Positions 1-64,000 of a stretch of DNA of 64,000 nucleotides are shown here, piece after piece; the first letter of the stretch is position 1; each line of letters opens with the position of its first letter. The notes beneath the pieces are model-generated. The model made no database searches and had not been told where the DNA came from. It saw only the letters and a program-made list of their open reading frames with translations. The DNA lies in NCBI GenBank assembly GCA_017521565.1, contig JAFXCE010000073.1, positions 1-64,000 on the forward strand, in the 5' to 3' direction. Position numbers and translations under genes: made by a program. Source of the DNA: Clostridia bacterium (GTDB lineage: Bacteria; Bacillota; Clostridia; Christensenellales; Aristaeellaceae).

Positions 1-674
1 CCACAAATGCGACAGTGCAACAATGTGCCAACCAGCCGGAGTGGAGTTTAGAACGTCAATACACCATGCCACCTCATCTGCATACGTCCACATTTTTCCC
101 GTACTCAGGATGATGTAGCGTGTTTTTTCTATATAGTCATCCACATAGTAATACATCTTGCCATACGTTGCATCCGTTCCGAACGCCATATCAGCGGTAC
201 GATTTGCATATACAAAAAACTCTGCCCGTTCATCCTCTGTAGGGAAATCTATGATGTATTTGTTGTCGTGATTGCCGATCATGCTTCGATGGTTGGGAAT
301 CTTAGATACATCATCGAGCCACGCTGTAAGCACATCTGTTTCACCTGATTCATTAACAGCAATATCGCCGCCGAAATAGGTTTTGTACATTCCGGTGTAC
401 TTGCTCAGATATTTTAGGATCATCGGAGACTGCCCATAGTTGGTCGTCCAGTGCGCATCCGTATACCACAGGAATGCAGACCTTTTATCGCCCGCAGCAG
501 AAAGCGCCGCATCGATCTCCGTCGCCTTTGCCGCCAGATAACTCTTCCAGTAGTCCGGCACAATGTACGTTTCCTGCACATTGATATTGACGTCAATGTT
601 TCTGTCGCAGTATTTTCCGGCGGTCGCAAGCGTCACCACGCCATTGTTGATCACGTCAATCTGTGTGTTAGCCA

Positions 675-675
<1 letters not shown>
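1..675 (-). CDS. Tail-associated calcineurin-like metallophosphoesterase (partial, 3' end off window)
   Basis: The reading frame starts with ATG at 675, overlapping the previous stop as TGATG, and runs open through position 1, giving 225 visible residues. The first 35 or so residues (MANTQIDVINNG..., then ATAGKYCDRNIDV) look like a short phage tail-attachment module. After that come motifs of the calcineurin-like phosphoesterase fold: LWYTDAHW (about residue 69), GGDI (about 100) and GNHD (about 129), with SHLW at the left edge. In this family Asp, His and Asn residues of these motifs bind two metal ions and cleave phosphoesters. Its place after the baseplate protein suggests a virion-borne enzyme acting on cell-surface polymers such as teichoic acids; that substrate is inference. 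Confidence 0.8.
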
Positions 676-2381
<1,706 letters not shown>

Positions 2382-2395
2382 CAGTTTTCACCTCC

Positions 2396-4531
2396 TTAAT
2401 AATTACCGCCTGCATAGGATGTGATAAATGTTTGAACAAACAAAAACGCCTCAATTCGCGTAAGCGAATCAGGCGTCAGTTCGATTTCGTGCCAGGTTCC
2501 GCGGGTAATCCGCCCATCATCATCAGTAGCCATATACTCCACTACATCCAGTTCTGCGACCTGATAGCCATTGCTGTCTACCAGTTTCGCAGTCGGCACC
2601 TTCTTGCCGTCAACAGAGATCGAAATGCTCTCTGCCATACCACCTTCGTAGATTCCATACACAATATCGTGCGCATGATCATAAAGCTCCACGCTATGCG
2701 TGTGAGAACCTACAGAAATCGAATGAGAGTGAGCACTTACTGAAATACTCAGGGCAGGAATAGTCAGCGTTGCAACAACACTATGGTAATGATTCATATT
2801 ATGACTATGATTTGGATCTGTAACTGTATGGCTGTGATTGATCGAATGATTGTGAGATTTTACGGTATGGCTATGACTGTCACTATCTGTATCAGGGTAT
2901 GCGCCACCTGTTTCATTTAAGTAATAGTAGCTGGTGTAACCGGAATCAACAGATGAAATCGGGTGCCTATGACCATCAATCGAGTGCTTATGTGAGTTAA
3001 CCGTATGGCTATGACTGTCACTATCTGTCTCCGGGGATTTCTCGCCTGAATTCCCCTCATATTTGGCAACAGTAATTCCTGTGCTTGCAGCATCGGTCGT
3101 AGTCATTGATGCCCCACCGGCAGAAAAGCTTTTCGCGCTCGTTGTGGCTGCATTGATGTCATAGACGCGCTCTTCAATCGTCTTGTAGAAGCCCCCGCCT
3201 TCTTCTGTAGTTGTATAGATATCTCCGCCTTCCGATGTGCTGGAGTACGTTCCTCCGCCAGCCTTGGCACCTTTTGCATAAGCACGAAATAAGCTGAGCT
3301 GCCAAGATAGCTTGACCGCATTGATCTTCGCGCAGGCAGGCGGAATATAGAATTTGAGTATCGCCGGATGATCTTCATCAGCATTATCCGTTACCTGCAT
3401 CGGGAAGAGGTTTGTCGCGCCTTGGGAATACTGTGCGGTAATGGCCGTTTTGGCCGACACATCCTCAATGATCGAAGACACGTCGTCCGGCGTGCTGGAA
3501 ATCACGATGTTCTTTTCCAGCGGATCACCCTCCACGTCCTCTTTTTCCACCTCAAGGATGTAGACGTTTTCCCATGCGCCGACCTTTTCATCCATCAGGC
3601 GGAGCAGACGCCCTGCTTCCATCAGATCATAGTCAAGCCCCGTCTTCTTGTGCAGATCAATCGCACTGATGGTGTAGTTGTATCTGAGCTTTTCGAGTGC
3701 GCTCAGATATGCCTTTCCCTTGGCGTAGAGCATTTCATCGTCGCTGATACTGCGGTCAATCAAGCGCTTGCAGATGACACCATGCTGACTGATATATGGA
3801 GAATCAATATAGTTTTTCCCTGTCGGATTGACGCGCCGGATGTTCGTCTGGTTCACGCCTTCACCGCTGCCATAGCAATACAGCCGCGTACAGAGGTTTG
3901 TGCGGTTTCTGCTGCGCTTGATGCCCTTCTCATTGCGACGGATGCGCAGCTCACATGACGGCACGGTTTCCCGCTTGAGCAGATTGATGGTCCATGGATA
4001 CGAAGCTGTATCCAGTTCCCAAATGTACGCATCATCAAAGCATTTCGGCACAGAAAAGATCGCATTGCACAGGTCTTCATTCTCCCAGCTGTACTGAAAC
4101 TGATACTCAAACTCACATCGGCCAAGCTTCCACCGGCGAATGCCGTTGTCATCTGGGGTCTGCAAACTCAGCAAGTAATTCAGCACCTGCTTGGTCGTCA
4201 CGCCCGTGCCGCCGATCTCGAGATAACCGTCAATGGAATCATCAAACAGAAACGCGATCACGTGGTCACAGGAGTATACATGAACGGCACCGATTTCCCG
4301 GATATCTTCTTCCGGCTCATCGCTGATTCGGTACTTCCCAACAGAGCGATCACCATCAAAGATATCGACAATGCAGTTGACGCTTTCGCACAGATCATTT
4401 CCTTCATCAAGCATGGGCAGCGTAAACTGTGCCGTGCACAGATCATTCATCACCCGCTTGTATCCGATTTCAAAGGCATGCTGCAGCGTACCCAGTCTGA
4501 CCATATTTCGGTCGTAGATCGGCGGTTTCAT
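2396..4531 (-). CDS. Phage tail endopeptidase-like/tail spike protein with His-rich HxH C-terminal region
   Basis: I place the start at ATG 4531 because it overlaps the stop of the previous gene as TGATG; an upstream GTG (4540) is possible. The product is 711 residues. Residues 1 to about 370 resemble the prophage tail endopeptidase (Tal, PF06605-type) family that caps the tail below Dit. After about residue 450 the chain turns into a long fibre-like region with many histidine pairs (DSHSHTV, SHKHSIDGHRH, NHSHTVTDPNHSHNMNHYH, SAHSHSISVGSHTHS). HxH motifs coordinate metal ions inside trimeric tail-fibre tips such as T4 gp37, so this part is probably a metal-bound trimeric needle. A beta-rich C-terminal domain of about 80 residues follows. 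Confidence 0.78.
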   Translation of the reverse strand: MKPPIYDRNMVRLGTLQHAFEIGYKRVMNDLCTAQFTLPMLDEGNDLCESVNCIVDIFDGDRSVGKYRISDEPEEDIREIGAVHVYSCDHVIAFLFDDSIDGYLEIGGTGVTTKQVLNYLLSLQTPDDNGIRRWKLGRCEFEYQFQYSWENEDLCNAIFSVPKCFDDAYIWELDTASYPWTINLLKRETVPSCELRIRRNEKGIKRSRNRTNLCTRLYCYGSGEGVNQTNIRRVNPTGKNYIDSPYISQHGVICKRLIDRSISDDEMLYAKGKAYLSALEKLRYNYTISAIDLHKKTGLDYDLMEAGRLLRLMDEKVGAWENVYILEVEKEDVEGDPLEKNIVISSTPDDVSSIIEDVSAKTAITAQYSQGATNLFPMQVTDNADEDHPAILKFYIPPACAKINAVKLSWQLSLFRAYAKGAKAGGGTYSSTSEGGDIYTTTEEGGGFYKTIEERVYDINAATTSAKSFSAGGASMTTTDAASTGITVAKYEGNSGEKSPETDSDSHSHTVNSHKHSIDGHRHPISSVDSGYTSYYYLNETGGAYPDTDSDSHSHTVKSHNHSINHSHTVTDPNHSHNMNHYHSVVATLTIPALSISVSAHSHSISVGSHTHSVELYDHAHDIVYGIYEGGMAESISISVDGKKVPTAKLVDSNGYQVAELDVVEYMATDDDGRITRGTWHEIELTPDSLTRIEAFLFVQTFITSYAGGNY

Positions 4532-5775
4532 CAGACCCACCTCGCATTCGCCTTTACGATCACCTTGACCGTAGCTGCGCTGGCTGTTTGAATGGCGATA
4601 CTCTGATTGCCAACTGTGGCAATGGGATAATCACCGCTGTACAGCCATTTGGCGGCGTTTGTAGATCCGACAGAAGACGACATATCTTCTCCATCAACCA
4701 TAAGTGTAGAACCAACAGAGAGACTAAACCCTCCGCTGTAGTAGCGTGTCTTTCGTGTCTTGCCGTATCTGTCTTTATAGACGATCGTCAAGTCTGTAAT
4801 GGCGGCAGTTCCTGTGTTGGTGATCTCAATGTGCAGGGGTGTATCATATCCCATGCCCCGGGGAAATGCGCTGGCAATATTCATTGCTTTAGCTGTTCCC
4901 GCAGACAGAGAAAGCGTTTCCTCTACCTGTCCCTGCGCAGCATCCATCGCCAACGGCTGTGCTGTCAGCGTCAGATCCAGCTTGCCATTCTCCCATTGCG
5001 TACGGCTGAACAGCGCTTCATTCTCAACCTCTACCTGATAGACGCGCGTGATATCGGAATCCCAAATCAGCGATGCACGTCCAGCATTGACCAACCATGC
5101 AGAAACCTCCATCATCCGGTTTTCTGCTTCCTCGTAGGTAATCGGAACGCCATTTTCATTCGCATTGACGAAGTACAGCGTTCCCTTGATGGCCTTTTCA
5201 GCAATCCTTAGGTTATCGTCATCATATCTAACGGTGCCTGCAATACCGGGAATTTCGTATTTGTGCGCAGAAACCTGCGGCACAGCGGTCTTACTGTTCA
5301 GAACAAACATGCAGTGCATGTCGTTCAGACAATGCTTCCCAGCAAACGTGAAATTGTCCGTCTCAGGGTCTGCGCCGGCCACAGGCTTATTATCATGCTT
5401 GTTGTAAAGCCGATAATCCATGCACATCATGACAACGCTCAGCCGCGCTGTGAGGCCATTAAACAAAGGCGGCTCGATGTTTTTGCACCGAGCTTTGTAG
5501 TATGTTCCTTTCGTATGACGAAGTTCAAGCTTCGCTTCGCCCGATTTCATCAGCCAATCATTGATCTGCTCAAGCCGAGTGTATAGCGCCTGATGCCCTC
5601 TCTCCCTAACAAGTAGCTCAAGAGAGATTTCGCGTACTGTCGGCACGCAGACAGCAGTAATCACTACGCCATTTTTTACAACTGTCTGGTGCGTCATCGG
5701 TGCCGTGAACCGATCAGAAATGATTGTCACTTTCGTGCATCCAAACTGTGACGCATGAATGCCATTGAATGTCAT
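4531..5775 (-). CDS. Distal tail (Dit) protein, Sipho_tail family
   Basis: The start is taken at ATG 5775, which overlaps the tape measure stop as TGATG. The 414-residue protein begins MTFNGIHASQFG and contains the pattern typical of phage tail component N-terminal domains (TVREISLELLVRERGHQALYTRLEQINDWL, about residues 47-80; RLSVVMMCMDYRLY). Dit forms a hexameric ring joining the tail tube to the Tal/baseplate. It is longer than minimal Dit proteins, which agrees with an extra C-terminal galectin-like or carbohydrate-binding domain, as seen in evolved Dits. The order tape measure - Dit - Tal is the standard siphophage order. Confidence 0.82.
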   Translation of the reverse strand: MTFNGIHASQFGCTKVTIISDRFTAPMTHQTVVKNGVVITAVCVPTVREISLELLVRERGHQALYTRLEQINDWLMKSGEAKLELRHTKGTYYKARCKNIEPPLFNGLTARLSVVMMCMDYRLYNKHDNKPVAGADPETDNFTFAGKHCLNDMHCMFVLNSKTAVPQVSAHKYEIPGIAGTVRYDDDNLRIAEKAIKGTLYFVNANENGVPITYEEAENRMMEVSAWLVNAGRASLIWDSDITRVYQVEVENEALFSRTQWENGKLDLTLTAQPLAMDAAQGQVEETLSLSAGTAKAMNIASAFPRGMGYDTPLHIEITNTGTAAITDLTIVYKDRYGKTRKTRYYSGGFSLSVGSTLMVDGEDMSSSVGSTNAAKWLYSGDYPIATVGNQSIAIQTASAATVKVIVKANARWV

Positions 5776-8700
5776 CACACAATCACCCCCTGTGCAGCAC
5801 GTCCGCTAATGGTGGACTTGCTCTTTTTGGCAATATTCTGAGAGACGGGTTTCGTCACGCGCTCGCCAACCTTCTTACCGGACAGATAGATATCGCCGTC
5901 AAGCGCTCCGCTTTCGATGAGCCTATCCGCCATCGCCGTACCAACCTGACGTGCGAAGCCATCATCGCCGCTGGCGCTCAGACTTCGCGCAGTTTCGTTG
6001 GCAACCTGACGAGCATTCTGCCTGTCGGAAAGAACTGTTCCAAAGGACGGATCAGAGATGTATGCTCCCTTCGACAATGCATGAATTGCATTTGCCATCG
6101 CGGTAGCAGCGGCTTTCGCCATCTCGCCGCCAAGGAAGCCATTCGCTGCACCGATATCAACATAGGAGCCGATCTCATAGCCCTCTTTGCTGGGGCTGTT
6201 GATTCTTGCTTCGCTGCGCATCGCCGAAAGAGCATTGGAAATCGCTCTGCGTGCAGCGCTCGCAAGCGTACCGCTCATCGAATTGATGCCATTGACTACA
6301 CCCTGCATAATATTGCGGCCAATACTGGATCCTGCAGAAGCACTCATGATCGATTTGGCAGTATTCACAGCGGAAGTCATAGAATTGCGCACTGCATTGA
6401 TTACACTCGGTGTAAGCGCATTGACACCGTTGCAGATTCCAAGCATCGCAGTGCGTGTGGTCTGACCGAAATTCACAACAATAGGCTGATAGGTTGTGTT
6501 CATCAAAGCAATCAAGGTCTGAACTGCGGTTTGCACACTTGCTTGCTCATCTGTCATACCCGTTCCGATCGCGCCTCCAGCAGTTTGTCCGGTCGTTTTT
6601 GCATCAGATTCTACAGCTGCACGATCTTCCAGACCGGAGATGGTGTTCATGATGGAATCTGCGGCTGCCTGTACTGTGGCTTGAGATTCGCTTGCACCGT
6701 CTGCAACGCCGCCAACAACGCTATCCTCGACCATTGTTTTACCGCTCTCATAAAGCCCAGAAGAGGCAGACGCGATGGCTTTATTCATTTCTTCACCAAT
6801 AATATCACCGGTGGTTGTCCACGCTTCAGAATCGTGAATCGCTTGACTAAGCGTTTGAGGGACATCAAGACCCAGTTGCTGGCAGAGTGCAACGAGCGCA
6901 TCTTCTCCAGTTCCAAATGCATCGATAAATGCAAACATCGACTGCTCGCCAGCAGCATAATACTGACCTGCAATCTCATCACCGAGCAAACCATCGGCCA
7001 TATTGTTGGCAATCAATCCAGCAATTGCCATTGTTGCTTCCTGCTCAGACAACATTCCGCTTTGCAGCGCCTGTACAAGTGCGATGCCGGCACTGCTGAA
7101 CTGTGCATTGAAATTTCCAAGTTCGTCACCAAATCCGGCAGCTTCAAGAGCCACGTATGCTGCTGCTTGATCAAGAATTGTACCAAGTTCCTGATGAAGA
7201 TATCGTTCACTCAACTGCGCAGCAGTCAGCATTCCTTCAACGGTATTCTCGAATACAGTGTCTTGGAATGCATCCAGTCCCAAATTCTCGTCCACTCCAA
7301 AGTGTTCAAGAACTCCTCGAACGGCGCCGTCAAGTACAGAATGAATCGCAGATGCAAGTCCATCGCCCAAGCTGCCCAATCCAATGGCCATTCCCATCAT
7401 CAATGAACCGATGACACTCTTTCCCGCCTCAATAATCACAGAAGATCCTTCGGGAGATGTGATATAGCGAGCAATTTCCCCTGCAATGTCTCCAATGGAA
7501 GCAACTGCATTTTTCATGCCATTTCCGATATTGAGCATCAGATCTGTCACGTCGGGTGCTTCGGTAATATTGTTGAGTGCCTTGCAGATATAACCAAGCA
7601 AATCAGCAGCAAGTGTTCCGATAGTCTCTCCGTAGTCTTTTTCGTTGATATTTTCAAGCGTGTTCGCCAATGCACCGGCAAGCATAGAAGCACCGGTCAC
7701 CGCAGCTTTGATTCCGGCAACAACTCCATTGATGATCAACTCCGCAACACTGGATGTGGCCGTGGTTACATCTTCAACAGTAATACCGCTGAGGACCGTT
7801 CCAATTGCCGTTGCGACATCAGAAGCAGCTCCCGTCACTTTACCAATACCGTTGACAATGGAGGTAACAACATTTCCCGCAAACGTCTGGAATTCAGATG
7901 CCAATGCATCCCATCCTGAAAACGTGCTGATGCCCGTTACAAGCTTTGCAATCAGTTGTCCCGCCCCAGCAGCAAAGTTGGCTTTGCTACTTACAACCTT
8001 ATCGACAATCGCACTAGCGATAGCGGACAGATCACCGATACCCGCAGCCAGACTCTCAGGCGTGACAGATGCGAGGCTGTCGCTGATCTTCCCGACAATC
8101 CGATCGCCAACATCGGACCAACCCGCGCCCTCAGAATCTTCACCGAGAATGAGGTTCTTGAGCCAGCTTTCTGCCGCGCTGAAACCGCTTCGGATCCAGC
8201 TCCAAACCTTGGAGCCGACATCCTTCCATGTGCTCTCATCAGTGAGTGTATCACCGAGGATCACGCCTTTCAGCCAGTCCGATGCGATGGTCACACCAGA
8301 TTTGATCTTCGTGGAAATCTCACTCCAGCTAATCTCCTCCACCGCCTGCTTTGCAGCTGTAAACTTCGCAGAGATATCAGCGGAAAGTCCGTTCAGCGCA
8401 CCAGTAATCGACGTCAGAATCGCTTTTCCTGCGGTAGGCCAGTCTACTGCATTAAGCCCCTCTTTGATATCGCGAATCATTCCTGCAAGCGCTTCTGTGA
8501 TCCTTCCGCTCGTAAACGCGTCGATCAGTCCGGTCACCAGCTTCGTTCCTGCCCGAACGATATTGGGCAAACTTCTGGAAAGCCCCTCGACAATGCTCTC
8601 AATGATGGTCACGCCAAGGTCGAGGAGTCCATCGGCGTTGCTGCCAATCATTTCCGCGAGGGACGAAATGATATTGACTGCGGTGCTGGTCATTTGAGGC

Positions 8701-10163
8701 AGCGCAATTCTGATGCTGTGAGAAATATGCGAAATCAGCTCGGGCATTCGTGCAGATACCGACGCAATTGCCGACTGTACATACTTATCGATCTTGGACA
8801 GGTGCTGCTGCGCCATTCTGGACATCTGAATGAACGTCTTTCCAACCGCATTGTCTGCATCAACAGCTGCAACCGCAAACAGGCCAAGTCCCGCAGCTGC
8901 AATGCCGATCGGGCTGACCAGCATACCAAGAATCACACCGATGCGACTGAGCGTCAGGAGAAGTTGCCCTCCAGCCATCATGACCGGACCAATTGCCGCA
9001 GCAAGGATACCCATCTTGAGCGCAAGCTGCTTGCTGGCATTTGAAGACTTGTTGAACTTATCAACGAGCTTCGTGCCGGACTGGATCACACCTCTGATCG
9101 CGTCTTCATTGAGCGTGAACAACGCAACCTGCGCACCTTCGACAGCAGACTTGAACAGCGTCAGATCACCCTTGGCATTATCAAGGACTGTCTTGGCCAT
9201 CTTGTCTGTCGCTCCGTCACAGTCATAGATGGAATTCGTGAGCTTCTGAATATCCTCGTCGCTGGCATTGATGATCGCCAGCATACCGCTCATTGCTTCC
9301 TGTCCGAAGATCGACGCGGCGTACTGTGCCTTTTCCGCTTCAGTCAGCTTGGCAAAGCTGCTGCGCATATCGCTGATGAGCACATTGAACGGCTTCATTT
9401 CGCCATTGGAATATGTAAGACTCAGCCCGAGCTTGTCCATCGCCGTTGCCGCACGGTCACTCGGATTCGCCATCTGGCTGAGCGCCGCACGCAGAGCAGT
9501 GCCCGCCTGTCCAGCCTTGATGCCGCTGTTTGCCATCAGACCGATTGCAACAGCAACGTCCTCTGCTTTATACCCAAGCGCACCAGCTACCGGTGCGACA
9601 TATTTGAACGTCTCACCCATCATGGAGACGTTGGTGTTCGCATTGGAGGAAGCTACGGCAAGAATATCAGAGAAATGCGCTGCGTCATCAGCTTTCAGGC
9701 CAAACGCTGTGAGCGCATCGGTCACGATATCAGATACCGTGCCGAGGTTTTCGCCGGATGCTGCTGCCAGATTCATGATCGGTGCAAGGCCAGCAAGCAT
9801 TTCGTCGGTCTTCCAACCGGCCATCGCCATGTATTCCAGCGCTTCACCGGCTTCGGTTGCGGTAAACTGTGTTGTCGATCCCATCTCAAGCGCAGCTGCA
9901 TTCAGTTTTACCATCTGTTCTGCTGTGGCGCCGGAGATTGCCTCTACCATGCTCATCTGAGATGTAAAATCCATACCGGCAGAAAGAGATTGCTTGGCAA
10001 AGGATTCAAGCGGCGATGTCAACGAACTGTCGAGCTTCGCACCAAACGACGCCATATTAGCGCCGATTGCTTCCATGTTGTTCTCGATGGTACGCATGGT
10101 TGCATTTACGCCGGAAGAATCCAGATTAAACGAAGCAAACAATTCGCCTACTTTGAGTGCCAT
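5775..10163 (-). CDS. Tail tape measure protein (TP901 family)
   Basis: The 1462-residue product starts at ATG 10163 after AAGGAGGTGAACAACT. Residues about 60-340 match the conserved TP901-type core of phage tape measure proteins (ISGATAEQMVKLNAAALEMG, TTQFTATEAGEALEYMAMAGW, TALRAALSQMANPSDRA). Hydrophobic segments follow around residues 390-435 (LLLTLSRIGVILGMLVSPIGIAAAGL...), then a long Ala/Ser/Ile-rich helical region. Near the C-terminus are NAVRNSMTSAVNTAKSIM and a SINSPSKE-like motif (ARINSPSKEGYEIGSY), both usual for the family. The protein sets tail length and helps DNA entry. It is by far the largest gene in the late operon, directly after the frameshifted chaperone genes. Confidence 0.95.
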   Translation of the reverse strand: MALKVGELFASFNLDSSGVNATMRTIENNMEAIGANMASFGAKLDSSLTSPLESFAKQSLSAGMDFTSQMSMVEAISGATAEQMVKLNAAALEMGSTTQFTATEAGEALEYMAMAGWKTDEMLAGLAPIMNLAAASGENLGTVSDIVTDALTAFGLKADDAAHFSDILAVASSNANTNVSMMGETFKYVAPVAGALGYKAEDVAVAIGLMANSGIKAGQAGTALRAALSQMANPSDRAATAMDKLGLSLTYSNGEMKPFNVLISDMRSSFAKLTEAEKAQYAASIFGQEAMSGMLAIINASDEDIQKLTNSIYDCDGATDKMAKTVLDNAKGDLTLFKSAVEGAQVALFTLNEDAIRGVIQSGTKLVDKFNKSSNASKQLALKMGILAAAIGPVMMAGGQLLLTLSRIGVILGMLVSPIGIAAAGLGLFAVAAVDADNAVGKTFIQMSRMAQQHLSKIDKYVQSAIASVSARMPELISHISHSIRIALPQMTSTAVNIISSLAEMIGSNADGLLDLGVTIIESIVEGLSRSLPNIVRAGTKLVTGLIDAFTSGRITEALAGMIRDIKEGLNAVDWPTAGKAILTSITGALNGLSADISAKFTAAKQAVEEISWSEISTKIKSGVTIASDWLKGVILGDTLTDESTWKDVGSKVWSWIRSGFSAAESWLKNLILGEDSEGAGWSDVGDRIVGKISDSLASVTPESLAAGIGDLSAIASAIVDKVVSSKANFAAGAGQLIAKLVTGISTFSGWDALASEFQTFAGNVVTSIVNGIGKVTGAASDVATAIGTVLSGITVEDVTTATSSVAELIINGVVAGIKAAVTGASMLAGALANTLENINEKDYGETIGTLAADLLGYICKALNNITEAPDVTDLMLNIGNGMKNAVASIGDIAGEIARYITSPEGSSVIIEAGKSVIGSLMMGMAIGLGSLGDGLASAIHSVLDGAVRGVLEHFGVDENLGLDAFQDTVFENTVEGMLTAAQLSERYLHQELGTILDQAAAYVALEAAGFGDELGNFNAQFSSAGIALVQALQSGMLSEQEATMAIAGLIANNMADGLLGDEIAGQYYAAGEQSMFAFIDAFGTGEDALVALCQQLGLDVPQTLSQAIHDSEAWTTTGDIIGEEMNKAIASASSGLYESGKTMVEDSVVGGVADGASESQATVQAAADSIMNTISGLEDRAAVESDAKTTGQTAGGAIGTGMTDEQASVQTAVQTLIALMNTTYQPIVVNFGQTTRTAMLGICNGVNALTPSVINAVRNSMTSAVNTAKSIMSASAGSSIGRNIMQGVVNGINSMSGTLASAARRAISNALSAMRSEARINSPSKEGYEIGSYVDIGAANGFLGGEMAKAAATAMANAIHALSKGAYISDPSFGTVLSDRQNARQVANETARSLSASGDDGFARQVGTAMADRLIESGALDGDIYLSGKKVGERVTKPVSQNIAKKSKSTISGRAAQGVIV

Positions 10164-10177
10164 AGTTGTTCACCTCC

Positions 10178-10818
10178 TTAAACAGAAATAACGGACGAAA
10201 AGAAAGCGGCAGCCTGTCGCCTGTCGCGCTCTTCGTCCGTTTCGTCTCTTTCTTCCTCTTGCAGATCTTGTTGTGCACGGATACGCACTGCCACAGCACC
10301 ATTCGGAGAAAGATTTCTACAAAGAATCAGGAATCGACGCCATGTCATTCCGTCAAGCTGCTCCACAAGATCGATGCCGTAGTCTCTCAGGAAGTCGGCC
10401 TCGATGGCGTCCCAGATGCGAAGCAGGTTTACTTTTTTGCGCCGTTACCGCCCGGCAGCTTGGTACGGCTGTCCTCATCCGTCAACTCGGTCGCTTCGCC
10501 ATCATCCTCTTCCGATCCATTGATGACATTGAACACTTTCTGAATCAGCATGGACAGCTGCTCAACGTCCATGCCTCTGGCACAGATATCATCCATCTGC
10601 TTCGTTCCGAACAATGCATCAGCCGCCGTGAAGATCATCTTGACGAATGCGGCGTTGCGGGAAGACTGATCAGCCAGCCGCTCGGCACGGGCCATCATCA
10701 ACGGAACCACAGCCGGCATCTTCGCAGGGACTTCGTATTCCTTGCCATAAACCTTGACGGTGATCGTCTCCTTCTCCTTCTCGGACATAAACAGGTCAAA
10801 ATCCAGCATCTTGCTCAT
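10178..10818 (-). CDS. Tail assembly chaperone, -1 frameshift fusion product (gpGT-like)
   Basis: This is the predicted long form made when ribosomes shift -1 at A AAA AAG (10432-10438). The 0-frame reads from 10818 to the AAG codon; after the slip, reading continues as VNLLRIWDAIEADFLRDYGIDLVEQLDGMTWRRFL and ends at TAA 10178-10180, giving about 213 residues. The second part (WDAIEADFLRDYGIDL..., then a charged ERDETDEERDRRQ tail) is typical of the T-part of siphophage chaperones and has no usable start of its own. In lambda, gpG and gpGT keep the tape measure protein soluble and recruit tail tube subunits. Position directly before the tape measure gene supports this. Confidence 0.85.
10429..10818 (-). 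CDS. Tail assembly chaperone, unshifted form (gpG-like)
   Basis: The short form ends at TAA 10429-10431, directly after the slippery heptamer. I choose ATG 10818 because AAGGAG lies 6-7 bases upstream; the longer TTG start (10836) would sit inside that site. The product is 129 residues: MSKMLDFDLFMSEKEKETITVKVYGKEYEVPAKMPAVVPL..., an acidic, mostly helical protein ending LPGGNGAKK. It resembles phage tail assembly chaperones of Firmicutes siphophages. It lies between the major tail protein, from which it is separated by a terminator, and the tape measure gene. Confidence 0.88.
   Translation of the reverse strand: MSKMLDFDLFMSEKEKETITVKVYGKEYEVPAKMPAVVPLMMARAERLADQSSRNAAFVKMIFTAADALFGTKQMDDICARGMDVEQLSMLIQKVFNVINGSEEDDGEATELTDEDSRTKLPGGNGAKK
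10432..10438 (-). other. Programmed -1 ribosomal frameshift site (A AAA AAG)
   Basis: Read on the minus strand in the gpG frame, the codons are GCA AAA AAG TAA. The heptamer A AAA AAG is the classical bacterial slippery sequence, as in dnaX. The 0-frame stop follows immediately, and the -1 frame stays open for 84 codons with a chaperone-like sequence. Both features are those of the lambda G/T arrangement. Confidence 0.85.
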
Positions 10819-10843
10819 GTTTTTGCTCCTTCCCAAAATCCAG

Positions 10844-10876
10844 AAAAAAAGGGAGAAGCATTTCGCCTCTCCCTTT
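10844..10876 (-). terminator. Rho-independent terminator between major tail protein and chaperone genes
   Basis: On the minus strand AAAGGGAGA (10876-10868) pairs with TCTCCCTTT (10856-10848) around an 11-base loop and is followed by a run of U. It probably trims the abundant major tail protein message and lowers expression of the downstream tail genes. Confidence 0.8.
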
Positions 10877-10887
10877 CCGTTTTGCCC

Positions 10888-11634
10888 TTACGCGCCGGCA
10901 GCCTTGATGGTGACTGCAAGGGTTGCCGTCTTACTTCCGTTGATGCTGGTGACCGCAATGTTCGCAGTACCCACACCCATCGGCGTAAGTGTAAAGCCTG
11001 TCTCATTGATGTCACCGACATGCACGACAGACTTCTGCTTGGTGTTCGTCACGCGGAAACGCTGATTGGAAGCATTCTCCGGCGTAAACTTGATGGTAAC
11101 GACCTTCGACGCATCGCCAACCACCATCGCAAGCTCAGTCACAGCCTGACCATCCACCTGCACAGCGATGCTCTCAACCTGAACATACTGGATCGGTTCG
11201 GCCTCGCCGACCTGCTCCAGAGACCAGCTCTTGCTGTTGCCGGAATCATCCACGGATTCTTCCATGCTGGTGACGACATAATCGGCAATCCAGCCATGAC
11301 CGAACGGATCAACAAACTTGAGCGAACAATCGTTGCCGCATCCAGCCTGCTCGGCGTAGTAGTCGAGCATCTCCTGACCGGGATCAATCTCGCCGGTAGA
11401 TTCGACAACCTTCTTGGTGCCCTCCAGCTCAGACGTGCTGGAGCGCTTGGTGATGTACGGCTCGGCCCAGGTATCGGTATCCGCGCTGCCATCTTCAGTC
11501 TCGCCCTCGACAGAGCGGGACAGGCTGGTCAGACCATAGATACGGATCCACGTTTCAGTGGCCACATCCATAATGTAGACCAGCCAATTGCGGATGTTGA
11601 CGGGACAGCCCGTCTTGCGTCCTCTCTTTGCCAT
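10888..11634 (-). CDS. Major tail (tube) protein with C-terminal Ig-like domain
   Basis: The 248-residue protein starts MAKRGRKTGCPVNIRNWLVYIM. Residues 1-155 have the beta-rich pattern and length of siphophage major tail proteins (RIYGLTSLSRSVEGETEDG, YITKRSSTSELEGTKKVVESTG). From about residue 165 a Big2-like immunoglobulin domain follows (VESIAVQVDGQAVTELAMVVGDASKVVTIKFTPENASNQRFRVT...GTANIAVTSINGSKTATLAVTI). Such Ig domains decorate phage tubes and often bind surface sugars weakly. Position between the head-tail connectors and chaperone genes is standard. Confidence 0.88.
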   Translation of the reverse strand: MAKRGRKTGCPVNIRNWLVYIMDVATETWIRIYGLTSLSRSVEGETEDGSADTDTWAEPYITKRSSTSELEGTKKVVESTGEIDPGQEMLDYYAEQAGCGNDCSLKFVDPFGHGWIADYVVTSMEESVDDSGNSKSWSLEQVGEAEPIQYVQVESIAVQVDGQAVTELAMVVGDASKVVTIKFTPENASNQRFRVTNTKQKSVVHVGDINETGFTLTPMGVGTANIAVTSINGSKTATLAVTIKAAGA

Positions 11635-11652
11635 GGTTTATTCCTCCTTGTC

Positions 11653-12051
11653 TTAGTAATCGCAATAAAGAATGCGATAGTTGCTGCTGTAGATATGGCG
11701 ACCCGAAGAATCAAGTCCCATACCCTGCGCAGAGTTAATGACCTCGATCTGCACATCAGGCCCATCACCGGCAAGAAACCCCATATAGCCGCGCAGCTCA
11801 TCCGTAATCCGGCAAGCGAGCTCGTAAGGCGTTTTGGCGTCTCCTACCACTCCGCGCGTATAAATCTGAATCCTCGCACCATCTTTACTACCGGGATACG
11901 CGCTGTCGGAAGAGAATACACATACAGCACTTTCCGGTTTGTCGGGAAGATACCCATAGTAGATATCTCCAGCTTCTTCATACGTGGCCATATTGCCGAT
12001 GCCCACGAATTCAAGATGCCTTGCAACCTGTTCCAGCAAATTCATGCACAT
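11653..12051 (-). CDS. Tail terminator/minor capsid protein 3-like
   Basis: The 132-residue protein (MCMNLLEQVARHLEFVGIGNMATYEEAGDIYYGYLPDKPESAVCVF...) matches the general pattern of the phage minor capsid protein 3 family (PF12691-like), whose members act as tail terminators capping the tube. Its start overlaps the stop of the previous gene as TGATG (12051), a coupling used repeatedly in this operon. It is the last connector gene before the major tail protein. Confidence 0.72.
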   Translation of the reverse strand: MCMNLLEQVARHLEFVGIGNMATYEEAGDIYYGYLPDKPESAVCVFSSDSAYPGSKDGARIQIYTRGVVGDAKTPYELACRITDELRGYMGFLAGDGPDVQIEVINSAQGMGLDSSGRHIYSSNYRILYCDY

Positions 12052-12413
12052 CAGCCTCCCAGTTCACTTTTCAGGCCGCCGCCCAGCAGCTGAACCATCT
12101 CATTTTGTACGCTCGGATCGTTGACAGGGTCTTCAAGATATTTTGCCTTACGACCCCTTTGATGGCTGTACCATGTGTTTTCATGCTGCACAACCGCATA
12201 CGGCGTATCATACGAAACTGTGCCGCTTGTGCCATCTGCGCTGACATCCACGGATGCAGATGCCTTGAGCGGTCCCTGATCAAGCGGTACCTGATCCTGC
12301 GATACGGATTTCAGATGGTCAAGAGCATCAAACACGCCTTTCTGTCCACCCATTTGAACGCTGCGTTCGATGAGCGCCTTATCCAACTTGATCTTGACGC
12401 GACAGCGCTTCAC
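12051..12413 (-). CDS. Head-tail connector/minor capsid protein 2-like (HK97 gp10 type)
   Basis: The start is GTG at 12413, overlapping the upstream stop as GTGA. The product is 120 residues; SYDTPYAVVQHENTWYSHQRGRKAKYLEDPV is the hallmark of gp10-like or minor capsid 2 proteins of Gram-positive siphophages, including the H-x-N-T-W...H...AKYLE pattern. These proteins sit at the neck between head-closure and tail-terminator rings. Confidence 0.75.
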   Translation of the reverse strand: MKRCRVKIKLDKALIERSVQMGGQKGVFDALDHLKSVSQDQVPLDQGPLKASASVDVSADGTSGTVSYDTPYAVVQHENTWYSHQRGRKAKYLEDPVNDPSVQNEMVQLLGGGLKSELGG

Positions 12414-12724
12414 TCAAGCAGCACCTCCATATGCGACGGACCAAGACCGCGCATAGGTTCGCATTGAATGACACGCATCGTCTGCTCTTCACAGGTTACT
12501 TCGCTGTTCACAGGGATCCTGTCGCCCTCGACAAACATGAGCGCATTGCTCACTGTCTCCACAATAGAACCAGCGGGATTCTTATAGACCACTTTGGTCT
12601 TGAACCCAAGCTGCAGGCGGCAGTCGCGTTCCTCTCTTTCACCGTATATCATCTGTCCGCCGCCAAAGCGGACATACGGCCTAATAACCGCCGTCTGATT
12701 GAGAAATGCACCAATCAAAGACAT
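12410..12724 (-). CDS. Head closure/minor capsid protein 1-like
   Basis: I place the start at ATG 12724 after GGAGGTGCGGCCC; a GTG nine bases upstream would lie inside the ribosome site. The 104-residue protein is beta-rich (IRPYVRFGGGQMIYGEREERDCRLQLGFKTKVVYKNPAGSIVETVSNALMF...) and resembles the minor capsid protein 1 family (PF10665-like), thought to close the head below the adaptor. It overlaps both neighbours by a few bases. Confidence 0.68.
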   Translation of the reverse strand: MSLIGAFLNQTAVIRPYVRFGGGQMIYGEREERDCRLQLGFKTKVVYKNPAGSIVETVSNALMFVEGDRIPVNSEVTCEEQTMRVIQCEPMRGLGPSHMEVLLE

Positions 12725-13077
12725 GGGCCGCACCTCCCTTCAAGACCACGATACAGCAATCCTGCATACAGCAATTCTGCATACGCCGCATCACAGATCG
12801 TCCGCCTGTTCAGGGTGGTCTTGAACACATCGACGTCAAACTGCATGGCAAAATGCCCGATCTGAACAGAAGTTACGCCATCTGGAATCGACTTATCTTT
12901 CAACACATCCTGCCGGCGCTTCTCATGCTCAATTTGGTACATGCATGCACTTTCAAATGCGGCTTTTTCCTCTTCTGTCCGAACAACGTTCGGCAGGATA
13001 AAGCCGCGCATACGCGCACGCATGTTGGCAAGCTCATCTTCGCTGTATTGCCCGGTATTGGCATGCAAATCAGCCAT
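12715..13077 (-). CDS. Head-tail adaptor (gp6-like connector)
   Basis: ATG 13077 is the best start, with a G-rich site about 7 bases upstream. The 120-residue protein is largely helical (SEDELANMRARMRGFILPNVVRTEEEKAAFESACMYQIEHEKRRQ...DAAYAELLYAGLLYRGLEGR). The adaptor role is inferred from its position as the first connector gene after the capsid, its length and its helical character; sequence similarity alone is weak. Confidence 0.6.
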   Translation of the reverse strand: MADLHANTGQYSEDELANMRARMRGFILPNVVRTEEEKAAFESACMYQIEHEKRRQDVLKDKSIPDGVTSVQIGHFAMQFDVDVFKTTLNRRTICDAAYAELLYAGLLYRGLEGRCGPCL

Positions 13078-13107
13078 TGCCATTCCCCCCTTTCACACGC
13101 AATCAAA

Positions 13108-13131
13108 GGGAGCAGATCAAGATCTGCTCCC
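13108..13131 (-). terminator. Hairpin after the major capsid gene region (weak terminator)
   Basis: GGGAGCAGATC (13108-13118) and its exact complement (13121-13131) form an 11-bp stem with a two-base centre. On the minus strand it is followed only by UUUG, so it may attenuate or act as an RNA end stabiliser. It lies upstream (in transcription) of the major capsid gene. Confidence 0.5.
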
Positions 13132-13140
13132 CATCACGCA

Positions 13141-14097
13141 TTACTCAGCAGCGGCGGCAGCTTCCGCCGGGGTCAGGACCGCGAACGGATAGTAATCCAG
13201 ACCGCTGATCGGATTGACCGGCTTCGGCAGCGCCCAGCCAAGGCGCATCACAGCGCGCAGGGCGACACAATCCTGCTGCGCAAGGTTCAGGACAACCTTG
13301 CCAGTCTCGTCGGTGATGGACGCCTGATCGAGAATCTTGTAGGTGATATCCTGACGGATGGCGTAGCGCATGTAGTTGAAGTTGCCGGCGAGCAGCAGCG
13401 CCTGATTGCCATCGAAAGAGCCGTTCTCCGGGAATTCGATGGCGGTGCCATTCAGCTCATAGCCCATGCGGCCATTCGCACCGTTGGAATAGGCCGCGCG
13501 GAAGATCGGCTGCTTGTTCGCATCAACCGCACCGCGCAGCTTCGCACGCAGCTGCAGCGCACCGACATAGGAGTTGACCGCAACGCCAGACTCTTCGATC
13601 AGCGCAATAACGCCCTTCTCGCCGTTGATGTTCTGATACAGATCGTCGCCCAGAGCAATCTTCTTGCCAGCGGCGATCGCGCCCGGAACAAGGCCCACCG
13701 GCCAAGAGTCCGGCTTGTTGATGGAATGGAAAATCGCGCCGTCGATGGCCTTGCCGAACGCCTCAACGATACGCGGCTTGACCTCACCGAAGATGTCGTA
13801 ATCCGCATCATCCAGAACAGCTTCCGGAATCGGAACGATGACGGCCAGCTCTTCGGCGGTGATGTAGACCTTGTCCCAGGTCATGTTGGAAGTCGGCTTC
13901 AGACCGGTATCACCGTTGATGAAGCCAGCGGTGACACTGCCGGTCATTACCGGAATCTTGAGCTGCTTCGAAGTCATGTTGGGCATCTTATTGCCCAGAC
14001 GCAGTGCAACGGAGGAGGTCGCAACCTCCTGAATGATCTGCCGGGATTCCTGCTCGGGAATGAGGACTTCGGCATTGGAACGAGCGATAATAGCCAT
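13141..14097 (-). CDS. Major capsid protein (HK97 fold)
   Basis: ATG 14097 follows AGGAGGAACACTTT; the longer in-frame start at 14124 has no site. The 318-residue protein begins MAIIARSNAEVLIPEQESRQIIQ and contains family patterns such as LGNKMPNMTSKQLKIPVM, SNMTWDKVYITAEELAVIVPIPEAVLDDAD (about residues 70-100), RIVEAFGKAIDGAIFHS and ALLLAGNFNYMRYAIRQDITYKILDQA. These match HK97-type phage capsids. Because a separate scaffold gene precedes it, there is no N-terminal delta domain. Confidence 0.93.
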   Translation of the reverse strand: MAIIARSNAEVLIPEQESRQIIQEVATSSVALRLGNKMPNMTSKQLKIPVMTGSVTAGFINGDTGLKPTSNMTWDKVYITAEELAVIVPIPEAVLDDADYDIFGEVKPRIVEAFGKAIDGAIFHSINKPDSWPVGLVPGAIAAGKKIALGDDLYQNINGEKGVIALIEESGVAVNSYVGALQLRAKLRGAVDANKQPIFRAAYSNGANGRMGYELNGTAIEFPENGSFDGNQALLLAGNFNYMRYAIRQDITYKILDQASITDETGKVVLNLAQQDCVALRAVMRLGWALPKPVNPISGLDYYPFAVLTPAEAAAAAE

Positions 14098-14146
14098 AAA
14101 GTGTTCCTCCTGTTCTGCACTCATGTGCGTTCAAAAAAGCGGATCA

Positions 14147-14740
14147 TCAGCCCATCCGTCCGCTTGCGCGACGAATCAGCATGTTGATCTGCTGGTTGAC
14201 ATCCTGACCCGGTGCGCCGCCACCGCCGCCCATCATCCCGGCGCGTCCACCGGGCGCGGTCGTGAGCAGATACGGGTCAGATTTCTTGATGGAGGCAAAC
14301 TGATCATCGTAGCCATCCATCTTGCCATCCTTGTCCAGCGTGATCTTGTCCAGATCAAAAAGACGGACAGCGGTTTCGGGATTGCGGAAACCATCAGCGC
14401 GCATACGCTCGAGCACCTTGCCGCGCTTGCCGATATCGGCGATGGTCTTGTCGCGAGCCGCAACATCGCTGGTAAGCTGCGCAATCTGATTACGAAGCTC
14501 TGTAACATCGTTGCCGGACTGCTGGGCAGCGGTGAGCGCCGCTTCGAGCTCTGTGATACGCTTCTGCGCCGCTCCCCTCGCGGTGCGCTCAGCATCGTAC
14601 TTCGCCTTCGGGAGATAGCTGCCGTCAGCGATGTTGGCGAGGGTGATTCCCTGCGCGGTGCCCATCCTTTCGGTGAACTGCGCAAAAAGCTCGTCCCCAA
14701 GGACAGGCTGCAGGTAATCGTAATTCTGGGTATCAGACAT
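14147..14740 (-). CDS. Capsid scaffolding protein (GP20-like)
   Basis: ATG 14740 follows AAGGAGGTTTACACC; residues encoded further upstream are not real because a terminator lies there (14844-14883). The 197-residue protein has a central coiled coil (KRITELEAALTAAQQSGNDVTELRNQIAQLTSDVAARDKTIADIG, about residues 60-105), then an FDLDKITLDKDGKMDGYDDQFASIKKSDPYLL motif and a Gly-rich tail (GMMGGGGGAPGQD). Coiled coil plus this C-terminal pattern is typical of phage scaffolds, located directly before the capsid gene. Confidence 0.85.
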   Translation of the reverse strand: MSDTQNYDYLQPVLGDELFAQFTERMGTAQGITLANIADGSYLPKAKYDAERTARGAAQKRITELEAALTAAQQSGNDVTELRNQIAQLTSDVAARDKTIADIGKRGKVLERMRADGFRNPETAVRLFDLDKITLDKDGKMDGYDDQFASIKKSDPYLLTTAPGGRAGMMGGGGGAPGQDVNQQINMLIRRASGRMG

Positions 14741-14843
14741 GGTGTAAACCTCCTTGTTCAAAGCTCCCGCTTGGACTTTTTTACGGGCTGTCTCCCGCTC
14801 GGCGGGGTGCGCGAAACCCACGCACCGGGCGAAAAATGGATAC

Positions 14844-14883
14844 AAAAAAGGCGCGATTCCCAAAAATACAGGGAATCACGCCC
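14844..14883 (-). terminator. Strong terminator upstream of the scaffold gene
   Basis: On the minus strand GGCGTGATTCCC (14882-14871) pairs with GGGAATCGCGCC (14861-14850) with one mismatch and is followed by six U. It separates the capsid operon from the small genes 14961-16387, so capsid genes probably have their own promoter or are transcribed under antitermination. Confidence 0.82.
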
Positions 14884-14910
14884 GATTTGATGGATTTGGC
14901 GGTTTTCAAA

Positions 14911-14937
14911 CTATACTTGCAATGTTTGCAAGTATAG
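14911..14937. repeat. Perfect 11-bp inverted repeat with 5-base centre
   Basis: CTATACTTGCA (14911-14921) and TGCAAGTATAG (14927-14937) are exact inverted copies around ATGTT. No U-run follows on either strand. It may be a protein-binding operator or an RNA hairpin in the leader of the scaffold-capsid transcript. Confidence 0.7.
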
Positions 14938-14960
14938 ATGAAGATTTCCCGCTGAAACTT

Positions 14961-15239
14961 TCAATTTGGATCCAAAATGGATCTATTACAGGTCAGGTCA
15001 ACATGTTCGATCTGGGCACGAACCTCAAGACAGTAAAGATACTGTCCCATCGCCGATTTCTGCTGCTTGAGCAGTTCAATCGAGCATGTGGGTTTGAAGT
15101 CGAGCGTGCCTGCGTCATATTTGACAACCATAGCATGCAGCTTGTCGTAACGGTTCTTTGTCTGATGATACTCAGCCCTGAACCGCTCCTTGTAATCCGC
15201 ACTGAGCATCGGCTCGACGGTATCATGAAGATTCATCAT
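14961..15239 (-). CDS. Small phage protein of the crAss001_48-related type
   Basis: The 92-residue protein follows GGAGGATACGTTA and starts MMNLHDTVEPMLSADYKERFRAEYHQTKNRYDKLHAMVVKYDAGTLDFKPTCSIELLKQQKSAMGQYLYCLEVRAQIEHV. The pattern L-D-F-x6-LL-x2-Q-x2-AM-x2-Y-x2-L-x2-R is shared by the small proteins named crAss001_48-related in many gut phages. It is predicted to be all helical; no function is known. Confidence 0.6.
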   Translation of the reverse strand: MMNLHDTVEPMLSADYKERFRAEYHQTKNRYDKLHAMVVKYDAGTLDFKPTCSIELLKQQKSAMGQYLYCLEVRAQIEHVDLTCNRSILDPN

Positions 15240-15263
15240 TAACGTATCCTCCTGTCAGTGCGA

Positions 15264-15599
15264 TCAGTAGTACATCACATGCTTGCCGTACTTCTTCGCA
15301 CACTCATGCTCGATGCAGCAGCCGCGCGCCTTTTCCCAGCCCTTGGCAAAGTACACGACGTCCGCATTCGCCATCATCTCGATCGACTTGCCGAGGTAGA
15401 CCAGCGGATGCGTTCCGGGAATCAGGCCCTTGATCTGCGTATCCACGATCTCAACCTCGTTGCCGTCTTTGCCGTCCCAGTCTTCCGGGTAGCATGATTT
15501 GATCTGCTGCGTCGCGTCTGCAATAGCAAGCTCACGCTCGCGCTCGATCTGAGGATCCGTCATGCCATTCATCGGCTGAGAAATAAAAACCTTGATCAT
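15264..15599 (-). CDS. DUF4406 protein, nucleoside 2-deoxyribosyltransferase-like
   Basis: The 111-residue protein starts MIKVFISQPMNGMTDPQIERERELA after GGAGGAAAATGCG. The N-terminal I-S-Q-P-M-x-G motif, the central LVYLGKSIEMMANADVVYFAKGWEKARGC and the short final strand are characteristic of DUF4406, related to nucleoside 2-deoxyribosyltransferases, which move deoxyribose between bases. The exact substrate is unknown. It may take part in nucleotide salvage or modification. Confidence 0.78.
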   Translation of the reverse strand: MIKVFISQPMNGMTDPQIERERELAIADATQQIKSCYPEDWDGKDGNEVEIVDTQIKGLIPGTHPLVYLGKSIEMMANADVVYFAKGWEKARGCCIEHECAKKYGKHVMYY

Positions 15600-15614
15600 C
15601 GCATTTTCCTCCGT

Positions 15615-15854
15615 TTACTGAGAAATCAGCACATGCCCCGCATCCTTGAGCGCAGCATTCGCTTCTTCAAGGAAACCAGATACCGCCGCCTGGACCTCGT
15701 CCGGATGCGTATCGCAGTACTCAGGATCAATGCGCTCCATCTGGAAAATGATCTCGCGTTTGTCGTAGGAAAGATGCAGGGCGAGAACGTGATTGTTCTT
15801 CTCATTACGGTACGTCTTGCGCAGACTCTTTCTTTCGGTATTGCTGGTCAACAT
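15615..15854 (-). CDS. Hypothetical protein, 79 aa
   Basis: Not recognised. The product is a charged protein (SNTERKSLRKTYRNEKNNHVLALHLSYDKREIIFQMERIDPEYCDTHPDEVQAAVSGFLEEANAALKDAG) with a predicted beta hairpin followed by a helix. AGGAGG precedes the start with rather long spacing. It is part of the small-gene cluster between the minor capsid and scaffold genes. Confidence 0.6.
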   Translation of the reverse strand: MLTSNTERKSLRKTYRNEKNNHVLALHLSYDKREIIFQMERIDPEYCDTHPDEVQAAVSGFLEEANAALKDAGHVLISQ

Positions 15855-15860
15855 AATCGC

Positions 15861-16070
15861 TTAAACCTCCTTCGATTCAATCTTCTCTTTCAAGCGTGCA
15901 AATGCGCCAGACACATTCGCCGCCTTATATGTCGAACTGACAAACTGCCTGAACGACGCAGATTGACATGAATAAAAATGACGATCAGCCGATTCGCAGG
16001 TGCTGTACAGCGAAAACAGCTGCTTGGCATCCTCTACGCTGATCGTGATGTTCTTTAATTTGGCTGTCAT
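15861..16070 (-). CDS. Hypothetical protein, 69 aa
   Basis: ATG 16070 follows GAGGTGATAGCT; the in-frame upstream extension overlaps a terminator and is rejected. The product begins MTAKLKNITISVEDAKQLFSLYSTCESADRHFYSC and is mostly helical with two cysteines. Not recognised; it is transcribed together with 15615-15854. Confidence 0.6.
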   Translation of the reverse strand: MTAKLKNITISVEDAKQLFSLYSTCESADRHFYSCQSASFRQFVSSTYKAANVSGAFARLKEKIESKEV

Positions 16071-16093
16071 AGCTATCACCTCAGAATCTATAT

Positions 16094-16121
16094 AAAAACA
16101 CCATCCCAAACGGAATGGTGT
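16094..16121 (-). terminator. Terminator after the putative MuF immunity gene
   Basis: On the minus strand ACACCAT (16121-16115) pairs with ATGGTGT (16104-16098), extended by inner G-C pairs, and a U-run follows at 16097-16094. It begins only three bases after the stop of the gene 16124-16387, closing the terminase-portal-MuF transcript. Confidence 0.78.
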
Positions 16122-16123
16122 AA

Positions 16124-16387
16124 TTACGGAATCAGCCGCTTTTTCAGCGCTTCGCGGAAGGTCATGTCCTTTTCAATGAGCAGCGTGTCCAACACCTCAT
16201 CGATAGAAGAAAGCTCCGTCCGTTCGTTATATGGCCCCCAAATGACGTAGGGCGCATCAGGTCCAAAATGTGAGAAATAGTACGCGCGTCCTTTGTAATC
16301 GAATCCGCTCTCATCCCAGCACTCGTCAAGGGTTACGCGCACATCGTTTTCGATCATGTAATCCCGTCCATCGGATATGACTTCCAT
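16124..16387 (-). CDS. Small acidic protein, candidate immunity protein for the MuF C-terminal domain
   Basis: The 87-residue protein (MEVISDGRDYMIENDVRVTLDECWDESGFDYKGRAYYFSHFGPDAPYVIWGPYNERTELSSIDEVLDTLLIEKDMTFREALKKRLIP) is rich in acidic and aromatic residues. It starts 9 bases after the MuF-type gene, has a good ribosome site (AGGTGAGCGC) and is followed at once by a terminator, so the two genes end one transcription unit. In temperate phages, MuF proteins with toxin-like tails are commonly followed by small immunity genes. That role here is inference; no family is recognised. Confidence 0.6.
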   Translation of the reverse strand: MEVISDGRDYMIENDVRVTLDECWDESGFDYKGRAYYFSHFGPDAPYVIWGPYNERTELSSIDEVLDTLLIEKDMTFREALKKRLIP

Positions 16388-16396
16388 GCGCTCACC

Positions 16397-17854
16397 TCAT
16401 TTCAAAAACTCCGGGAAGTCTTTCTTCATTGCCTCCGTAACTGCTTTCGCATACCGCGCTTCAACAAACCCTTTGAAATCCCCGTTCTCATTCCATTTTG
16501 CGAGATGGTAATGAGCATGAGTGATATTGCCATGCTCATCCTCATAGGTGTGTTCCTTCGGGTTTCCATGATGACCAGCGTCTATATGCATTATAACATT
16601 TCCTCTTCCATCATACAAATACAAAATATCCGTTTCACCAGATCCGCGCTTGATAAAAGCAGCATACGGCGTCTGCCCTGTAGGTTTTGGCACATTATGG
16701 CTGCTGACGCGACGCACCGCCTGTGCAATCCGTCCACTCGGATAGACATGCAAAGGTGGAAGATCTTTCGCTGCGGCTGAAAGCGGCACCGTACCGCCCT
16801 CTCTGTCATAATGACGATGGAGAACGACCGGGGCTTCATCAATCACCCTGCGTACCTCCTGCTGCCAGCGGGAGACAAATGCTCTGGCTGTACGCTCATC
16901 CTCGGGTGTGATTGCTGCGGCTTGACGACGCTTGTACTTGCGAATCTGGCGTTCACAGTATCTTTGACGGCTTCTCGCCGTATATTCCACACCCGGCGCC
17001 TGCACTACAGTGGGTCTATTGCGAGCAGCTCCATGCGTGATGCCCTCACGATAGATCGAAATGTGATGCAGACAGCGGGGATGGAATACACCAGCAGCGC
17101 GTGCGTCATCAAGCGACAGATGGTGCTTATCCTCTCCTGATACGGAAACCACAACGCCCTGCCACGCCGTGCAGATCGGGCAAGCCCCCGCATGAGAGGA
17201 AATGATCGCGAGGTCATAGCCATATTCGGCCATCGTATCCGTATACCCCGCAACCGTCGCCTGACTGATGGCTGTCAGAATAGCCATCTCCGCATAGGTA
17301 CCCATCTGCCAAGTGCGTCCAGCATTATCTACAAAAGAGGCGATACCCCGGTCAGCAAAGCTGTTGACTGCCCGGCGTACCGCCTCGCGCGCTGTAATGG
17401 TGCCTGTTGCCATCAGCGCAGCCGAACGGGCAACGACATCGGCATATGCGTCGTTCGCTCGGCGAAGAATCAAACGATCGGCCGCATCCATCTTCATCTC
17501 AAGCTCGTTGAGGATGGCTGCAACCTTCGCACTGGAAGGCGAAAGGTGCTGTGTGCCTACGGCAAGCGCAAATTCTTTCGCATCGGTAAAGAACCATTGC
17601 GATGCGCCATTGTAGGCATTGCCCACGGCATTACTCGCAATACGCTGACGCTTATCCCGGATCGCTTTGAGCGTATCCTGAAGCTGCCTGCGCACCTCGT
17701 TTACCTCAGCGTATTTCTTTTCGGTCCATCCAGGCTGCGTGATGCCGCGAATCAATCTCCTGACGACACGCCGGATCATCACGAGCTCGGCTTCCTCGTA
17801 GATGCCAAGCATTTCGCGCGCAAGGGCCTCGTATCGGTTCACGGGAATGGGCAT
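16397..17854 (-). CDS. MuF/minor capsid protein 2-like with extra His-rich C-terminal domain
   Basis: The 485-residue product has a Phage_min_cap2 (MuF/SPP1 gp7-like) N-terminal two-thirds: helical segments (ADRLILRRANDAYADVV, TAREAVRRAVNSFADRGIASF) and a zinc-type motif ACPICTAWQG...GVFHPRCLHHISIY (about residues 225-275). After about residue 385 comes an additional domain of roughly 100 residues (TPYAAFIKRGSGETDILYLYDGRGNVIMHIDAGHHGNPKEHTYEDEHGNITHAHYHL) dense in His, Asp and Glu. It is not needed for the MuF fold. MuF proteins of temperate phages often carry polymorphic toxin domains here; a nuclease-like role is inference. It lies directly after the portal gene. Confidence 0.82.
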   Translation of the reverse strand: MPIPVNRYEALAREMLGIYEEAELVMIRRVVRRLIRGITQPGWTEKKYAEVNEVRRQLQDTLKAIRDKRQRIASNAVGNAYNGASQWFFTDAKEFALAVGTQHLSPSSAKVAAILNELEMKMDAADRLILRRANDAYADVVARSAALMATGTITAREAVRRAVNSFADRGIASFVDNAGRTWQMGTYAEMAILTAISQATVAGYTDTMAEYGYDLAIISSHAGACPICTAWQGVVVSVSGEDKHHLSLDDARAAGVFHPRCLHHISIYREGITHGAARNRPTVVQAPGVEYTARSRQRYCERQIRKYKRRQAAAITPEDERTARAFVSRWQQEVRRVIDEAPVVLHRHYDREGGTVPLSAAAKDLPPLHVYPSGRIAQAVRRVSSHNVPKPTGQTPYAAFIKRGSGETDILYLYDGRGNVIMHIDAGHHGNPKEHTYEDEHGNITHAHYHLAKWNENGDFKGFVEARYAKAVTEAMKKDFPEFLK

Positions 17855-17856
17855 GG

Positions 17857-19479
17857 TTAATCATCCTCCGTCCCCTCCTGCGCATCTCCTGCGCCATCCT
17901 TCGCCACGCTGGCGGGTTTCTGACTGTCATTGCCATCGTTGCCGCCCACATCAGCAAAATCACCTTCGGAAGCATCCGGAGCTTCGATGCCAATGCCGTA
18001 CTCAGTATAAACGCGCTTGATTTCTTCCTTGATCTCGCTTTCCGACCAATCCGGATGAAGCATGCGCACTTTGACTTCCACAGACGCAGCCTGCGCACGA
18101 TGCAGCAGTTCAACAGCCGTCGCCAGCGTCGTGATATCGTTTGCGAATGCATCTGCAAAGCGGACATGCACATGCACATCTTTGGAGCTTCCCTTTGCCT
18201 CGAATATTTCTGCATCAATATGCAGAAGCGTGGTCATGAGTTCTTCGAGTGCATCTCCCCAGTACGTCTTTTTCTTAGCGCACGTCTTGAAGCTCTTTTT
18301 CTCTCGGATGTGCAGCGCTGTACCGGACTGAGCAAGACCTTCGATATTGATACCGAACGTCTGCGGCGCATATCCGGCTCCGGTGACGATCTGCGTAATC
18401 AGATTCAGACAGGTCTTTTCATGCTCGTCGGCACGAATCGCAAACTGACTGGATGTGATCTTGTTTTCGCCCACCTTATCAGGATCGGCATCCAGCGCAA
18501 CCAGCGTTTCGACATCCTCATCAAACTCGAACGTCGGCGGCGTTTTTTCTCCATCCGGAAAGAAATCGGACGCCTTGCGGCGCAGGTACTCGACCGGAAC
18601 GATCAGGCGTGCTTTTGCGAGACGGATATCGCGAATCCACGAAGAATACGTCTCGTCGAGCGAATCCATCAGACTGCGCAGGCTGTCAAAGTCGCTGCGG
18701 CCCATGTACGAGCTTCGATACATACGGTTAGGCCGGATGTTGGGAATGTGTACCGCCGCAATAGAATCATCCGGTACAGCTGTTTCCGGCTCGATCCCAA
18801 AGTTTTCCAGATACGGCACGCTGACGTCCGTGCCAAGGCTGTCTTCCGTTCCCCTGAAGATTTTGGTCTCAATCTTGCCCGGCGTGTAGCACTCATACGC
18901 CCTGTATATCGTCGCCTTCTGCTGAGACGGCTCCTTGATACGCTGCAGGTTGGTAAAGAAGTGAATCGCCTTGAGCGAGCCGAAGCTGTAATCCGGCCAC
19001 GCCATATCAGCCTGTCCGATCTGGATAACCGGGCATTTCTTCGGTCCATTCAATTCCCAGCCAATCTTCAGATACACATCGCCCAGCGCGCTGCACGATT
19101 CTGCTGCTTCATTGAGCAGCTCCGGCACACGATTCAGACGAAGGATCTCCTCCAGACGTTTCTGTACGCCGGCGACCTTCTCGCCTTCCTGCACCTCTTT
19201 AACATTATCGAAAACGGAGAACTTCACTTCCTCGCTGAAAAGCAAATCAGCGGAGGTCGCTGCAATATCGGCAGCAATCGGGACGTGCGTCTTCTGTTTT
19301 CCCGGGCGATTCCAGAAGGTCTTCGGCCTTGCTGTGACAGCAAGCTTCGCTTCGTCGCCGCTGTACTCTGCGGCATACTGGCGATAATACGCCTCATTGT
19401 GCTGTACCAGATTATCCCATGCCTGCTTCGGCGTGAGGATCGCAGACAGCTCCATATCTTCGATGTTGATGTTTTCCAT
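17857..19479 (-). CDS. Portal protein (SPP1 gp6 family)
   Basis: The 540-residue product starts after GGAGAGTGATTCATC. It has portal-type features: an N-terminal NEAYYRQYAAEYSG segment, HVPIAADIAATSADLLFSEEV (about residues 66-86), long helices in the middle and GYAPQTFGINIEGLAQSGTALHIREKKSFKT (about 365-400), which is characteristic of Gram-positive SPP1-type portals. The acidic C-terminus (EASEGDFADVGGNDGND) is disordered. The dodecameric portal is the DNA entry and exit channel. Order: large terminase, portal, MuF. Confidence 0.92.
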   Translation of the reverse strand: MENINIEDMELSAILTPKQAWDNLVQHNEAYYRQYAAEYSGDEAKLAVTARPKTFWNRPGKQKTHVPIAADIAATSADLLFSEEVKFSVFDNVKEVQEGEKVAGVQKRLEEILRLNRVPELLNEAAESCSALGDVYLKIGWELNGPKKCPVIQIGQADMAWPDYSFGSLKAIHFFTNLQRIKEPSQQKATIYRAYECYTPGKIETKIFRGTEDSLGTDVSVPYLENFGIEPETAVPDDSIAAVHIPNIRPNRMYRSSYMGRSDFDSLRSLMDSLDETYSSWIRDIRLAKARLIVPVEYLRRKASDFFPDGEKTPPTFEFDEDVETLVALDADPDKVGENKITSSQFAIRADEHEKTCLNLITQIVTGAGYAPQTFGINIEGLAQSGTALHIREKKSFKTCAKKKTYWGDALEELMTTLLHIDAEIFEAKGSSKDVHVHVRFADAFANDITTLATAVELLHRAQAASVEVKVRMLHPDWSESEIKEEIKRVYTEYGIGIEAPDASEGDFADVGGNDGNDSQKPASVAKDGAGDAQEGTEDD

Positions 19480-19493
19480 GATGAATCACTCTC

Positions 19494-20831
19494 CTATGCA
19501 GCAGGGTTGAGATATCTGACAAACGGATAGAAGCTGTACTCTGCACTATCCAGCGCATCGACAGGATAGCTGCCGTCGTCCGTCCGTTCCCATTCGCCCT
19601 TGTCGTAGGCTTCCTGGCTCCACGTCGCCATGGTCAGCGCTTCGTGCCAGCGTTCAAGATGGCTGGCAACATAATAACGACCCTGCATCATCAGCATGCA
19701 CGCAAGCTCAATACGCGCATTGATACCGTCGCCCTTGTCGGTGCCCACGACCGAGATGCGGGTCATTCTCCTGCGGATCAGTTCTTCCCGCAGCGCGGAT
19801 CTGAAAAGTTTTGCCGCACTATCCACATAAACGTGGGCAATCTGTGGATAAATCTTCGTCCATGGCTCAAGCCAATCGGCAATCTTCTTGGCATACGCAG
19901 CTTCGGTCATCTTCTCGCTGATCCCCTGCTTGTCGTAGATGCCATCAATATGCACGACATTCTTCCAGCCGCGCGTGATCCCCGTGAGCGTGGCACAGGT
20001 CGCGTCCGTACCGCCCACGTCCACGCCGACAGCGAATTCGATAAACTTCTGCTCTGCAATCCATTGACGGGAAACGGCAACCGCGCATCTGTCGTAGCTG
20101 GTATAGATGCGACCATTCGCCGCTGTGCGCAGACCAAGGATATCGCACATGTACCAGATCGACGACTTATCATACTTGGACAGTTCGCGCCGCAGCTGCG
20201 CATTGGTGAGGGACAGATTGTTGAGGATGGTGAAATGTGCGTAATTGTAATGCGGGTTCTTGCCCTGCTTCTTGAGCTCATCCTGATAGTCGAGAATGTC
20301 TTTGTAAAACCAATGGGACGGCGGCTTCGGGTTGAGATCAAAAAAGAGCTGGCGCCTTCCAGACGTCAGCGTACGGTCGAAACATTCCTTGACGAAGGTA
20401 GGATGGCACTCGTTGACCTCGGAGATATAGACGCTTCCGTAGGTGTTGCCCTTGATGCGTGCTGCATCGTCCACCTTTTTGCCGCCGGCAATGAGGATGA
20501 TCTTCGTGCCGGTCTTCGTGTAAATCCTCAGACAGTCGCGCTTCTCGTACTGGCCCTCTTTACATCTTCCGGCGAAGATGTGCTTGAGACCGAAGCCGTT
20601 GCTGTCGATAATGTTCATGCGCGCCGCCGAAATAGAAACGCCGGCGCACAGATGGATCTTGTTGGGATGCGTCTCAAGCGACGCTGCCCATGCAATGAGG
20701 TTGATGATATTCTTACCGGCACGTTTGCCGCCCTCGGCCACGTTCAGCCAGCTATCAAGCGATCGTTCGATGTATGCGGTCTGCTTGCTGTCCAGCGGCG
20801 CATACGGTACGAGGCTGGAAAGGTCAACCAT
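19494..20831 (-). CDS. Terminase large subunit
   Basis: The 445-residue protein has a Walker A-like motif EGGKRAGKN (about residue 33), a Walker B region GSVYISEVNE (about 131, with the catalytic acid), and a C-terminal RNase H-like nuclease with FAVGVDVGGTDATCATL (about 268) and HVYVDSAAK (about 330). It resembles PBSX-type large terminases. It cuts concatemers and pumps DNA into the prohead. Its ATG overlaps the small-subunit stop as TGATG. Confidence 0.93.
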   Translation of the reverse strand: MVDLSSLVPYAPLDSKQTAYIERSLDSWLNVAEGGKRAGKNIINLIAWAASLETHPNKIHLCAGVSISAARMNIIDSNGFGLKHIFAGRCKEGQYEKRDCLRIYTKTGTKIILIAGGKKVDDAARIKGNTYGSVYISEVNECHPTFVKECFDRTLTSGRRQLFFDLNPKPPSHWFYKDILDYQDELKKQGKNPHYNYAHFTILNNLSLTNAQLRRELSKYDKSSIWYMCDILGLRTAANGRIYTSYDRCAVAVSRQWIAEQKFIEFAVGVDVGGTDATCATLTGITRGWKNVVHIDGIYDKQGISEKMTEAAYAKKIADWLEPWTKIYPQIAHVYVDSAAKLFRSALREELIRRRMTRISVVGTDKGDGINARIELACMLMMQGRYYVASHLERWHEALTMATWSQEAYDKGEWERTDDGSYPVDALDSAEYSFYPFVRYLNPAA

Positions 20832-21250
20832 CAGTCGCCATCCCCCTCCGCCTCGATCTCTTCCATGGTGCGTTCAGCTACAGGGTGATTGATGAGATCG
20901 GCAAGCGCCTGCGTCTGCGCATTGGCTCTCGCCTGAACGTCCGCGCCGTCCATCGGATTGGGATCATCACTCTGGCCAAGCATGTTCTTGCCCAGGAAGA
21001 TCGCCATGGCAGGAGATGACTTCGCAAGGTTGAACTGCATGCGGCGCAAAGACACTTTTCCGTCAACGCTGTATATTTTATATACCTCCGAAAAAGTCAT
21101 CTTGTATGTGCGCTTGCACCAGCTGTTGAGCGTATCCTCACAAATGCCAAAAACACCGCAGATTTCTCTTTCTGTGCATTGCAATTTGCAAAGGCCCTCG
21201 AACTCCATCTTCCCGATTTCTTTTCTCGGTCGCCCCTTCTTTTTTCCCAT
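20831..21250 (-). CDS. Terminase small subunit
   Basis: The 139-residue protein starts MGKKKGRPRKEIGKMEFEGLCKLQCTEREICGVFGICEDTLNSWCKRTY. This is an AT-hook-like basic tail followed by a helix-turn-helix resembling small terminases that recognise the packaging site. LRRMQFNLAKSSPAMAIFLGKNMLGQSD is the usual central motif. It is coupled to the large subunit by a TGATG overlap. Ribosome site GAGGGGTGAATC. Confidence 0.9.
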   Translation of the reverse strand: MGKKKGRPRKEIGKMEFEGLCKLQCTEREICGVFGICEDTLNSWCKRTYKMTFSEVYKIYSVDGKVSLRRMQFNLAKSSPAMAIFLGKNMLGQSDDPNPMDGADVQARANAQTQALADLINHPVAERTMEEIEAEGDGD

Positions 21251-21267
21251 GATTCACCCCTCGCTTC

Positions 21268-22122
21268 TCAGGTCTTCTTATATCTTTGATTAAGAATCAT
21301 AGGAACACAGTTGACCCAAGATACGTTATGATGAATTCTCTTGTGAGACGATCCCATCATGGCAATAGTCACACAGCTAGGCATCGTCATCACGGTATAG
21401 AACGACTTGAGGTATGTTCCATTGTCCAGATATACACCGGTCATACCTCCGGCATTGGACTGCGTCTCTTTCTGGACGATAGCCGCCTGTGTGACAGAGA
21501 ATATCTTCTCGCCCCGGCTGCCATGGGTGGTGTATGCGTTCACGTCCTCGTTGATCGTGCCGATGAATCCGATCGGTCTGTCCGCCCGGCAGAAGAACGT
21601 GTTCATCGCTTTTCTGGTCAGCATTTTTTCGTAATACCGGCCATTCAACCCGCCGATGTAATCCCCGCCTTGGGACAGCGCCACAGTCAGCGCATCGGAC
21701 TGGATCAGGAATTCGATCATCGCCGTGAAGAGCTTGTCCAGATCCCGGCATGGCTTTGCCGAGAGCTTGCCGTCTTTGGGGAATCGCATGTCGAACGACG
21801 TATAGTCGTCATCCAGTTCGAGGAAGTACGTCAGCCCCAAATCTTTCGCAATCTCGAAGCATGCATTCCGGGCAAACAGGATCACACCCTTTTTACCGAA
21901 TGTGTCCATGGTGTCGCATTTGCGCATCTGAGCTTCTTTGTCGAACACCACAACACGATCCTGACCATACCTCCTGACGTATTCGTCATGCTGATCATCT
22001 TCGTTGTCGATGACGAAATACACTTTTCCGGTATATCCGCCTTTACGGAGGCTATTGACGGTATATACTCTGTCCGCGCGCCCATGCGTGAGGATCATCA
22101 CGGCGAAATCATCACGCATCAT
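21268..22122 (-). CDS. TET-associated glycosyltransferase-like (TAGT/GREB1-related) protein
   Basis: The protein (about 284 residues; several starts are possible between 22134 and 22119) begins with a GT-A-like pattern: DDFAVMILTHGRADRVYTVNSLRKGGYTGKVYFVIDNEDD, then VILFARNACFEIAKDLGLTYFLELDDDYTSFDMRF with a DDD metal site near residue 105. This matches the family called TET-associated glycosyltransferase or GREB1-related protein, predicted in phages to attach sugars to hydroxymethylated bases. It follows a ParB-like gene with which it overlaps. No TET/JBP oxygenase is visible in the window, so its target is unknown. Confidence 0.78.
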   Translation of the reverse strand: MMRDDFAVMILTHGRADRVYTVNSLRKGGYTGKVYFVIDNEDDQHDEYVRRYGQDRVVVFDKEAQMRKCDTMDTFGKKGVILFARNACFEIAKDLGLTYFLELDDDYTSFDMRFPKDGKLSAKPCRDLDKLFTAMIEFLIQSDALTVALSQGGDYIGGLNGRYYEKMLTRKAMNTFFCRADRPIGFIGTINEDVNAYTTHGSRGEKIFSVTQAAIVQKETQSNAGGMTGVYLDNGTYLKSFYTVMTMPSCVTIAMMGSSHKRIHHNVSWVNCVPMILNQRYKKT

Positions 22123-22903
22123 CGCCGTCATCACCCTCCAGCAGCTCTTTCATCACGCCCTGCAGCTTGACAAAGCCATTTGCCACAGCGTCGTCGTAGT
22201 CGATGATGACCAGCGCGGAGCGCTCCATGAGCCGCTGCATCTGCGGCGAAGCCTGTGCGTAATACTCGGCGATGTGCCGGTAGTTGAACACGTTGTGCCG
22301 CCTCGCAGCCTGAATCAAAAACGCCTTTTCCTCGGCGCTCACGTCGGCCGCATTGATCTCGTCGATCAGCGCGTCAGCTTTGCTGGAATCCAGCATATCG
22401 GCGAAATTCGGCGTTTCTCCGCGGACCTCGTACTGCGGGATGTTGATGTCCTTGGTGTACTTGTCATCGTCCTCAAGCTCTCCCGGAACATCGAAGCCGA
22501 ACAGGCTCATGTCCAGACCATCCTGCGTGATGTCACCGATGAGCTCATCCAGCAGGTCATCATCCCAGCCGGTTTCCATCGTCGCTTGATTATGCTCAAG
22601 CATATAAGCGTCTCGGTCACGCTTGGAGAGATGATCCAGACGCAGGCACGGGATTCCATCTGCCGGCGGTGCGATCTCCTTGCCGGCGATCAGCTGTTTC
22701 AGCGCTTCCAGACGGCCATGTCCCTCAACGACGATGTGATCCTCGCCCCATACGCCGATCGGATCCAGGAATCCAAAGTGCAGGATGCTCTCCCGAATGT
22801 GCTGCATCTGGGCTTTGCTGTGCTTCTTGGGATTCTTGGGATTGGGCTTAAATGCATCCAGCGGGAGATGGTACGCTGAATCTGCCCATTTGATATCAAT
22901 CAT
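22112..22903 (-). CDS. ParB-like nuclease/N-terminal domain protein
   Basis: The 263-residue product starts MIDIKWADSAYHLPLDAFKPNPKNPKKHSKAQMQHIRESILHFGFLDPIGVWGEDHIVVEGHGRLEALKQL, a textbook ParB/Srx-like domain with the I-V-x-G-H-G-R box around residue 55. The middle contains a YMLEHNQATMETGWDDDLL motif; the last 110 residues are helical. Such phage ParB proteins often sit beside DNA modification genes and terminases. A CTP- or ATP-dependent role at the packaging or modification step is possible but not shown. Confidence 0.85.
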   Translation of the reverse strand: MIDIKWADSAYHLPLDAFKPNPKNPKKHSKAQMQHIRESILHFGFLDPIGVWGEDHIVVEGHGRLEALKQLIAGKEIAPPADGIPCLRLDHLSKRDRDAYMLEHNQATMETGWDDDLLDELIGDITQDGLDMSLFGFDVPGELEDDDKYTKDINIPQYEVRGETPNFADMLDSSKADALIDEINAADVSAEEKAFLIQAARRHNVFNYRHIAEYYAQASPQMQRLMERSALVIIDYDDAVANGFVKLQGVMKELLEGDDGDDA

Positions 22904-23045
22904 GTTCCTTCTCCTCGCTTTCCTCTCGCTTGGTTTCTTTATCCAAATCCTTCATGCAGAACGGAAAGGGACAATACGGCCTGCCGCTTGATGTGCTCAG
23001 AAAGACGCACAGCAGGCATCTCTTCGGCACCCTGACAAATCCCAT
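22896..23045 (-). CDS. Small Cys-containing protein, 49 aa
   Basis: An open frame with an AAGGGG site 8 bases before ATG 23045 encodes MGFVRVPKRCLLCVFLSTSSGRPYCPFPFCMKDLDKETKREESEEKEHD. The C-x2-C and YC-x3-C pairs could bind zinc. Its last bases overlap the ParB start. It lies just after a strong terminator, so it may be the first gene of the late operon. Function unknown. Confidence 0.5.
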   Translation of the reverse strand: MGFVRVPKRCLLCVFLSTSSGRPYCPFPFCMKDLDKETKREESEEKEHD

Positions 23046-23075
23046 TCGGTCATCCCCTTCCCGCTTCATGGCACG

Positions 23076-23108
23076 AAAAAAGGCCGTCTGGGTGATCCCC
23101 AGCGGCCT
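23076..23108 (-). terminator. Strong terminator between early and late modules
   Basis: On the minus strand GGCCGCTGGG (23107-23098) pairs with CCCAGACGGCC (23092-23082), followed by six U (23081-23076). Transcripts from HicAB would stop here. About 165 bases up to the HicB stop contain no gene. Confidence 0.85.
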
Positions 23109-23274
23109 TGTGTGAATGCAGTTTTGATATCATGATTATAACACGGTCATTTTTCGCTGTCATCATCAAATTAACATCAAAAAAGCATCAAAATACGAGA
23201 CTAAACCCGATTTAGCTTTTCCGCACCCTTTCTATATCCCATACAGAAAAACCATTTTGATTCTGGTTCATTTC

Positions 23275-23679
23275 TCAAGTGCGTTCCATGAGGTTAAGCT
23301 TATTGCGAATAGCCTCTTGCAGAAGCTGAGAAAGTCCCAGCCCAGCTTCTTCTGCTTGATATGCCATCCACGCAGGAATCGTAAGCGTTTTTTTGACTGC
23401 GTGGCTATCCATACGTCTACGGTATGCATCCGTATCAGCAAGGATAAGGGCTACATTTTGACCCGCCTCAACCTCCACATTTTTTAGATCGGAAGCAGCT
23501 GGAATTGCTTCTTTCTTCTTTTCTGCATCCCAAAGCCACATTTCGCAGGCATCTGTCGCCATATCTACAGCTTCAGCAAGCGTGCGGCCACAGGTAAACA
23601 TACCCGGCAAATCCGGAGCACAGGCCATATAGCTGCCATCCGTATCTTGAGTAAAAACCACGGGATACACATATTTCAT
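23275..23679 (-). CDS. hicB: HicB-type antitoxin
   Basis: ATG 23679 follows AGGAG with 8 bases spacing. The 134-residue protein starts MKYVYPVVFTQDTDGSYMACAPDLPGMFTCGRTLAEAVDMATDACEMWL, the partial RNase H-like HicB fold that binds and blocks HicA. The C-terminal part (VKKTLTIPAWMAYQAEEAGLGLSQLLQEAIRNKL) looks like a ribbon-helix-helix DNA-binding segment, so it probably also represses its own promoter. It follows hicA after about 110 bases. Confidence 0.88.
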   Translation of the reverse strand: MKYVYPVVFTQDTDGSYMACAPDLPGMFTCGRTLAEAVDMATDACEMWLWDAEKKKEAIPAASDLKNVEVEAGQNVALILADTDAYRRRMDSHAVKKTLTIPAWMAYQAEEAGLGLSQLLQEAIRNKLNLMERT

Positions 23680-23793
23680 AAGCACAGCTCCTTTCTTTGA
23701 ATTGGTACAAGGAGGGGAAAAAATATTTTAAAATTACAATCTTTTTCCTTGCAATACTTTGCATTGCCCAAGTCGGCCATCCTCCGGCGGGGC

Positions 23794-23973
23794 TCAAATG
23801 AGCCTCGCCTGTTTGAGGATTGCTCTGGCCGTCATCTCATTGACTTCGATGTGCCGGGGGATCGGGATTTTCACCCCAGGTCGTTCCTCATGCGTCGCAA
23901 GATCATGATTCCCGCCGTGCTCGATCTTCCATCCAGCTGCCTTGAGCTTCTTTACAAGGTCACGATTTTTCAT
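23794..23973 (-). CDS. hicA: HicA-type mRNA interferase toxin
   Basis: The 59-residue protein begins MKNRDLVKKLKAAGWKIEHGGNHDLATHEE, with the double-stranded RNA-binding-like fold pattern and the G-x-x-H box (HGGNHD) whose histidine is catalytic in HicA. The later IPIPRHIEVNEMTARAILKQA is also typical. HicA cleaves mRNA and is neutralised by HicB. GGAGGAACAA precedes the ATG. A strong promoter with tandem repeats lies upstream. Confidence 0.9.
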   Translation of the reverse strand: MKNRDLVKKLKAAGWKIEHGGNHDLATHEERPGVKIPIPRHIEVNEMTARAILKQARLI

Positions 23974-24004
23974 TTGTTCCTCCTTTTCTCCTCCTTGCCC
24001 TTAC

Positions 24005-24033
24005 ATTATAACACGTATTAACACGTATTGCAA
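24005..24033 (-). promoter_or_regulatory. hicAB promoter with two tandem 10-bp repeats
   Basis: On the minus strand TTGCAA (24033-24028), 17 bases, TATAAT (24010-24005). The spacer and edge of the -10 consist of two exact direct copies of ATACGTGTTA (24028-24019 and 24018-24009), a likely HicB operator. The repeats fall on one face of the helix about one turn apart. Confidence 0.8.
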
Positions 24034-24045
24034 CAAGTTTTCAAA

Positions 24046-24072
24046 AGAAAAAACCGGGAAACACTCCCGGTT
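24046..24072 (-). terminator. Terminator upstream of hicAB
   Basis: AACCGGGA and TTTCCCGGTT form a hairpin on the minus strand followed by U residues. It ends the transcript of the genes to the right, directly after the 41-residue ORF, and insulates the hicAB promoter. Confidence 0.75.
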
Positions 24073-24078
24073 CATCAA

Positions 24079-24204
24079 CTATTTTTGTTTCTTTCTGAAT
24101 AAAGATCTCATCAGTTTCTTTGAAACTGCTTCTTTGTCCCTAACCGGACGGGAGGTCAGCGTAATCATACATCGACACGTTCCAGCCCCTTTTTTCTTGC
24201 GCAT
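24079..24204 (-). CDS. Small basic protein, 41 aa
   Basis: ATG 24204 follows GGGAGGAAAGAT. The product MRKKKGAGTCRCMITLTSRPVRDKEAVSKKLMRSLFRKKQK is very basic with one CRC motif. A terminator begins seven bases after its stop. Not recognised; ribosome site and gene-end structure support it as real. Confidence 0.55.
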   Translation of the reverse strand: MRKKKGAGTCRCMITLTSRPVRDKEAVSKKLMRSLFRKKQK

Positions 24205-24219
24205 ATCTTTCCTCCCGCA

Positions 24220-25137
24220 TCATAAATTCAAAGACGCGATTTTCTCCACGGCCATCCGCGCAGCGTGCCTGCCGTTGCTGTTGAGCATCCGCTGCCATGC
24301 GCCCTGCGACGGCGACCACCGGAAGCCCCACGACTTGAGGATGTCCCTCACAGAAGCATCGGGCCGATCATCAAAGATGAGCTGGATGCGCATGATCGCT
24401 GTATTCTCAATCACCTTGAGACCATCGACGTTCTCTGCGCTGTATTCCTTATCGCCGCCGGCCTTAACTTCCATCAGTTCCTTGATCCGCTTGTCGAGGC
24501 GCCTGATTTCTGCATTGTTGTTGGTCAGGTGATACGACGGGAACGGAGCGCAGTCCGTTCGCCAGTTTCTTCCCATATCAGCCTTGAGCTTTTCAATCTG
24601 CTCGGTCGTCAGCAGTTCACAGCCATCAAGCGTCTTGTTCTTGCGCCAATATGCATTGACAGCTTTCATGCGGTCTTGAAGCTCCGTAAGGTCGTCGCGC
24701 TTGGCTTCCAGCTTGACCAGCGCATTGGCGTCCCCTGCTTTGATCCCTCCCGTTCCAATCGTGTGCATGCGGTCGAGCAGCTTGTCGATCTCCGTGCGCT
24801 TGCCCATATGCGCATCCATGCGTCTGTTCTGGCGTTCTTTCTTCCGGGCAGAGACGCCATCGCCACCGGCGATCAGAATGGACGGGCACATCGTTCCGAT
24901 GCTGCTCTCGGTATTCATCCACTCAGCCAGCTTTCTGGCGTAGCGGTCGAGGAGGCTGTCAATCGCATCGGCATAATCCGGCTTACGCTTCTTCTCGCGC
25001 TCTGCCATCGCTGCTGCGATATCCACCAGCTGCCGGTATTCGGCGGTCTTCCAGCCCTCCTGATAATCGGACATGGACATCATGTCATGAGACAGGCGCG
25101 CTGTCTTCTCGTTGATCGGATAATAGGTGACACTCAT
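24220..25137 (-). CDS. Conserved phage protein with C-terminal GFRWSPSQGAWQR motif
   Basis: ATG 25137 overlaps the previous stop as ATGA and has an AAAGGAA site. The 305-residue protein starts MSVTYYPINEKTARLSHDMMSMSDYQEGWKTAEYRQLVDIAAAMAE and has a central coiled coil (ALVKLEAKRDDLTELQDRMKAV; NNNAEIRRLDKRIKELMEV). Its C-terminus carries DILKSWGFRWSPSQGAWQRMLNSNGRHAARMAVEKI, a motif found at the end of many phage and plasmid proteins that also have ArdC-like or DUF3560-like parts. Its molecular role is not known. Confidence 0.75.
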   Translation of the reverse strand: MSVTYYPINEKTARLSHDMMSMSDYQEGWKTAEYRQLVDIAAAMAEREKKRKPDYADAIDSLLDRYARKLAEWMNTESSIGTMCPSILIAGGDGVSARKKERQNRRMDAHMGKRTEIDKLLDRMHTIGTGGIKAGDANALVKLEAKRDDLTELQDRMKAVNAYWRKNKTLDGCELLTTEQIEKLKADMGRNWRTDCAPFPSYHLTNNNAEIRRLDKRIKELMEVKAGGDKEYSAENVDGLKVIENTAIMRIQLIFDDRPDASVRDILKSWGFRWSPSQGAWQRMLNSNGRHAARMAVEKIASLNL

Positions 25138-25232
25138 GCGGACTTCCTTTCTGCCGCAGCATAGGCGGCAATCCTCTGGCTGTTTCTCTGCTCGACAGAT
25201 CGCATCATGCGGAGCTTTTCGGCAACGGTCAT
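25134..25232 (-). CDS. Small coupled ORF, 32 aa
   Basis: ATG 25232 overlaps the stop of the 25229-25504 gene (ATGA) and its own stop overlaps the next ATG the same way. It encodes MTVAEKLRMMRSVEQRNSQRIAAYAAAERKSA, a short amphipathic helix. The double coupling suggests real translation. Function unknown. Confidence 0.5.
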   Translation of the reverse strand: MTVAEKLRMMRSVEQRNSQRIAAYAAAERKSA

Positions 25233-25504
25233 TGCGACTGCCCCCCAGACAAGAGCTCGAAGCGGAAAAGAGCATCCCTGAAGGTGTCAACCAAGCCCAG
25301 CAACTCTTCGTGCTTATCCAGCAGTGACGTTGCCAAGATGCCGGTCAGGTTCTCCGGCATCTCATGGTAGTAATCGAGGATGCCGTTGGCTTCCTCCATC
25401 AGCTTGATGAGGTTGTCCATATCCTCATCGTCGAGGCAGTAACGCTCTGCCTCCTGCTTCGGTTGCCTGCACTTTGCAGGCTTCTTGAGCTTGAAAAACA
25501 ACAT
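25229..25504 (-). CDS. Hypothetical protein, 91 aa
   Basis: It starts MLFFKLKKPAKCRQPKQEAERYCLDDEDMDNLIKLMEEANGILDYYHEMPENL after AAAGGAGAACAGAAC. Basic N-terminus, then acidic helical part (LLDKHEELLGLVDTFRDALFRFELL). Not recognised; conserved in no family I can name. Confidence 0.65.
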   Translation of the reverse strand: MLFFKLKKPAKCRQPKQEAERYCLDDEDMDNLIKLMEEANGILDYYHEMPENLTGILATSLLDKHEELLGLVDTFRDALFRFELLSGGQSQ

Positions 25505-25524
25505 GTTCTGTTCTCCTTTCGTGT

Positions 25525-25899
25525 TTAATCCTCAACGGTTGTCAGGCGAATAAACGATGCGGCATATTCTTCGATCCTCAGCGGATGCAAACCATCATCA
25601 ACCATGAAATCTGCCGTGTTCAGGTTCATCCGGCATGCTGCGATCACAGAAATGGCCCATTTGACGGACCATGAATTAAGCCGCTTGGTGCGCTCCAAAA
25701 TGGTACAGGCCGTGCAGATCGCAACCGGCACACGCCCGAACGCTTTCACATGTTCCGCATACCGGGTCATCACTTCCGGGCAGGACATCGCCGCTTTGCA
25801 TGCCCTCAGTTCCTTTCGGATCCTGAGAATGGATTCGCGGGAACCATCGTTCGCGGTGTACCGGGAAATCTCCCGGGCCAGTTCAACATCAAGTTTCAT
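25525..25899 (-). CDS. Hypothetical protein, 124 aa
   Basis: The protein (MKLDVELAREISRYTANDGSRESILRIRKELRACKAAMSCPEVMTRYAEHVKAFGRVPVAICTACTILERTKRLNSWSVKWAISVIAAC...) is helical with five cysteines. Its start overlaps the end of the upstream gene. Not recognised by me. Confidence 0.65.
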   Translation of the reverse strand: MKLDVELAREISRYTANDGSRESILRIRKELRACKAAMSCPEVMTRYAEHVKAFGRVPVAICTACTILERTKRLNSWSVKWAISVIAACRMNLNTADFMVDDGLHPLRIEEYAASFIRLTTVED

Positions 25900-26170
25900 A
25901 TTCCCACGCCCACTTACTGAAATCGGTATTCCTGTTCAGCCACAGCTTCGCCATCTCATAGTCACCAGCTTCAATCGCGGCAGCTGCGATGATGTTGCAA
26001 AGCGCCTGATGGATGAGATGATTCTGCCTTCCCGGCGCGCAGGTCTTATGGAGATACGTGACGTTCGTATCTCCCTTGTACCTCGTGGTGACCAGATACT
26101 GTCCGGAGGTCTCCTTGACCCTGACGATCTCCATGCCAGGCATGAGCTTGGCCTTGAACAACTCAAACAT
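25889..26170 (-). CDS. Hypothetical protein, 93 aa
   Basis: It starts MFELFKAKLMPGMEIVRVKETSGQYLVTTRYKGDTNVTYLHKTCAPGRQNHLIHQALCNIIAAAAIEAGDYEMAKLWLNR after GGAGCTCGC. A beta-rich first half is followed by a helical half ending in Trp-rich KWAWEYET. Not recognised. Confidence 0.65.
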   Translation of the reverse strand: MFELFKAKLMPGMEIVRVKETSGQYLVTTRYKGDTNVTYLHKTCAPGRQNHLIHQALCNIIAAAAIEAGDYEMAKLWLNRNTDFSKWAWEYET

Positions 26171-26218
26171 GCGAGCTCCTTTCTGCCGGGCTTTTCCCCG
26201 CCCGGCTGGGGCGAATGC

Positions 26219-26500
26219 TTAAATGAAATCAAACTCCATGTTGGAGAGCTTATAGGTGACTACGCATCCAATGACCCGATCTGGATTGGTGCTATACAGG
26301 CGGAAGCCGGGGCTGTGCACCTTCTTGAAGGGGATCAACGGACGAACCTCGCGCTCGATGAACTCGAAGATGTCCTCCGTTCTGGCGAACGGTTCGGAAT
26401 CATGCTTGTCATATGCCTCTCGGAACATCTCATAGGAGGATTCGCGAGAAGAAATTTCAAGCTCAAGCGTATAGGTCTTACAATGCTTGACGGTGATCAT
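26219..26500 (-). CDS. Hypothetical protein, 93 aa
   Basis: ATG 26500 follows GGGAGAAAACACC; an extension to 26569 lacks a site and overlaps the upstream gene. Product: MITVKHCKTYTLELEISSRESSYEMFREAYDKHDSEPFARTEDIFEFIEREVRPLIPF..., mixed alpha/beta. Not recognised. Confidence 0.65.
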   Translation of the reverse strand: MITVKHCKTYTLELEISSRESSYEMFREAYDKHDSEPFARTEDIFEFIEREVRPLIPFKKVHSPGFRLYSTNPDRVIGCVVTYKLSNMEFDFI

Positions 26501-26552
26501 GGTGTTTTCTCCCTTCTCCGGGTTATGCCGCCCGGCCCGGCGCTGGTTGTTG

Positions 26553-26918
26553 TTAAATCTCGCGGCCATGCTTGCCCTTTACCATGTTGAGGTGCCACCA
26601 AGCTTCTTTCTGCTTCTTTTGAAGCTCATCGATCTGGGAGGTGATCATGTCATATTCGTGCTGAGCATCCTCGATCTGCTTGTCAAGCTCGGCCTTGGCT
26701 GCGTCGCTCATCTTGCGCAGCTCATCGAGGCTGATCATCTCGCAGGACTGGAAGCAGGCGAAGAAGTGTTCCGTCTTCATCGCGTTCTGATCGAACGCCT
26801 GCGCGGAGGTGATGCCGTAGCGGATATCGTCGAGGATGATATGTTCCGCGCCGCAGGCACTTCGGTCGGTTTCAACCTGCGTCATATACTTGCCGTTCAC
26901 CATAACCATGTACTTCAT
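26553..26918 (-). CDS. Hypothetical coiled-coil protein, 121 aa; first gene of its operon
   Basis: It starts MKYMVMVNGKYMTQVETDRSACGAEHIILDDIRYGITSAQAFDQNAMKTEHFFACFQSC after GGAGGGAAACGAA, followed by a coiled coil (ELRKMSDAAKAELDKQIEDAQHEYDMITSQIDELQKKQKEAWW). As the first gene downstream of the iterated operator 26947-27035, it is probably controlled by the divergent XRE regulator. Function unknown. Confidence 0.7.
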   Translation of the reverse strand: MKYMVMVNGKYMTQVETDRSACGAEHIILDDIRYGITSAQAFDQNAMKTEHFFACFQSCEMISLDELRKMSDAAKAELDKQIEDAQHEYDMITSQIDELQKKQKEAWWHLNMVKGKHGREI

Positions 26919-26946
26919 TTCGTTTCCCTCCTGTGTTTTATGGGCT

Positions 26947-27035
26947 CATTATACACCTTATTTCGTACACATTCCATTGACATTATACACCTTATTTCGT
27001 GTCTGTTTTTGTATAATATGTACACTTTATTTCGT
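26947..27035. promoter_or_regulatory. Divergent promoter region with three iterated operator repeats
   Basis: Two identical 20-bp copies, CATTATACACCTTATTTCGT, occur at 26947-26966 and 26981-27000. A third, diverged copy (TACACTTTATTTCGT) is at 27021-27035, so spacing is 34 and 35 bases. Read on the minus strand each full copy contains TATAAT, a -10 for the leftward operon. A plus-strand -10 (TGGTATACT, 27047-27055) follows the third copy, for the XRE gene. This is typical of a repressor that controls both directions. Confidence 0.8.
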
Positions 27036-27076
27036 GCATGTTCGTGTGGTATACTGTTACAAATGGAGGTGAACGG

Positions 27077-27292
27077 ATGATCATCTATAAGGACATCATG
27101 GAACGGCTCAAGGAAAACGGATACAGTAGCTATCGCCTCCGCAAGGAGAATCTGCTTCCACAGTCCACGCTGACGAAGATCAATCAGAATCTTCCTGTCA
27201 ATCTATCCTCGATTGACGCAATCTGCAAAATGGCAAATTGCCAGCCGGGAGATATCCTTGAATACGTTCCCGATCAGGAAAAGAGTGAATAG
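27077..27292 (+). CDS. XRE-family single-domain transcriptional regulator
   Basis: The 71-residue protein starts at ATG 27077 after GGAGGTGAACGG. Sequence MIIYKDIMERLKENGYSSYRLRKENLLPQSTLTKINQNLPVNLSSIDAICKMANCQPGDILEY is a compact Cro/CI-type helix-turn-helix; recognition helix around PQSTLTKINQN. It is the only plus-strand gene in the early region and is followed by a two-way terminator. It very likely binds the three repeats just upstream. Confidence 0.88.
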   Translation: MIIYKDIMERLKENGYSSYRLRKENLLPQSTLTKINQNLPVNLSSIDAICKMANCQPGDILEYVPDQEKSE

Positions 27293-27304
27293 CACCAACA
27301 AATA

Positions 27305-27340
27305 AAGCGCGCAGGATCATCTATCGTCCTGCGCGCTTTT
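27305..27340. terminator. Bidirectional terminator
   Basis: GCGCGCAGGA (27307-27316) and TCCTGCGCGC (27327-27336) form a 10-bp GC-rich stem, flanked by TTTT to the right and AAA to the left. It serves the XRE gene from the left and the leftward transcript from the right. Confidence 0.85.
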
Positions 27341-27341
27341 C

Positions 27342-27848
27342 TCATTCTCCTGCACGGGCAACGTTCAGCATTCGATCAAGGCCTTTTCGCATGATATGCT
27401 GCAGCGCACCTTCCGTCAGTTCTTCGCCGTACTCAGCTGCATATCGCTTTCCGGTTTCCTTCCATCTCAGGCCATCAATCAGATGAGCGGCGATGATAAA
27501 CCGTTCCCGATCCTGCAGCGATCCGACGAGGATGTCCATCTGTACCTTGACGCCCTTCAAGGTCTCAAGTTCTCTGATATCCCTGTCCAGATCACTGACG
27601 TTGATCGTGGTATCGAAATCTGCATCCATGAGCCGGATTGCTGTTTTCTCAGTCGGACTGGATACGCCGCCATGTGCAATCGGCATGTCCGTGATCGTGC
27701 GGCCGGCAAGCTGGGTACCTGAGATGAACTCATTGCCGTGCATATCAAGCCATCGCTCTGCCTTTTTCACACGCAGGGAAAGCATCTCAATGCGCGCACA
27801 CGTTTCCCGATAATCATACAGGTTTTTGATCAGTCTCGCCTTTGTCAT
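27342..27848 (-). CDS. Sigma-70 region 4-like phage transcription regulator
   Basis: ATG 27848 lies after GGAG and overlaps the 3' end of the upstream gene. The 168-residue protein has an N-terminal coiled coil (DYRETCARIEMLSLRVKKAERWL) and a C-terminal helix-turn-helix of region 4 type (LVGSLQDRERFIIAAHLIDGLRWKETGKRYAAEYGEELTEGALQHIMRKGLDRML). Similar proteins in Gram-positive phages (RinA/ArpU-like) activate late genes. It may drive the late operon; that is inference. Confidence 0.68.
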   Translation of the reverse strand: MTKARLIKNLYDYRETCARIEMLSLRVKKAERWLDMHGNEFISGTQLAGRTITDMPIAHGGVSSPTEKTAIRLMDADFDTTINVSDLDRDIRELETLKGVKVQMDILVGSLQDRERFIIAAHLIDGLRWKETGKRYAAEYGEELTEGALQHIMRKGLDRMLNVARAGE

Positions 27849-28059
27849 CCAGCTCCGCCTCCCAATTCCGAGGCACAATGCCGGAGGAGAGCGCCTTCAT
27901 AGTCAATCCGTAGAGTCTTCCGGCTCTGCGAACATCAAACTGCGCTTGTTTCCTCATCGCATTCGCCTGCTTGAGTTGCTGCTTGGATGCAAGGCTCATG
28001 GAATACACACCGAACAGATATCCAACTGTCACCAAGATCAAACACTGAATCGCTGTCAT
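27814..28059 (-). CDS. Small membrane protein, 81 aa
   Basis: It starts MTAIQCLILVTVGYLFGVYSMSLASKQQLKQANAMRKQAQF after GGAGGGCTGC. One transmembrane helix (residues 4-22) precedes a basic cytoplasmic helix (RRAGRLYGLTMKALSSG). Not recognised; phages often have such single-span proteins beside ssb. Confidence 0.65.
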   Translation of the reverse strand: MTAIQCLILVTVGYLFGVYSMSLASKQQLKQANAMRKQAQFDVRRAGRLYGLTMKALSSGIVPRNWEAELDDKGETDQKPV

Positions 28060-28078
28060 GCAGCCCTCCTATGGTCGA

Positions 28079-28504
28079 TCAGAACGGAAGCTCTTCGTCA
28101 TCCACCTGCGTGAAGCCGCTGCTCGGCGACTCATAACTAGAGGATGCCGCAGGCGCCGCCGGAGCGTTTCCCTGATCCGCGTTGCCCTTCGCGGAAAGGA
28201 ATTCCACCTCGTCGGCTACAATGTCGATGGCGGTGCGTTTGCTGCCGTCCTGCGCCTCATACGTTCGCGATTGCAGCGATCCGAATACAGCGACCTTTCT
28301 GCCCTTCGCCAGATACCTACTGCACAGATCTGCCAGCTGACGCCAAGCAACAATGTTGAAGAAATCGGTCTCCGTCTGACCCGTCTGCTGATTCTTAAAC
28401 CGGCGATTCACGGCGATGCTGAAATTACAGACGGAAATACCGCTTCCCGTCGTCCGCAACTCAGGATCGCGCGTCAGATTGCCGATCAGGTACACTTTGT
28501 TCAT
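28079..28504 (-). CDS. ssb: Single-stranded DNA-binding protein
   Basis: The 141-residue protein starts MNKVYLIGNLTRDPELRTTGSGISVCNFSIAVNRRF, a canonical OB-fold SSB, with FFNIVAWRQLADLCSRYLAKGRKVAVFGSLQSRTYEAQDGSKR in the middle. A flexible linker ends with the acidic tip DDEELPF, which recruits replication and repair partners. It acts with the DnaB-like helicase and the exonuclease encoded further right. Confidence 0.95.
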   Translation of the reverse strand: MNKVYLIGNLTRDPELRTTGSGISVCNFSIAVNRRFKNQQTGQTETDFFNIVAWRQLADLCSRYLAKGRKVAVFGSLQSRTYEAQDGSKRTAIDIVADEVEFLSAKGNADQGNAPAAPAASSSYESPSSGFTQVDDEELPF

Positions 28505-28880
28505 CTGTTTTTTCCTCCGATACTCCTGCGATATAGATTACTCCGGTATAGGCTCGCCCTTCTTCGTGGAACATTTCATCACATTTCAACTCAATATGGT
28601 CAATTAGTTCATTTTTTAGTTCCTCGAATACCTTTTCGCGAACATATCCTTCAAAGCCGAAACCACCTTCGACAAGCTTTCTTTGCTCATACCCGGAAAG
28701 AAAAACTCTCGCTTGCACTTTATTAATTTTCTTGGTTCGATAGCTGTCCAACATGCCAGCCACAAAACCGTTGTTGATCTTCAATGCAAAGTTTTCACGC
28801 TGAAGCTGTACAATTTCCTGTTTCAGCTCTCGCCTTGACTTGTATTGCGGCAGGATGTGTCTGATCCAGTTTTCGAACAT
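28461..28880 (-). CDS. Hypothetical coiled-coil protein, 139 aa
   Basis: ATG 28880 follows GGAGGAAACT. The product starts MFENWIRHILPQYKSRRELKQEIVQLQRENFALKINNGFVAGMLDSY and continues helical with RARVFLSGYEQRKLVEGGFGFEGYVREKVFEELKNELIDHIELKC. It overlaps ssb by 44 bases and the upstream zinc-ribbon gene. Not recognised. Confidence 0.62.
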   Translation of the reverse strand: MFENWIRHILPQYKSRRELKQEIVQLQRENFALKINNGFVAGMLDSYRTKKINKVQARVFLSGYEQRKLVEGGFGFEGYVREKVFEELKNELIDHIELKCDEMFHEEGRAYTGVIYIAGVSEEKTDEQSVPDRQSDARS

Positions 28881-29085
28881 AGTTTCCTCCACCTTCTGTT
28901 TCCGTCAATTCCTCCCAGTCCACCTCTGCCTGAAACCTCGTCGGCCGCCAGCCTGTCTTATGGTCACAAACAGTACACCGGACGCGGCTCTGTGTAAACA
29001 ATCCAACCTCAGGATTGTACTCGAGCTTCGCCTTGCCGCTGCACCGTGGACAAGCCGGCAGCTTATAAGCCGGTTCCTTTTTCAT
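28795..29085 (-). CDS. Zinc-ribbon protein, restriction-alleviation Lar-like
   Basis: ATG 29085 lies 7 bases after GGAGG. The 96-residue protein starts MKKEPAYKLPACPRCSGKAKLEYNPEVGLFTQSRVRCTVCDHKTGWRPTRFQAEVDWEEL. The two CxxC pairs (CPRC, CTVC) and the spacing to the Trp-rich tail recall Lar-type proteins of phages, which reduce host restriction. The similarity covers mainly the zinc ribbon, so the function is tentative. Confidence 0.62.
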   Translation of the reverse strand: MKKEPAYKLPACPRCSGKAKLEYNPEVGLFTQSRVRCTVCDHKTGWRPTRFQAEVDWEELTETEGGGNYVRKLDQTHPAAIQVKARAETGNCTASA

Positions 29086-29600
29086 CCGCATTCCTCCATG
29101 CCAACGTCGCGATGCGTCGCCTGCTCGAAAACTTCCCACCAGGCACGATCGCCGCGGCTGACGAAGGATGCACGATCAAGCACCTTGCCCAGCTGACATC
29201 TCGCACAATCCGAGCTCGGACACATGTTCAGCTTGCATTCGTTGGTCGATACGCGAACCAGAAGGCCGAGGTCTTCAATCGGGAGCATGAACATCTCTGG
29301 ATCCTTATGCGCTTCCGGGCCGAACACAGTCTTGATGCGCAAATGCTGCATCTGCTTGCCAACATGACGCTGCTTGTCCGGCTCAAAGGTGTTCAGTAGA
29401 CAAAGGACAATGCCTTCCAGCTTCGTGCGGATCATGCACAGATCGCGCCATCCCCCCGGAATCATCTTCATGCGCTGTTCCAGATTGTCCTTACCGGACA
29501 TGATTGCAGACAGCGCAGCAGCCAGTAGATAAAACGTATCGATTTCATTCCGATTTGCGCGCTTCTTGGGCAGCGCTTTGCGTTCCTCAGGGGTCAACAT
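29082..29600 (-). CDS. DUF5651-like phage protein
   Basis: It starts MLTPEERKALPKKRANRNEIDTFYLLAAALSAIMSGKDNLEQRMKMIPGGWRDLCMIRTKLEGIVLCLLNTFEPDKQRHVGKQMQHLRIKTVFGP. A C-terminal set of cysteines (CKLNMCPSSDCARCQLGKVLDR) probably binds a metal. The layout agrees with the DUF5651 family of Firmicutes phages. Function unknown. Confidence 0.62.
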   Translation of the reverse strand: MLTPEERKALPKKRANRNEIDTFYLLAAALSAIMSGKDNLEQRMKMIPGGWRDLCMIRTKLEGIVLCLLNTFEPDKQRHVGKQMQHLRIKTVFGPEAHKDPEMFMLPIEDLGLLVRVSTNECKLNMCPSSDCARCQLGKVLDRASFVSRGDRAWWEVFEQATHRDVGMEECG

Positions 29601-29991
29601 GATTCAGCCCTCCTGTGTTCTTCGACGGATCTGCGCTTATCACTTTCATTCTCATTTCGACAAGCGTCATGATCGCATAATTCGCCAGATCAAGCAGAGT
29701 ATCTTCGATGCTTTCATCCTTGACCTGTGCCGGCCTTTTGCGAAGGGATTTCAGGCGATTCAGCTTATCTTCGAGCCGGATGCACGGCGCTGCAAGGCCG
29801 TATTCCTCAAACGACTTTGCAAACGAATCACCATAGTCGGCATTCTTACGCTCATATAAAGCGTTGAGACTTTGGCAGATATCCGCGTGCATCTGCACTT
29901 TGGAAGTGCCGACCATTCCCACATCAATCCCACTTTTTGCAGCGAGTCTCGACACCCTTTCACAGGCTGTTCTCATTTCTTCCATCGACAT
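29587..29991 (-). CDS. Nucleotide modification-associated domain 1 (DUF1599) protein
   Basis: The 134-residue protein contains QSLNALYERKNADYGDSFAKSFEEYGLAAPCIRLEDKLNRLKSLRKRPAQVKDESIEDTLLDLANYAIMTLVEMR, the diagnostic pattern of DUF1599/Nmad1, a MazG-like all-helical fold with acidic metal ligands (E, D-Y-G-D, E-D-K, D-x2-N-Y). Such proteins are predicted to handle nucleotides in phages with modified DNA. It lies between ThyX and a DUF5651 gene. Confidence 0.82.
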   Translation of the reverse strand: MSMEEMRTACERVSRLAAKSGIDVGMVGTSKVQMHADICQSLNALYERKNADYGDSFAKSFEEYGLAAPCIRLEDKLNRLKSLRKRPAQVKDESIEDTLLDLANYAIMTLVEMRMKVISADPSKNTGGLNHVDP

Positions 29992-30000
29992 CACGCTGCA

Positions 30001-30666
30001 TCACTCTTTCTTCGGCGGATTGCCGCAAGTCATTTTCCCTTCAGGGCACGGACCACGGAAGCAAGCCGGGCCAGCATCTTTGAACAGCTCCGGCGCGACG
30101 ATCTTGCACTGCTCCAGCATGAGCCACGCCATCTGGCGGATCTCCCATTGCGCGCGGTTACAGCACCGCAGTTCAAAGAAGTGCATCAACTCTCGCGCGT
30201 TCATAGTGACCATCAGGGAAGTCGCCGTCGCATTGGGCAGCACAAACCGAGCATCCTCATTGGCCTCGCCCTGCGTATGACCAGCTGCAAGCAGTTCATC
30301 CTGCCAATTCTTGTACCATCCATGAATCATGCCCATCTGATACATGAATTCCGATTCCGCGCTGGGACGAAGCGACTTGATATTGGGCGGCACGACATAT
30401 GCGCATTTCGACGACATGTCGATATATCGCTGGCTCTGCACCGAGAAGGATGCAATGCGATGACGCGTCAGCTGCGCCAGCAGCGCTCGGGAGACACCCT
30501 CCACCAGGAAGGTGAATGCGGAATGCTCCATCACAGAGAGATGTCCGTTGCCTCGGGCAATCGCAAGAGATTTCTGCGGGTTGCTGCTGTTGCAGCACAG
30601 CGCGGCTGCTTCGCCGCAAATCCCATCCACATCGCTGTAGCAGCGTTTGAGCGTAACCACCATCAT
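30001..30666 (-). CDS. thyX: Flavin-dependent thymidylate synthase
   Basis: The 221-residue protein has the ThyX signature RHRIASFSVQSQRY (about residues 68-81; RHR-x7-S-x-R), with the serine nucleophile and flavin/dUMP-binding arginines, and NARELMHFFELRCCNRAQWEIRQMAW near the C-terminus. It makes dTMP from dUMP using FAD and methylene-tetrahydrofolate. It overlaps the upstream gene at ATGATG. With dCTP deaminase two genes away, it can supply thymidine nucleotides for phage replication. Confidence 0.95.
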   Translation of the reverse strand: MMVVTLKRCYSDVDGICGEAAALCCNSSNPQKSLAIARGNGHLSVMEHSAFTFLVEGVSRALLAQLTRHRIASFSVQSQRYIDMSSKCAYVVPPNIKSLRPSAESEFMYQMGMIHGWYKNWQDELLAAGHTQGEANEDARFVLPNATATSLMVTMNARELMHFFELRCCNRAQWEIRQMAWLMLEQCKIVAPELFKDAGPACFRGPCPEGKMTCGNPPKKE

Positions 30667-31100
30667 TTCTTATCCACCGCCTTTTCAACATACTTGATTT
30701 CTACATCCGGGACAGGCTCGCCGCCGTAGGGATACGGCTTGTCATAGCAGACACCCCAGCCGCCTTTCGGGTTTTCATGCCATGCGCGCTTATAGCGCAG
30801 TGCATGATAGATGTTCCATGCGCGATGGTGCTTGGCATCTTTCTGAGCGTGAGGGTATCCGTTGATGTTCCTGCCGAAGATCACACATGCCACGGTGCGC
30901 AGCAGATCATTGGCGATATCACGGCGCTGACAATACTGATCGACGTCCTTTACATCGAGCATCAGCTCAGAAATCCGCTCAAACTGGCCGATCTTGAGGC
31001 GTGCATACAGTTCACAAGCTTCTCCGACCATCCGGGCCTGATCGTCTGTGAGCGTAACCACATAGCGAATTTCCTTCTGTGCGGCTTCCTTCGCTTTCAT
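30663..31100 (-). CDS. Hypothetical phage protein, 145 aa
   Basis: It starts MKAKEAAQKEIRYVVTLTDDQARMVGEACELYARLKIGQFERISELM after GGAGGCTGATAAGCG, and ends with a Trp/Tyr-rich part (HHRAWNIYHALRYKRAWHENPKGGWGVCYDKPYPYGGEP). This architecture recurs in Clostridia phages next to nucleotide-metabolism genes. Function not known. Confidence 0.68.
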   Translation of the reverse strand: MKAKEAAQKEIRYVVTLTDDQARMVGEACELYARLKIGQFERISELMLDVKDVDQYCQRRDIANDLLRTVACVIFGRNINGYPHAQKDAKHHRAWNIYHALRYKRAWHENPKGGWGVCYDKPYPYGGEPVPDVEIKYVEKAVDKK

Positions 31101-31630
31101 CGCTTATCAGCCTCCCTGTCCATGTACATCCGGGATCCGGTTGCATCGATCTGACCGTTGTACTTTCCGCGATACAGCTTTTCAACCGCAGATGTCTTGA
31201 AAAATACCAGCTGCGCCACAGGGTATCCCGCTCTGAGAATGATCGGATTGGGCGATTCGTTCACCAGCTCAAGCGTGATATGCCCATGGAAGCCGGGATC
31301 AACAAAGCCAGCATTCTGGACCGTCAGGCCGATCCTTCCGATAGAGGAACGGCCCTGAACAAATGCAGACAGATCATGCGGCATATTGACGCATTCCTCC
31401 GTTGTCGCCAGAAGAAATTCTCCCGGGCTGATCACGATCTCGCGTGCCTTGATCTTTTCATAGTCCAGACAATCACCCAACACGACCGGGTAGTCCATCT
31501 TATCCGGAGACAGCCAAGTGTCACCCAGTTTCAGGTTGACGCTTGCCGGATTGATCTGATCCGGCTCGATTCCCTGCACAAGCAGGTCATTTGTAATTCG
31601 GCTTCGTAATTCCTTATCACCGAGAATCAT
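31097..31630 (-). CDS. dcd: dCTP deaminase
   Basis: ATG 31630 follows GGGAG. The 177-residue protein starts MILGDKELRSRITNDLLVQGIEPDQINPASVNLKLGDTW and contains the conserved catalytic segment QGRSSIGRIGLTVQNAGFVDPGFHGHITLELVNESPNPIIL, including the essential arginine, serine and glutamate. It converts dCTP to dUTP (or dUMP, in bifunctional forms), feeding ThyX. Confidence 0.93.
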   Translation of the reverse strand: MILGDKELRSRITNDLLVQGIEPDQINPASVNLKLGDTWLSPDKMDYPVVLGDCLDYEKIKAREIVISPGEFLLATTEECVNMPHDLSAFVQGRSSIGRIGLTVQNAGFVDPGFHGHITLELVNESPNPIILRAGYPVAQLVFFKTSAVEKLYRGKYNGQIDATGSRMYMDREADKR

Positions 31631-32604
31631 CTGTTTATTTCTCCCTTCTGATAGTCCGAAAATGATGGAACAGACCAAAAGATCATCGGACTATTCACAT
31701 ATCGCTGCAGTTTTCTTGTCTGTATCGGTGCTGTCTCTTTTCTGTAGATCATGACATAGGGCTGGATATTCAGATCCTTTAAGAACATCACACGTTCAAT
31801 ATCCTGCGCGTGTGTGCTTCCGAAATTTGTGAGCACATATGCGCTTACCGTCTGACGCCTAACACCACGCAAATGCTGCACCACTCGTTCAAAGTGCTTT
31901 CTCAAATCCTGATTCGGATCATCCCATGCGAAGTGAATCGTTGACCATCGAATGCCATCATTCAGAACATCAATCTTCTCTTTGGTCATCAGACGCACAT
32001 CAAGTCCCTGTGTAAAATCAACATAAGCTTTGCTGTCCGCAAGCGCTTTGGAGTGCATTTGCCAATCAGCACTTGCCGTCAGATTCGGATCAAGAAGTTT
32101 GATGTACTTCTGTCCACACCAGAAATCTTGAAGGTGGGCAACCGTTCGCACTTGCTTGCCTTGCATTGCTGCCACATGACAGAACGGGCATCCCCTCGGG
32201 CATCCCCTCGGGCATCCCTTTGTCAAATAGCCGTACGCTGTTTCCGAACCGCAATACGATTCGTATATGCTATAATCCGGCCGCATACTTTCCACTTCTT
32301 CAGGCAAATCAGGGTCACGTGCTTTACAGTAACATTCCCGACCATTTCGGATGCTGATTGCATATCCGCTTCCACCTTTGACAATCCTATCGGCATGAAT
32401 TGCGAAAGGATAATCTTTCGTGTATTCGTCGCCAAAGACACGGGACATATATACGACGTCCATCCTCCCGGATAACAGCGGCGAATACCATTCGACATGA
32501 TCACCTTTCGCTTTATGCCAGGCAGATAACTTCATAAGCGCCAAATTAGGAAACGTTACCTTGCCTCGCGATTCAGCGTCTACATCAATCAAACCGATTC
32601 TCAT
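31627..32604 (-). CDS. Phage radical-SAM protein with duplicated cysteine motif
   Basis: ATG 32604 follows GAGAGGAAAC. The 325-residue protein begins MRIGLIDVDAESRGKVTFPNLALMKLSAWHK, a B12-binding-like start, and has a radical-SAM cluster motif KGCPRGCPRGCPFCH (about residues 135-149). Relatives have GCPRGCPFC (CxxxCxxC); here a 12-base unit is repeated, adding GCPR. DLRKHFERVVQHLRG and YVMIYRK follow. Related phage proteins are common in Firmicutes prophages, but the substrate is unknown. Confidence 0.78.
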   Translation of the reverse strand: MRIGLIDVDAESRGKVTFPNLALMKLSAWHKAKGDHVEWYSPLLSGRMDVVYMSRVFGDEYTKDYPFAIHADRIVKGGSGYAISIRNGRECYCKARDPDLPEEVESMRPDYSIYESYCGSETAYGYLTKGCPRGCPRGCPFCHVAAMQGKQVRTVAHLQDFWCGQKYIKLLDPNLTASADWQMHSKALADSKAYVDFTQGLDVRLMTKEKIDVLNDGIRWSTIHFAWDDPNQDLRKHFERVVQHLRGVRRQTVSAYVLTNFGSTHAQDIERVMFLKDLNIQPYVMIYRKETAPIQTRKLQRYVNSPMIFWSVPSFSDYQKGEINR

Positions 32605-32612
32605 GTTTCCTC

Positions 32613-32813
32613 TCAATTGCGCTTCCGAATCTCATCACGCACCAGCCTGCGCTGATGAGCAAACTGCAAACACCGGTTCAGATGGGTAGCGGATCTGCTG
32701 GGCGCCGCCATCACAAAAAGCTGATAGCTCTCGTTTTCTTTGTCCTTCAGCTTTTCTTCTGCCTTTTTCAGTTCTTCCAAACTGAGCTTGGCATAGATCG
32801 CTTGGGGATTCAT
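32613..32813 (-). CDS. Hypothetical protein, 66 aa
   Basis: ATG 32813 overlaps the upstream stop as ATGA. Product MNPQAIYAKLSLEELKKAEEKLKDKENESYQLFVMAAPSRSATHLNRCLQFAHQRRLVRDEIRKRN is helical and basic. Not recognised. Confidence 0.6.
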   Translation of the reverse strand: MNPQAIYAKLSLEELKKAEEKLKDKENESYQLFVMAAPSRSATHLNRCLQFAHQRRLVRDEIRKRN

Positions 32814-33478
32814 GGAGCTTCCACCCACTTCCGGCCTTCGATGTGCTCAATATTGAATTCGATCACCCAGACCCATGGATTGGCACCCCAGCCATACCGT
32901 TCGATTTCGATGGGGTTGATGGTTTCATCCCAGACCTTTTCCATCTCAGCCGTCAGTGCATTGTGGTATTTATCGTCGTTCACATACAAGATCGGGTCTT
33001 GTGGGGCCTTTATCCCCTCTCTTTCGATGTCGATGCACCATCCGTTTCCGCAATCCTGCAGCCGCTCAACCCGCACATCCTTCACGCGAAGGAAAATGCG
33101 AGCTGCTGTCCGCGGCATATGAATTGATGGCTTCCAAACAACATCATCAATCCCAACATCATGTCGGACAGCCCATTCTTTATGGATGATGCGATCATCC
33201 CCAGTGCATTGTTCAATGTAGGGAACGCTCCTGCCATCCGGCTCCTCGCCGTATTCAACCCTGCCTTTGCACCATGTCTCCCGCACCCACAATACGTCAC
33301 CGACAGCTCACGGTGCTTTCATGCGATAACCATGCCCATCATCCCAACCAAGCCAACCTACGTTGTTCCAACGTGGATTTGTCGGCTGCGGCTTAATGAC
33401 CCGCCGCGTCTGCGTCTTCCGACCATCGAGGATCGCGCGGACCATCTCTGTATTGAACAGAATCGGCAGCTTTCTCAT
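32810..33478 (-). pseudogene. Conserved phage protein interrupted by an in-frame TGA
   Basis: ATG 33478 opens [56 protein letters not shown], then TGA at 33308-33310, then the same frame continues AVGDVLWVRETWCKGRVEYGEEPDG... to 32810. The GDVLWVRETW and RPSIHMPR-like (KPSIHMPRTAARIFLRVKDVRVERLQD) blocks are parts of one well-known phage protein with an ASCH-like architecture. One base change removes the stop, for example from CGA. It may be inactive, split, or read through. The downstream half could restart at TTG 33292, without a good ribosome site. Confidence 0.75.
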
Positions 33479-33870
33479 TGCGCCCCTCCGATTTCTTCCT
33501 TTATGACAGATTCCTTGATCCACTCAAGAGGAATCCTGCCCTTGTACGCGCGCCAGTTCTCGGATCCTGCCCAGCCATCAAAGAGAAGCGCGGAGCCGGG
33601 AAACTCTTTTTCAAGCCGATCGCGGTCATACAGATTGGGGATGGCCTCATCCGGCAGCTCAATCGTCAGGCGATACGCCGTGCGATCATAGTCAATTGCA
33701 TTCTGCGTTGCCCAGCTCTGAACATTCGGATTGCCGCACAGCGTCAGCCATGTCCATCCCTGCATCATCAGAAAGCCGCGGCCCATGGGAATGCTCAAAG
33801 CGCCGCGCGTTAAGCCTTCGCGCAGGATTCGCCGAACATGACGCCTGGCACAGAAATGATAAATCGTCAT
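33475..33870 (-). CDS. Hypothetical protein, possibly ADP-ribosyltransferase-like fold
   Basis: The 131-residue protein starts [77 protein letters not shown]. The opening YHF-x5-V-x2-IL-x2-GL-x2-G is like the start of ART-fold proteins such as DarT-type or DUF952 enzymes, but catalytic residues cannot be assigned from sequence alone. Its stop overlaps the next ATG (ATGA). Confidence 0.6.
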
Positions 33871-34388
33871 GCTTGTACCTCCATCAGCTCCGGATTGTCG
33901 TGGATGTTGCCGATGACTTCGAGCTGATTGTGATGATTCCAGAACGCATAGTTGTCGATCTTGCGGTTTGCATTCGGGATATCGGGCGCATTGTCATTGA
34001 TCGGCCGTAATGTAAAACCGCTTTCAAGCGCAGTAACAATCAGCACAGAGCCATAGCCATAAGCTCCAATTCCGGCGTATACATAATTGCTTACCAAGTA
34101 AGTATTTTTGCTCATCCAGCGGACGATATCGCCTTCATAAATCCGCTTGCCGTTTCTATCCTCGAGGCCGGTGTACTGGCCGACCGTCTCGGGATCAACC
34201 ATATACATCAGACACTCTTCAAAGCTGGTGATATTTCCCGTATCTCCTTCGTGAAGCGTGGTGCATTTATCATTCATATCGGGCATGTACATGGCGTGAA
34301 TTCCATCATCAAGAAACTGGATAATCGTACCTCCGGTAACCCATCCCCCATTATCGAGGCGCTTGCCCCTGAAAAGAATCTCCCGCAT
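33867..34388 (-). CDS. YopX-family phage protein
   Basis: ATG 34388 follows GGAGGACTGACG. The 173-residue protein starts MREILFRGKRLDNGGWVTGG, then VGQYTGLEDRNGKRIYEGDIVRW and a C-terminal VIGNIHDNPELM, the three hallmark blocks of YopX proteins from SPbeta-type and many other Gram-positive phages. Function unknown. Confidence 0.9.
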   Translation of the reverse strand: MREILFRGKRLDNGGWVTGGTIIQFLDDGIHAMYMPDMNDKCTTLHEGDTGNITSFEECLMYMVDPETVGQYTGLEDRNGKRIYEGDIVRWMSKNTYLVSNYVYAGIGAYGYGSVLIVTALESGFTLRPINDNAPDIPNANRKIDNYAFWNHHNQLEVIGNIHDNPELMEVQA

Positions 34389-34390
34389 CG

Positions 34391-34999
34391 TCAGTCCTCC
34401 TTCGCGTCCATCCGTGCTCCGCACTTCGGACAGAAATTGCTTTCTAGCCCGATGATCACGGTTCTGCAATTTGAGCACTCAATTTTCGGAATATCCTTGT
34501 GTGATTCACGCAGATCAATCCACCTCGCATGCACCACCAGTGCAGCGTCGAGGGCTGCAATCCTGTTGATTGCATCTTCCGGCGTATGGCCATCCCACAC
34601 CGGCGCTCGCTCAAGCTCGCGGCAGATGAACATGTCCCAATACGGATCAATGTTATAGTGATAGCTGGCCTGTCCCTGCGGCGTTTTGATGCCGACAATA
34701 AACATGCCGTCAAACATCGTACCGTCGCTATGCTGCTTCGACTTCCAGCACAGAGACGGATAATTGCGAACGATCACGGAAAACAGCTTTGCGCGATGAT
34801 CGTACAGCTCATTGAACGTGTGATAGCCGTCGCTGGTGTTGCCGTCGATCTGGACTACCGGTGCATGATTGACTCTTGTAATGGCCATTTGCACACCAAA
34901 ACCTTCAGAACTGATAACGCTATCACTCAACTGCTCCGACTTGAGCAGTCGATGCAAGACTTCAAGCAGTTCGCTTTTACTGATCAAATCATTATTCAT
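34391..34999 (-). CDS. WDGH-domain protein with C-terminal zinc ribbon
   Basis: ATG 34999 follows GGGAGGTTAGAGCGC. The 202-residue protein contains HTFNELYDHRAKLFSVIVRNYPSLCWKSKQHSDGTMFDGMFIVGIKTPQGQASYHYN...ERAPVWDGHTPEDAINRI (about residues 55-145), the phage WDGH domain, and ends with CSNCRTVIIGLESNFCPKCGARM, a zinc ribbon. WDGH proteins occur in many tailed phages; role unknown. Confidence 0.8.
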   Translation of the reverse strand: MNNDLISKSELLEVLHRLLKSEQLSDSVISSEGFGVQMAITRVNHAPVVQIDGNTSDGYHTFNELYDHRAKLFSVIVRNYPSLCWKSKQHSDGTMFDGMFIVGIKTPQGQASYHYNIDPYWDMFICRELERAPVWDGHTPEDAINRIAALDAALVVHARWIDLRESHKDIPKIECSNCRTVIIGLESNFCPKCGARMDAKED

Positions 35000-35561
35000 G
35001 CGCTCTAACCTCCCGCAGCTTCGGCACAATCACCTCTCGGCATATTTCTGCGAATCGCTTTTGCCATGGGCTGTAATCTTCTTCGATGCACGTATACCAC
35101 TCATCCGGCAAGTAGGTCATCTCATGATCGGCCGCCACAGCAAAAGCTGCCGCCCACGCTCTGCGGTCATCTCCGTGCTCTCCTGCAGTTTCCAGTGCAT
35201 ATTCCAGATTGTCTTCATCTTCGCCGTCCGTATCTTCTTGGATCATGACACGCAGATTTTCAACCGTTTTCTCATGGTCAAAACGTTTCTCAACGTGCCG
35301 TTCTCCGATACACTTGCGAAGAAGCCATTCATCGTCATACAGCCAGCGACAACAGAACTCTACAAAAGTTTCGGCCTTTCCCCCTGTATGCGAACCCCAA
35401 CGATAAGCGTAAAACCCGATGTCACTGTCGCAGGTCATCTGCCAGTCCTTTGTATCGAGGTACATGTTCAGCCACAGGCAATCCGGTCCGCCTGTCATGC
35501 GGATAACTACCATGTCACCGTATCTCTCCACGATAGCCTTGCGTTTGCTCTTGTCAATCAT
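34992..35561 (-). CDS. Hypothetical protein, 189 aa
   Basis: ATG 35561 overlaps the upstream small ORF stop (ATGA). Product MIDKSKRKAIVERYGDMVVIRMTGGPDCLWLNMYLDTKDWQMTCDSDIGFYAYRWGSHTGGKAETFVEFCCRWLYDDEWLLRKCIGERHVEKRFDHEKTVENL... is alpha/beta, acidic in the middle (EDTDGEDEDNLEYALETAGEHGDDRRAW). Not recognised. Confidence 0.65.
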   Translation of the reverse strand: MIDKSKRKAIVERYGDMVVIRMTGGPDCLWLNMYLDTKDWQMTCDSDIGFYAYRWGSHTGGKAETFVEFCCRWLYDDEWLLRKCIGERHVEKRFDHEKTVENLRVMIQEDTDGEDEDNLEYALETAGEHGDDRRAWAAAFAVAADHEMTYLPDEWYTCIEEDYSPWQKRFAEICREVIVPKLREVRAHE

Positions 35562-35644
35562 CTCTCGCACTTCCTTCTCGCAAATCTCGGGCAGTACCAA
35601 TCAGCAGAGCTGGCACAGAATGGGCACGGTTTCAACTCTGACAT
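35558..35644 (-). CDS. Tiny zinc-finger-like protein, 28 aa
   Basis: ATG 35644 follows GGGGAGCAATCC and the stop overlaps the next ATG. It encodes MSELKPCPFCASSADWYCPRFARRKCER. The LKPCPFC start equals that of Lar-type zinc ribbons, so it may be a shortened remnant or a mini zinc protein. It overlaps the end of the upstream gene in another frame. Confidence 0.5.
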   Translation of the reverse strand: MSELKPCPFCASSADWYCPRFARRKCER

Positions 35645-35850
35645 GGATTGCTCCCCTTTTCTTTGAGCCACTCATCGAATTCTCTGCGGCAATCGTCACA
35701 GATTACCAGATGAACATCATCCCAACTGTACGACGATCTTCTAAACAGCAAAATATTCGGGCTTTTTTTCAGATACGTACGCTTTATCTCATTTACGCGC
35801 TTTACTTCCGGCACTACAGTACCGCAGCGGTCGCATAATGTCTGCGTCAT
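35632..35850 (-). CDS. Small zinc-binding protein, 72 aa
   Basis: Product MTQTLCDRCGTVVPEVKRVNEIKRTYLKKSPNILLFRRSSYSWDDVHLVICDDCRREFDEWLKEKGSNPCQS has CDRC and CDDC pairs about 45 residues apart, a zinc-ribbon layout common in phage proteins with HTH or treble-clef folds. Function unknown. Confidence 0.7.
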   Translation of the reverse strand: MTQTLCDRCGTVVPEVKRVNEIKRTYLKKSPNILLFRRSSYSWDDVHLVICDDCRREFDEWLKEKGSNPCQS

Positions 35851-36020
35851 TTATACCCCATCCCTTCATACTCGACCCAGATATACTTCTTCACCTTGCC
35901 GCACTTCGTGCAGCGCTTATAAAGCTGCTCACCGGAAATGCAGGAGAATCCATACGGATTGACCTTCCGGCAGACTTCCCATTCATGGCGGCAGAACAGC
36001 CGCTTAATCCATTTCAGCAT
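35847..36020 (-). CDS. Small zinc-binding protein, 57 aa
   Basis: ATG 36020 follows GAGGTGTGTC. Product MLKWIKRLFCRHEWEVCRKVNPYGFSCISGEQLYKRCTKCGKVKKYIWVEYEGMGYK has C-x-H and CTKC pairs. Proteins with the start MxKWLKRLFCxHxW are frequent in Clostridia phages; function unknown. Confidence 0.68.
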   Translation of the reverse strand: MLKWIKRLFCRHEWEVCRKVNPYGFSCISGEQLYKRCTKCGKVKKYIWVEYEGMGYK

Positions 36021-36028
36021 GACACACC

Positions 36029-36289
36029 TCACAACCAGCTTTCTACGACGCAAGGATCGTCTTCCGGGCTTCTCGGAAAACAAAGAAGCTGATTCGTCGG
36101 GATATGTGCGCGCATGGCTTCCAGCGTATCGGCAACGGTGCAATACTTGGTCGCCATCGTCTTGCCTGGCTCAACCACAAAGATGCGAGCAATATACTTG
36201 CCCGGGCAATCCTTCGGACTAAAAAACACAGTAATGATCGGCGTATAGCCTTTGCTGCGCAACGCTTCGTATTGCTCTTTCAAAAACAC
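36029..36289 (-). CDS. Hypothetical protein, 86 aa (GTG start)
   Basis: I choose GTG 36289 because GGAGGTG lies 7 bases upstream, and the longer frame overlaps the upstream gene without a ribosome site. Product (V)FLKEQYEALRSKGYTPIITVFFSPKDCPGKYIARIFVVEPGKTMATKYCTVADTLEAMRAHIPTNQLLCFPRSPEDDPCVVESWL is alpha/beta. Not recognised. Confidence 0.62.
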   Translation of the reverse strand: MFLKEQYEALRSKGYTPIITVFFSPKDCPGKYIARIFVVEPGKTMATKYCTVADTLEAMRAHIPTNQLLCFPRSPEDDPCVVESWL

Positions 36290-36291
36290 GT

Positions 36292-36744
36292 TCACACCTC
36301 CAACCACGCTGCCGAAGCACGTTCTTCGTCGGTCGGCATAGAAATCCATGCTCGCCATGTTTTTCCGTAATCCGTCCACATGAACTTATACCTGTAACCG
36401 TTGCAATGCGTGATCCGATATCCTCTTCCGCTCTTGATACCGACATTAGGGGTTATCGGATTCTCAATGTCCGGATTTGCGTGGTAATGTTCAATATAGA
36501 TACAATGGCTTCCGGTTTCACAAAGGGCTTTCAGTTCTTCCAGCGTCAGCGGCTTCTGCATCGGCTTTCCAACCCACCTGTACAGATCTTCGCGAATCTG
36601 TTCATTCTCCGTTGCTGTAGCATACGCCCGAAGCGCAGAAACAGCAGCTGGATCTCTCTCCGGACGAAGAATGAAGCAGTTATCAACGGGCGTTCCATCG
36701 GCTTTCGTTACACGATATTTGCCGTAAAGCCCTTTTTCATCCAT
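36292..36744 (-). CDS. Hypothetical protein, 150 aa
   Basis: It starts MDEKGLYGKYRVTKADGTPVDNCFILRPERDPAAVSALRAYATATENEQIREDLYRWVG after GGAGGCGTAAAG. The first half (KYRVTKADGxPVDxxxFILRPExDxAAxxALxxYA) is a recurrent phage protein pattern; the second half contains MWTDYGKTWRAWISMPTDEERASAAW. Two ancestral proteins may have fused. Function unknown. Confidence 0.68.
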   Translation of the reverse strand: MDEKGLYGKYRVTKADGTPVDNCFILRPERDPAAVSALRAYATATENEQIREDLYRWVGKPMQKPLTLEELKALCETGSHCIYIEHYHANPDIENPITPNVGIKSGRGYRITHCNGYRYKFMWTDYGKTWRAWISMPTDEERASAAWLEV

Positions 36745-36746
36745 CT

Positions 36747-39266
36747 TTACGCCTCCTGTCCAATCAGGTCAAAGAGCGTGGGCGCCGCCGCTTGTGCATC
36801 AGCCGCCTGCATGTATCCGACGCCATCGCGGAAGTAATCAACGTTCAGCTCCGTACCAAGGCCTCGACGGCCCATATCCACGGCGACCTTCGGAACGGTG
36901 AACAGTCCGGCGAAAGGATCAAAGACCGTATCGCCCTCGTTGGAGTAGCGCCGGATCAGGCGCTCCACGATATCCAGCTGCAAGGGACAGACGTGCATCT
37001 GCGCGCGGCGCTGGCTCTGCGTGGTATTGAGCGTGCGCATGCGGTTGATGTCGTCCCATACCTGATCAGTCCAGCTTCCCGGGCCGACCACCATGAACGT
37101 CGCCGGCAGTCTGCCGTCGCTGTCGAGCTTGAGCGCCAGCTTGACGTGATCCTCATAGCTGTACACCGTATCGCGGCTGAACTGGCGGTACAGCGCTTGC
37201 AGCTTGTCCACCGGCGCACTTGCCAGCTCTGCTTTGCCCACCAGCCTATCACCGCTGGAGCGCCAGTATCCGTGCGCGTCGATCTGCCATTGAGCGCGGG
37301 TGTATTCCTCTTTGCTCTTGGAGACCGGGACATCCGCATAAGCCCTGCTGGTATCCGTGGGCAGCTTACGGAAGAGCAGGATGTATTCCGGGCATCCGAC
37401 GCCCATCTTCGTGCCGTCCTTGCATTGCTCTGTCCATCCAAGGCGGTACGTCTGGTTGTTCTCCCGCACAACGTCGGTCACGACCGTAATCATGCCGAAA
37501 TACTGGAAGCCGTGACGCATGTAGTGCTGAATGCACATTGCATGGAACGGCTCCATTGTGGGCATGCCGGTTCCCGTGGCATTGCCGAACAGAACACGAT
37601 CCTTGACATGACAGGCAAATACTCTGCCCGGGCGAAGGATCCTGAGCAGATTCGGGCTGAGATAGTCCATCTGCTCGAAGAACTTCGCCGTGTCCTCGTT
37701 GTGACCGAAGTCGTTGTAGCTCGGTGTATATTCGTAATGGTTAGAAAACGGGATGCTGGTCACGATCAGGTCAACGCTGTTGTCCTGCATCCGGCTCGTT
37801 TCCTCTACGCAGTCCGCACGGATCGCCTTGTAGCGCTCTCCGCAGACTTCCAATCTCTCAACGCCCATACTGCGCTGCATCCTTTCTGCGATCATATCGC
37901 TGTGCAGACCGTACCGCTTGACGATGGCAACCATCTGACGCTGGAGCTCGTCATGCTGCGCCCACTTTTTGAGCAAGGCTTCCTTGATCTGTGCTTCACT
38001 TTCGGTGTAGATGATATCGATGATCACCTGCTCCGTCTGCAGGAAGCGGTAAATGCGATGGATCGCCTGAATGAAATCATTGAATTTATAGTCGATTCCC
38101 AGGAAGATGGCCCGATGGCAATGCCGCTGGAAGTTGCATCCCTGACCGGAAATCTCTTTCTTCGTCGCCAGCAGCCGGATGCGGCCGTCGGAAAAGTCAA
38201 TCACATTGCGCTCGCGCACATCGAAATCCTGCGTGCCGTAGACCTCCACCGCTTCGGGGATGGCCTTTTTGATCGCATGGCGTTCGCTTTCGAGGTCATG
38301 CCAGAGGATGAAATGATCCTGCGGCGCAGATTCCACAATCTCGGCCATTCTGGCCACGCGGCTGTCGAGGCTCTCCCGCTTTTCTCTCGCTTCATCCTGA
38401 AGGGAGAGGCTTGCATCGCGGATGAGCTTGACCTGACCATGCTTGTCCGTACCAGCTTGGGAGTGGTCAACAGCAATCTCATGCCAGCGGATATCCAGCG
38501 GCGGAAGGTCGTACCCATCATCGCTGTATCCAAGGTCGCTGGGCTTGCTCAAAAGCAGTGCCCAGCTCGCTACCCATAGCCAGAACTCCTGTTCCTTGTG
38601 AGGATAAAGAGTCAAGTTATTCGCCTTGGTGCTGTCCCGCTGGAAAAAGCGCGTCAGCGCCTGTCCGGTGTCCATGACTTCAAGGAATCCTGCGTAATGA
38701 ATCAGCTCTTTGAACCTGTTCGGGCTGGGTGTCGCCGTGCAGACCAGCTTATACTGGACACCGCGAAACTTATCAAGGAAGGTCTGATAGGTCTTGCTGC
38801 CAAAGCTGCGCAGCACGCTGGCCTCGTCCAGACACACAGCAGTAAACTTCTGCGGATCAATGTCCCCGTCGCGCACACGCTCATAATTGGTCATGACGAT
38901 CTCGCCATCTGCCGCCTTGGATTCCTCCATCGTGCGCACATAGGCCGGCGCAGGATAGCCAAGGATCTGCACGGCATCCCGCGCGAATTCCTGCTTGACG
39001 CCAAGAGGGAGAACGATCAAAGCCTGCGCTTTCGTGTTACCCCCCCTGCGCGCATGAACAACGACCTGATGACAGAACTCGATTTCCTGCACGGTCTTGC
39101 CCATGCCGAATGATTCAAACAGGGCGCGCCTGCCGCCGCGCAGCGCCCATGCAACCGCGTCAGCCTGATGCGGCTTGAGCGCGCTGTTCAGCTGATCCGG
39201 CGTAACATCGAACCCACTGTCCGGCGCGACTACGACCTTGTTTTTGAGAAATTCTGTGTATTTCAT
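36747..39266 (-). CDS. Fused superfamily 2 helicase - DNA methyltransferase
   Basis: The 839-residue protein has an N-terminal SNF2/DEAD-like helicase: LKPHQADAVAWALRGGRRALFESFGMGKTVQEIEF (Walker A, about residue 50), VCLDEAS (motif II, about 142), TATPSPN (motif III), IHRIYR (motif VI, about 400). From about residue 470 a DNA methylase follows: DNSVDLIVTSIPFSNHYEYTPSYNDFGHNED (motif IV in the form TSIPF instead of PPY/PPW) and TVFDPFAGLFTVPKVAVDMGRRGLGTELN (SAM-binding motif I). It probably methylates adenine or cytosine amino groups during or after replication, protecting phage DNA. Family known from many Firmicutes prophages. Confidence 0.87.
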   Translation of the reverse strand: MKYTEFLKNKVVVAPDSGFDVTPDQLNSALKPHQADAVAWALRGGRRALFESFGMGKTVQEIEFCHQVVVHARRGGNTKAQALIVLPLGVKQEFARDAVQILGYPAPAYVRTMEESKAADGEIVMTNYERVRDGDIDPQKFTAVCLDEASVLRSFGSKTYQTFLDKFRGVQYKLVCTATPSPNRFKELIHYAGFLEVMDTGQALTRFFQRDSTKANNLTLYPHKEQEFWLWVASWALLLSKPSDLGYSDDGYDLPPLDIRWHEIAVDHSQAGTDKHGQVKLIRDASLSLQDEAREKRESLDSRVARMAEIVESAPQDHFILWHDLESERHAIKKAIPEAVEVYGTQDFDVRERNVIDFSDGRIRLLATKKEISGQGCNFQRHCHRAIFLGIDYKFNDFIQAIHRIYRFLQTEQVIIDIIYTESEAQIKEALLKKWAQHDELQRQMVAIVKRYGLHSDMIAERMQRSMGVERLEVCGERYKAIRADCVEETSRMQDNSVDLIVTSIPFSNHYEYTPSYNDFGHNEDTAKFFEQMDYLSPNLLRILRPGRVFACHVKDRVLFGNATGTGMPTMEPFHAMCIQHYMRHGFQYFGMITVVTDVVRENNQTYRLGWTEQCKDGTKMGVGCPEYILLFRKLPTDTSRAYADVPVSKSKEEYTRAQWQIDAHGYWRSSGDRLVGKAELASAPVDKLQALYRQFSRDTVYSYEDHVKLALKLDSDGRLPATFMVVGPGSWTDQVWDDINRMRTLNTTQSQRRAQMHVCPLQLDIVERLIRRYSNEGDTVFDPFAGLFTVPKVAVDMGRRGLGTELNVDYFRDGVGYMQAADAQAAAPTLFDLIGQEA

Positions 39267-39268
39267 AG

Positions 39269-39478
39269 TTACTCCAAAACCTGCAGCATGCTCATCTGCT
39301 GCGGTTCTTCTTTTAGATTTGCTCTCTGTTTTTCCAGCCGCTCAATCGCTCTCTTTGACCGATACGGATACAGAAAGCAATCTTTGACAAGGCAATTCTC
39401 CACTTCCTTGCGGCTGTACCCGGAGCAATCCATGCACCTTTTATGAATTGCTCCGAGCAATTCTTCACGCGTAACCAT
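39269..39478 (-). CDS. Small Cys-rich phage protein, 69 aa
   Basis: Product MVTREELLGAIHKRCMDCSGYSRKEVENCLVKDCFLYPYRSKRAIERLEKQRANLKEEPQQMSMLQVLE. The CMDC-x3-S-x5-E-x-C-x4-C-x-LYPYR motif is a frequent small zinc-binding phage protein. It sits between the sigma factor and the helicase-methylase, coupled to both. Confidence 0.75.
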   Translation of the reverse strand: MVTREELLGAIHKRCMDCSGYSRKEVENCLVKDCFLYPYRSKRAIERLEKQRANLKEEPQQMSMLQVLE

Positions 39479-39481
39479 GCG

Positions 39482-40054
39482 TCATGCTGCCGCGGCAACA
39501 GATTCTCCGAAGCGGAACAGCCGGATACGGTTTTCGATCTTCTTGATCGTTCGACTGATTTGCGGCTGAGATAATCCAACCGCATCCGCAATCTCGATCT
39601 GTGTCTTCCCGTCGAGCAGCAGGAAGACGATCTTTGATTCTTTGTCCGGAAGAGCATGTTTGATGAAGTCCATCAGACTGTGATAGGCGAATTCAGATTC
39701 GACAGTTTCACGTGCTGCAATCGTATGCCCGACCAGCAAATCCTCATCGCGATCGTGGCTTAGTCTCTCTTCGAGCCTCACCGCATTTTCATACGCACGA
39801 TGCTTCCCGGTCGTCCATTTGCGCATATGCGCATAAACCGCATTGATGATGCACGGAACGGCAAACGTTGCAAACTGAACACCGTAAGCGGGATCATAGA
39901 GCTTCACCGCTCGGCAAAGACCGATTGCCCCCTCCTGAAAAACGTCGTCCCAGTCATCCGGACTGACGTACCGGATTCTCTCATTCATGGTGTATGTGAC
40001 AAGCGGAAGATTATCTTCCACCATCCTGCGCTGCTCCGACGTCAGCCTCTGCAT
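39482..40054 (-). CDS. Phage-encoded sigma-70 family factor
   Basis: ATG 40054 follows AGGAGTGAACGAC. The 190-residue protein has region 2 (LVTYTMNERIRYVSPDDWDDVFQEGAIGLCRAVKLYDPAYGVQFATFAVPCIINAVYAHMRKW, about residues 18-82) and region 4 helix-turn-helix (LPDKESKIVFLLLDGKTQIEIADAVGLSQPQISRTIKKIENRI, about 132-178), like SigB/SigF-type factors. No region 1 is present. It could direct host RNA polymerase to phage promoters, or act with the region-4 protein at 27342. Confidence 0.85.
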   Translation of the reverse strand: MQRLTSEQRRMVEDNLPLVTYTMNERIRYVSPDDWDDVFQEGAIGLCRAVKLYDPAYGVQFATFAVPCIINAVYAHMRKWTTGKHRAYENAVRLEERLSHDRDEDLLVGHTIAARETVESEFAYHSLMDFIKHALPDKESKIVFLLLDGKTQIEIADAVGLSQPQISRTIKKIENRIRLFRFGESVAAAA

Positions 40055-40280
40055 GTCGTTCACTCCTGTCCTTTGTGCTTTCAAGGTGTCTGATTCTTTG
40101 CTTCTGGCACTGCACGGTCGTGCGCAGTTTCCGATTCTCTTCGAGCACTCTGCTCATGCTGCCGAGGTGACTGATCGCCGCAGATGCGGTTTTTCTGATA
40201 AACTCTGCATTGATCGAAATCTCATGATCGGACATATCCTCGATGGAGCTCAGCGCCCTCATGGCTTCATAGCGCTTCAT
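40011..40280 (-). CDS. Hypothetical protein, 89 aa
   Basis: ATG 40280 follows GGGGGGATCGCAC. Product MKRYEAMRALSSIEDMSDHEISINAEFIRKTASAAISHLGSMSRVLEENRKLRTTVQCQKQRIRHLESTKDRSERHAEADVGAAQDGGR contains a short coiled coil. It overlaps the sigma factor start by 44 bases, so translation of the two is coupled. Confidence 0.6.
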   Translation of the reverse strand: MKRYEAMRALSSIEDMSDHEISINAEFIRKTASAAISHLGSMSRVLEENRKLRTTVQCQKQRIRHLESTKDRSERHAEADVGAAQDGGR

Positions 40281-41086
40281 GTGCGATCCCCCCACGGGTA
40301 CTGCCGGATAAAATCATCACCCATGATCTCTCTGAGAGATTCCTTCATGAAGATCGGCACGCCGCATTCTGCCGCTGTCTTTTTAAGCTCCATAATCCAT
40401 GACTTCTTCGGGATGACCTTTTCTTTGCGATTGCCTGTTTCTGCGCCGACGATAATCCATCCGCAGCGCTTCACAGCAGCAATACTGTCATCCAGAAGAT
40501 CGGTGAACGGCTCAAGGATCGGCTCAATGCTCACGAACGTATTTGCCCCGGTACACCAGAAGAATTTATAGTCCATCGTCGGAGTCGAAGAGCCGTACCA
40601 GAAGTTTTCTTCCATTGGAAGAAGTCCCTGTTTTGCAAGATTGATGTATCGGTCAGGATTCTTGGTCAGGAAGAGATAGCGGTGCTGCGGCGCAGCTTTG
40701 CAGGCCTCGAAGACCTTCTGAATCCACTCATACGGCACCCAGTCGCCAAACAGATCAGCCATGGAGCATACGAAGATCGTACGCGGCGTCGTCCATTTTG
40801 CAGGTTCACCGAGTCTGTATTGATGGAATGTAGGCATAAATCTATACGGATATGGAGCAACATGCACATTTCCAGATTTGTCGATTTTCGAGAGTTGATG
40901 CGTAAGCATAGCAACCTTTGTTCCATCGATCTTCTCGCAAATAAAAGTGGATTCTCCAACTGGATCAATGTTGTAACCACCAAATCGATTTGCAATTCCT
41001 CTGGCATAGCAGTATTCACACCCATGCAAGCAGCCGGATACGGGATTCCACGAAGAATCAGCCCAGTCGATCTTGGTCTTTTTCAT
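40277..41086 (-). CDS. DUF5131 (phage Gp37/Gp68) radical-SAM-like protein
   Basis: ATG 41086 overlaps the upstream stop as ATGA. The 269-residue protein begins MKKTKIDWADSSWNPVSGCLHGCEYCYARGIANRFGG, with the CxxxCxxC iron-sulfur motif at about residues 19-26 and the TKIDWADxSWNPVxGC start that defines DUF5131. Later GDWVPYEWIQKVFEACKAAPQHRYLFLTKNPDRY and WIIVGAETGNRKEKVIP are also typical. Substrate unknown. Confidence 0.9.
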   Translation of the reverse strand: MKKTKIDWADSSWNPVSGCLHGCEYCYARGIANRFGGYNIDPVGESTFICEKIDGTKVAMLTHQLSKIDKSGNVHVAPYPYRFMPTFHQYRLGEPAKWTTPRTIFVCSMADLFGDWVPYEWIQKVFEACKAAPQHRYLFLTKNPDRYINLAKQGLLPMEENFWYGSSTPTMDYKFFWCTGANTFVSIEPILEPFTDLLDDSIAAVKRCGWIIVGAETGNRKEKVIPKKSWIMELKKTAAECGVPIFMKESLREIMGDDFIRQYPWGDRT

Positions 41087-42954
41087 GCAATCATCCTTTC
41101 GCACAGCTCCGGCAGATTGGCCCTCACAAGCGCCGTAGGGATCGGCGGACAGACTGCATTGCCGCAGCGTGCCACCTGCTCGGCTTTGGGATATTCCTTG
41201 CCGTCTGCATCCACATCAATGATGTAGTCAGGCGGGAATCCCTGGGCATCGAACAGTTCCCGCGGCGTAAGCATGCGGAGGCCAATGTCCACGATCTGAT
41301 AATCCTGACCGTGAATAGTGACCAGCCCCATCCGATCTTTTGCCGTTACCGTCGGCGCCGGCCGATCACAGGATGCAGAATTATCGCCGTTTCCGTAATA
41401 CTTGATGAGGAATGCTTTGACTTCGCCAAAGTGTCCATTCCCAGCTGTGACAGTATTCAGCGGCTGCTGGACGGATTGCCCATCGCAGTGGTTGTTGAAC
41501 TGCGTGACATACGCCGCGCAGACCGCATTGTGGTCAATAGCGGTTACCGTGTGCAGAGGGTCTTCCGCGCTGCTTCCGGTCACGCCGCCGTAATACTTGG
41601 AAATAAAAGTGGATACCAGCCCATATCGGTTGGAAGCATCCACAGTCCGAATCGGTTCTTCGATATGCTGGCCACGTACATTGTCGCTGCCCATCTCATC
41701 GTGATACTGAATCAGGCTAGGCGCGATCATCATGTGATGTCCGCCTGTCGTAATCGTACCGATGGGATCACGCGCATCGCTGCCGGCTGCATTCTCGTTA
41801 TTGCACATCATGCACGGAACAAGGATCGGTTCACAAACACAATGCTCAGCTTTGGTCACGATTGTACGAAGCGGTTCCTCAACACTATGCTGTCTTCCAT
41901 CACCGCCAAATTTGGTTTGTGCAATCGAGACAACTACAGGCGTTGCAAGCATGTGATGCCCTCCCGTAGTGATTGTCCGAATTGGTTCTCGCACATCATT
42001 TCCGTATGAGCCATTGTTGTTTCTGATTTCAACAGGTGCAATCGTGGTCTGAATTACACCCGTCCCATGCTTGGCTGTGATGGTGTCCAGCGGATCTTCG
42101 ACCGCCTGTCCTCTGAAGGTGTCGCCACCATGATTGACCTGCACGATGAATGGTCGCGGATTGTTGATGACAAACTTCATCACGCCGCGCGCGATCCTGC
42201 GCATAGTCTTTTCGCTCAGCGGACGAACGGCGCGGATGCCGTACTGCTCGAAAATTTCTTCGCTGGATGCAAAGATGCTGGGACACGGAAGATTGAAATC
42301 CAGCACATCAGCAACCGGAACCCACGGCTGTTTGAGACCCGCGATGACTTCCAGTGTTCCCGGCTCTGCATGTGTCGGTTCCGGCCATACAATGGGCTTT
42401 CCATCACAGCGAGCGACCAGGAAGAAGCGTTTTCGAATCGTAGGCGCACCGTAGTCACAGGCGCGGAGCAGGCGATAATCCACGAAATATCCGCAGTTTT
42501 CAAGCGCCTGCACAAACTCCCGGAACGTTTCACCTTTCCTGTCTGGATCTGGACGGTTATCCTTTGTCAGCGGTCCCCAGTCCATGAATTCTTCGACATT
42601 CTCGAGCATGATCACGCGCGGATGTACCGCCTGCGCCCATTTCACAGCCACCCAGGCAAGACCTCGGATATTCTTATCCACCGGCTTGCCGCCCTTAGCC
42701 TTGGAATGGTGCTTGCAGTCCGGGCTGAACCAAGCCAACGCAACCGGTCTGCCCTCGCACGCTTCTACAGGATCAACAGCCCATACATCTTCGATATAAT
42801 GCTTGGTCGTCGGGTGATTAGCCCGGTGCATGGCAATCGCAGCTGGATCATGATTGATGGCAATATCTACGCTGCGGCCGATGGCGATCTCAATGCCAGT
42901 AGACGCCCCGCCGCCGCCGGCGAAGTTGTCCACCACGATTTCTGTGTTTTTCAT
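41083..42954 (-). CDS. DNA cytosine-5 methyltransferase with repeated target-recognition modules
   Basis: ATG 42954; the 623-residue protein starts MKNTEIVVDNFAGGGGASTGIEIAIG (motif I, FAGGGGxS). Motif IV is WFSPDCKHHS with the catalytic cysteine in PDC; motif VI is LENVEEF; motif VIII is APTIRKRFF. Between about residues 265 and 530 are at least six imperfect repeats built around EP(I/L)RT(I/V)T(T/A), each about 40 residues long, filling the target-recognition region. Motifs IX-X follow (LRMLTPRELFDAQGFPPDY, GNAVCPP). It makes 5-methylcytosine in phage DNA, probably against restriction. Confidence 0.92.
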   Translation of the reverse strand: MKNTEIVVDNFAGGGGASTGIEIAIGRSVDIAINHDPAAIAMHRANHPTTKHYIEDVWAVDPVEACEGRPVALAWFSPDCKHHSKAKGGKPVDKNIRGLAWVAVKWAQAVHPRVIMLENVEEFMDWGPLTKDNRPDPDRKGETFREFVQALENCGYFVDYRLLRACDYGAPTIRKRFFLVARCDGKPIVWPEPTHAEPGTLEVIAGLKQPWVPVADVLDFNLPCPSIFASSEEIFEQYGIRAVRPLSEKTMRRIARGVMKFVINNPRPFIVQVNHGGDTFRGQAVEDPLDTITAKHGTGVIQTTIAPVEIRNNNGSYGNDVREPIRTITTGGHHMLATPVVVSIAQTKFGGDGRQHSVEEPLRTIVTKAEHCVCEPILVPCMMCNNENAAGSDARDPIGTITTGGHHMMIAPSLIQYHDEMGSDNVRGQHIEEPIRTVDASNRYGLVSTFISKYYGGVTGSSAEDPLHTVTAIDHNAVCAAYVTQFNNHCDGQSVQQPLNTVTAGNGHFGEVKAFLIKYYGNGDNSASCDRPAPTVTAKDRMGLVTIHGQDYQIVDIGLRMLTPRELFDAQGFPPDYIIDVDADGKEYPKAEQVARCGNAVCPPIPTALVRANLPELCERMIA

Positions 42955-42982
42955 TGACGGTTCGCCTTTCATTTGCTATGAT
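42954..42982 (+). promoter_or_regulatory. Plus-strand promoter for candidate small RNA 1
   Basis: TTGACG (42954-42959), 17 bases, TATGAT (42977-42982). It points right, opposite to the genes on both sides, and overlaps the ribosome site and start of the methyltransferase gene. Confidence 0.65.
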
Positions 42983-42988
42983 GACGGT

Positions 42989-43043
42989 GTGATTTTAGAT
43001 CATGGCCCTGTCCGCGGTGGGAGAAGCGGGCAGGGCGCTTTTT
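42989..43043 (+). ncRNA. Candidate small RNA 1, about 55 nt
   Basis: A good promoter is followed by a hairpin of GCCCTGTCCGC (43005-43015) and GCGGGCAGGGC (43026-43036), then a U-run (43039-43043). The interval has no open frame with a ribosome site. It occupies the whole gap between the methyltransferase start and the DUF2303 stop. Transcript ends are estimated from the promoter and terminator. Confidence 0.55.
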
Positions 43044-43045
43044 GT

Positions 43046-43879
43046 TTATGCGATGATGGAGAGCTTTCCGTCATTGATCAGCTGCTCAAGCCCCTTCGCA
43101 AGATAGTCGTGGATACTGCGCACGGCTTTCGTCTTCCACTGATCGCCGTCCGCATCATACAGCGCAACCTTCGGTTCGGCATGATCAGCCGCGTTCTTGA
43201 TTCGCAGGACGAACATGCTCTGCGGCTGCTTGATATCCGGGAAGGTGCGAATCGGAGACAGCTTGACCGGATTCTCGATCTTGACGCTGCTCTTGCGCGC
43301 GATGCCGCTCTTGACGATCACATTCTGGCTCATGCCGTCATCTGCAATCGTCGTCGCATCTTCAACGGTCAGATTGCCGACCACCGAGCCGACCTTCTTG
43401 GCGTTTTCATCCTGAACAAACAGGCTCATCAGCTTGACCATGAACTCTTCACGATCGTACTGCACATCGAAGATGTAAGGCTTGTTCGTACAGACGCAGG
43501 TCGCAAGCATCGTGCGGACGGAATTGTCCGTACCATACGTCTTCGTGTACAGATGCACCGTCCTCGGATCGGCAACATGCACGATGAGACGGGGGAACTG
43601 GGAGAGCAGATCATCCGGATCGTCGTTGATATAGTCGATCAGACCCTGAAGCGTGAACACTCTATACGTCGGCGCTTCTTCCTTTTCCACGGGCTTGATC
43701 CGCACCAGATCTCCGGTGTTGACGTAGGTATGGCCATTGATCTCAACAGCAGTAAAGTCATTCGACTGCTTGCCAAGGTTGTGCATGAATTCCAGCGCAT
43801 CCTTGGAATACGCGTCCTTTACATGCGAAGACTGATGTGTCACCATGTTCTGGACCGGTGCATTCTTCTGTTCATCCAT
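43046..43879 (-). CDS. DUF2303 (YfdQ-like) phage protein
   Basis: The 277-residue protein starts after AAGGAGCAATGCAAT. It contains VFTLQGLIDYINDDPDDLLSQFPRLIVHVADPRTVHLYTKT, YDREEFMVKLMSLFVQDENAKKVGSVVGNLTVEDATTIADDGMSQNVIVKSGIARKSSVKIENPVKLSPIRTFPDIKQPQSMFVLRI, matching the DUF2303 pattern (DDGxSQ-x-V-x-V-K-x-G-I-A; NPV-x-L-x-P-x-RTF; QP-x-S). Such proteins lie among phage recombination and replication genes; role unknown. Confidence 0.8.
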   Translation of the reverse strand: MDEQKNAPVQNMVTHQSSHVKDAYSKDALEFMHNLGKQSNDFTAVEINGHTYVNTGDLVRIKPVEKEEAPTYRVFTLQGLIDYINDDPDDLLSQFPRLIVHVADPRTVHLYTKTYGTDNSVRTMLATCVCTNKPYIFDVQYDREEFMVKLMSLFVQDENAKKVGSVVGNLTVEDATTIADDGMSQNVIVKSGIARKSSVKIENPVKLSPIRTFPDIKQPQSMFVLRIKNAADHAEPKVALYDADGDQWKTKAVRSIHDYLAKGLEQLINDGKLSIIA

Positions 43880-43896
43880 ATTGCATTGCTCCTTTC

Positions 43897-44310
43897 TTAC
43901 TTAAAGGACAGCACATTCGGCTGTTCCTCTGCTTCTTCCGGCGGCGTGCCAAGCGGCACAGAAACCGGCTGCGGCGTAATCTCGCCGTTCATGTTGACCT
44001 GACCCGGCACCTGATCGAGCTTCTGCGTCGCATGGACTGTACCAAGATCGTCCATGTCGAAGAAGACGGTTTGCTTCACCGGGACAGGCGGTGCGAGATT
44101 CTTCTTGATGTCGAAAGACATCTCGCCGCCATCGCGCGCGCTGTTGGGCTTCACGGTGAGCACCATCGTGATCCTGCGCGCTTTTGTCGGGTCTGTGTTC
44201 GGGTCAAGAACATTCTGAGCGAGCTCGTTCAGCGCATCCTGCCAACGTTCGTTGACAGCGCCGCCCATCAGGGAATTGAGGTCGCCCATACCTGAGAATG
44301 TCTGAGCCAT
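43897..44310 (-). CDS. Hypothetical phage protein, 137 aa
   Basis: It starts MAQTFSGMGDLNSLMGGAVNERWQDALNELAQNVLDPNTDPTKARRITMVLTVKPNSARDGGEMSFDIKKNLAPPVPVKQTVFFDMDDLGTVHATQKL after GCAGGAGGATAAACC. The part NxxDPNTDPxKxRxITxxLxxxP is shared with many Firmicutes phage proteins that accompany DUF2303 genes. Function unknown. Confidence 0.72.
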   Translation of the reverse strand: MAQTFSGMGDLNSLMGGAVNERWQDALNELAQNVLDPNTDPTKARRITMVLTVKPNSARDGGEMSFDIKKNLAPPVPVKQTVFFDMDDLGTVHATQKLDQVPGQVNMNGEITPQPVSVPLGTPPEEAEEQPNVLSFK

Positions 44311-44313
44311 GGT

Positions 44314-45660
44314 TTATCCTCCTGCTGTGTTTTGTCGTGTGTCGAACGGAACGAAGGTCATGTACGCGCCATCAAACGCGACGGGGACGATACCCTTCTT
44401 TCCGTTTCTGTTCTTAGCCACCGCGATGAGCATGAACGTCCAGCCTTTGGCCTGACAGGTATCATGCAGAGGACGCCACTTGTCGGAGAGTGATTCTTTG
44501 CTTGCAGGGTGCAGAATCATAAACTGATTGGCATCCTGCTCGATGGATCCTGATTCACGACTCTCCGAGATCTTGGGCATTCTGCCGCCCTCGCCTGTAC
44601 CGGCTTCGCTCTGGCGGTTCATCTGTGTCATGGCGATGACAGGGATTTTGAGCTCCATTGCCAACTGCTTGAGCTGTCTGGAAATCTGACCGACTTCCTC
44701 TGTGCGGTTTGAAGTCTTCTGGCCACTGCTCATCAGCTGCAGATAGTCGATAACGATCAAGTCAAGCCCTTTATCCCTGCGCTGACGCAATGCGATGGTC
44801 CTGATCTGCGCCGGCGTGGTTGCCTTTGTCGTGATAGACAAGCGCATGCTGTAGATGCTTCCGTAGGCTTCAATCGCTCTCTCAATCTGGTCTCCCGAGA
44901 AGCGCCGAGCTTCGATTGTGTCTACCGGGACATGGGCGTATCTCGCCAGCACACGGCTGTAGATTTCGCTCTCATCCATCTCCATGGATACGATGAGCAC
45001 ATTCTTTCCGGCTGCTGCAGCATTCTCTGCGATGTAAAGTCCCAGAGCCGATTTGCCTACAGACGGCCGTGCACCGATGACGCACAGCTTGCTGCCGCGG
45101 ATACCGCCGCCAAGCAGATCATCCAACGTGCAGATGCCGGTTTTGATGCTGTCATCTGTCTTTTCTTCTTCAAACATCCACATATGCATATCTAGGCATA
45201 CCTTCTCGATCGGCGTCACTTCCTGAACAGGGCCCGATTTCTGCAACTCATCGATCTCATTGCGGATCTGGTCTGCTGCTTTTGTCGGGTCAATCGAAGC
45301 ATCACTCGCCAGCTTTTGCAGATTCTGCGCTGTTTTACTGAGCGCACGCCGCATGCTGGCTGCCCGGATGTTCTCGACGTAATGCGGAACCTCAAACGAC
45401 ACGCCGGATTGCATCAGGTCGATAAGAATCGACGTGTCCATATCTGGCAGCGCATCAGCCACAGAAACCAGATCACACGGCTTCCCCTGAGAATCCAAAA
45501 GCGCCATGGTGCTGTATACCGTGCTGCATACCAGATCGCGGAAATCACTCTGCTGCAGATCGACATCCCGGAAAGAAACCGCATCGGTTAGAATCGCACC
45601 GATGACCGCTCGCTCGCTGGAAATGGCCTCATAGACCGATTTCTTCTGCTCGTCGCTCAT
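44314..45660 (-). CDS. dnaB: Replicative DNA helicase (DnaB-like)
   Basis: The 448-residue protein has the DnaB N-terminal domain (SSERAVIGAILTDAVSFRDV...DFRDLVCSTVYSTMALLDSQGKP) and a RecA-like C-terminal ATPase: GARPSVGKSALGLYIAENAA (Walker A, about residue 196), VSMEMDESEIYSR, LIVIDYLQLMSSG (Walker B, about 303), VIAMTQMNRQSE and RESGSIEQDAN. It unwinds phage DNA at the fork as a hexamer. It follows the probable initiator gene, with overlapping stop and start. Confidence 0.95.
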   Translation of the reverse strand: MSDEQKKSVYEAISSERAVIGAILTDAVSFRDVDLQQSDFRDLVCSTVYSTMALLDSQGKPCDLVSVADALPDMDTSILIDLMQSGVSFEVPHYVENIRAASMRRALSKTAQNLQKLASDASIDPTKAADQIRNEIDELQKSGPVQEVTPIEKVCLDMHMWMFEEEKTDDSIKTGICTLDDLLGGGIRGSKLCVIGARPSVGKSALGLYIAENAAAAGKNVLIVSMEMDESEIYSRVLARYAHVPVDTIEARRFSGDQIERAIEAYGSIYSMRLSITTKATTPAQIRTIALRQRRDKGLDLIVIDYLQLMSSGQKTSNRTEEVGQISRQLKQLAMELKIPVIAMTQMNRQSEAGTGEGGRMPKISESRESGSIEQDANQFMILHPASKESLSDKWRPLHDTCQAKGWTFMLIAVAKNRNGKKGIVPVAFDGAYMTFVPFDTRQNTAGG

Positions 45661-46424
45661 CCGTACACCTCAAGGCCGTCGTAGTACTCTTTCCCGCCCT
45701 TCTGCTCAAAAGCAGGTTCAGCAGCACGGGGAGCACCCCGGGACGAGTTGCCGCCTGTCATGCGCGCCAGAACGCTGCGGTAGAAATTGACGGATAGCCG
45801 TTCACGACTGTTTGAGTTACAGGCCTGACGAAGAGCTTGATCCAGCACATCCTCTCCATGTTTGTCCAGATCTTCCAGAACAGCATCCAGCGTTGACGGA
45901 TAATCAGGCAGACGATACTGCTCAATGATCTTCATTGCCAGCTTGTTCTTCCGGATCTGTTCATGAAGGTCGACGTGGCGTTCCTCTTGTTCAGACGTTG
46001 ATCCTTTCCCCTCTACTTCTACCTTCAATTCAGTATCAGTTTCAGTTTCTATTCCTTCCGTCTGCATGCGTTCGGATGCACCTGCATCCTCTTGCATGGG
46101 ATGGACGCCCTGTTCCTCCGTCTGCATGCGTTCGGATGCACCTTTTCCCCATCTCGCATTGGCAGCTTCCCGAGTCTTTTTCTTCTTTTCAGCGTACTTT
46201 GCAAGGGACTTCTTCACGCCACTAATCATCATGGCATAGGCCATGGACGCCACAGGGCTGAGTGATCCAACGGCAGGCTCTGTGCCAGACTGCGCATATT
46301 GCCCCAACGCTGCCACAACTGCAAACGCATCTTCCGCGCTGATCTGCTTGCTGGCGACCTGCTCATTGAGCGCATTGAGCGCATCAAAGTAGATCACAAA
46401 CCCCTGCTGCTTATCGGAACTCAT
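45657..46424 (-). CDS. Probable phage replication initiator/organiser (DUF6291-like N-terminus)
   Basis: The 255-residue protein starts MSSDKQQGFVIYFDALNALNEQVASKQISAEDAFAVVAALGQYAQSGTEP after GGGGGTGAATCAAA, and KKKKTREAANARWGK (about residues 80-94) is shared with phage initiators having DUF6291-type starts. A variable middle region encodes GASERMQTE twice; the last 100 residues are helical (SERLSVNFYRSVLARMTGG). Its position before dnaB and the DNA repeats within the gene suggest origin binding, as in lambda O. Function inferred. Confidence 0.7.
   Translation of the reverse strand: MSSDKQQGFVIYFDALNALNEQVASKQISAEDAFAVVAALGQYAQSGTEPAVGSLSPVASMAYAMMISGVKKSLAKYAEKKKKTREAANARWGKGASERMQTEEQGVHPMQEDAGASERMQTEGIETETDTELKVEVEGKGSTSEQEERHVDLHEQIRKNKLAMKIIEQYRLPDYPSTLDAVLEDLDKHGEDVLDQALRQACNSNSRERLSVNFYRSVLARMTGGNSSRGAPRAAEPAFEQKGGKEYYDGLEVYG
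46057..46143. repeat. Two identical 27-bp repeats inside the initiator gene; candidate origin
   Basis: Bases 46057-46083 recur exactly at 46117-46143, a spacing of exactly 60. The core is CTGCATGCGTTCGGATGCA, itself nearly an inverted repeat. Between the copies lie further TGCAT half-sites (46083-46099). Iterons inside the initiator gene are the rule for many phage origins. Confidence 0.6.
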
Positions 46425-46477
46425 TTTGATTCACCCCCTTGCCTTTGGAATTGCTTGGATGCGGCAAATCTCGCCGC

Positions 46478-46554
46478 TGGTAGGGGTATCGGGACTTGAA
46501 CCCGAACCCTGGCTGGTATAAATCCGCTGCGTATGCCATTTCCGCCATACCCCC
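46478..46554 (-). tRNA. tRNA-like element A (anticodon arm poorly paired)
   Basis: Acceptor GGGGGTA pairs with TACCCCT (one G-U), followed by A and an encoded CCA. D arm (GCGG...CGC) and T arm (TCGGG-TTCAAGT-CCCGA) are good. Total 77 bases. The anticodon arm GCGGATTTATACCAGC pairs only with a bulge; if the loop is ATTTATA, the anticodon would be UUA, which would read UAA. No standard identity fits. Confidence 0.5.
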
Positions 46555-46558
46555 CGGA

Positions 46559-46634
46559 TGGAGCTGTCGGCGGGACTCGAACCCGCAACCTGATGCTTAC
46601 AAAGCAACTGCTCTGCCTATTGAGCTACGACAGC
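46559..46634 (-). tRNA. tRNA-Thr (TGT)
   Basis: A complete 76-base cloverleaf with encoded CCA: acceptor GCTGTCG/CGACAGC, D arm GCTC...GAGC, anticodon loop TTTGTAA giving TGT, T arm GCGGG-TTCGAGT-CCCGC. One T-T mismatch is in the anticodon stem. It reads ACA codons. Confidence 0.93.
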
Positions 46635-46647
46635 AAAAGAACAAAGA

Positions 46648-46722
46648 TGGAGTGAGTGACGGGATTCGAACCCGCGTTCCCAGCTTGGAAGGCTGGTGCT
46701 CTAACCGCTGAACTACACCCAC
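46648..46722 (-). tRNA. tRNA-Gly (TCC)
   Basis: A complete 75-base cloverleaf with encoded CCA: acceptor GTGGGTG/CACTCAC, D arm GTTC...GAGC, anticodon stem CCAGC/GCTGG with loop CTTCCAA giving TCC, T arm GCGGG-TTCGAAT-CCCGT. It reads GGA and GGG codons. Confidence 0.93.
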
Positions 46723-46895
46723 ACTGAAACTCCCTAGACCTCCTTGACCGTATGCTGAACACGAAGAAATCTGGCAAAGAACTCAAGACATCCGGAGGAG
46801 GTCGGGCCACTTGGAGAAAGGAAAAACGAAACAACAAGCCGCCATGCGCTTATAGCGCGAAGGGAGTTACGAAGGATCAATGGCACGTCCTTCGA
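46723..46895. other. Array spacer without gene, contains small hairpin
   Basis: No coding frame with a ribosome site is seen. GCGC-TTATA-GCGC (46846-46858) forms a small hairpin; a similar GTGC-TTATA-GCAC occurs in another spacer at 47370-47382. The spacer may hold processing signals or degenerate tRNA-like parts. Confidence 0.4.
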
Positions 46896-46964
46896 TGGTG
46901 GAACGGGATGGACTCGAACCATCGCCCCGACATAATGTCGCTCTACCTACTGAGCTACCGTTCC
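46896..46964 (-). tRNA. tRNA-like element D (69 nt, reduced anticodon arm)
   Basis: Acceptor GGAACGG/CCGTTCC is perfect, discriminator A and CCA are encoded, the D arm (GCTC-AGTAGGTA-GAGC) and T arm (GATGG-TTCGAGT-CCATC) are perfect. The anticodon arm is replaced by CGACATTATGTCG, a hairpin with a three-base loop. Total length with CCA is 69, seven below a normal tRNA. Confidence 0.6.
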
Positions 46965-47078
46965 ATAGCCACGATGCCACCCCGGGAACGAGATTATCGC
47001 CCTTTGGAATGGCTTTAGCGTTGATCTTCGCTCCGCTGTCGTGTCAGCGTTTCGCCTGCCGGGTCTTACACCCGGAGT

Positions 47079-47147
47079 TGGAGCAGCGTTCCGGAGTTGA
47101 ACCGGAAAGCGGGAGGCACCCATGGTCAGTCTCCCATCCATCGCTGC
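47079..47147 (-). tRNA. tRNA-like element E (69 nt, reduced anticodon arm)
   Basis: Acceptor GCAGCG/CGCTGC, encoded CCA and a perfect T arm TCCGG-TTCAACT-CCGGA are present; the D arm can form ATGG/CCAT. The anticodon position holds only GGGTGCCTCCC, a three-pair hairpin. Length is again 69 with CCA. It begins seven bases after the end of element F. Confidence 0.55.
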
Positions 47148-47153
47148 ATAAAC

Positions 47154-47296
47154 GGTGCAGGACGTCTGGATTCGAACCAGAACAAATGACGAATCCCTTT
47201 TTCGCTGGCTAGGCTGAAAGCTCTTCGCCATCTTATCGCCAATGTGACGCAGGGAACAGATCTCCCCGCCGCTCTGCCGCTTGAGCTACGTCCTGC
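47154..47296 (-). tRNA. tRNA-like element F (about 143 nt, long insertion)
   Basis: Acceptor GCAGGAC/GTCCTGC, D arm GCTC-AAGCGGCA-GAGC and T arm TCTGG-TTCGAAT-CCAGA are perfect. Between the D and T arms are about 90 bases: a 7-pair hairpin GCGGGGA-GATCTGT-TCCCTGC in the anticodon position, then a 65-base insertion. U33 is missing in the loop. The 3' end reads ACCG rather than ACCA. Confidence 0.5.
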
Positions 47297-47420
47297 ATAT
47301 AGGCCTCCTTAACCCCTAGCCCTGGGGAGGAAGCCGGCGCATCCCAGAGACTAAGCTGGGAGAGCGCTCGTGCTTATAGCACTGAGGAGTGAATTCCTTA
47401 TGCCCCAGATCACAGCTGGG
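47297..47420. other. Array spacer without gene, hairpin-rich
   Basis: Between elements F and G lie CCCAG-N8-CTGGG, the GAGCGCTC palindrome and GTGC-TTATA-GCAC (47370-47382). On the plus strand AAGCTGGGAGAGC resembles a tRNA D arm, but no matching acceptor or T arm could be found. Left unassigned. Confidence 0.4.
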
Positions 47421-47571
47421 TGGTGGAAGACGCCAGATTCGAACTGGCTGTTCAGGTTAAGGTGCTACGCGATAACAGATCTATCTATAAGGAGTGTGAA
47501 ACGGCTTCTCGGGATTCCCAATCAGAGGCAACATGGCTGTTTGCACCTGAACTGATCCTGCATCGTCTTCC
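47421..47571 (-). tRNA. tRNA-like element G (151 nt, long insertion)
   Basis: Acceptor GGAAGAC/GTCTTCC and T arm GCCAG-TTCGAAT-CTGGC are perfect, and ACCA is encoded. A D-like arm TGCA...TGCA is possible. The anticodon position has a small AACA-GCCA-TGTT hairpin, followed by about 75 extra bases before the T arm. It is the first element of the array in transcription order. Confidence 0.5.
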
Positions 47572-47576
47572 ATGGA

Positions 47577-47625
47577 AAGGGGCTTTCGCCCCTTGTGACC
47601 ATTTTCGTGAGGTCACGAAAATGGT
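47577..47625. terminator. Two perfect hairpins between recombination gene and tRNA array
   Basis: AAGGGGC-TTTC-GCCCCTT (47577-47594) and ACCATTTTCGTGA-GG-TCACGAAAATGGT (47598-47625) are exact inverted repeats of 7 and 13 pairs. The second starts at the stop codon of the gene to the right. No long U-run follows, so they may be processing or attenuation structures for the tRNA array rather than full terminators. Confidence 0.55.
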
Positions 47626-48713
47626 TATTTCTGCTTCTCACCCTTCTGCTCGGTCTTTCCTCCGGCGATCTGCGCAGGCTTCTCCGGCATAAAGGAATCA
47701 ATCATCTTGACCACCTCATCGAAGCGCGCCGCCGGCACATCAGCAAACTTGGCGATCTTCATGCGCTTGAGCGCGTCGCTGATCTCGCCCTGACGGCCAG
47801 TCTTTGCCGCGGCTTCCATAAGCTGAGTGATCTGCTCTTTGGAAATCAGCTGATTCTTGTCATTGCCAGCAAGGTGCGGGAAGATATCGCCCAGCGAGAT
47901 CGCGCCATCGTCAAGGCCGTTTTTCAGCTCCTTGAGCTTGAGCATCTCATCTGCGGACCAGTCTTCCATCCTCGTGTTGAGATACGTTTCAAGGTCAACC
48001 TGCGCAACGCCCAGCTTTTCATAGATGCGCAGCATCTTGGCAACCAGTGCCGCACGCTGCTTCTCATCCTTCATCATCTCATTCAAGCCGGAGGATGCCG
48101 TCTGACGACAAGCATTAACCGCTGCGGCCGTGACGTCTCCCGGGATCACCTGAAGGATACAGGCTCTCAAACGACGGGCGCCCATGTTGGCCTCCAGCTC
48201 GTAGATGTCGCGATCATCGGTCAGCTTATATCCACCCGTGCGCGTGGATCGGAAGTGCTTAACCTCAAACTGTCGGGAAACATACAGGTTCGTCTGCAAA
48301 TCCCACGCGAAAGCACGCACAAGGCTGAATCCAACGCCGCGCTTGTCAACGCCGCGCTCAAGCACTTCCTGTCCGAAATTGACGTTGCCCCAGTTACGGG
48401 CAAGCACTTCAGCCAGCCTGATTGACGGACCGGATACCGTTTCCTTACCGCGGGGGAAGGTATACACCGCAGCATCGGCCAGCGTGGGACGCTTGCACTC
48501 ATTCAAGATCTGATCCATGGAATACAGCGGGTCGCGCGGATACTGGCGCGCCATGAACACCTGCGCCTTGACCTCGGAAATCGCACGGGCTTCCATGTTA
48601 GCAGCAACCGCATTGCCGGAATCGTGGCGATTGGTATCCATCTGCATCGGGTTCGCAGCACCAACTGCATAGGGATTCACAACGGACATGCCGTCGTCAA
48701 AGTAATCACTCAT
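47625..48713 (-). CDS. Conserved phage protein of the recombination module
   Basis: ATG 48713 follows AGAGAGGCAATTCG. The 362-residue protein contains EVKAQVFMARQYPRDPLYSMDQILNECKRPTLADAAVYTFPRGKETVSGPSIRLAEVLARNWGNVNFGQEVLERG...SLVRAFAWDLQTNLYVSRQFEVKHFR...LTDDRDIYELEANMGARRLRACILQVIPGDVTAAAVNAC, a highly conserved phage family without an established function. It occurs with RecB-type exonucleases where other phages have a RecT or Erf annealing protein, so a strand-annealing or replication role is inferred. Confidence 0.75.
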   Translation of the reverse strand: MSDYFDDGMSVVNPYAVGAANPMQMDTNRHDSGNAVAANMEARAISEVKAQVFMARQYPRDPLYSMDQILNECKRPTLADAAVYTFPRGKETVSGPSIRLAEVLARNWGNVNFGQEVLERGVDKRGVGFSLVRAFAWDLQTNLYVSRQFEVKHFRSTRTGGYKLTDDRDIYELEANMGARRLRACILQVIPGDVTAAAVNACRQTASSGLNEMMKDEKQRAALVAKMLRIYEKLGVAQVDLETYLNTRMEDWSADEMLKLKELKNGLDDGAISLGDIFPHLAGNDKNQLISKEQITQLMEAAAKTGRQGEISDALKRMKIAKFADVPAARFDEVVKMIDSFMPEKPAQIAGGKTEQKGEKQK

Positions 48714-48730
48714 CGAATTGCCTCTCTTTC

Positions 48731-49435
48731 TCACGCTCTCGCGCTGATGATCGTTTCCTGATAGAACTCAACGCCCGGAATCTGGGCCGTTCCCTTGCTC
48801 ATTCTGGCGAGATTATCCAGCACCGACATGTTGATCGAGCGAACCTCAATGCCATCGACATAGGCAGGAACAGCTTTGGCATCGACCACACGGGCGCGCC
48901 ACTTCTTGCGGGTGCTGGTTCCTTTGGCCTGTTCAAACTGAACCGGTGTCGGCGCTTTCATGTCCTCAACCATCTCAGCCATCGCCATGCTGACCATCGC
49001 GCCCTGAACATCGCCAGACTTTTCGGCTTCGGCAGCTTCCTGCAAGAGGCGGTCGCGTTCTTCCTGCTGCAGCTTTTTGGCTTCCTGCTCGGCCTGCACC
49101 CTCGCTATTTCGACCGCCATCTGATATCCGGCCATGTTCTTCTTGATGACCTTCTCCGCTTCTTCCAGCGGAGCAAGCATCTCTTTTTCCCTCTGGCACA
49201 CCTGCGTATGGGCAGCTTTCGCCGCTTCCTTCGTCGGCTTCCAGTAATCCTTCATCTGCTTGGCGCGCCGCTTGATCTCCGTCAGGAACGCAGCGGCGCG
49301 CTCATAATCCTGCTGGCTCTCGATCTTCAGCTCTTTCGCTTCGTTGATCGCGGCAGTTCCAGCCAACTTGAGCTGAAACTCAATCGAAGCATCAGCAACA
49401 AGGTTGGAAGCCTGCATCTGTCGAACAGATTCCAT
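48731..49435 (-). CDS. Coiled-coil phage protein, 234 aa
   Basis: It starts MESVRQMQASNLVADASIEFQLKLAGTAAINEAKELKIESQQDYERAAAFLTEIKRRAKQMKDYWKPTKEAAKAAHTQVCQREKEMLAPLEEAEKVIKKNMAGY and goes on with a long coiled coil (VQAEQEAKKLQQEERDRLLQEAAEAEK). The final domain has STRKKWRARVVDAKAVPAYVDGIEVRSINMSVLDNLARM. Similar proteins sit between the exonuclease and annealing-type genes of phages; function unknown. Confidence 0.75.
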   Translation of the reverse strand: MESVRQMQASNLVADASIEFQLKLAGTAAINEAKELKIESQQDYERAAAFLTEIKRRAKQMKDYWKPTKEAAKAAHTQVCQREKEMLAPLEEAEKVIKKNMAGYQMAVEIARVQAEQEAKKLQQEERDRLLQEAAEAEKSGDVQGAMVSMAMAEMVEDMKAPTPVQFEQAKGTSTRKKWRARVVDAKAVPAYVDGIEVRSINMSVLDNLARMSKGTAQIPGVEFYQETIISARA

Positions 49436-49449
49436 CTTTCATACTCCCT

Positions 49450-50070
49450 TCAAGCTCTCTTCTCGCCCTGCATCGCGTTGTAAATTGCAAGGCAATGCAG
49501 GAAGTTCTTGTATCCATCCCCCACCCGCTCAAAACGGTACTTGCCATTCTTGAGCAGTTGGAGACCATAGCGCTGACGCACCTTGATTCCGTGGCTTTTC
49601 AATGCTTCGGAGTACCCACCGATCTGCGTAGCCAGCATGACCGGGTGATAGACCGCCGTGCATTTGATGTCAATCACATCAACCCCGGTTCCATCATCTG
49701 GTTCGATGTAGCCCAGCAGATCAAGCGTGCCAGCATAGGACATCAGGCGGTGGAAGATTCTCAATTCGGACGCCACCCATACCGGGTGATGCTCTTCTTG
49801 GAATCGGATGAATGCCTCAACATATGGCTGAGTATCTTCGTCACTCTCGACGATGCCGTATTTCACGAAGTTGCTCACCTGCTCATGCGCCCGCGTACCC
49901 CGGTCGGCTGCATTCTGCAGCGCATCTTCCGGAACATCGCTATAGAGCATCAGGCTCATCGGCTCCATGATCTGCGTCACGCTCGGCAGCTTCATGCCGC
50001 CAAGCATATATACATGGGACTCTTCGTCGAATTCGATCTTCGGGATCCCTCGGATCTGAGCATCAATCAT
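49450..50070 (-). CDS. RecB-family PD-(D/E)XK exonuclease
   Basis: The 206-residue protein has the nuclease motifs RGTRAHEQVSNFVKYG (about residue 57), ASELRIFHRLMSYAGTLDLLGYI (motif with catalytic D about 117), VDVIDIKCT (D/E-x-K about 131) and TQIGGYSEALKSHGI (motif with QxxxY about 147). It resembles the small Cas4/RecB-type nucleases phages use to resect DNA ends for recombination. It precedes the coiled-coil and annealing-type genes. Confidence 0.85.
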   Translation of the reverse strand: MIDAQIRGIPKIEFDEESHVYMLGGMKLPSVTQIMEPMSLMLYSDVPEDALQNAADRGTRAHEQVSNFVKYGIVESDEDTQPYVEAFIRFQEEHHPVWVASELRIFHRLMSYAGTLDLLGYIEPDDGTGVDVIDIKCTAVYHPVMLATQIGGYSEALKSHGIKVRQRYGLQLLKNGKYRFERVGDGYKNFLHCLAIYNAMQGEKRA

Positions 50071-50297
50071 GACGCATCCTCCATCATGTAGACATCCTCA
50101 TCTTCGGCCGCATTGGCCTTGTCTGCGTATTCCTCTTCCAGCTCCTTCACCTCGTCGAGCAAAGCATAGCAGCCATGAATCACATCATCCAACCGACTGT
50201 CGCGGGAAGACTTATCTTCCAGCTCGTCAATCAGAAATTGAAAAGATCGGCGCGCGGTACCCAGGTTTTCAAGGATCTCGTAGTCAATATCCAGCAT
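50067..50297 (-). CDS. Small acidic protein, 76 aa
   Basis: ATG 50297 lies 7 bases after AAGGAGG. Product MLDIDYEILENLGTARRSFQFLIDELEDKSSRDSRLDDVIHGCYALLDEVKELEEEYADKANAAEDEDVYMMEDAS is strongly acidic and helical. It might mimic DNA or regulate the exonuclease, but nothing specific is recognised. Confidence 0.65.
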   Translation of the reverse strand: MLDIDYEILENLGTARRSFQFLIDELEDKSSRDSRLDDVIHGCYALLDEVKELEEEYADKANAAEDEDVYMMEDAS

Positions 50298-50309
50298 GTT
50301 CATGCCTCC

Positions 50310-50339
50310 TTGACGTGTCGCTTCTTTGTGTGCTATAAT
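50310..50339 (+). promoter_or_regulatory. Plus-strand promoter for candidate small RNA 2
   Basis: TTGACG (50310-50315), 18 bases, TATAAT (50334-50339). It is opposite to the flanking genes and begins directly upstream of the 50297 start codon, the same layout as the small RNA 1 promoter. Confidence 0.7.
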
Positions 50340-50345
50340 CAAAGC

Positions 50346-50411
50346 ACACCTAATCGAATTGCTTGGATGCGGTGTACAGCGTTGACGAATTGCCCTCGTC
50401 AGCGCTTTTTT
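50346..50411 (+). ncRNA. Candidate small RNA 2, about 66 nt
   Basis: Downstream of the promoter, AGCGTTGACGA (50378-50388) and TCGTCAGCGCT (50396-50406) form an 11-pair hairpin with one G-U, followed by six U. No ribosome site or frame is present. The 5' part contains GAATTGCTTGGATGCGG (50356-50372), which also occurs at 46448-46464 beside the tRNA array. Confidence 0.6.
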
Positions 50412-50634
50412 ATTTGCCATCAAGCTGTGTGCGCTGTTCCTGAATGTCCTTGTCGCGCAGATACAGCGCCATGACAATCAGAACGACGAAACCGATCACG
50501 GTCGCAGCCGCCAGCGTATACACAAGCGCCAGCTGCAAGGCCTCGATCAGCCATGCGATCGCCGCCTGCGTCCATGCCCTCACAGCCTCCTGTATTTGCC
50601 CGATACAGGACTGCACACTCTGAATCCATGCCAT
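50410..50634 (-). CDS. Small membrane protein, 74 aa
   Basis: ATG 50634 overlaps the upstream stop as TGATG. Product MAWIQSVQSCIGQIQEAVRAWTQAAIAWLIEALQLALVYTLAAATVIGFVVLIVMALYLRDKDIQEQRTQLDGK has an amphipathic first half and a strong transmembrane helix (residues 33-58). Not recognised. Confidence 0.6.
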   Translation of the reverse strand: MAWIQSVQSCIGQIQEAVRAWTQAAIAWLIEALQLALVYTLAAATVIGFVVLIVMALYLRDKDIQEQRTQLDGK

Positions 50635-50804
50635 CAATCCAGCCACACTTCTCCCCCCTCTCCGTCGTCGTCGATGAAGCTAACTGCCATCGCCACTACG
50701 CAAACCGCAAAGATCACGCTGATCATCGCAGTAAGCGTACACAGCAATGCCATATCCACCGGATACAACTGCCAGAGCGCTTCCCACATTGCCTTGTCGA
50801 TCAT
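50634..50804 (-). CDS. Small membrane protein, 56 aa
   Basis: ATG 50804 follows GGAGGAAGCGCGC. Product MIDKAMWEALWQLYPVDMALLCTLTAMISVIFAVCVVAMAVSFIDDDGEGGEVWLD has one transmembrane helix (residues 18-42) and an acidic tail. It is translationally coupled to the next membrane protein, suggesting a two-component membrane unit. Function unknown. Confidence 0.6.
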   Translation of the reverse strand: MIDKAMWEALWQLYPVDMALLCTLTAMISVIFAVCVVAMAVSFIDDDGEGGEVWLD

Positions 50805-51061
50805 GCGCGCTTCCTCCCCTTGATGATTTTGAAATTCCGCTGACCAGTGATTTTATTGAAACCATCCTGCTCCATCGTCCAGTTGTCGAAGATCTCACGC
50901 CGGACGAGGATACTCCGTCCGAAATGGACGGTCATGTACTGACGGTCGAATTCCATCATGATCTCGCGGGCTTTGGTATATCCGAATCCCGTGATCTCTG
51001 CGATGTCATTCGTGCTCAAGAACTCACGGCGAGCAGGGCTCGCAGCTTTGGGCTGGCTCAT
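50801..51061 (-). CDS. Excisionase-like winged-helix DNA-binding protein
   Basis: ATG 51061 follows AGGAGGTTCCGGTCA. The 86-residue protein contains REFLSTNDIAEITGFGYTKAREIMMEFDRQYMTVHFGRSILVRREIFDNW, a MerR/excisionase-type winged helix as found in Xis or AlpA proteins. It could guide integrase in excision or regulate the early operon. Position just after the lysogeny switch fits either. Confidence 0.7.
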   Translation of the reverse strand: MSQPKAASPARREFLSTNDIAEITGFGYTKAREIMMEFDRQYMTVHFGRSILVRREIFDNWTMEQDGFNKITGQRNFKIIKGRKRA

Positions 51062-51081
51062 TGACCGGAACCTCCTTCCTG

Positions 51082-51528
51082 TCATCTCACCTCGTTGATC
51101 TTCTGGAGCGATGCGTCGATTGCCCGACGCGCATCCTGAAGCTCATTTTCGTACTTCTCTCTGAGGATTGGATCATCAATCCTGCCATCCAGCGCATCCC
51201 GCTCGACCTTCTCATGCAAAGCAAGCACATCGTTCATCTGATGCTTGGTATTGAGGATTGCACCGAGCAGGCCATAATCCCGTTCGTCGGATGCACCGAA
51301 ATACTTAGTGATCTCCGGGAACTGCGCCCTCGCCCAGCGCCTGAAAAGCCCCGGCTCGGGAAGACGTTCCTCGAGGATATCCACGTCGGACATCTCGGGA
51401 ATGACCTGTCCGTACTCCATCCTTTTGTACTGCTCAAGACTTACGGAAAGCATCGAAGCAATCTGCTGTTGAGTCAGATTGTGCGAAATCCGTGCTGTTT
51501 TGAGAATTTGCTGTGCGGAATCTGCCAT
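51082..51528 (-). CDS. XRE-type regulator with C-terminal helical domain
   Basis: The 148-residue protein starts MADSAQQILKTARISHNLTQQQIASMLSVSLEQYKRMEYGQVIPEMSDVDILEERL, a helix-turn-helix of Cro/CI type, followed by helices (NTKHQMNDVLALHEKVERDALDGRIDDPILREKYENELQDARRAID). It lies after the Cro-like gene in the early operon; a CTAATA operator is close upstream. It may be a second-level regulator. Confidence 0.8.
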   Translation of the reverse strand: MADSAQQILKTARISHNLTQQQIASMLSVSLEQYKRMEYGQVIPEMSDVDILEERLPEPGLFRRWARAQFPEITKYFGASDERDYGLLGAILNTKHQMNDVLALHEKVERDALDGRIDDPILREKYENELQDARRAIDASLQKINEVR

Positions 51529-51567
51529 GTTTAATGCCCTCGCTTCTGGTATTATGAAATAGTCCCA

Positions 51568-51579
51568 CTAATATATTAG
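51568..51579. promoter_or_regulatory. Palindromic operator CTAATATATTAG
   Basis: A perfect 12-bp palindrome made from the CTAATA half-site of the main operator region. It overlaps the stop codon of the Cro-like gene, a distant auxiliary operator position that could allow looping. Confidence 0.65.
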
Positions 51580-51785
51580 CCGGACTTTTCCACCAATTGA
51601 GCCGGCATAAGATCTTCCGGAGCACACTCAAGAACCTTGGCAAGCCTAGGAAGCATCTTGTTACTGGGCTGCGAAATTCCAAGTTCCCACTGGCTTACAG
51701 CGCCCTGCGTCACTCCAAGAGATTCTGCAAGTTCCTGCTGATTCAGGCCCTTGGTGACGCGAAGAATCTTGATCTTACTAACCAC
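51576..51785 (-). CDS. Cro-like repressor
   Basis: I choose GTG 51785 because GAAGGGAG lies upstream; no ATG is available there. The 69-residue protein MVSKIKILRVTKGLNQQELAESLGVTQGAVSQWELGISQPSNKMLPRLAKVLECAPEDLM is a complete XRE helix-turn-helix. Its recognition helix (TQGAVSQWELG) is the same as that of the divergent CI protein, so both very probably bind the same CTAATA operators. Confidence 0.87.
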   Translation of the reverse strand: MVSKIKILRVTKGLNQQELAESLGVTQGAVSQWELGISQPSNKMLPRLAKVLECAPEDLMPAQLVEKSG

Positions 51786-51816
51786 TGCTTTACTCCCTTC
51801 GCTATTATTTGCTATT

Positions 51817-51918
51817 ATTCTAATACACAATATTAGAGAAGTCAACCCTATTTTTTACAATTTCTAATATTTTATAACTCATAATTGAAGCTACTCTAAT
51901 TTAGTAATAAAATATTAG
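51817..51918. promoter_or_regulatory. Lysogeny switch: divergent cro and cI promoters with CTAATA operators
   Basis: Leftward promoter: TTGACT (51845-51840), 17 bases, TAGAAT (51822-51817). Rightward promoter: TTGAAG (51885-51890), 17 bases, TAAAAT (51908-51913). The operator CTAATA-N5-TATTAG is at 51820-51836 inside the leftward promoter; half-sites recur at 51864, 51896 and 51918. CI and Cro compete here for lysogeny or lysis. Confidence 0.82.
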
Positions 51919-51941
51919 TGTAAAAAGCAGGGAGGTGCATT

Positions 51942-52565
51942 ATGAACCGTCTCAAGGAACTACGCAGACAAAAAGGCGTCCGGCAAGGTGAAATTGCCGA
52001 CCTCTTACATATCACCCAAGGAGCTGTATCTCAGTGGGAACTTGGACGCACCAATATGGACTATCAGTATGCAAAGGTACTTGCTGAATACTTTGGTGTT
52101 ACTGTCTCTTACCTTCTAGGGGAGTCTAACGTCTTAGATCACTCCAACGTACCAGCGTCAAAAGCTACCGGATTCCGAATTCCGGTTCTTGGAATAATCC
52201 GCGCCGGCATCCCAGTCGCCGCAATCGAAGATATTGAAGATTGGGAAGAAATCACCACCGACATGGCAAAGACCGGCGAATTCGTCGCACTCAAAGTAAA
52301 GGGCGATTCTATGGAGCCACAAATAAAAGACGGCGACATCGCAATCATTCGCCGACAGGAAACTGTCGAGAATGGCGACATCGCCGTGGTGCTGGTCAAC
52401 GGAGAGGAAGCTACGATCAAGAAGGTCAAGTTCTCTCCAGATGGTATGATGCTGATTGGCTTCAATACCGCAGCCTATGAACCACACTTCTACAATAAGG
52501 AAGAAATCGCTGATCTGCCGGTCAGAATCTATGGCAGATTGGTTGAAGTCAGGAGGAAGTTTTGA
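51942..52565 (+). CDS. CI/LexA-like phage repressor with S24 peptidase domain
   Basis: The 207-residue protein follows GGAGGTGCATT. Residues 1-60 are an XRE domain (IADLLHITQGAVSQWELGRTNMDY); residues about 85-207 are a LexA-type S24 domain with FVALKVKGDSMEPQIKDGDIAIIRR (catalytic serine in GDSM, about residue 125) and VNGEEATIKKVKF (catalytic lysine about 163). The Ala-Gly/Cys-Gly-type cleavage site is probably RAG at about 87-89. It keeps the prophage silent and is inactivated in the SOS response. Confidence 0.93.
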   Translation: MNRLKELRRQKGVRQGEIADLLHITQGAVSQWELGRTNMDYQYAKVLAEYFGVTVSYLLGESNVLDHSNVPASKATGFRIPVLGIIRAGIPVAAIEDIEDWEEITTDMAKTGEFVALKVKGDSMEPQIKDGDIAIIRRQETVENGDIAVVLVNGEEATIKKVKFSPDGMMLIGFNTAAYEPHFYNKEEIADLPVRIYGRLVEVRRKF

Positions 52566-53608
52566 TGAAAAAGTCGGTTTTCTTGTTTGCTTCCGCAATT
52601 ATTCTTTTCTCTTCTATCTCTCTGGCAGAACCGATTACGGTTGATTTAGATGCAATGACCCCTGCTGAAATCAAGGAACTTATCACCCTTGCTGAAGCCG
52701 AATACAAAGAAGCTACTTCCTTTTCTTCTGATGTATATACCCTCCTTGCACCCAATTTCAGATCCGCTTTTGAATCTCTGATTCCATCTGACGCTACTGC
52801 CTCCTATCCTCTTTTAGGATTCAAAGATCAACGCGCAAGAACTATGTATATGCTTTCCGGCAATTGCACCGTTAAGTTTGCTGATAAATCTAAATCGTCA
52901 TACGAAATGACCATGATTTATTGGCACGACGAATCCTCCCAAACATTCCATCAAGTCGCGTTTTTCTCCGACGAGAAAATCTACTATTGCGACAATGAAC
53001 TTCTTAAAAACGTAGTACCATATCTGAACGAGTCTATCATCCAGAAGCTTGGTGCTAATGATATCATCTACCAGGCAACCACAGCACAAGCAACACCTGT
53101 TCCCACTCCGACATCGACACCCACTCCGACGCACACACCAGCTGCAACACCTTCTCCTGACCCGACCCTGACCGCAACTCCTGCTCCCACACCAGAACCG
53201 ACGTCTCTGACCCCAGAAGCCCTAATTGAGCAAGCTATTCGTGCTGAGCTCGGCGAGGACTATATCAGGCACGAAATACACAGTTATACTGCTAATTGCA
53301 ACATCTATTTCCATCTCGGCAGCGGTTGGGATAATGCTTCCATACGAAGTGGATTCCTTTATGATTGTGCACAAGTCCTGCAAAAACTAGATGAACTCAA
53401 TGACAGCGGTGCAATCCTTCTTGACAGCATCTATTTGCAAGCTGACGGAGAATTCATCGATACCTACGGCAATGCAACAACGGAAAAAGCCATTGCTTTG
53501 CGGATATATAAAGAGACGCTGGAGAAGATCAACTGGGATCGCTTCAATTATAAAGACCTCGATGCAATCTCTTACAGCTATTGGTGCCATCCGGCATTGA
53601 AAGATTGA
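52565..53608 (+). CDS. Secreted protein coupled to cI (lysogenic conversion candidate)
   Basis: ATG 52565 overlaps the cI stop as TGATG, with GGAGGAAG upstream. The 347-residue protein has a signal peptide (KKSVFLFASAIILFSSISLAEP, cleavage probably after SLA), an N-terminal domain of about 150 residues, a Pro/Thr linker (ATPVPTPTSTPTPTHTPAAT..., about 178-218) and a C-terminal alpha/beta domain of about 130 residues. The linker resembles those of host secreted proteins in this window. Expressed with cI, it is present in lysogens; superinfection exclusion or host-surface change is possible. Family not recognised. Confidence 0.78.
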   Translation: MKKSVFLFASAIILFSSISLAEPITVDLDAMTPAEIKELITLAEAEYKEATSFSSDVYTLLAPNFRSAFESLIPSDATASYPLLGFKDQRARTMYMLSGNCTVKFADKSKSSYEMTMIYWHDESSQTFHQVAFFSDEKIYYCDNELLKNVVPYLNESIIQKLGANDIIYQATTAQATPVPTPTSTPTPTHTPAATPSPDPTLTATPAPTPEPTSLTPEALIEQAIRAELGEDYIRHEIHSYTANCNIYFHLGSGWDNASIRSGFLYDCAQVLQKLDELNDSGAILLDSIYLQADGEFIDTYGNATTEKAIALRIYKETLEKINWDRFNYKDLDAISYSYWCHPALKD

Positions 53609-53624
53609 TTTTTGACATACAAAA

Positions 53625-53651
53625 GCGCATCTTCACCGATGCGCAATTTTT
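53625..53651 (+). terminator. Terminator of the cI operon
   Basis: GCGCATC (53625-53631), six-base loop, GATGCGC (53638-53644), then AATTTTT. It ends the cI-secreted protein transcript before the integrase gene. Confidence 0.82.
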
Positions 53652-53698
53652 AAAAGCCAAAAGGGAACATTTGTTCCCGGCAGATAGGAGGGATCATC

Positions 53699-54955
53699 AT
53701 GCCGGCCGAACTGAAGGTTTTGGAATTCCCCACCAAAGCCGCACCAAAGAAAAAAAAGCGCAAAAAGCTGCGTAAATACGAACGTGCAGATGGCCGCTTC
53801 TGCAAATATGTAACAGTCAATGGTATCAAAAAAGCAATTTATGGCACTTCCACCGAAGATGTTATTGAGCAAGCCAAAGAATACAAAATGCTTGTCACTA
53901 ATGGTCTAACCAATCTGGATTATGAAATCAGAGTAAAGGATTGGTGTGATCTCTGGTTCAAAGCCAGAAGAGCAACAAAAGGAAAGGGATATCAACGCAA
54001 TGCTGACCTGCAAATGCGCCTTATTGTCGCCCAAATTGGTCACATGCGCGTGCGTGATGTTAGGGAAATTCATCTTCAAAACGTCCTAAACTCTCGCTCC
54101 GGAATGTCAAAATCACAGATTGAGCAGCTTTCCAATACCATTAAGAGCATATTTTCATTTGCTCGTAAAAATCGCCTCATTACTATTGATCCGTCAATGG
54201 ACATCATTCGACCTATAGGAACTTATGAAGGCCATCGGATTCTTGAAAAGTGGGAAATTGATTTCCTGCTTGCTAATGTAACGATTCATCGCAGCATGAT
54301 TTGGGCGCTCACCATGCTTTTTGCTGGATTACGACGCGGTGAACTACTCGCACTTGAAACCAAGAATATTGATTTTGAAGCACGTAGAATCCACATTGTC
54401 ACGGCTGTTCGTTTTGAAGATGGCAAGGCTGTTAATGCCGGAACAACAAAAACGAAAGCCGGCATCCGTGATGTACCAATTTACGAACCACTATATTCTA
54501 TATTAAAGCGCGATCTTTCAGAAAACCCGCGTCAATATCTGGCTAGTCAAGAATGCGGGAAGCCCATTCTCTCCGAAGGTGGATTCCGCGGACAATGGGA
54601 TACACTTATGCGTCGACTTACCAACGTCAACAGCGGATATCCTGCGCACCTGCATGTCAAAAGAACACCAGAGCAAAAAGCCGCATTTGAAGCAACGCTC
54701 AAGTATATCTCCTTTACACCACATGATTTGAGATATACCTTCGCAACTATGCTCTTTAATGCTGGCGTAGATGAAAAGTCAGCATGTAAAATCATGGGTC
54801 ATCGAGATGTGAGAATGACACGTGACCTCTATGCAAAACTAACGATTGAGCAGAATCTGAAATCTGACAAGAAGATGGAAGAGTATTTGCAAAGCTATGT
54901 CGTGACAGAAGATTTGACAAACAATTCTGACAGACGATCGGGAATATTGGTGTAA
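53699..54955 (+). CDS. int: Tyrosine-type phage integrase
   Basis: The 418-residue protein follows AGGAGGGATCATC. It has a basic arm-binding N-terminus (KKKKRKKLRKYERADGRFCKYVTVNGIKKAIYGTS), a SAM-like core-binding domain (about residues 75-155) and the catalytic domain with FAGLRRGELLAL (first Arg), TPHDLRYTFATMLFNAGV (His-x-x-Arg) and IMGHRDVRMTRDLYAKL (His and the tyrosine nucleophile). It integrates and excises the prophage at the attachment site probably within 55.0-55.1 kb. Confidence 0.95.
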   Translation: MPAELKVLEFPTKAAPKKKKRKKLRKYERADGRFCKYVTVNGIKKAIYGTSTEDVIEQAKEYKMLVTNGLTNLDYEIRVKDWCDLWFKARRATKGKGYQRNADLQMRLIVAQIGHMRVRDVREIHLQNVLNSRSGMSKSQIEQLSNTIKSIFSFARKNRLITIDPSMDIIRPIGTYEGHRILEKWEIDFLLANVTIHRSMIWALTMLFAGLRRGELLALETKNIDFEARRIHIVTAVRFEDGKAVNAGTTKTKAGIRDVPIYEPLYSILKRDLSENPRQYLASQECGKPILSEGGFRGQWDTLMRRLTNVNSGYPAHLHVKRTPEQKAAFEATLKYISFTPHDLRYTFATMLFNAGVDEKSACKIMGHRDVRMTRDLYAKLTIEQNLKSDKKMEEYLQSYVVTEDLTNNSDRRSGILV

Positions 54956-54996
54956 ACGAGATATTCGAGATACGCCAAAAAGCTAGGCAATAAAAT

Positions 54997-55024
54997 AAAG
55001 CTAGGCCACGCCTAGCTTTTTATT
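54997..55024 (+). terminator. Integrase terminator near the prophage end
   Basis: AAAGCTAGGC (54997-55006) and GCCTAGCTTT (55010-55019) form a 10-pair hairpin with a U-run. The left half is also repeated in direct orientation at 54979-54988, possibly an integrase arm site. Confidence 0.85.
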
Positions 55025-55127
55025 ATGAATGCCGTTCTAGCTGGGCCAGCTGCCGTTTGCCCATGAGGCGAAGGACAATTGTGGTCACGAAAAAGAGAAT
55101 GACGGTACGAAGAAAACCAGTGAGCAT
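55023..55127 (-). pseudogene. 5' fragment of a DUF421/YetF-like membrane protein gene (prophage insertion target)
   Basis: ATG 55127 follows GGTGGTGATTCT and encodes MLTGFLRTVILFFVTTIVLRLMGKRQLAQLERHS, then stop. The part RTVILFFVTTIVLRLMGKRQLAQLE matches the first transmembrane segment and the MGKRQ-x-x-x-L motif of DUF421 proteins, which normally continue for about 180 more residues (typically L-x-P-F-E-L-V). Here the frame changes to prophage-side sequence after QLE. The simplest reading is that the phage integrated into this gene, with the rest at the other prophage end. Confidence 0.75.
55039..55051. other. Candidate attachment-site core
   Basis: AGCTGG-G-CCAGCT is a 13-bp odd palindrome inside the last codons of the truncated DUF421 fragment that still look like the native gene. 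Its symmetry is usual for tyrosine recombinase crossover sites. The other att copy should be at the left prophage end, outside the window. Confidence 0.45.
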
Positions 55128-55179
55128 AGAATCACCACCTATGGCGTTCATCTTGCCCGATGCTTTCCCCATATATACC

Positions 55180-55204
55180 AAAAGGGGCCGGATTTCCGGC
55201 TCCC
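55180..55204 (-). terminator. Terminator of the nitroreductase gene
   Basis: On the minus strand GGGAGCCGG (55204-55196) pairs with CCGGCCCC (55191-55184), followed by UUUU. Confidence 0.75.
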
Positions 55205-55220
55205 GATCAGGTATATGCGC

Positions 55221-55940
55221 TTACGCCTTCATCGCGTAGCCTTCTTCGTTCTTCTTCCAGATCGCCTCGCGGCCGGCGTGGTAGGCGCCAACGGCAGCAT
55301 GCAGCATAGCAATGCCGCGATCCAGCGCCGCATACTTCTTGTAGAGGACGAACTGCGGCTCTTCGATGGCGACGCTGCTGCGGTCAGCCGTGATCTTCCA
55401 CGGCTGCATGTTGATCGCGCTGGGCGCAAGGCGCGCAGCAAGCACGGCCTCCTTCTGCCATACACCGAGAGCGGCAAGCTCCTCTTCGGTCTTGCCGCAG
55501 ACCTTGACAATATCCTTGCGCTTGGGCGCAAAGGCAGGCAGATTTGCCTTGCCCAGGGAAATCACGCAGTGCACCTCTTCGTCATTCTGCAGGCTGACAT
55601 TACGGCTGATCACATCCATATGGAAGCCGGCGCCAAGCCAGCAGGTGCCAAGGCCCATAGCGGTCGCCTCCAGCACCAGCGCCTCGCCCATATAGCCTTC
55701 CAGCTCCATCGGCGTGCCCTTCTTCGCGACGATCACGGCATAGACATCCGTACCCTTAATCTGACTCCTGAGACCCGGGCCCTTGAACATGCGCACCGTA
55801 ATCCCCTGCCAGCTGAGCTTACGGCAGAGAACGCCGAGGCGATCCAGCTGCTCCTTATCCGGCGCGCCGGTGTATGCACGCACAGAACTGCGCTTGTACA
55901 TGGCGTCGTACCAGTTCTTTTCGAGTTTCAATTCAAACAT
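55221..55940 (-). CDS. Nitroreductase family protein (TM1586-type)
   Basis: The 239-residue host protein starts MFELKLEKNWYDAMYKRSSVRAYTGAPDKEQLDRLGVLC, the R-x-S-x-R-x-Y/F FMN-phosphate motif. ALVLEATAMGLGTCWLGAGFH (about 87-107) and a second repeat-like part AVLAARLAPSAINMQPWKI (about 167-185) match the putative TM nitroreductase family. It probably binds FMN and reduces nitro or quinone compounds with NAD(P)H. Substrate unknown. Confidence 0.87.
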   Translation of the reverse strand: MFELKLEKNWYDAMYKRSSVRAYTGAPDKEQLDRLGVLCRKLSWQGITVRMFKGPGLRSQIKGTDVYAVIVAKKGTPMELEGYMGEALVLEATAMGLGTCWLGAGFHMDVISRNVSLQNDEEVHCVISLGKANLPAFAPKRKDIVKVCGKTEEELAALGVWQKEAVLAARLAPSAINMQPWKITADRSSVAIEEPQFVLYKKYAALDRGIAMLHAAVGAYHAGREAIWKKNEEGYAMKA

Positions 55941-56046
55941 GATGATCGCTCCTGTTATTCACATAATCCTGTATTCTATACTTTAGCATGATTTACCCGG
56001 CGCTGTCAACGAAAACCGCTGACCGCGCCGGGTAAATCAGAAGCGC

Positions 56047-56075
56047 AAAACCGGCCCCGCACCTTTGCGGGGCCG
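56047..56075 (-). terminator. Terminator of the aminotransferase gene
   Basis: CGGCCCCGCA (56052-56061) and TGCGGGGCCG (56066-56075) form a perfect 10-pair stem with a 4-base loop; UUUU follows on the minus strand. Confidence 0.88.
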
Positions 56076-56093
56076 ATTCAAAATACGCTTTTA

Positions 56094-57347
56094 TTATTCG
56101 TGCTGATCCGCCGGGAGGTTCTGAATCAATTCCGCCGGCTCGTCGGTCATCGCATCAACAAACGCAGCAATGCGAACGAGGCCGCGCTGGATATTCTCCA
56201 AGGAAGTCGCATAGGACAGGCGGCAGAAACCCTCGGAGCAGAACGCGCTGCCCGGAACGACGGCGACATCCGCATTCTCCAGCAGCAGCTCGGCAAAGGT
56301 CATCGAATCGTGAACCTGAACATAGCCGTAATACTTGCCAAAGAGTTCTTTGATGTCCATCATCGCATAGAACGCGCCCTTGGGCATGTTGCAGTGCACG
56401 CCCGGCATTGCATTGAGACGGGAGACCATGTACTTGCGGCGGCGGTCATACTGCTGGCGCATATTCTCCACCTGCGTGACGCCCTTGAAGCTGGTCAGCG
56501 CCTCGACGCAGGCATACTGCGCGATGGCGTTGCTGCCGGAGGCCACCTGGCTCTGCAGGCTGCTCATGATTTTGGCAATGGGCTGCGGCGCCGCGGCATA
56601 GCCGATGCGCCATCCGGTCATCGCGTACGCCTTGGAGACGCCGTTGACGACGATCGTCTGGTTATAAATCGCCTCGCCAAAGGATGCGATGGAGGTATGC
56701 TGCTCGCCGTCATAGACGAGTTTTTCGTAGATTTCATCCGCAATGACATAGAAACCGCGCGCAACCGCCAGCTTGGCGATTTCACGGAGCTGATCACGGC
56801 TCCAGACCGCGCCAGTCGGATTTCCGGGGGTGTTGATCAGCAGCGCCTTGGTCTTTTCCGTGACATACGGCGCGAGATCGCGCGCCTCGGTCACATAGTT
56901 CTTCTCCCGAGAGCCCTCAACAAGCACCGGAACGCCGCCAGCCAGACGGACCATCTCCGGATAAGAAACCCAGCAAGGCGTGGGGATGATGACCTCGTCG
57001 CCCGGGTTGACCAACGCACACAGCGCCGCATAAATGGAGAACTTCGCGCCGTTGGAAACGACGATCTGGGACGGCGTATAAGAGAGCGCATTGTCGCACA
57101 GCAGCTTGTCGCAGATCGCCTGACGCAGTTCGAGCGTACCAGGCGCAGGCGTGTACTTGGTCAGGCCCATATCAAGCGCTTCATGCGCAGCGGTACGGAT
57201 GTACTGAGGCGTAATAAAATCAGGCTCACCGGCGCAGAAAGAAACGACATCGCGGCCACTAGAGGCCATCTCCTTTGCCCGGGCGTCGATCGCCAGCGTC
57301 GGAGACGGGGAAATTGCACTGCAAAGACGGGAAAGCTCAAGAGACAT
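56094..57347 (-). CDS. Class I/II pyridoxal-phosphate aminotransferase (aspartate aminotransferase-like)
   Basis: The 417-residue protein has the fold-type I pattern: VVSFCAGEPDFITPQYI, GLTKYTPAPGTLELRQAI (about 62-80), INTPGNPTGAVW (Asn that holds PLP, about 170), VIADEIYEKLVYDG (Asp and Tyr, about 200) and VVNGVSKAYAMTGWRIGYA with the Schiff-base lysine (about 235), then GFCRLSYATS with the substrate carboxylate arginine. This order is typical for the AspB-like group, transferring amino groups between aspartate and 2-oxoglutarate; exact specificity cannot be set. Confidence 0.93.
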   Translation of the reverse strand: MSLELSRLCSAISPSPTLAIDARAKEMASSGRDVVSFCAGEPDFITPQYIRTAAHEALDMGLTKYTPAPGTLELRQAICDKLLCDNALSYTPSQIVVSNGAKFSIYAALCALVNPGDEVIIPTPCWVSYPEMVRLAGGVPVLVEGSREKNYVTEARDLAPYVTEKTKALLINTPGNPTGAVWSRDQLREIAKLAVARGFYVIADEIYEKLVYDGEQHTSIASFGEAIYNQTIVVNGVSKAYAMTGWRIGYAAAPQPIAKIMSSLQSQVASGSNAIAQYACVEALTSFKGVTQVENMRQQYDRRRKYMVSRLNAMPGVHCNMPKGAFYAMMDIKELFGKYYGYVQVHDSMTFAELLLENADVAVVPGSAFCSEGFCRLSYATSLENIQRGLVRIAAFVDAMTDEPAELIQNLPADQHE

Positions 57348-57592
57348 GGATGAACTCCTCCTTCGGATATTCCAGTCGTTTAATGTCTGAGATTATTATA
57401 CACGCAATTTCCATTTCTTGCAACTGCTTTTTAAGACTTTTCTGTTTAATATTCGCTTTTAATTTGCATATCTGAATTTATATTCCTGCAAATTAAGACA
57501 TTTTAATTTTATCTTTGCCGAATCATTCTCAGAATCTGCTTATGACGGAATATCCGTCCCTGTGACAAAATAACGCATTTTCGCAAAAAAAC

Positions 57593-57621
57593 TTGAAAGA
57601 TTCCACTTTTTGCGCTATTAT
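57593..57621 (+). promoter_or_regulatory. Promoter of the DUF3048 gene
   Basis: TTGAAA (57593-57598), 17 bases, TATTAT (57616-57621), about 50 bases before the start. The rest of the 320-bp gap (57348-57592) is AT-rich and shows no gene. Confidence 0.7.
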
Positions 57622-57669
57622 AGGTAAGGTATATTTTTTTCTTTCTGAGTATATATGGAGGTGTTTAAA

Positions 57670-58971
57670 TTGCATCGCACGATGAAGCGGATTTTTGCCG
57701 CAACGCTGATGCTCTGCCTGATTCTGACCGGCATTGCTGCAGCTGAAGAGACTTTCTATCAGTCCCTCCCGACCAACGGCCTCACCGCCACGCTCGCCGT
57801 ATCTGCAAACGTTCCGGCTGAGAATGCCGCGCAGGATGGTATCAACCCCCTGACCGGTGAGCCGTGGCAGGGCCGGTATTATCCGATCGGCGTCAACATC
57901 GATGCTCATCCGGAAGCGCTGCCGCATTGGGGCGTTTCTTCTGCCGACATCATCTATGAAATGCCCATTCAGGCCGACGGTTCCACCCGTTCCTTCGCGC
58001 TGTTCATGGGCAATATCCCGGCTTACGCCGGCCCGGTTCGTTCCGGCCGCGTGCCGATGGGCTCCCTGCGTGAAATGTGGGGCGGCGCATGGGTCTTCTA
58101 CGGCTGGCAGACCTGGTTCCGCGACAACAACACGGTGGTTGACGTGGTCGACTGGGCAACGTATGTCAATCCCAACGCCCGCGTGAAGGGCCGCTGGGTT
58201 TTCCCGTTCATCGAGGGCACCGAGCGCAACTATGCCACCCTTTTCCATCGCGAGAACGACGGTCAGCATGTCGCGCCGCACAATGTGCAGATCGATATGA
58301 AGGCTGTTGAGGCGCTCTTCGAGTCCGAGCCGCAGATGCATCCCTACAAGTTCACCGAGACCGGCCTTGACCGTGGCGTGAACGTCTCTGAGATCACCAT
58401 CAACTACAAGACCACCAAGCCGGCCTATGTGGCGAACTATAAGTACAATGAGATGACTGGCCTGTACGATCGCTACCGCAATGGCGAAGCGTACTACGAT
58501 GCGCTTAACGGCATGGCGACCTCTTTCGCGAACGTCATCGTCCTGCGCACCAACGTCACCTGGTACAACAACGCGCAGCAGCGTCCGGTCATCCAGCTGG
58601 TCGGTCAGGGTACTGCCGATATCTTCCAGAACGGCAAGTACATCCGCGGCACCTGGGTGCGCACGCACAACGATGCGCAGGCTCATGAGTTTGATTCCCT
58701 CTCGAGCCGCATGGTTTTCCTCGATGAAAACGGCGAAGAGCTCGAAATGAAGGTCGGCAAGACCTTCATCCAGATCGTCAACAACGATCAGGAAGTCATC
58801 GTCATGGCTGATCAGAAGATCGAGGGCGCTACGGCTCAGGCGACTCCCAAGCCCACTGCCACCCCGCGTCCGACCCGTACCCCGAAGCCGACCCGCACCC
58901 CGCGCGCCGATCGCAATGCGACCAAGAACATGGAATCCGGCGAAGAGGGCGATATCTCCTTCGGCGGCTGA
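57670..58971 (+). CDS. DUF3048/YerB-like secreted protein
   Basis: I choose TTG 57670, 8 bases after GGAGG; ATG 57655 lies before that site and ATG 57682 is too far. The 433-residue protein has a signal peptide (TMKRIFAATLMLCLILTGIAAAEE), then INPLTGEPWQGRYYPIGVNIDAHPEALPHWGVSSADIIYEMPIQADGSTRSFALF...GPVRSGR, the DUF3048 hallmark, and a C-terminal DUF3048 half (DGQHVAPHNVQID...). A TPRPTRTPKPTRTPR tail follows. YerB-like proteins are cell-envelope proteins of unclear function. Confidence 0.9.
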   Translation: MHRTMKRIFAATLMLCLILTGIAAAEETFYQSLPTNGLTATLAVSANVPAENAAQDGINPLTGEPWQGRYYPIGVNIDAHPEALPHWGVSSADIIYEMPIQADGSTRSFALFMGNIPAYAGPVRSGRVPMGSLREMWGGAWVFYGWQTWFRDNNTVVDVVDWATYVNPNARVKGRWVFPFIEGTERNYATLFHRENDGQHVAPHNVQIDMKAVEALFESEPQMHPYKFTETGLDRGVNVSEITINYKTTKPAYVANYKYNEMTGLYDRYRNGEAYYDALNGMATSFANVIVLRTNVTWYNNAQQRPVIQLVGQGTADIFQNGKYIRGTWVRTHNDAQAHEFDSLSSRMVFLDENGEELEMKVGKTFIQIVNNDQEVIVMADQKIEGATAQATPKPTATPRPTRTPKPTRTPRADRNATKNMESGEEGDISFGG

Positions 58972-58980
58972 TTTCCGCAC

Positions 58981-59012
58981 AAAACCCCTTGCAGCGCTGC
59001 AAGGGGTTTTTC
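58981..59012. terminator. Bidirectional terminator, 26-bp perfect palindrome
   Basis: AACCCCTTGCAGC (58983-58995) is followed at once by its exact complement (58996-59008) and then a U-run. It serves the DUF3048 gene on the plus strand and may also act in reverse. Confidence 0.88.
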
Positions 59013-59032
59013 TTTACCTGACAGACATATAC

Positions 59033-59063
59033 AGAAAAGAGCGGACGCATGCATCCGCTCTTT
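59033..59063 (-). terminator. Terminator of the PRPP synthetase gene
   Basis: AAAGAGCGGA and TCCGCTCTTT (59036-59045 / 59054-59063) form a 10-pair hairpin with U residues on the minus strand, 13 bases after the stop codon. Confidence 0.85.
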
Positions 59064-59076
59064 CGCTTTGAAAAGT

Positions 59077-60261
59077 TTACTTGTGATTCTCGCGATAATC
59101 CTTGAGCAGCTTCTCGATGCGCTTCCACGGATCCAGCAGATAGCTGATGGACTGGTCGTGGTTGAGCGTCGCGATGACAAACGCCATGTACTTGCTCATG
59201 TCCGCCTGCGTAAACCACGGCGCGCTGAGGACCTCCGGGGTCGCATACGTCAGGTTGGTCGCAAAGACGTGATCGATCACGCCCTCCTCATATGCCTTGT
59301 TGAACGCATCAAGGCCGCTGGTGAAGAACGCGAAGGTCGCGCCCGCAAACACGCGCTTTGCGCCGCGCTTCTTGAGGTTATACGCCAGATCGAGGATGGA
59401 ATCACCGGAAGCGATGATATCATCCGCAACAAACACGTCCTTGCCCTCAACGGTATCGCCCATGTACTCATGCGCAACGATCGGATTGCGGCCATTGACA
59501 ACGCGGGTATAGTCGCGGCGCTTGTAGAACATGCCCAGATCCACGCCAAGCGCAGAGCTGTAGTAGATGTTGCGGCCGATCGCACCCTCATCCGGAGAGA
59601 CCACCATCATGTGATCCTTGTCCATCTTCAGGTCGGCATAGGTATGCGTCATCGCCTTGAGCATCTGGTAGGTCGGCATGATGCTCTCAAATCCGCTCAG
59701 CGGAATCGCATTCTGCACGCGCGGATCGTGCGCATCGAAGGTGATGATATTGGAAACGCCCATCGAAACGAGTTCCTGAAGCATCAGCGCGCAGTCCATG
59801 GACTCACGAGCGGTGCGACGATGCTGACGGCCTTCATAAAGCATCGGCATGATGACGTTGATTCGCTTCGCCTTACCGCTGGCAGCTGCAATGATGCGCT
59901 TGAGATCAGCGTAGTGCTCGTCCGGCGTCATCGGAACTTCCTTGCCATAGAGCTTATAGGTGCACTGATATGCGCCGACATCACAGATAATGTACAGGTC
60001 ATAGCCACGGACAGAATCCAGCAGCATGCCCTTGCCTTCGCCAGTGCCAAAGCGCGGGCAATTGGTGTGGATCAGGAAGCCGTTGGCCTCAGAGCCGTAG
60101 AAGCTATGCAGCTTCTCGTCGGTACTATTGTCCACCTGCCATTTGGTCAGATATGCATTGACAGCCTTGCCCATCTCCTCACAGCCGCGCATCGCGATCA
60201 CACCAAGCGGCGCAATTGGCATCATCGGAAACTTCTTGGACGCTTCGTTGTTGTTGCTCAT
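59077..60261 (-). CDS. prs: Ribose-phosphate pyrophosphokinase (PRPP synthetase), long variant
   Basis: The 394-residue protein contains two PRTase-type domains: KRINVIMPMLYEGRQHRRTARESMDCALMLQELVSMGVSNIITFDAHDPRVQNA (PRPP synthetase signature, about 135-190; R-Q-H/D-R and FDAHDPR) and KDVFVADDIIASGDSILDLAYNLKKRGAKRV (PRPP loop, about 275-305, with ADD in place of VDD). It is about 75 residues longer than common bacterial Prs, because of an N-terminal extension and a longer C-terminus. It makes PRPP from ribose 5-phosphate and ATP for nucleotide, His and Trp synthesis. A TATAAT box lies at 60331-60326. Confidence 0.9.
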   Translation of the reverse strand: MSNNNEASKKFPMMPIAPLGVIAMRGCEEMGKAVNAYLTKWQVDNSTDEKLHSFYGSEANGFLIHTNCPRFGTGEGKGMLLDSVRGYDLYIICDVGAYQCTYKLYGKEVPMTPDEHYADLKRIIAAASGKAKRINVIMPMLYEGRQHRRTARESMDCALMLQELVSMGVSNIITFDAHDPRVQNAIPLSGFESIMPTYQMLKAMTHTYADLKMDKDHMMVVSPDEGAIGRNIYYSSALGVDLGMFYKRRDYTRVVNGRNPIVAHEYMGDTVEGKDVFVADDIIASGDSILDLAYNLKKRGAKRVFAGATFAFFTSGLDAFNKAYEEGVIDHVFATNLTYATPEVLSAPWFTQADMSKYMAFVIATLNHDQSISYLLDPWKRIEKLLKDYRENHK

Positions 60262-60278
60262 GATGATTCCCCTTCTTC

Positions 60279-60292
60279 AGTAATCGATTACT
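60279..60292. promoter_or_regulatory. 14-bp palindrome in the prs leader
   Basis: AGTAATCGATTACT is a perfect palindrome about 18-30 bases before the prs start and downstream of its -10 box. It is symmetric like a repressor operator. Nothing in the window identifies the binding protein. Confidence 0.55.
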
Positions 60293-60477
60293 ATCGATCT
60301 GGAAATGATACACACTTTCCTTCTTATTATAACACAACTCGCACAGGAATAAATCAAAACTTTATAAAAATAGATAAATTTGTCTGCTTGCCACAATTTT
60401 ACGTCTGTTTTCATACGTTACCCTCTGCTCCCATTGCCGCTTTGCCCAAAATGAGCGTGATGAGCCCGGCATCGTAC

Positions 60478-60506
60478 TTGACCCGATCATGCACGCTTGG
60501 TATAAT
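60478..60506 (+). promoter_or_regulatory. murG promoter
   Basis: TTGACC (60478-60483), 17 bases, TATAAT (60501-60506) with a TGG just before the -10. It lies 33 bases before the murG start codon. Confidence 0.85.
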
Positions 60507-60538
60507 AGGATCAAATGACCAGCAAGGAGGTCTTTTTT

Positions 60539-61597
60539 GTGAAGCGCATCGTACTGACCGGCGGCGGTACAGCCGGCCACGTTTCTCCCAATCAGGCGCT
60601 GATTCCCCTGCTCCTTGAGGAAGGCTGGGAAATCCACTACATCGGAACCAAGGCCGGCATCGAACGCTCGCTCATTGAGCCGATGCAGGGCGTCACCTAT
60701 CATGCAGTCAGCTCCGGCAAGCTGCGCAGATACTTCGATCCTCAGAACTTTACCGATCCCTTCCGCGTGATCGCAGGCATGATGCAGAGTTTTTCCATCA
60801 TCCGCAAGCTCAAGCCTCGCATTGTCTTTTCCAAGGGCGGCTTCGTAAGCGTACCCGTCGTGGTCGGCGCTGCGCTGTGCGGCGTGCCCGTCGTAATGCA
60901 CGAAAGCGACATCACGCCAGGCCTGGCCAACAAGCTCTGCAAGCCGTTTTCCAAAGCGGTCTGCACCACCTTCCCCGAATGCACCAAGCTGCTGGGCAGC
61001 AAGGGCGTACAGACCGGCACGCCGCTGCGCTCGCAGATCTTCTCTGGCAGCCGCGAAAAGGGACTGGCGCTTTCCGGCTTTGACGGTAAAAAGCCTGTAC
61101 TGATGATGATCGGCGGTTCTCTCGGTGCGCAGACGGTCAATGCCGTTCTCCGCGAGGCGCTTCCTGCGCTGACCGCGAAGTATGACGTGCTGCATGTCTG
61201 CGGCAAGGGCAATCTGGCTGAAGAACTCACGGGAATGGCTGGCTACAAGCAGTTTGAATACCTCTCCGAAAAGCTGCCGGACGCTTTCGCTTGCGCCGAT
61301 ATCGTCCTCTCCCGCGCAGGTTCCAACTCTCTGTCCGAGCTGATGGCGCTCAAGAAGCCCGCCCTGCTCATTCCTTATCACAGCGGACGCGGCGATCAGG
61401 TGCTCAACGCCAACTCCCTCAAGGCCCGCGGTCTTGCACATGTGATGATCCAGAGCGACATGAATGCGCAGTCCCTGCCTGAAGCGATTGATGCGCTCTA
61501 TGCCGACAAGGATCTTCTCGTTCAGCGTCTGAGCGCACTCAGCAATGCAGACGGCACACAGGCTGTGCTCGAACAGATTCACAAATACGCCAAATAA
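60539..61597 (+). CDS. murG: UDP-N-acetylglucosamine--lipid I transferase
   Basis: GTG 60539 lies 8 bases after AAGGAGG; the upstream ATG would place this site inside the gene. The 352-residue protein starts VKRIVLTGGGTAGHVSPNQALIPLL (GGGTAGH loop), has IVFSKGGFVSVPVVVGAALCGVPVVMHESDITPGLANK (about 100-140), LMMIGGSLGAQTVN (about 190) and ADIVLSRAGSNSLSELMALKKPALLIPYHSGRGDQVLNANSL (about 252-295). It adds GlcNAc to lipid I on the inner face of the membrane, forming lipid II for peptidoglycan. It stands alone, not in the usual mur cluster. Confidence 0.95.
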   Translation: MKRIVLTGGGTAGHVSPNQALIPLLLEEGWEIHYIGTKAGIERSLIEPMQGVTYHAVSSGKLRRYFDPQNFTDPFRVIAGMMQSFSIIRKLKPRIVFSKGGFVSVPVVVGAALCGVPVVMHESDITPGLANKLCKPFSKAVCTTFPECTKLLGSKGVQTGTPLRSQIFSGSREKGLALSGFDGKKPVLMMIGGSLGAQTVNAVLREALPALTAKYDVLHVCGKGNLAEELTGMAGYKQFEYLSEKLPDAFACADIVLSRAGSNSLSELMALKKPALLIPYHSGRGDQVLNANSLKARGLAHVMIQSDMNAQSLPEAIDALYADKDLLVQRLSALSNADGTQAVLEQIHKYAK

Positions 61598-61647
61598 TCA
61601 TAAAGTCCTGCCGCAATCCTACAGCAGGACTCAGACTATCGATGATC

Positions 61648-61679
61648 AAAACGGCCGCCCGGCACTGCCGGCGGCCGTT
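61648..61679 (-). terminator. Terminator of the SH3b membrane protein gene
   Basis: ACGGCCG (61651-61657) and CGGCCGT (61672-61678), extended by inner G-C pairs, form a strong hairpin; UUUU follows on the minus strand. A second, U-poor hairpin AGTCCTGC/GCAGGACT after murG lies at 61604-61631. Confidence 0.78.
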
Positions 61680-61690
61680 CTGTATTGCTG

Positions 61691-63280
61691 TTATTCAGCG
61701 TTCACGGATTCTTCACCATAGGTCTTGGCTTCCCGGTTTTCATCAATCTCCGAGAAGTTCAGCAGATAATCGCGCGCGAAGCCCTGCGTCCTGCCGCTCT
61801 CCGTGCATACCTCGTACCAGATATCGCCAGCCTGATCCCGATACTTCTCCAGCACCATCAGCTCAATTCCCTTGGAAAGCTGACGCACCAGCTTCGCACC
61901 GGCAACCGGCTTCACGCGGACATTGGCAGGCTTCTTTGTCTTGGCCTTGCCGATGATCTCTCGATCCAGAATGCTCTCTTCCTTCGCCTCCGGCTCATCG
62001 TCATTCTGCTCGGCAGTATCCTGCTGATCCTCCTCCGGCACAGCTGTCGGTTCCGGCGTTCCTTCCGGCGCCGGCGTAGCCGTCGGAATCGGGATGCTAA
62101 CCCCCTCATCCAGCTTGATCAGATAATCTCGCACAAAGCCCACCGTGCTGCTTCCCTCCGGGCGCACCTCATACCAGAGCTTGCCGTTTTTGTCGATCTT
62201 AGCAGAGAGGATTTCCACCTTCTTGTTCTTGCGCAGCTGCACGAGTACCTTGCCGTTCATCACTTTGCGAACATTGGCATCCTTCACCGTGACGCCAGTG
62301 CCAATCACATCTTCAGCAGGCGCTTTGGTCGGTTCAGGGGTGGTCTCGTTCTTCTCCGCCTCTTCTGCCTCATCCTTGACTGGTTCCGGCGTCGCAGAGA
62401 GATCCGGCGTATGGGTCGGCTTAGCGATCTGCTCGTCGAGATCAACCACATAATCGCGCATCCAGCCAGCCGTTTCCAAATCGTCAACCGTAAGCGCATA
62501 CCAGATCTTGCTGTCCTTATCAAGAACGGTCTCGTGAATCGTTACCTTTTCACCCTTCTTGATCGTACTCTTCACCTTGGCGGAAGAAGATGCGCTTTCC
62601 CTCAGCTTCGCATCGCGGTTGACCTCACCCGTGCCAAGCTCCGGCACAGCAGTCGGCTCCGGTGTCGCCGTCGCGACAGGCGTCGGAGACGGGCTCGGCG
62701 ACGGGGTAGCGGTCGGCGTCGGACTCGGCGTCGGCGTATTGGTCATGATAATCGGAAGCGGCGTGGCTGTCGGCTCCGGCTCAGCGGTAGGCGCCTTGGT
62801 CGGCGCCTTTGTCGGTGCTGTGACAGGCGCACTTGTCGGCTTCTGTGTCTCCTGCACCACAGGCGCAAAGACAATCGATCCCGGCGCCTTGGTCGGCTCA
62901 GAGACCGTCGGCTGCTTTGTCGGCTTCGGCTGCTCTTTATCCGTCGGCATGCCGATAAAACGCACAACCAACAGAGCAACCAGAACCACGACCAGCAGCG
63001 CAATCACGCCGATCACAATCCTGCCCATCAGCGTCGAGAAGAATCCTCCTCTGCGCTCATCAGCATATTCATCGTCATACTCCTCGTCATATTCATCGAC
63101 GTACTCGTCATCGTATTCATATTCATATTCGCCAACCAGCGGAGCATCCTCATTTTCGCTGTCATTTCTGCGGCGGCGCTTAAATGCGTCATTAGCCTCC
63201 TCGCCGTCATACAGACTCTCCTGCTGAAACGGACTGATTCTCTTCGTCTGTTCCAGCTCGTTATCATGTTCGTTCGCCAT
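61691..63280 (-). CDS. Membrane-anchored protein with three SH3b-like domains
   Basis: The 529-residue protein has a cytoplasmic N-terminus very rich in Tyr, Asp and Glu (EYEYEYDDEYVDEYDEEYDDEY, about 50-72), one transmembrane helix (GRIVIGVIALLVVVLVALLVVRFIG, about 86-110), a long Pro/Thr linker (TPTPSPTPTATPSPSPSPTP) and three bacterial SH3 domains (NRDAKLRESASSSAKVKSTIKKGEKVTI; DANVRKVMNGKVLVQLRKNKKVEIL; PANVRVKPVAGAKLVRQLSKGIELMVL), each followed by W-Y-x-V/L and a G-W/F-x-R-D-Y motif. SH3b domains bind cell-wall peptides. It may sense or hold the wall. Confidence 0.85.
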   Translation of the reverse strand: MANEHDNELEQTKRISPFQQESLYDGEEANDAFKRRRRNDSENEDAPLVGEYEYEYDDEYVDEYDEEYDDEYADERRGGFFSTLMGRIVIGVIALLVVVLVALLVVRFIGMPTDKEQPKPTKQPTVSEPTKAPGSIVFAPVVQETQKPTSAPVTAPTKAPTKAPTAEPEPTATPLPIIMTNTPTPSPTPTATPSPSPSPTPVATATPEPTAVPELGTGEVNRDAKLRESASSSAKVKSTIKKGEKVTIHETVLDKDSKIWYALTVDDLETAGWMRDYVVDLDEQIAKPTHTPDLSATPEPVKDEAEEAEKNETTPEPTKAPAEDVIGTGVTVKDANVRKVMNGKVLVQLRKNKKVEILSAKIDKNGKLWYEVRPEGSSTVGFVRDYLIKLDEGVSIPIPTATPAPEGTPEPTAVPEEDQQDTAEQNDDEPEAKEESILDREIIGKAKTKKPANVRVKPVAGAKLVRQLSKGIELMVLEKYRDQAGDIWYEVCTESGRTQGFARDYLLNFSEIDENREAKTYGEESVNAE

Positions 63281-63409
63281 GATATAGTCCCCCTATCCCA
63301 CAGTACGTTATTTCTATTATAAAGATTTATGCATGTAGATGCAAGTCCTTTCTTCCAATGATTCAGGTTTTCCGTGTGTAAATCTTTCCTTTGCTTTGTT
63401 TTCGCATCC

Positions 63410-63450
63410 AAAAACAAAGGGCTGTCAGGTATCCCCCGACAGTCCTTTGA
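63410..63450 (-). terminator. Terminator of rfbD
   Basis: CAAAGGGCTGTC (63415-63426) and GACAGTCCTTTG (63438-63449) pair with one mismatch; UUUUU follows on the minus strand. Confidence 0.82.
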
Positions 63451-63471
63451 TCGATGATCCATCTGTTTTCA

Positions 63472-64000
63472 TCAGCAGCTCTGCATCCCGGCGATATACC
63501 GCTTGAGCGCATCCCGCCAATCCGGCAGAGGCGTAAACCCGTTCTCCACAAGCTTCCCCTTGTCGAGCCTGCTGTTCAGCGGACGCACCGCCCTGCTCAG
63601 GCCATACTCCTCCGTTGTCACCGGAATTACCTGTGTATCCATGCCTGCCAGACAGAAAATCTCCCTTGCAAAATCCGCCCAGGAGATGTATCCGCCCTCG
63701 TTGGTTGCATGATAATACCCGTACTTGTCTGTCTCGATCATGTCCACCAGCAATCTGGCAAGATCCGGTGTGTACGTCGGCGTACCTATCTGATCGCAGA
63801 CCACGCGCAGTGTATCATGCGTCTGACCGAGACTGAGCATCGTCTTGACAAAGTTTTTTCCGTTTTCGCCAAATACCCATGCGATGCGCACGATAAAACA
63901 CTTTTCCAGCGCTTCGCTGACGGCCAATTCTCCTTCCAGCTTCGTCTTTCCATAGACAGACAGGGGCGCATATGCCTTGCAGTCCGGATGCCACGGCGTT
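63472..64000 (-). CDS. rfbD: dTDP-4-dehydrorhamnose reductase (partial, 5' end off window)
   Basis: 176 residues are visible and the frame is open to 64000. It contains YAPLSVYGKTKLEGELAVSEA (the Y-x3-K catalytic pair of short-chain dehydrogenases), FIVRIAWVFGENGKNFVKTML, VVCDQIGTPTYTPDLARLL and YHATNEGGYISWADFAREIF, then RPLNSRLDKGKLVENGFTPLPDWRDALKRYI, the usual RmlD C-terminus. It performs the last step of dTDP-L-rhamnose synthesis for cell-surface polysaccharide. Confidence 0.94.
   Translation of the reverse strand, partial: TPWHPDCKAYAPLSVYGKTKLEGELAVSEALEKCFIVRIAWVFGENGKNFVKTMLSLGQTHDTLRVVCDQIGTPTYTPDLARLLVDMIETDKYGYYHATNEGGYISWADFAREIFCLAGMDTQVIPVTTEEYGLSRAVRPLNSRLDKGKLVENGFTPLPDWRDALKRYIAGMQSC

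Follow-up and report, generated by a model that had tools for sequence, protein, structure and literature searches.

Possible non-decoding tRNA mimics in a tRNA-like array of a temperate phage element from a Clostridia bacterium

Introduction

The tRNA genes of phages, a long-standing puzzle, are usually explained either by codon usage or by the replacement of tRNAs that have been cut. An array of seven tRNA-like elements, here called A to G, occupies positions 46478-47571 of the minus strand in the window, the whole 64-kb stretch of DNA that was analysed, and every member has an intact T arm and acceptor stem. Several of them carry no arm that could read a codon, which raises the question of what such genes may be kept for. 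In this article, we describe the array and its setting, the relatives of its members in viral and cellular genomes, and the explanations that compete to account for its altered elements.

The array and its genomic setting

The array scan sought a 5-bp T stem with a TTCRANY loop, followed by a 7-nt acceptor half whose partner half lies 30-260 nt upstream, and in the 64-kb window it found exactly seven elements with a partner half, all on the minus strand (Table 1). The sole further T-arm-like match in the 64 kb (50027, plus strand) has no acceptor partner half, and a relaxed T-arm scan of 46401-47650 returned the same seven elements together with one poor match bearing two stem mismatches. With G.U counted as paired, 48 of the 49 acceptor pairs of A to G are formed, the exception being one A.A in E, as are all 35 T-stem pairs; NCCA is encoded by six of the seven elements, and F terminates in CACC. 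The good acceptors, TTCRANY T loops and mostly encoded ends that had been claimed on first reading are thus confirmed, and so is the claim of seven minus-strand elements of which two, Thr (TGT) and Gly (TCC), are ordinary: ARAGORN calls only A, B and C in the array, and Rfam RF00005 scores B at 69.8, C at 67.7, D at 51.2 and A at 37.5 bits, with no report for E, F or G at E up to 1.

The alteration of the remaining anticodon arms, the third structural point of the original prediction, also holds. A normal decoding arm, taken as a 5-bp stem and a 7-nt loop with U33, is called in B and C and is absent from D, E, F and G; D and E are both 69 nt long, while F and G, at 142 and 151 nt, carry 66 and 75 nt beyond 76 nt. 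Element A, labelled Tyr(ATA) by ARAGORN, has a D arm that reads as Leu-like and, by eye, an anticodon stem of 4 bp with a bulge. It may be just damaged, and the altered arms of the array are not all of one kind. Folding z-scores are -0.8 for A, -2.7 for B, -1.9 for C, -2.9 for D, -2.4 for E, -4.0 for F and -1.4 for G, which makes A and G energetically unremarkable. Spacers of more than 100 nt separate C from D, D from E and F from G, and the spacer sequence (46790-47420), read directly, contains the short palindromes GTGCTATAAGCAC and GCGCTATAAGCGC.

Table 1. Positions of the array elements, their mini hairpins and the flanking genes
Feature	Coordinates	Strand	Basis or remark
DnaB-like helicase gene	44314-45660		
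DUF6291 protein	45657-46424	-	downstream of array, adjoins DnaB-like helicase gene
Element A, tRNA-like, ACCA encoded	46478-46554	-	scan, ARAGORN, RF00005
Element B, ordinary tRNA-Thr(TGT), TCCA encoded	46559-46634	-	ARAGORN, RF00005, scan
Element C, ordinary tRNA-Gly(TCC), TCCA encoded	46648-46722	-	ARAGORN, RF00005, scan
Element D, 69-nt tRNA-like, without normal-size anticodon arm	46896-46964	-	RF00005, scan, pattern, fold
Mini hairpin of D, GACA-TTA-TGTC, anticodon position	46929-46939	-	sequence and fold
Element E, 69-nt tRNA-like, possible TGG/CCA D stem	47079-47147	-	scan, fold, sequence
Possible mini hairpin of E, GGG-TGCCT-CCC, anticodon position (inferred)	47111-47121	-	sequence
Element F, canonical acceptor, D and T arms	47155-47296	-	scan, split test, fold (z -4.0)
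Element G: acceptor, P2, long loop, T arm, acceptor, ACCA	47421-47571	-	scan, fold, homologue comparison
phrog_3657 protein, no assigned function	47625-48734	-	upstream of array, then two exonuclease-like genes
Exonuclease-like gene	48731-49435		
Exonuclease-like gene	49450-50070		

The element in the window is a temperate phage, with an S24-type repressor and an integrase at 51942-54955 and an SPP1-type portal, and its host genome measures 3.08 Mb and is 84.9% complete. A BLAST search of the array against phages returned 59 records, none with 80% query coverage, the best 20 of the 59 being short tRNA-sized matches. Relatives of the upstream protein occur in 17 viral loci; the flanks covered there include no comparable array, and ARAGORN finds one tRNA each in two of these 17. 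That protein is present in one of 60 genomes, the window's own, and a search for relatives of the array-side helicase confirmed none.

Element G and its homologue

In G, a single strand replaces the canonical D arm, and the interior is formed by an 8-bp helix, P2 (GTTCAGGT:ACCTGAAC), and a long loop that ends in AGCACCTTAAC. A homologue, G', which first appeared as a weak BLAST match of the array against its own genome, lies in another contig, C59, which resembles a different prophage (weak DnaD-like loader and HNH matches, and a clearer polymerase-exonuclease match). The array of C59 comprises a Cys gene, an Ile-type tRNA whose anticodon stem pairs poorly, G' and a Gly gene; repeated small hairpins with GGAAAGAC-type loops, read by eye, lie between these tRNA-like genes (L023:5190-6260).

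In both copies, the acceptor is followed by CAGGATCA and the last helix strand is preceded by AGCACCTTAAC. The original prediction had proposed to align relatives for compensatory changes, and for G this proved fruitful: in a comparison of two sequences that covers the acceptor, the strongest inner helix of each copy and the T stem, treating both strongest helices as equivalent, nine of 20 stem pairs differ, all nine being changed on both sides with pairing kept (two of seven in the acceptor, six of eight in P2 and one of five in the T stem), and none is changed on one side or broken. MAFFT leaves the 5′ strands of the two copies unaligned, and a correspondingly placed helix of eight Watson-Crick pairs appeared 26 times in 2000 mononucleotide shuffles of G, and as often in those of G'. 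This comparison, the best evidence of selection in the window, supports the view that both the acceptor-T stack and a helix of the element's own are selected, and we consider it likely that G has been selected for a non-decoding fold.

The G family is rare. Its two-part motif has no match in the viral_contigs set, and a shorter pattern matched 10 contigs, of which nine look coding or due to chance and one falls in a tRNA-like gene (L034), none being G-like when their flanks were read by eye. Among 28 other genomes of the genus and 149 other genomes of the family, which are overlapping samples, the family is absent, and the two copies of the window's own genome are the only ones.

Elements D, E and F

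The acceptor, D and T arms of D are canonical, and GACA-TTA-TGTC stands in for the 17-nt anticodon arm. In E, the folding program favours a different inner pairing over the GGG-TGCCT-CCC hairpin, and a canonical D motif is absent, its place in the short-arm group described below being assigned by length and shape only. F has 89 nt between its D and T arms, predicted to form hairpins of 8 and 10 bp. Searches for homologues of D, E and F found none. Judged by their structure, D, E and G have no loop able to decode.

Viral elements with a shortened anticodon arm

D fits a pattern that recurs in viral contigs, consisting of canonical D and T motifs separated by a gap 3-12 nt shorter than in a tRNA, so that the anticodon region is at least 3 nt short; the acceptor lies outside the pattern, and intact D and T motifs are required, which hides decayed relatives. 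At least 120 viral contigs match, yielding 102 unique elements among the matches listed. In this set, the acceptor is fully paired in 52 of the 102 (control mean 0.8, maximum 4) and has at most one mismatch in 72 and two or more in 30, and 94 have a paired outer T stem (control mean 14, maximum 22). A perfect 5-bp stem with a 4-nt loop is found in 14 of the 43 listed elements of the commonest length (control mean 0.8, maximum 3), and the loops of these 14 include five of GNRA type (GAAA twice, GGAA, GAGA and GTGA) and TTCG. Six GNRA or UNCG loops in 14 have p about 2e-5 under equal base frequencies, and the GNRA excess weakens to p about 0.005 if loops must end in purine-A (five of the six NNRA loops begin with G); since deletion of 3 nt from the loop leaves a 5-bp stem and a 4-nt loop whose 3′ remainder ends in purine-A, loop composition hints at selection and does not prove it.

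Of the listed short-arm elements, 43 have another called tRNA no more than 500 nt away, and all 43 share its strand. CCA is encoded by 10 of the 52 listed elements with a paired acceptor, against 6 of 11 normal tRNAs from the same loci, and the first and discriminator bases are looser than in normal tRNAs. No recurrent partner gene was seen near short-arm elements, the largest protein cluster comprising four loci, and BLAST searches of three viral elements and one Microbacterium element against phages gave 3, 0, 0 and 0 records. D is tied to this widespread viral group by shape, a weaker case than that for G, and whether D-type elements are selected for a non-decoding fold seems to us evenly poised.

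Covariation between related viral loci

Flank similarity among the short-arm loci defined 13 groups and 31 possible pairs, of which 11 were picked by eye and 20 dropped, mostly as non-corresponding in appearance. The acceptor and T stems of the 11 pairs show 11 double changes, 10 single changes with pairing kept, 104 unchanged positions and 7 broken or unpaired; for all 31 pairs the totals are 81, 28, 206 and 57, which are uninformative because many of the pairs are not the same gene. In the mini-stem, nine comparable pairs gave 8 double changes, 33 unchanged and 4 broken. A synteny check of eight pairs placed the flanks in alignment to within 6 nt of the element in L039/L051, L047/L058, L066/L136, L081/L107 and L079/L126, and found no matching place in L042/L098, L077/L140 and L040/L097; because all eight mini-stem double changes come from the latter three, whose elements stand at non-corresponding places, they are not counted as covariation.

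The five syntenic pairs together have 4 double changes, 3 single, 50 unchanged and 3 broken or unpaired in the acceptor and T stems. It had been proposed that random mutations in the acceptor and T stems of relatives would speak for decay, and the outcome is divided: in L039/L051 three acceptor pairs differ and every one is compensated on both sides, whereas in L081/L107 one pair is compensated and three are broken or unpaired. L047/L058, L066/L136 and L079/L126 show almost no stem change, and in the elements of L047, L057 and L058 the loop letters vary and the stem letters are kept. The syntenic pairs are too few to decide between selection and decay.

Cellular genomes and named phages

The short-arm pattern occurs in one of 200 genomes of the host order, the window's own, and in three of 301 genomes of a Lactobacillaceae sample, the seed included. 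Across 84,980 species genomes it matches at least 112 contigs. Of the 112 listed, 75 are readable and 24 of these have a perfect acceptor, while the remaining 37 include at least five whose match depends on N. Polaribacter phage Danklef_1 carries a 58-nt element, annotated 'tRNA-OTHER, Undet (NNN)', in which the acceptor (with one G.U) and the D and T arms are paired, as they are in D, and the anticodon arm is reduced to a short linker. It is known by this annotation only, which states no function, and it was found through a 44-nt tRNA-motif match, so that homology to the window is not implied.

An element of Lacticaseibacillus porcinae aligns with one in Lactobacillus phage A2, which was dropped as a clean armless example because ARAGORN reads it as tRNA-Leu(taa) with an arm just 2 nt short. 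Similarly, the armless element L300 of Streptococcus porci aligns with a complete tRNA-Phe in phage Javan565 and has two acceptor pairs weakened to G.U. Both armless elements look as if they had arisen from a more complete tRNA, and decay and reuse would fit equally. A further RNA, with canonical D and T motifs joined by an 11-nt link (e.g. AGCAGGGAAAC), was noticed in Larkinella and Spirosoma genomes (L305, L314, L331 and L345); it has little acceptor pairing and shows TATCAAC followed by GTTGAT-like letters.

Insert-bearing tRNA genes of phages

A long-gap pattern for insert-bearing tRNA-like genes matched at least 120 viral contigs, with 115 unique elements among the matches listed, the acceptor being perfect in 47 of them (control 0.9). 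When the collected loci were scanned more widely, 102 insert-bearing elements with perfect acceptor, D and T stems emerged. Omission of the insert leaves a perfect anticodon arm, with T33 and with position 37 a purine, in 57 of the 102, and in none when each candidate was shuffled once; ARAGORN reads all 57 joined strings as tRNAs, partly by construction. About ten inserts hold another tRNA motif, some possibly being neighbouring genes read together. Many of the other inserts are 40-57 nt long and follow nucleotide 28 or 29, with a hairpin and then ACAGCAA or ACTGCAA. An alignment of alpha inserts yielded no consensus structure, the filter being too narrow (13 rows, one by chance).

Inserts of this kind look like small introns of about 40-60 nt in phage tRNA genes of L161-L274 (e.g. 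L171, L174, L237, L255 and L265), and most of them interrupt the anticodon stem in its 5′ strand; some end in GTTACT or GTTAT, and all are far below group I size. Among the open-access journal papers listed, no title or abstract opening describes small tRNA introns in phages. In L173 and L255, tRNA genes are nested in an anticodon loop, Phe(GAA) within Arg(CCT) and Gly(TCC) within Met(CAT), and ARAGORN calls the inner genes and, once joined, the outer ones. L171 has several consecutive long (113-118 nt) tRNA matches at 10101-10768, and a cyanobacterial-type tmRNA (L171:7967-8218) inside a large tRNA array of this viral contig.

F and G were also considered as insert-bearing tRNAs and rejected, there being no clean split in either and the splits of G' being found in 19 of 200 shuffles as well. 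A group I intron was likewise discarded, with no RF00028 match at E up to 1 in 44000-50000.

Comparison with known systems

In the tRNA-like half of tmRNA, the acceptor is followed by single-stranded sequence where a D stem would stand, then by a long helix and a T arm, and G resembles it in this order of parts. Neither ARAGORN nor Rfam gives a tmRNA match, and instead of the G.U pair at 3-70, G has A-T and its homologue C-G. YrlA (RF02553) is a tRNA-like RNA, as the array elements are, whose stem runs past the acceptor into a Ro-binding stem, whereas no pairing beyond the acceptor end was seen in the 52 listed viral short-arm elements with a paired acceptor. YrlA has no match at E up to 1 in 44000-50000, nor at E up to 3 in the C59 array (L023, 4900-6500).

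For YrlA, it has been suggested that the tRNA-like domain may competitively inhibit an anticodon nuclease (PMC7790460). Mutations in the anticodon loop have been proposed to render phage tRNAs insensitive to the tRNases of the host (van den Berg 2023, PMC10264068); as presented there, single positions are changed and the tRNAs continue to work in translation, whereas in the array the anticodon arm is gone or replaced. Cas12a3 cleaves tRNA tails, loss of the loops leaving cleavage unimpaired, and according to the same account the nuclease reads the acceptor, T arm and CCA (PMC12851939), all of which are kept in the array. It is a conceivable target of such a mimic and not a relative. In its pertinent passages, PMC10879173 mentions undetermined tRNA types and does not describe an anticodon-less class, and among the open-access journal papers listed, no title or abstract opening describes anticodon-less phage tRNAs.

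Competing explanations

The serious rival to a reading as mimics is that these are decaying tRNA genes in which single indels struck the anticodon side and the remainder has not yet worn away, an account with somewhat less than an even chance of being right. It had been argued that decay should damage the acceptor and T stems as well, and this is only partly right, since a single indel in each of A, D and E would be enough to account for them. The weakened acceptor of L300 beside the complete tRNA-Phe of Javan565, the 30 of 102 listed viral elements with two or more acceptor mismatches, and a pattern that preselects intact D and T arms are all consistent with decay. Against it, the changes of the five altered elements are confined to the D/anticodon half while 48 of 49 acceptor pairs and all 35 T pairs are intact array-wide, the spacers hold just one poor T-arm remnant, the acceptors of L039/L051 are compensated, and the nine differences between G and its homologue are all compensated and none broken.

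Alternatively, the elements may be punctuation for processing, recognition modules at which RNase P and the 3′ enzymes would release flanking RNAs. An acceptor and a T arm suffice as an RNase P substrate, the spacers of more than 100 nt could supply the RNAs released, and position -1 is able to pair with 73 in 0.69 of the 52 viral short-arm elements, much as in insert-bearing tRNAs (0.72 of 46); yet D and F keep a D arm that such a role does not need and G keeps a helix of its own, which makes punctuation unlikely. The proposal that F and G are intron-bearing tRNAs, decoding once the insert is removed, draws on the 57 of 102 phage genes that give a perfect anticodon arm in this way and none in one shuffle each, but with no clean split in F, none in G, splits in G' that shuffles match and no canonical D arm in G or G', it is quite improbable. 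Finally, the elements might be substrates for a charging-dependent reaction outside the ribosome: some synthetases are independent of the anticodon, and six of the seven array elements encode NCCA, whereas in the viral group, among the matches listed, CCA is encoded by 10 of 52 and the end bases are mixed, which weakly disfavours it, and no protein family recurs nearby, the largest cluster comprising four loci. We regard this last account as very improbable.

A model for the altered elements and its implications

We tentatively prefer a reading, possible at somewhat less than an even chance, in which selection maintains G, and with less certainty D and E, as tRNA mimics that do not decode and may serve as decoys for body-reading proteins. 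In its favour are the intact acceptor and T halves, the compensated changes of G and of L039/L051, the loop composition, the strand shared with neighbouring tRNAs and the rarity of such elements in cellular genomes; against it are the bias of the pattern, the mismatched acceptors and scarce CCA of the viral group with its loose end bases, and searches that found neither a recurrent partner gene nor homologues of D, E or F. Some genes of a phage tRNA cluster would have turned into such mimics: G would retain the acceptor-T stack, with a conserved helix and loop in place of the D/anticodon half, and D, less surely E, would keep the acceptor stem and the D-T elbow, with a tiny hairpin closing the anticodon arm. 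RNase P and 3′ enzymes could process RNAs of tRNA shape, and proteins for which the acceptor, elbow or CCA is the recognition site could bind them. The mimics would be transcribed with the neighbouring tRNAs and have their ends trimmed by the tRNA end-processing enzymes. Their most likely role would lie outside translation, as decoys or competitive inhibitors of tRNA-directed host defences that are bound through the tRNA body, the elbow or the CCA end. The suggestion made for YrlA and the cleavage of tRNA tails by Cas12a3 would both fit such a role. The integrity of the fold and the loss of decoding structure are features of the elements themselves; competition for defence enzymes we infer.

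Selection for something beyond translation, as originally claimed, is borne out best by G, less well by D, which belongs to its group by shape, and may not apply to A, which could be damage. The decoy claim survives in part: anticodon-dependent nucleases are unlikely targets, the anticodon being gone, and a decoy that binds body-reading proteins is possible. Our confidence in mimics or decoys is lowered by the failed synteny of three pairs, by the relatives in A2 and Javan565 and by the loop-deletion null.

A broader and rather doubtful generalization is that diverse phages keep tRNA genes in which the anticodon arm has given way to a tiny stable hairpin, a short linker or a new domain and selection still acts on the acceptor stem and elbow, translation-dead body doubles that would occupy or inhibit tRNA-directed host enzymes. 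If this were true, the array would count among the cases of such a class, D and E representing the hairpin type beside the conserved G family, and part of the tRNA content of phages would be unrelated to decoding. Polaribacter phage Danklef_1, which carries an element of this kind, is in culture, so that the idea is testable. Selected anticodon-less tRNA genes would exclude both of the usual answers for those genes, and the tRNA body would be their working part.
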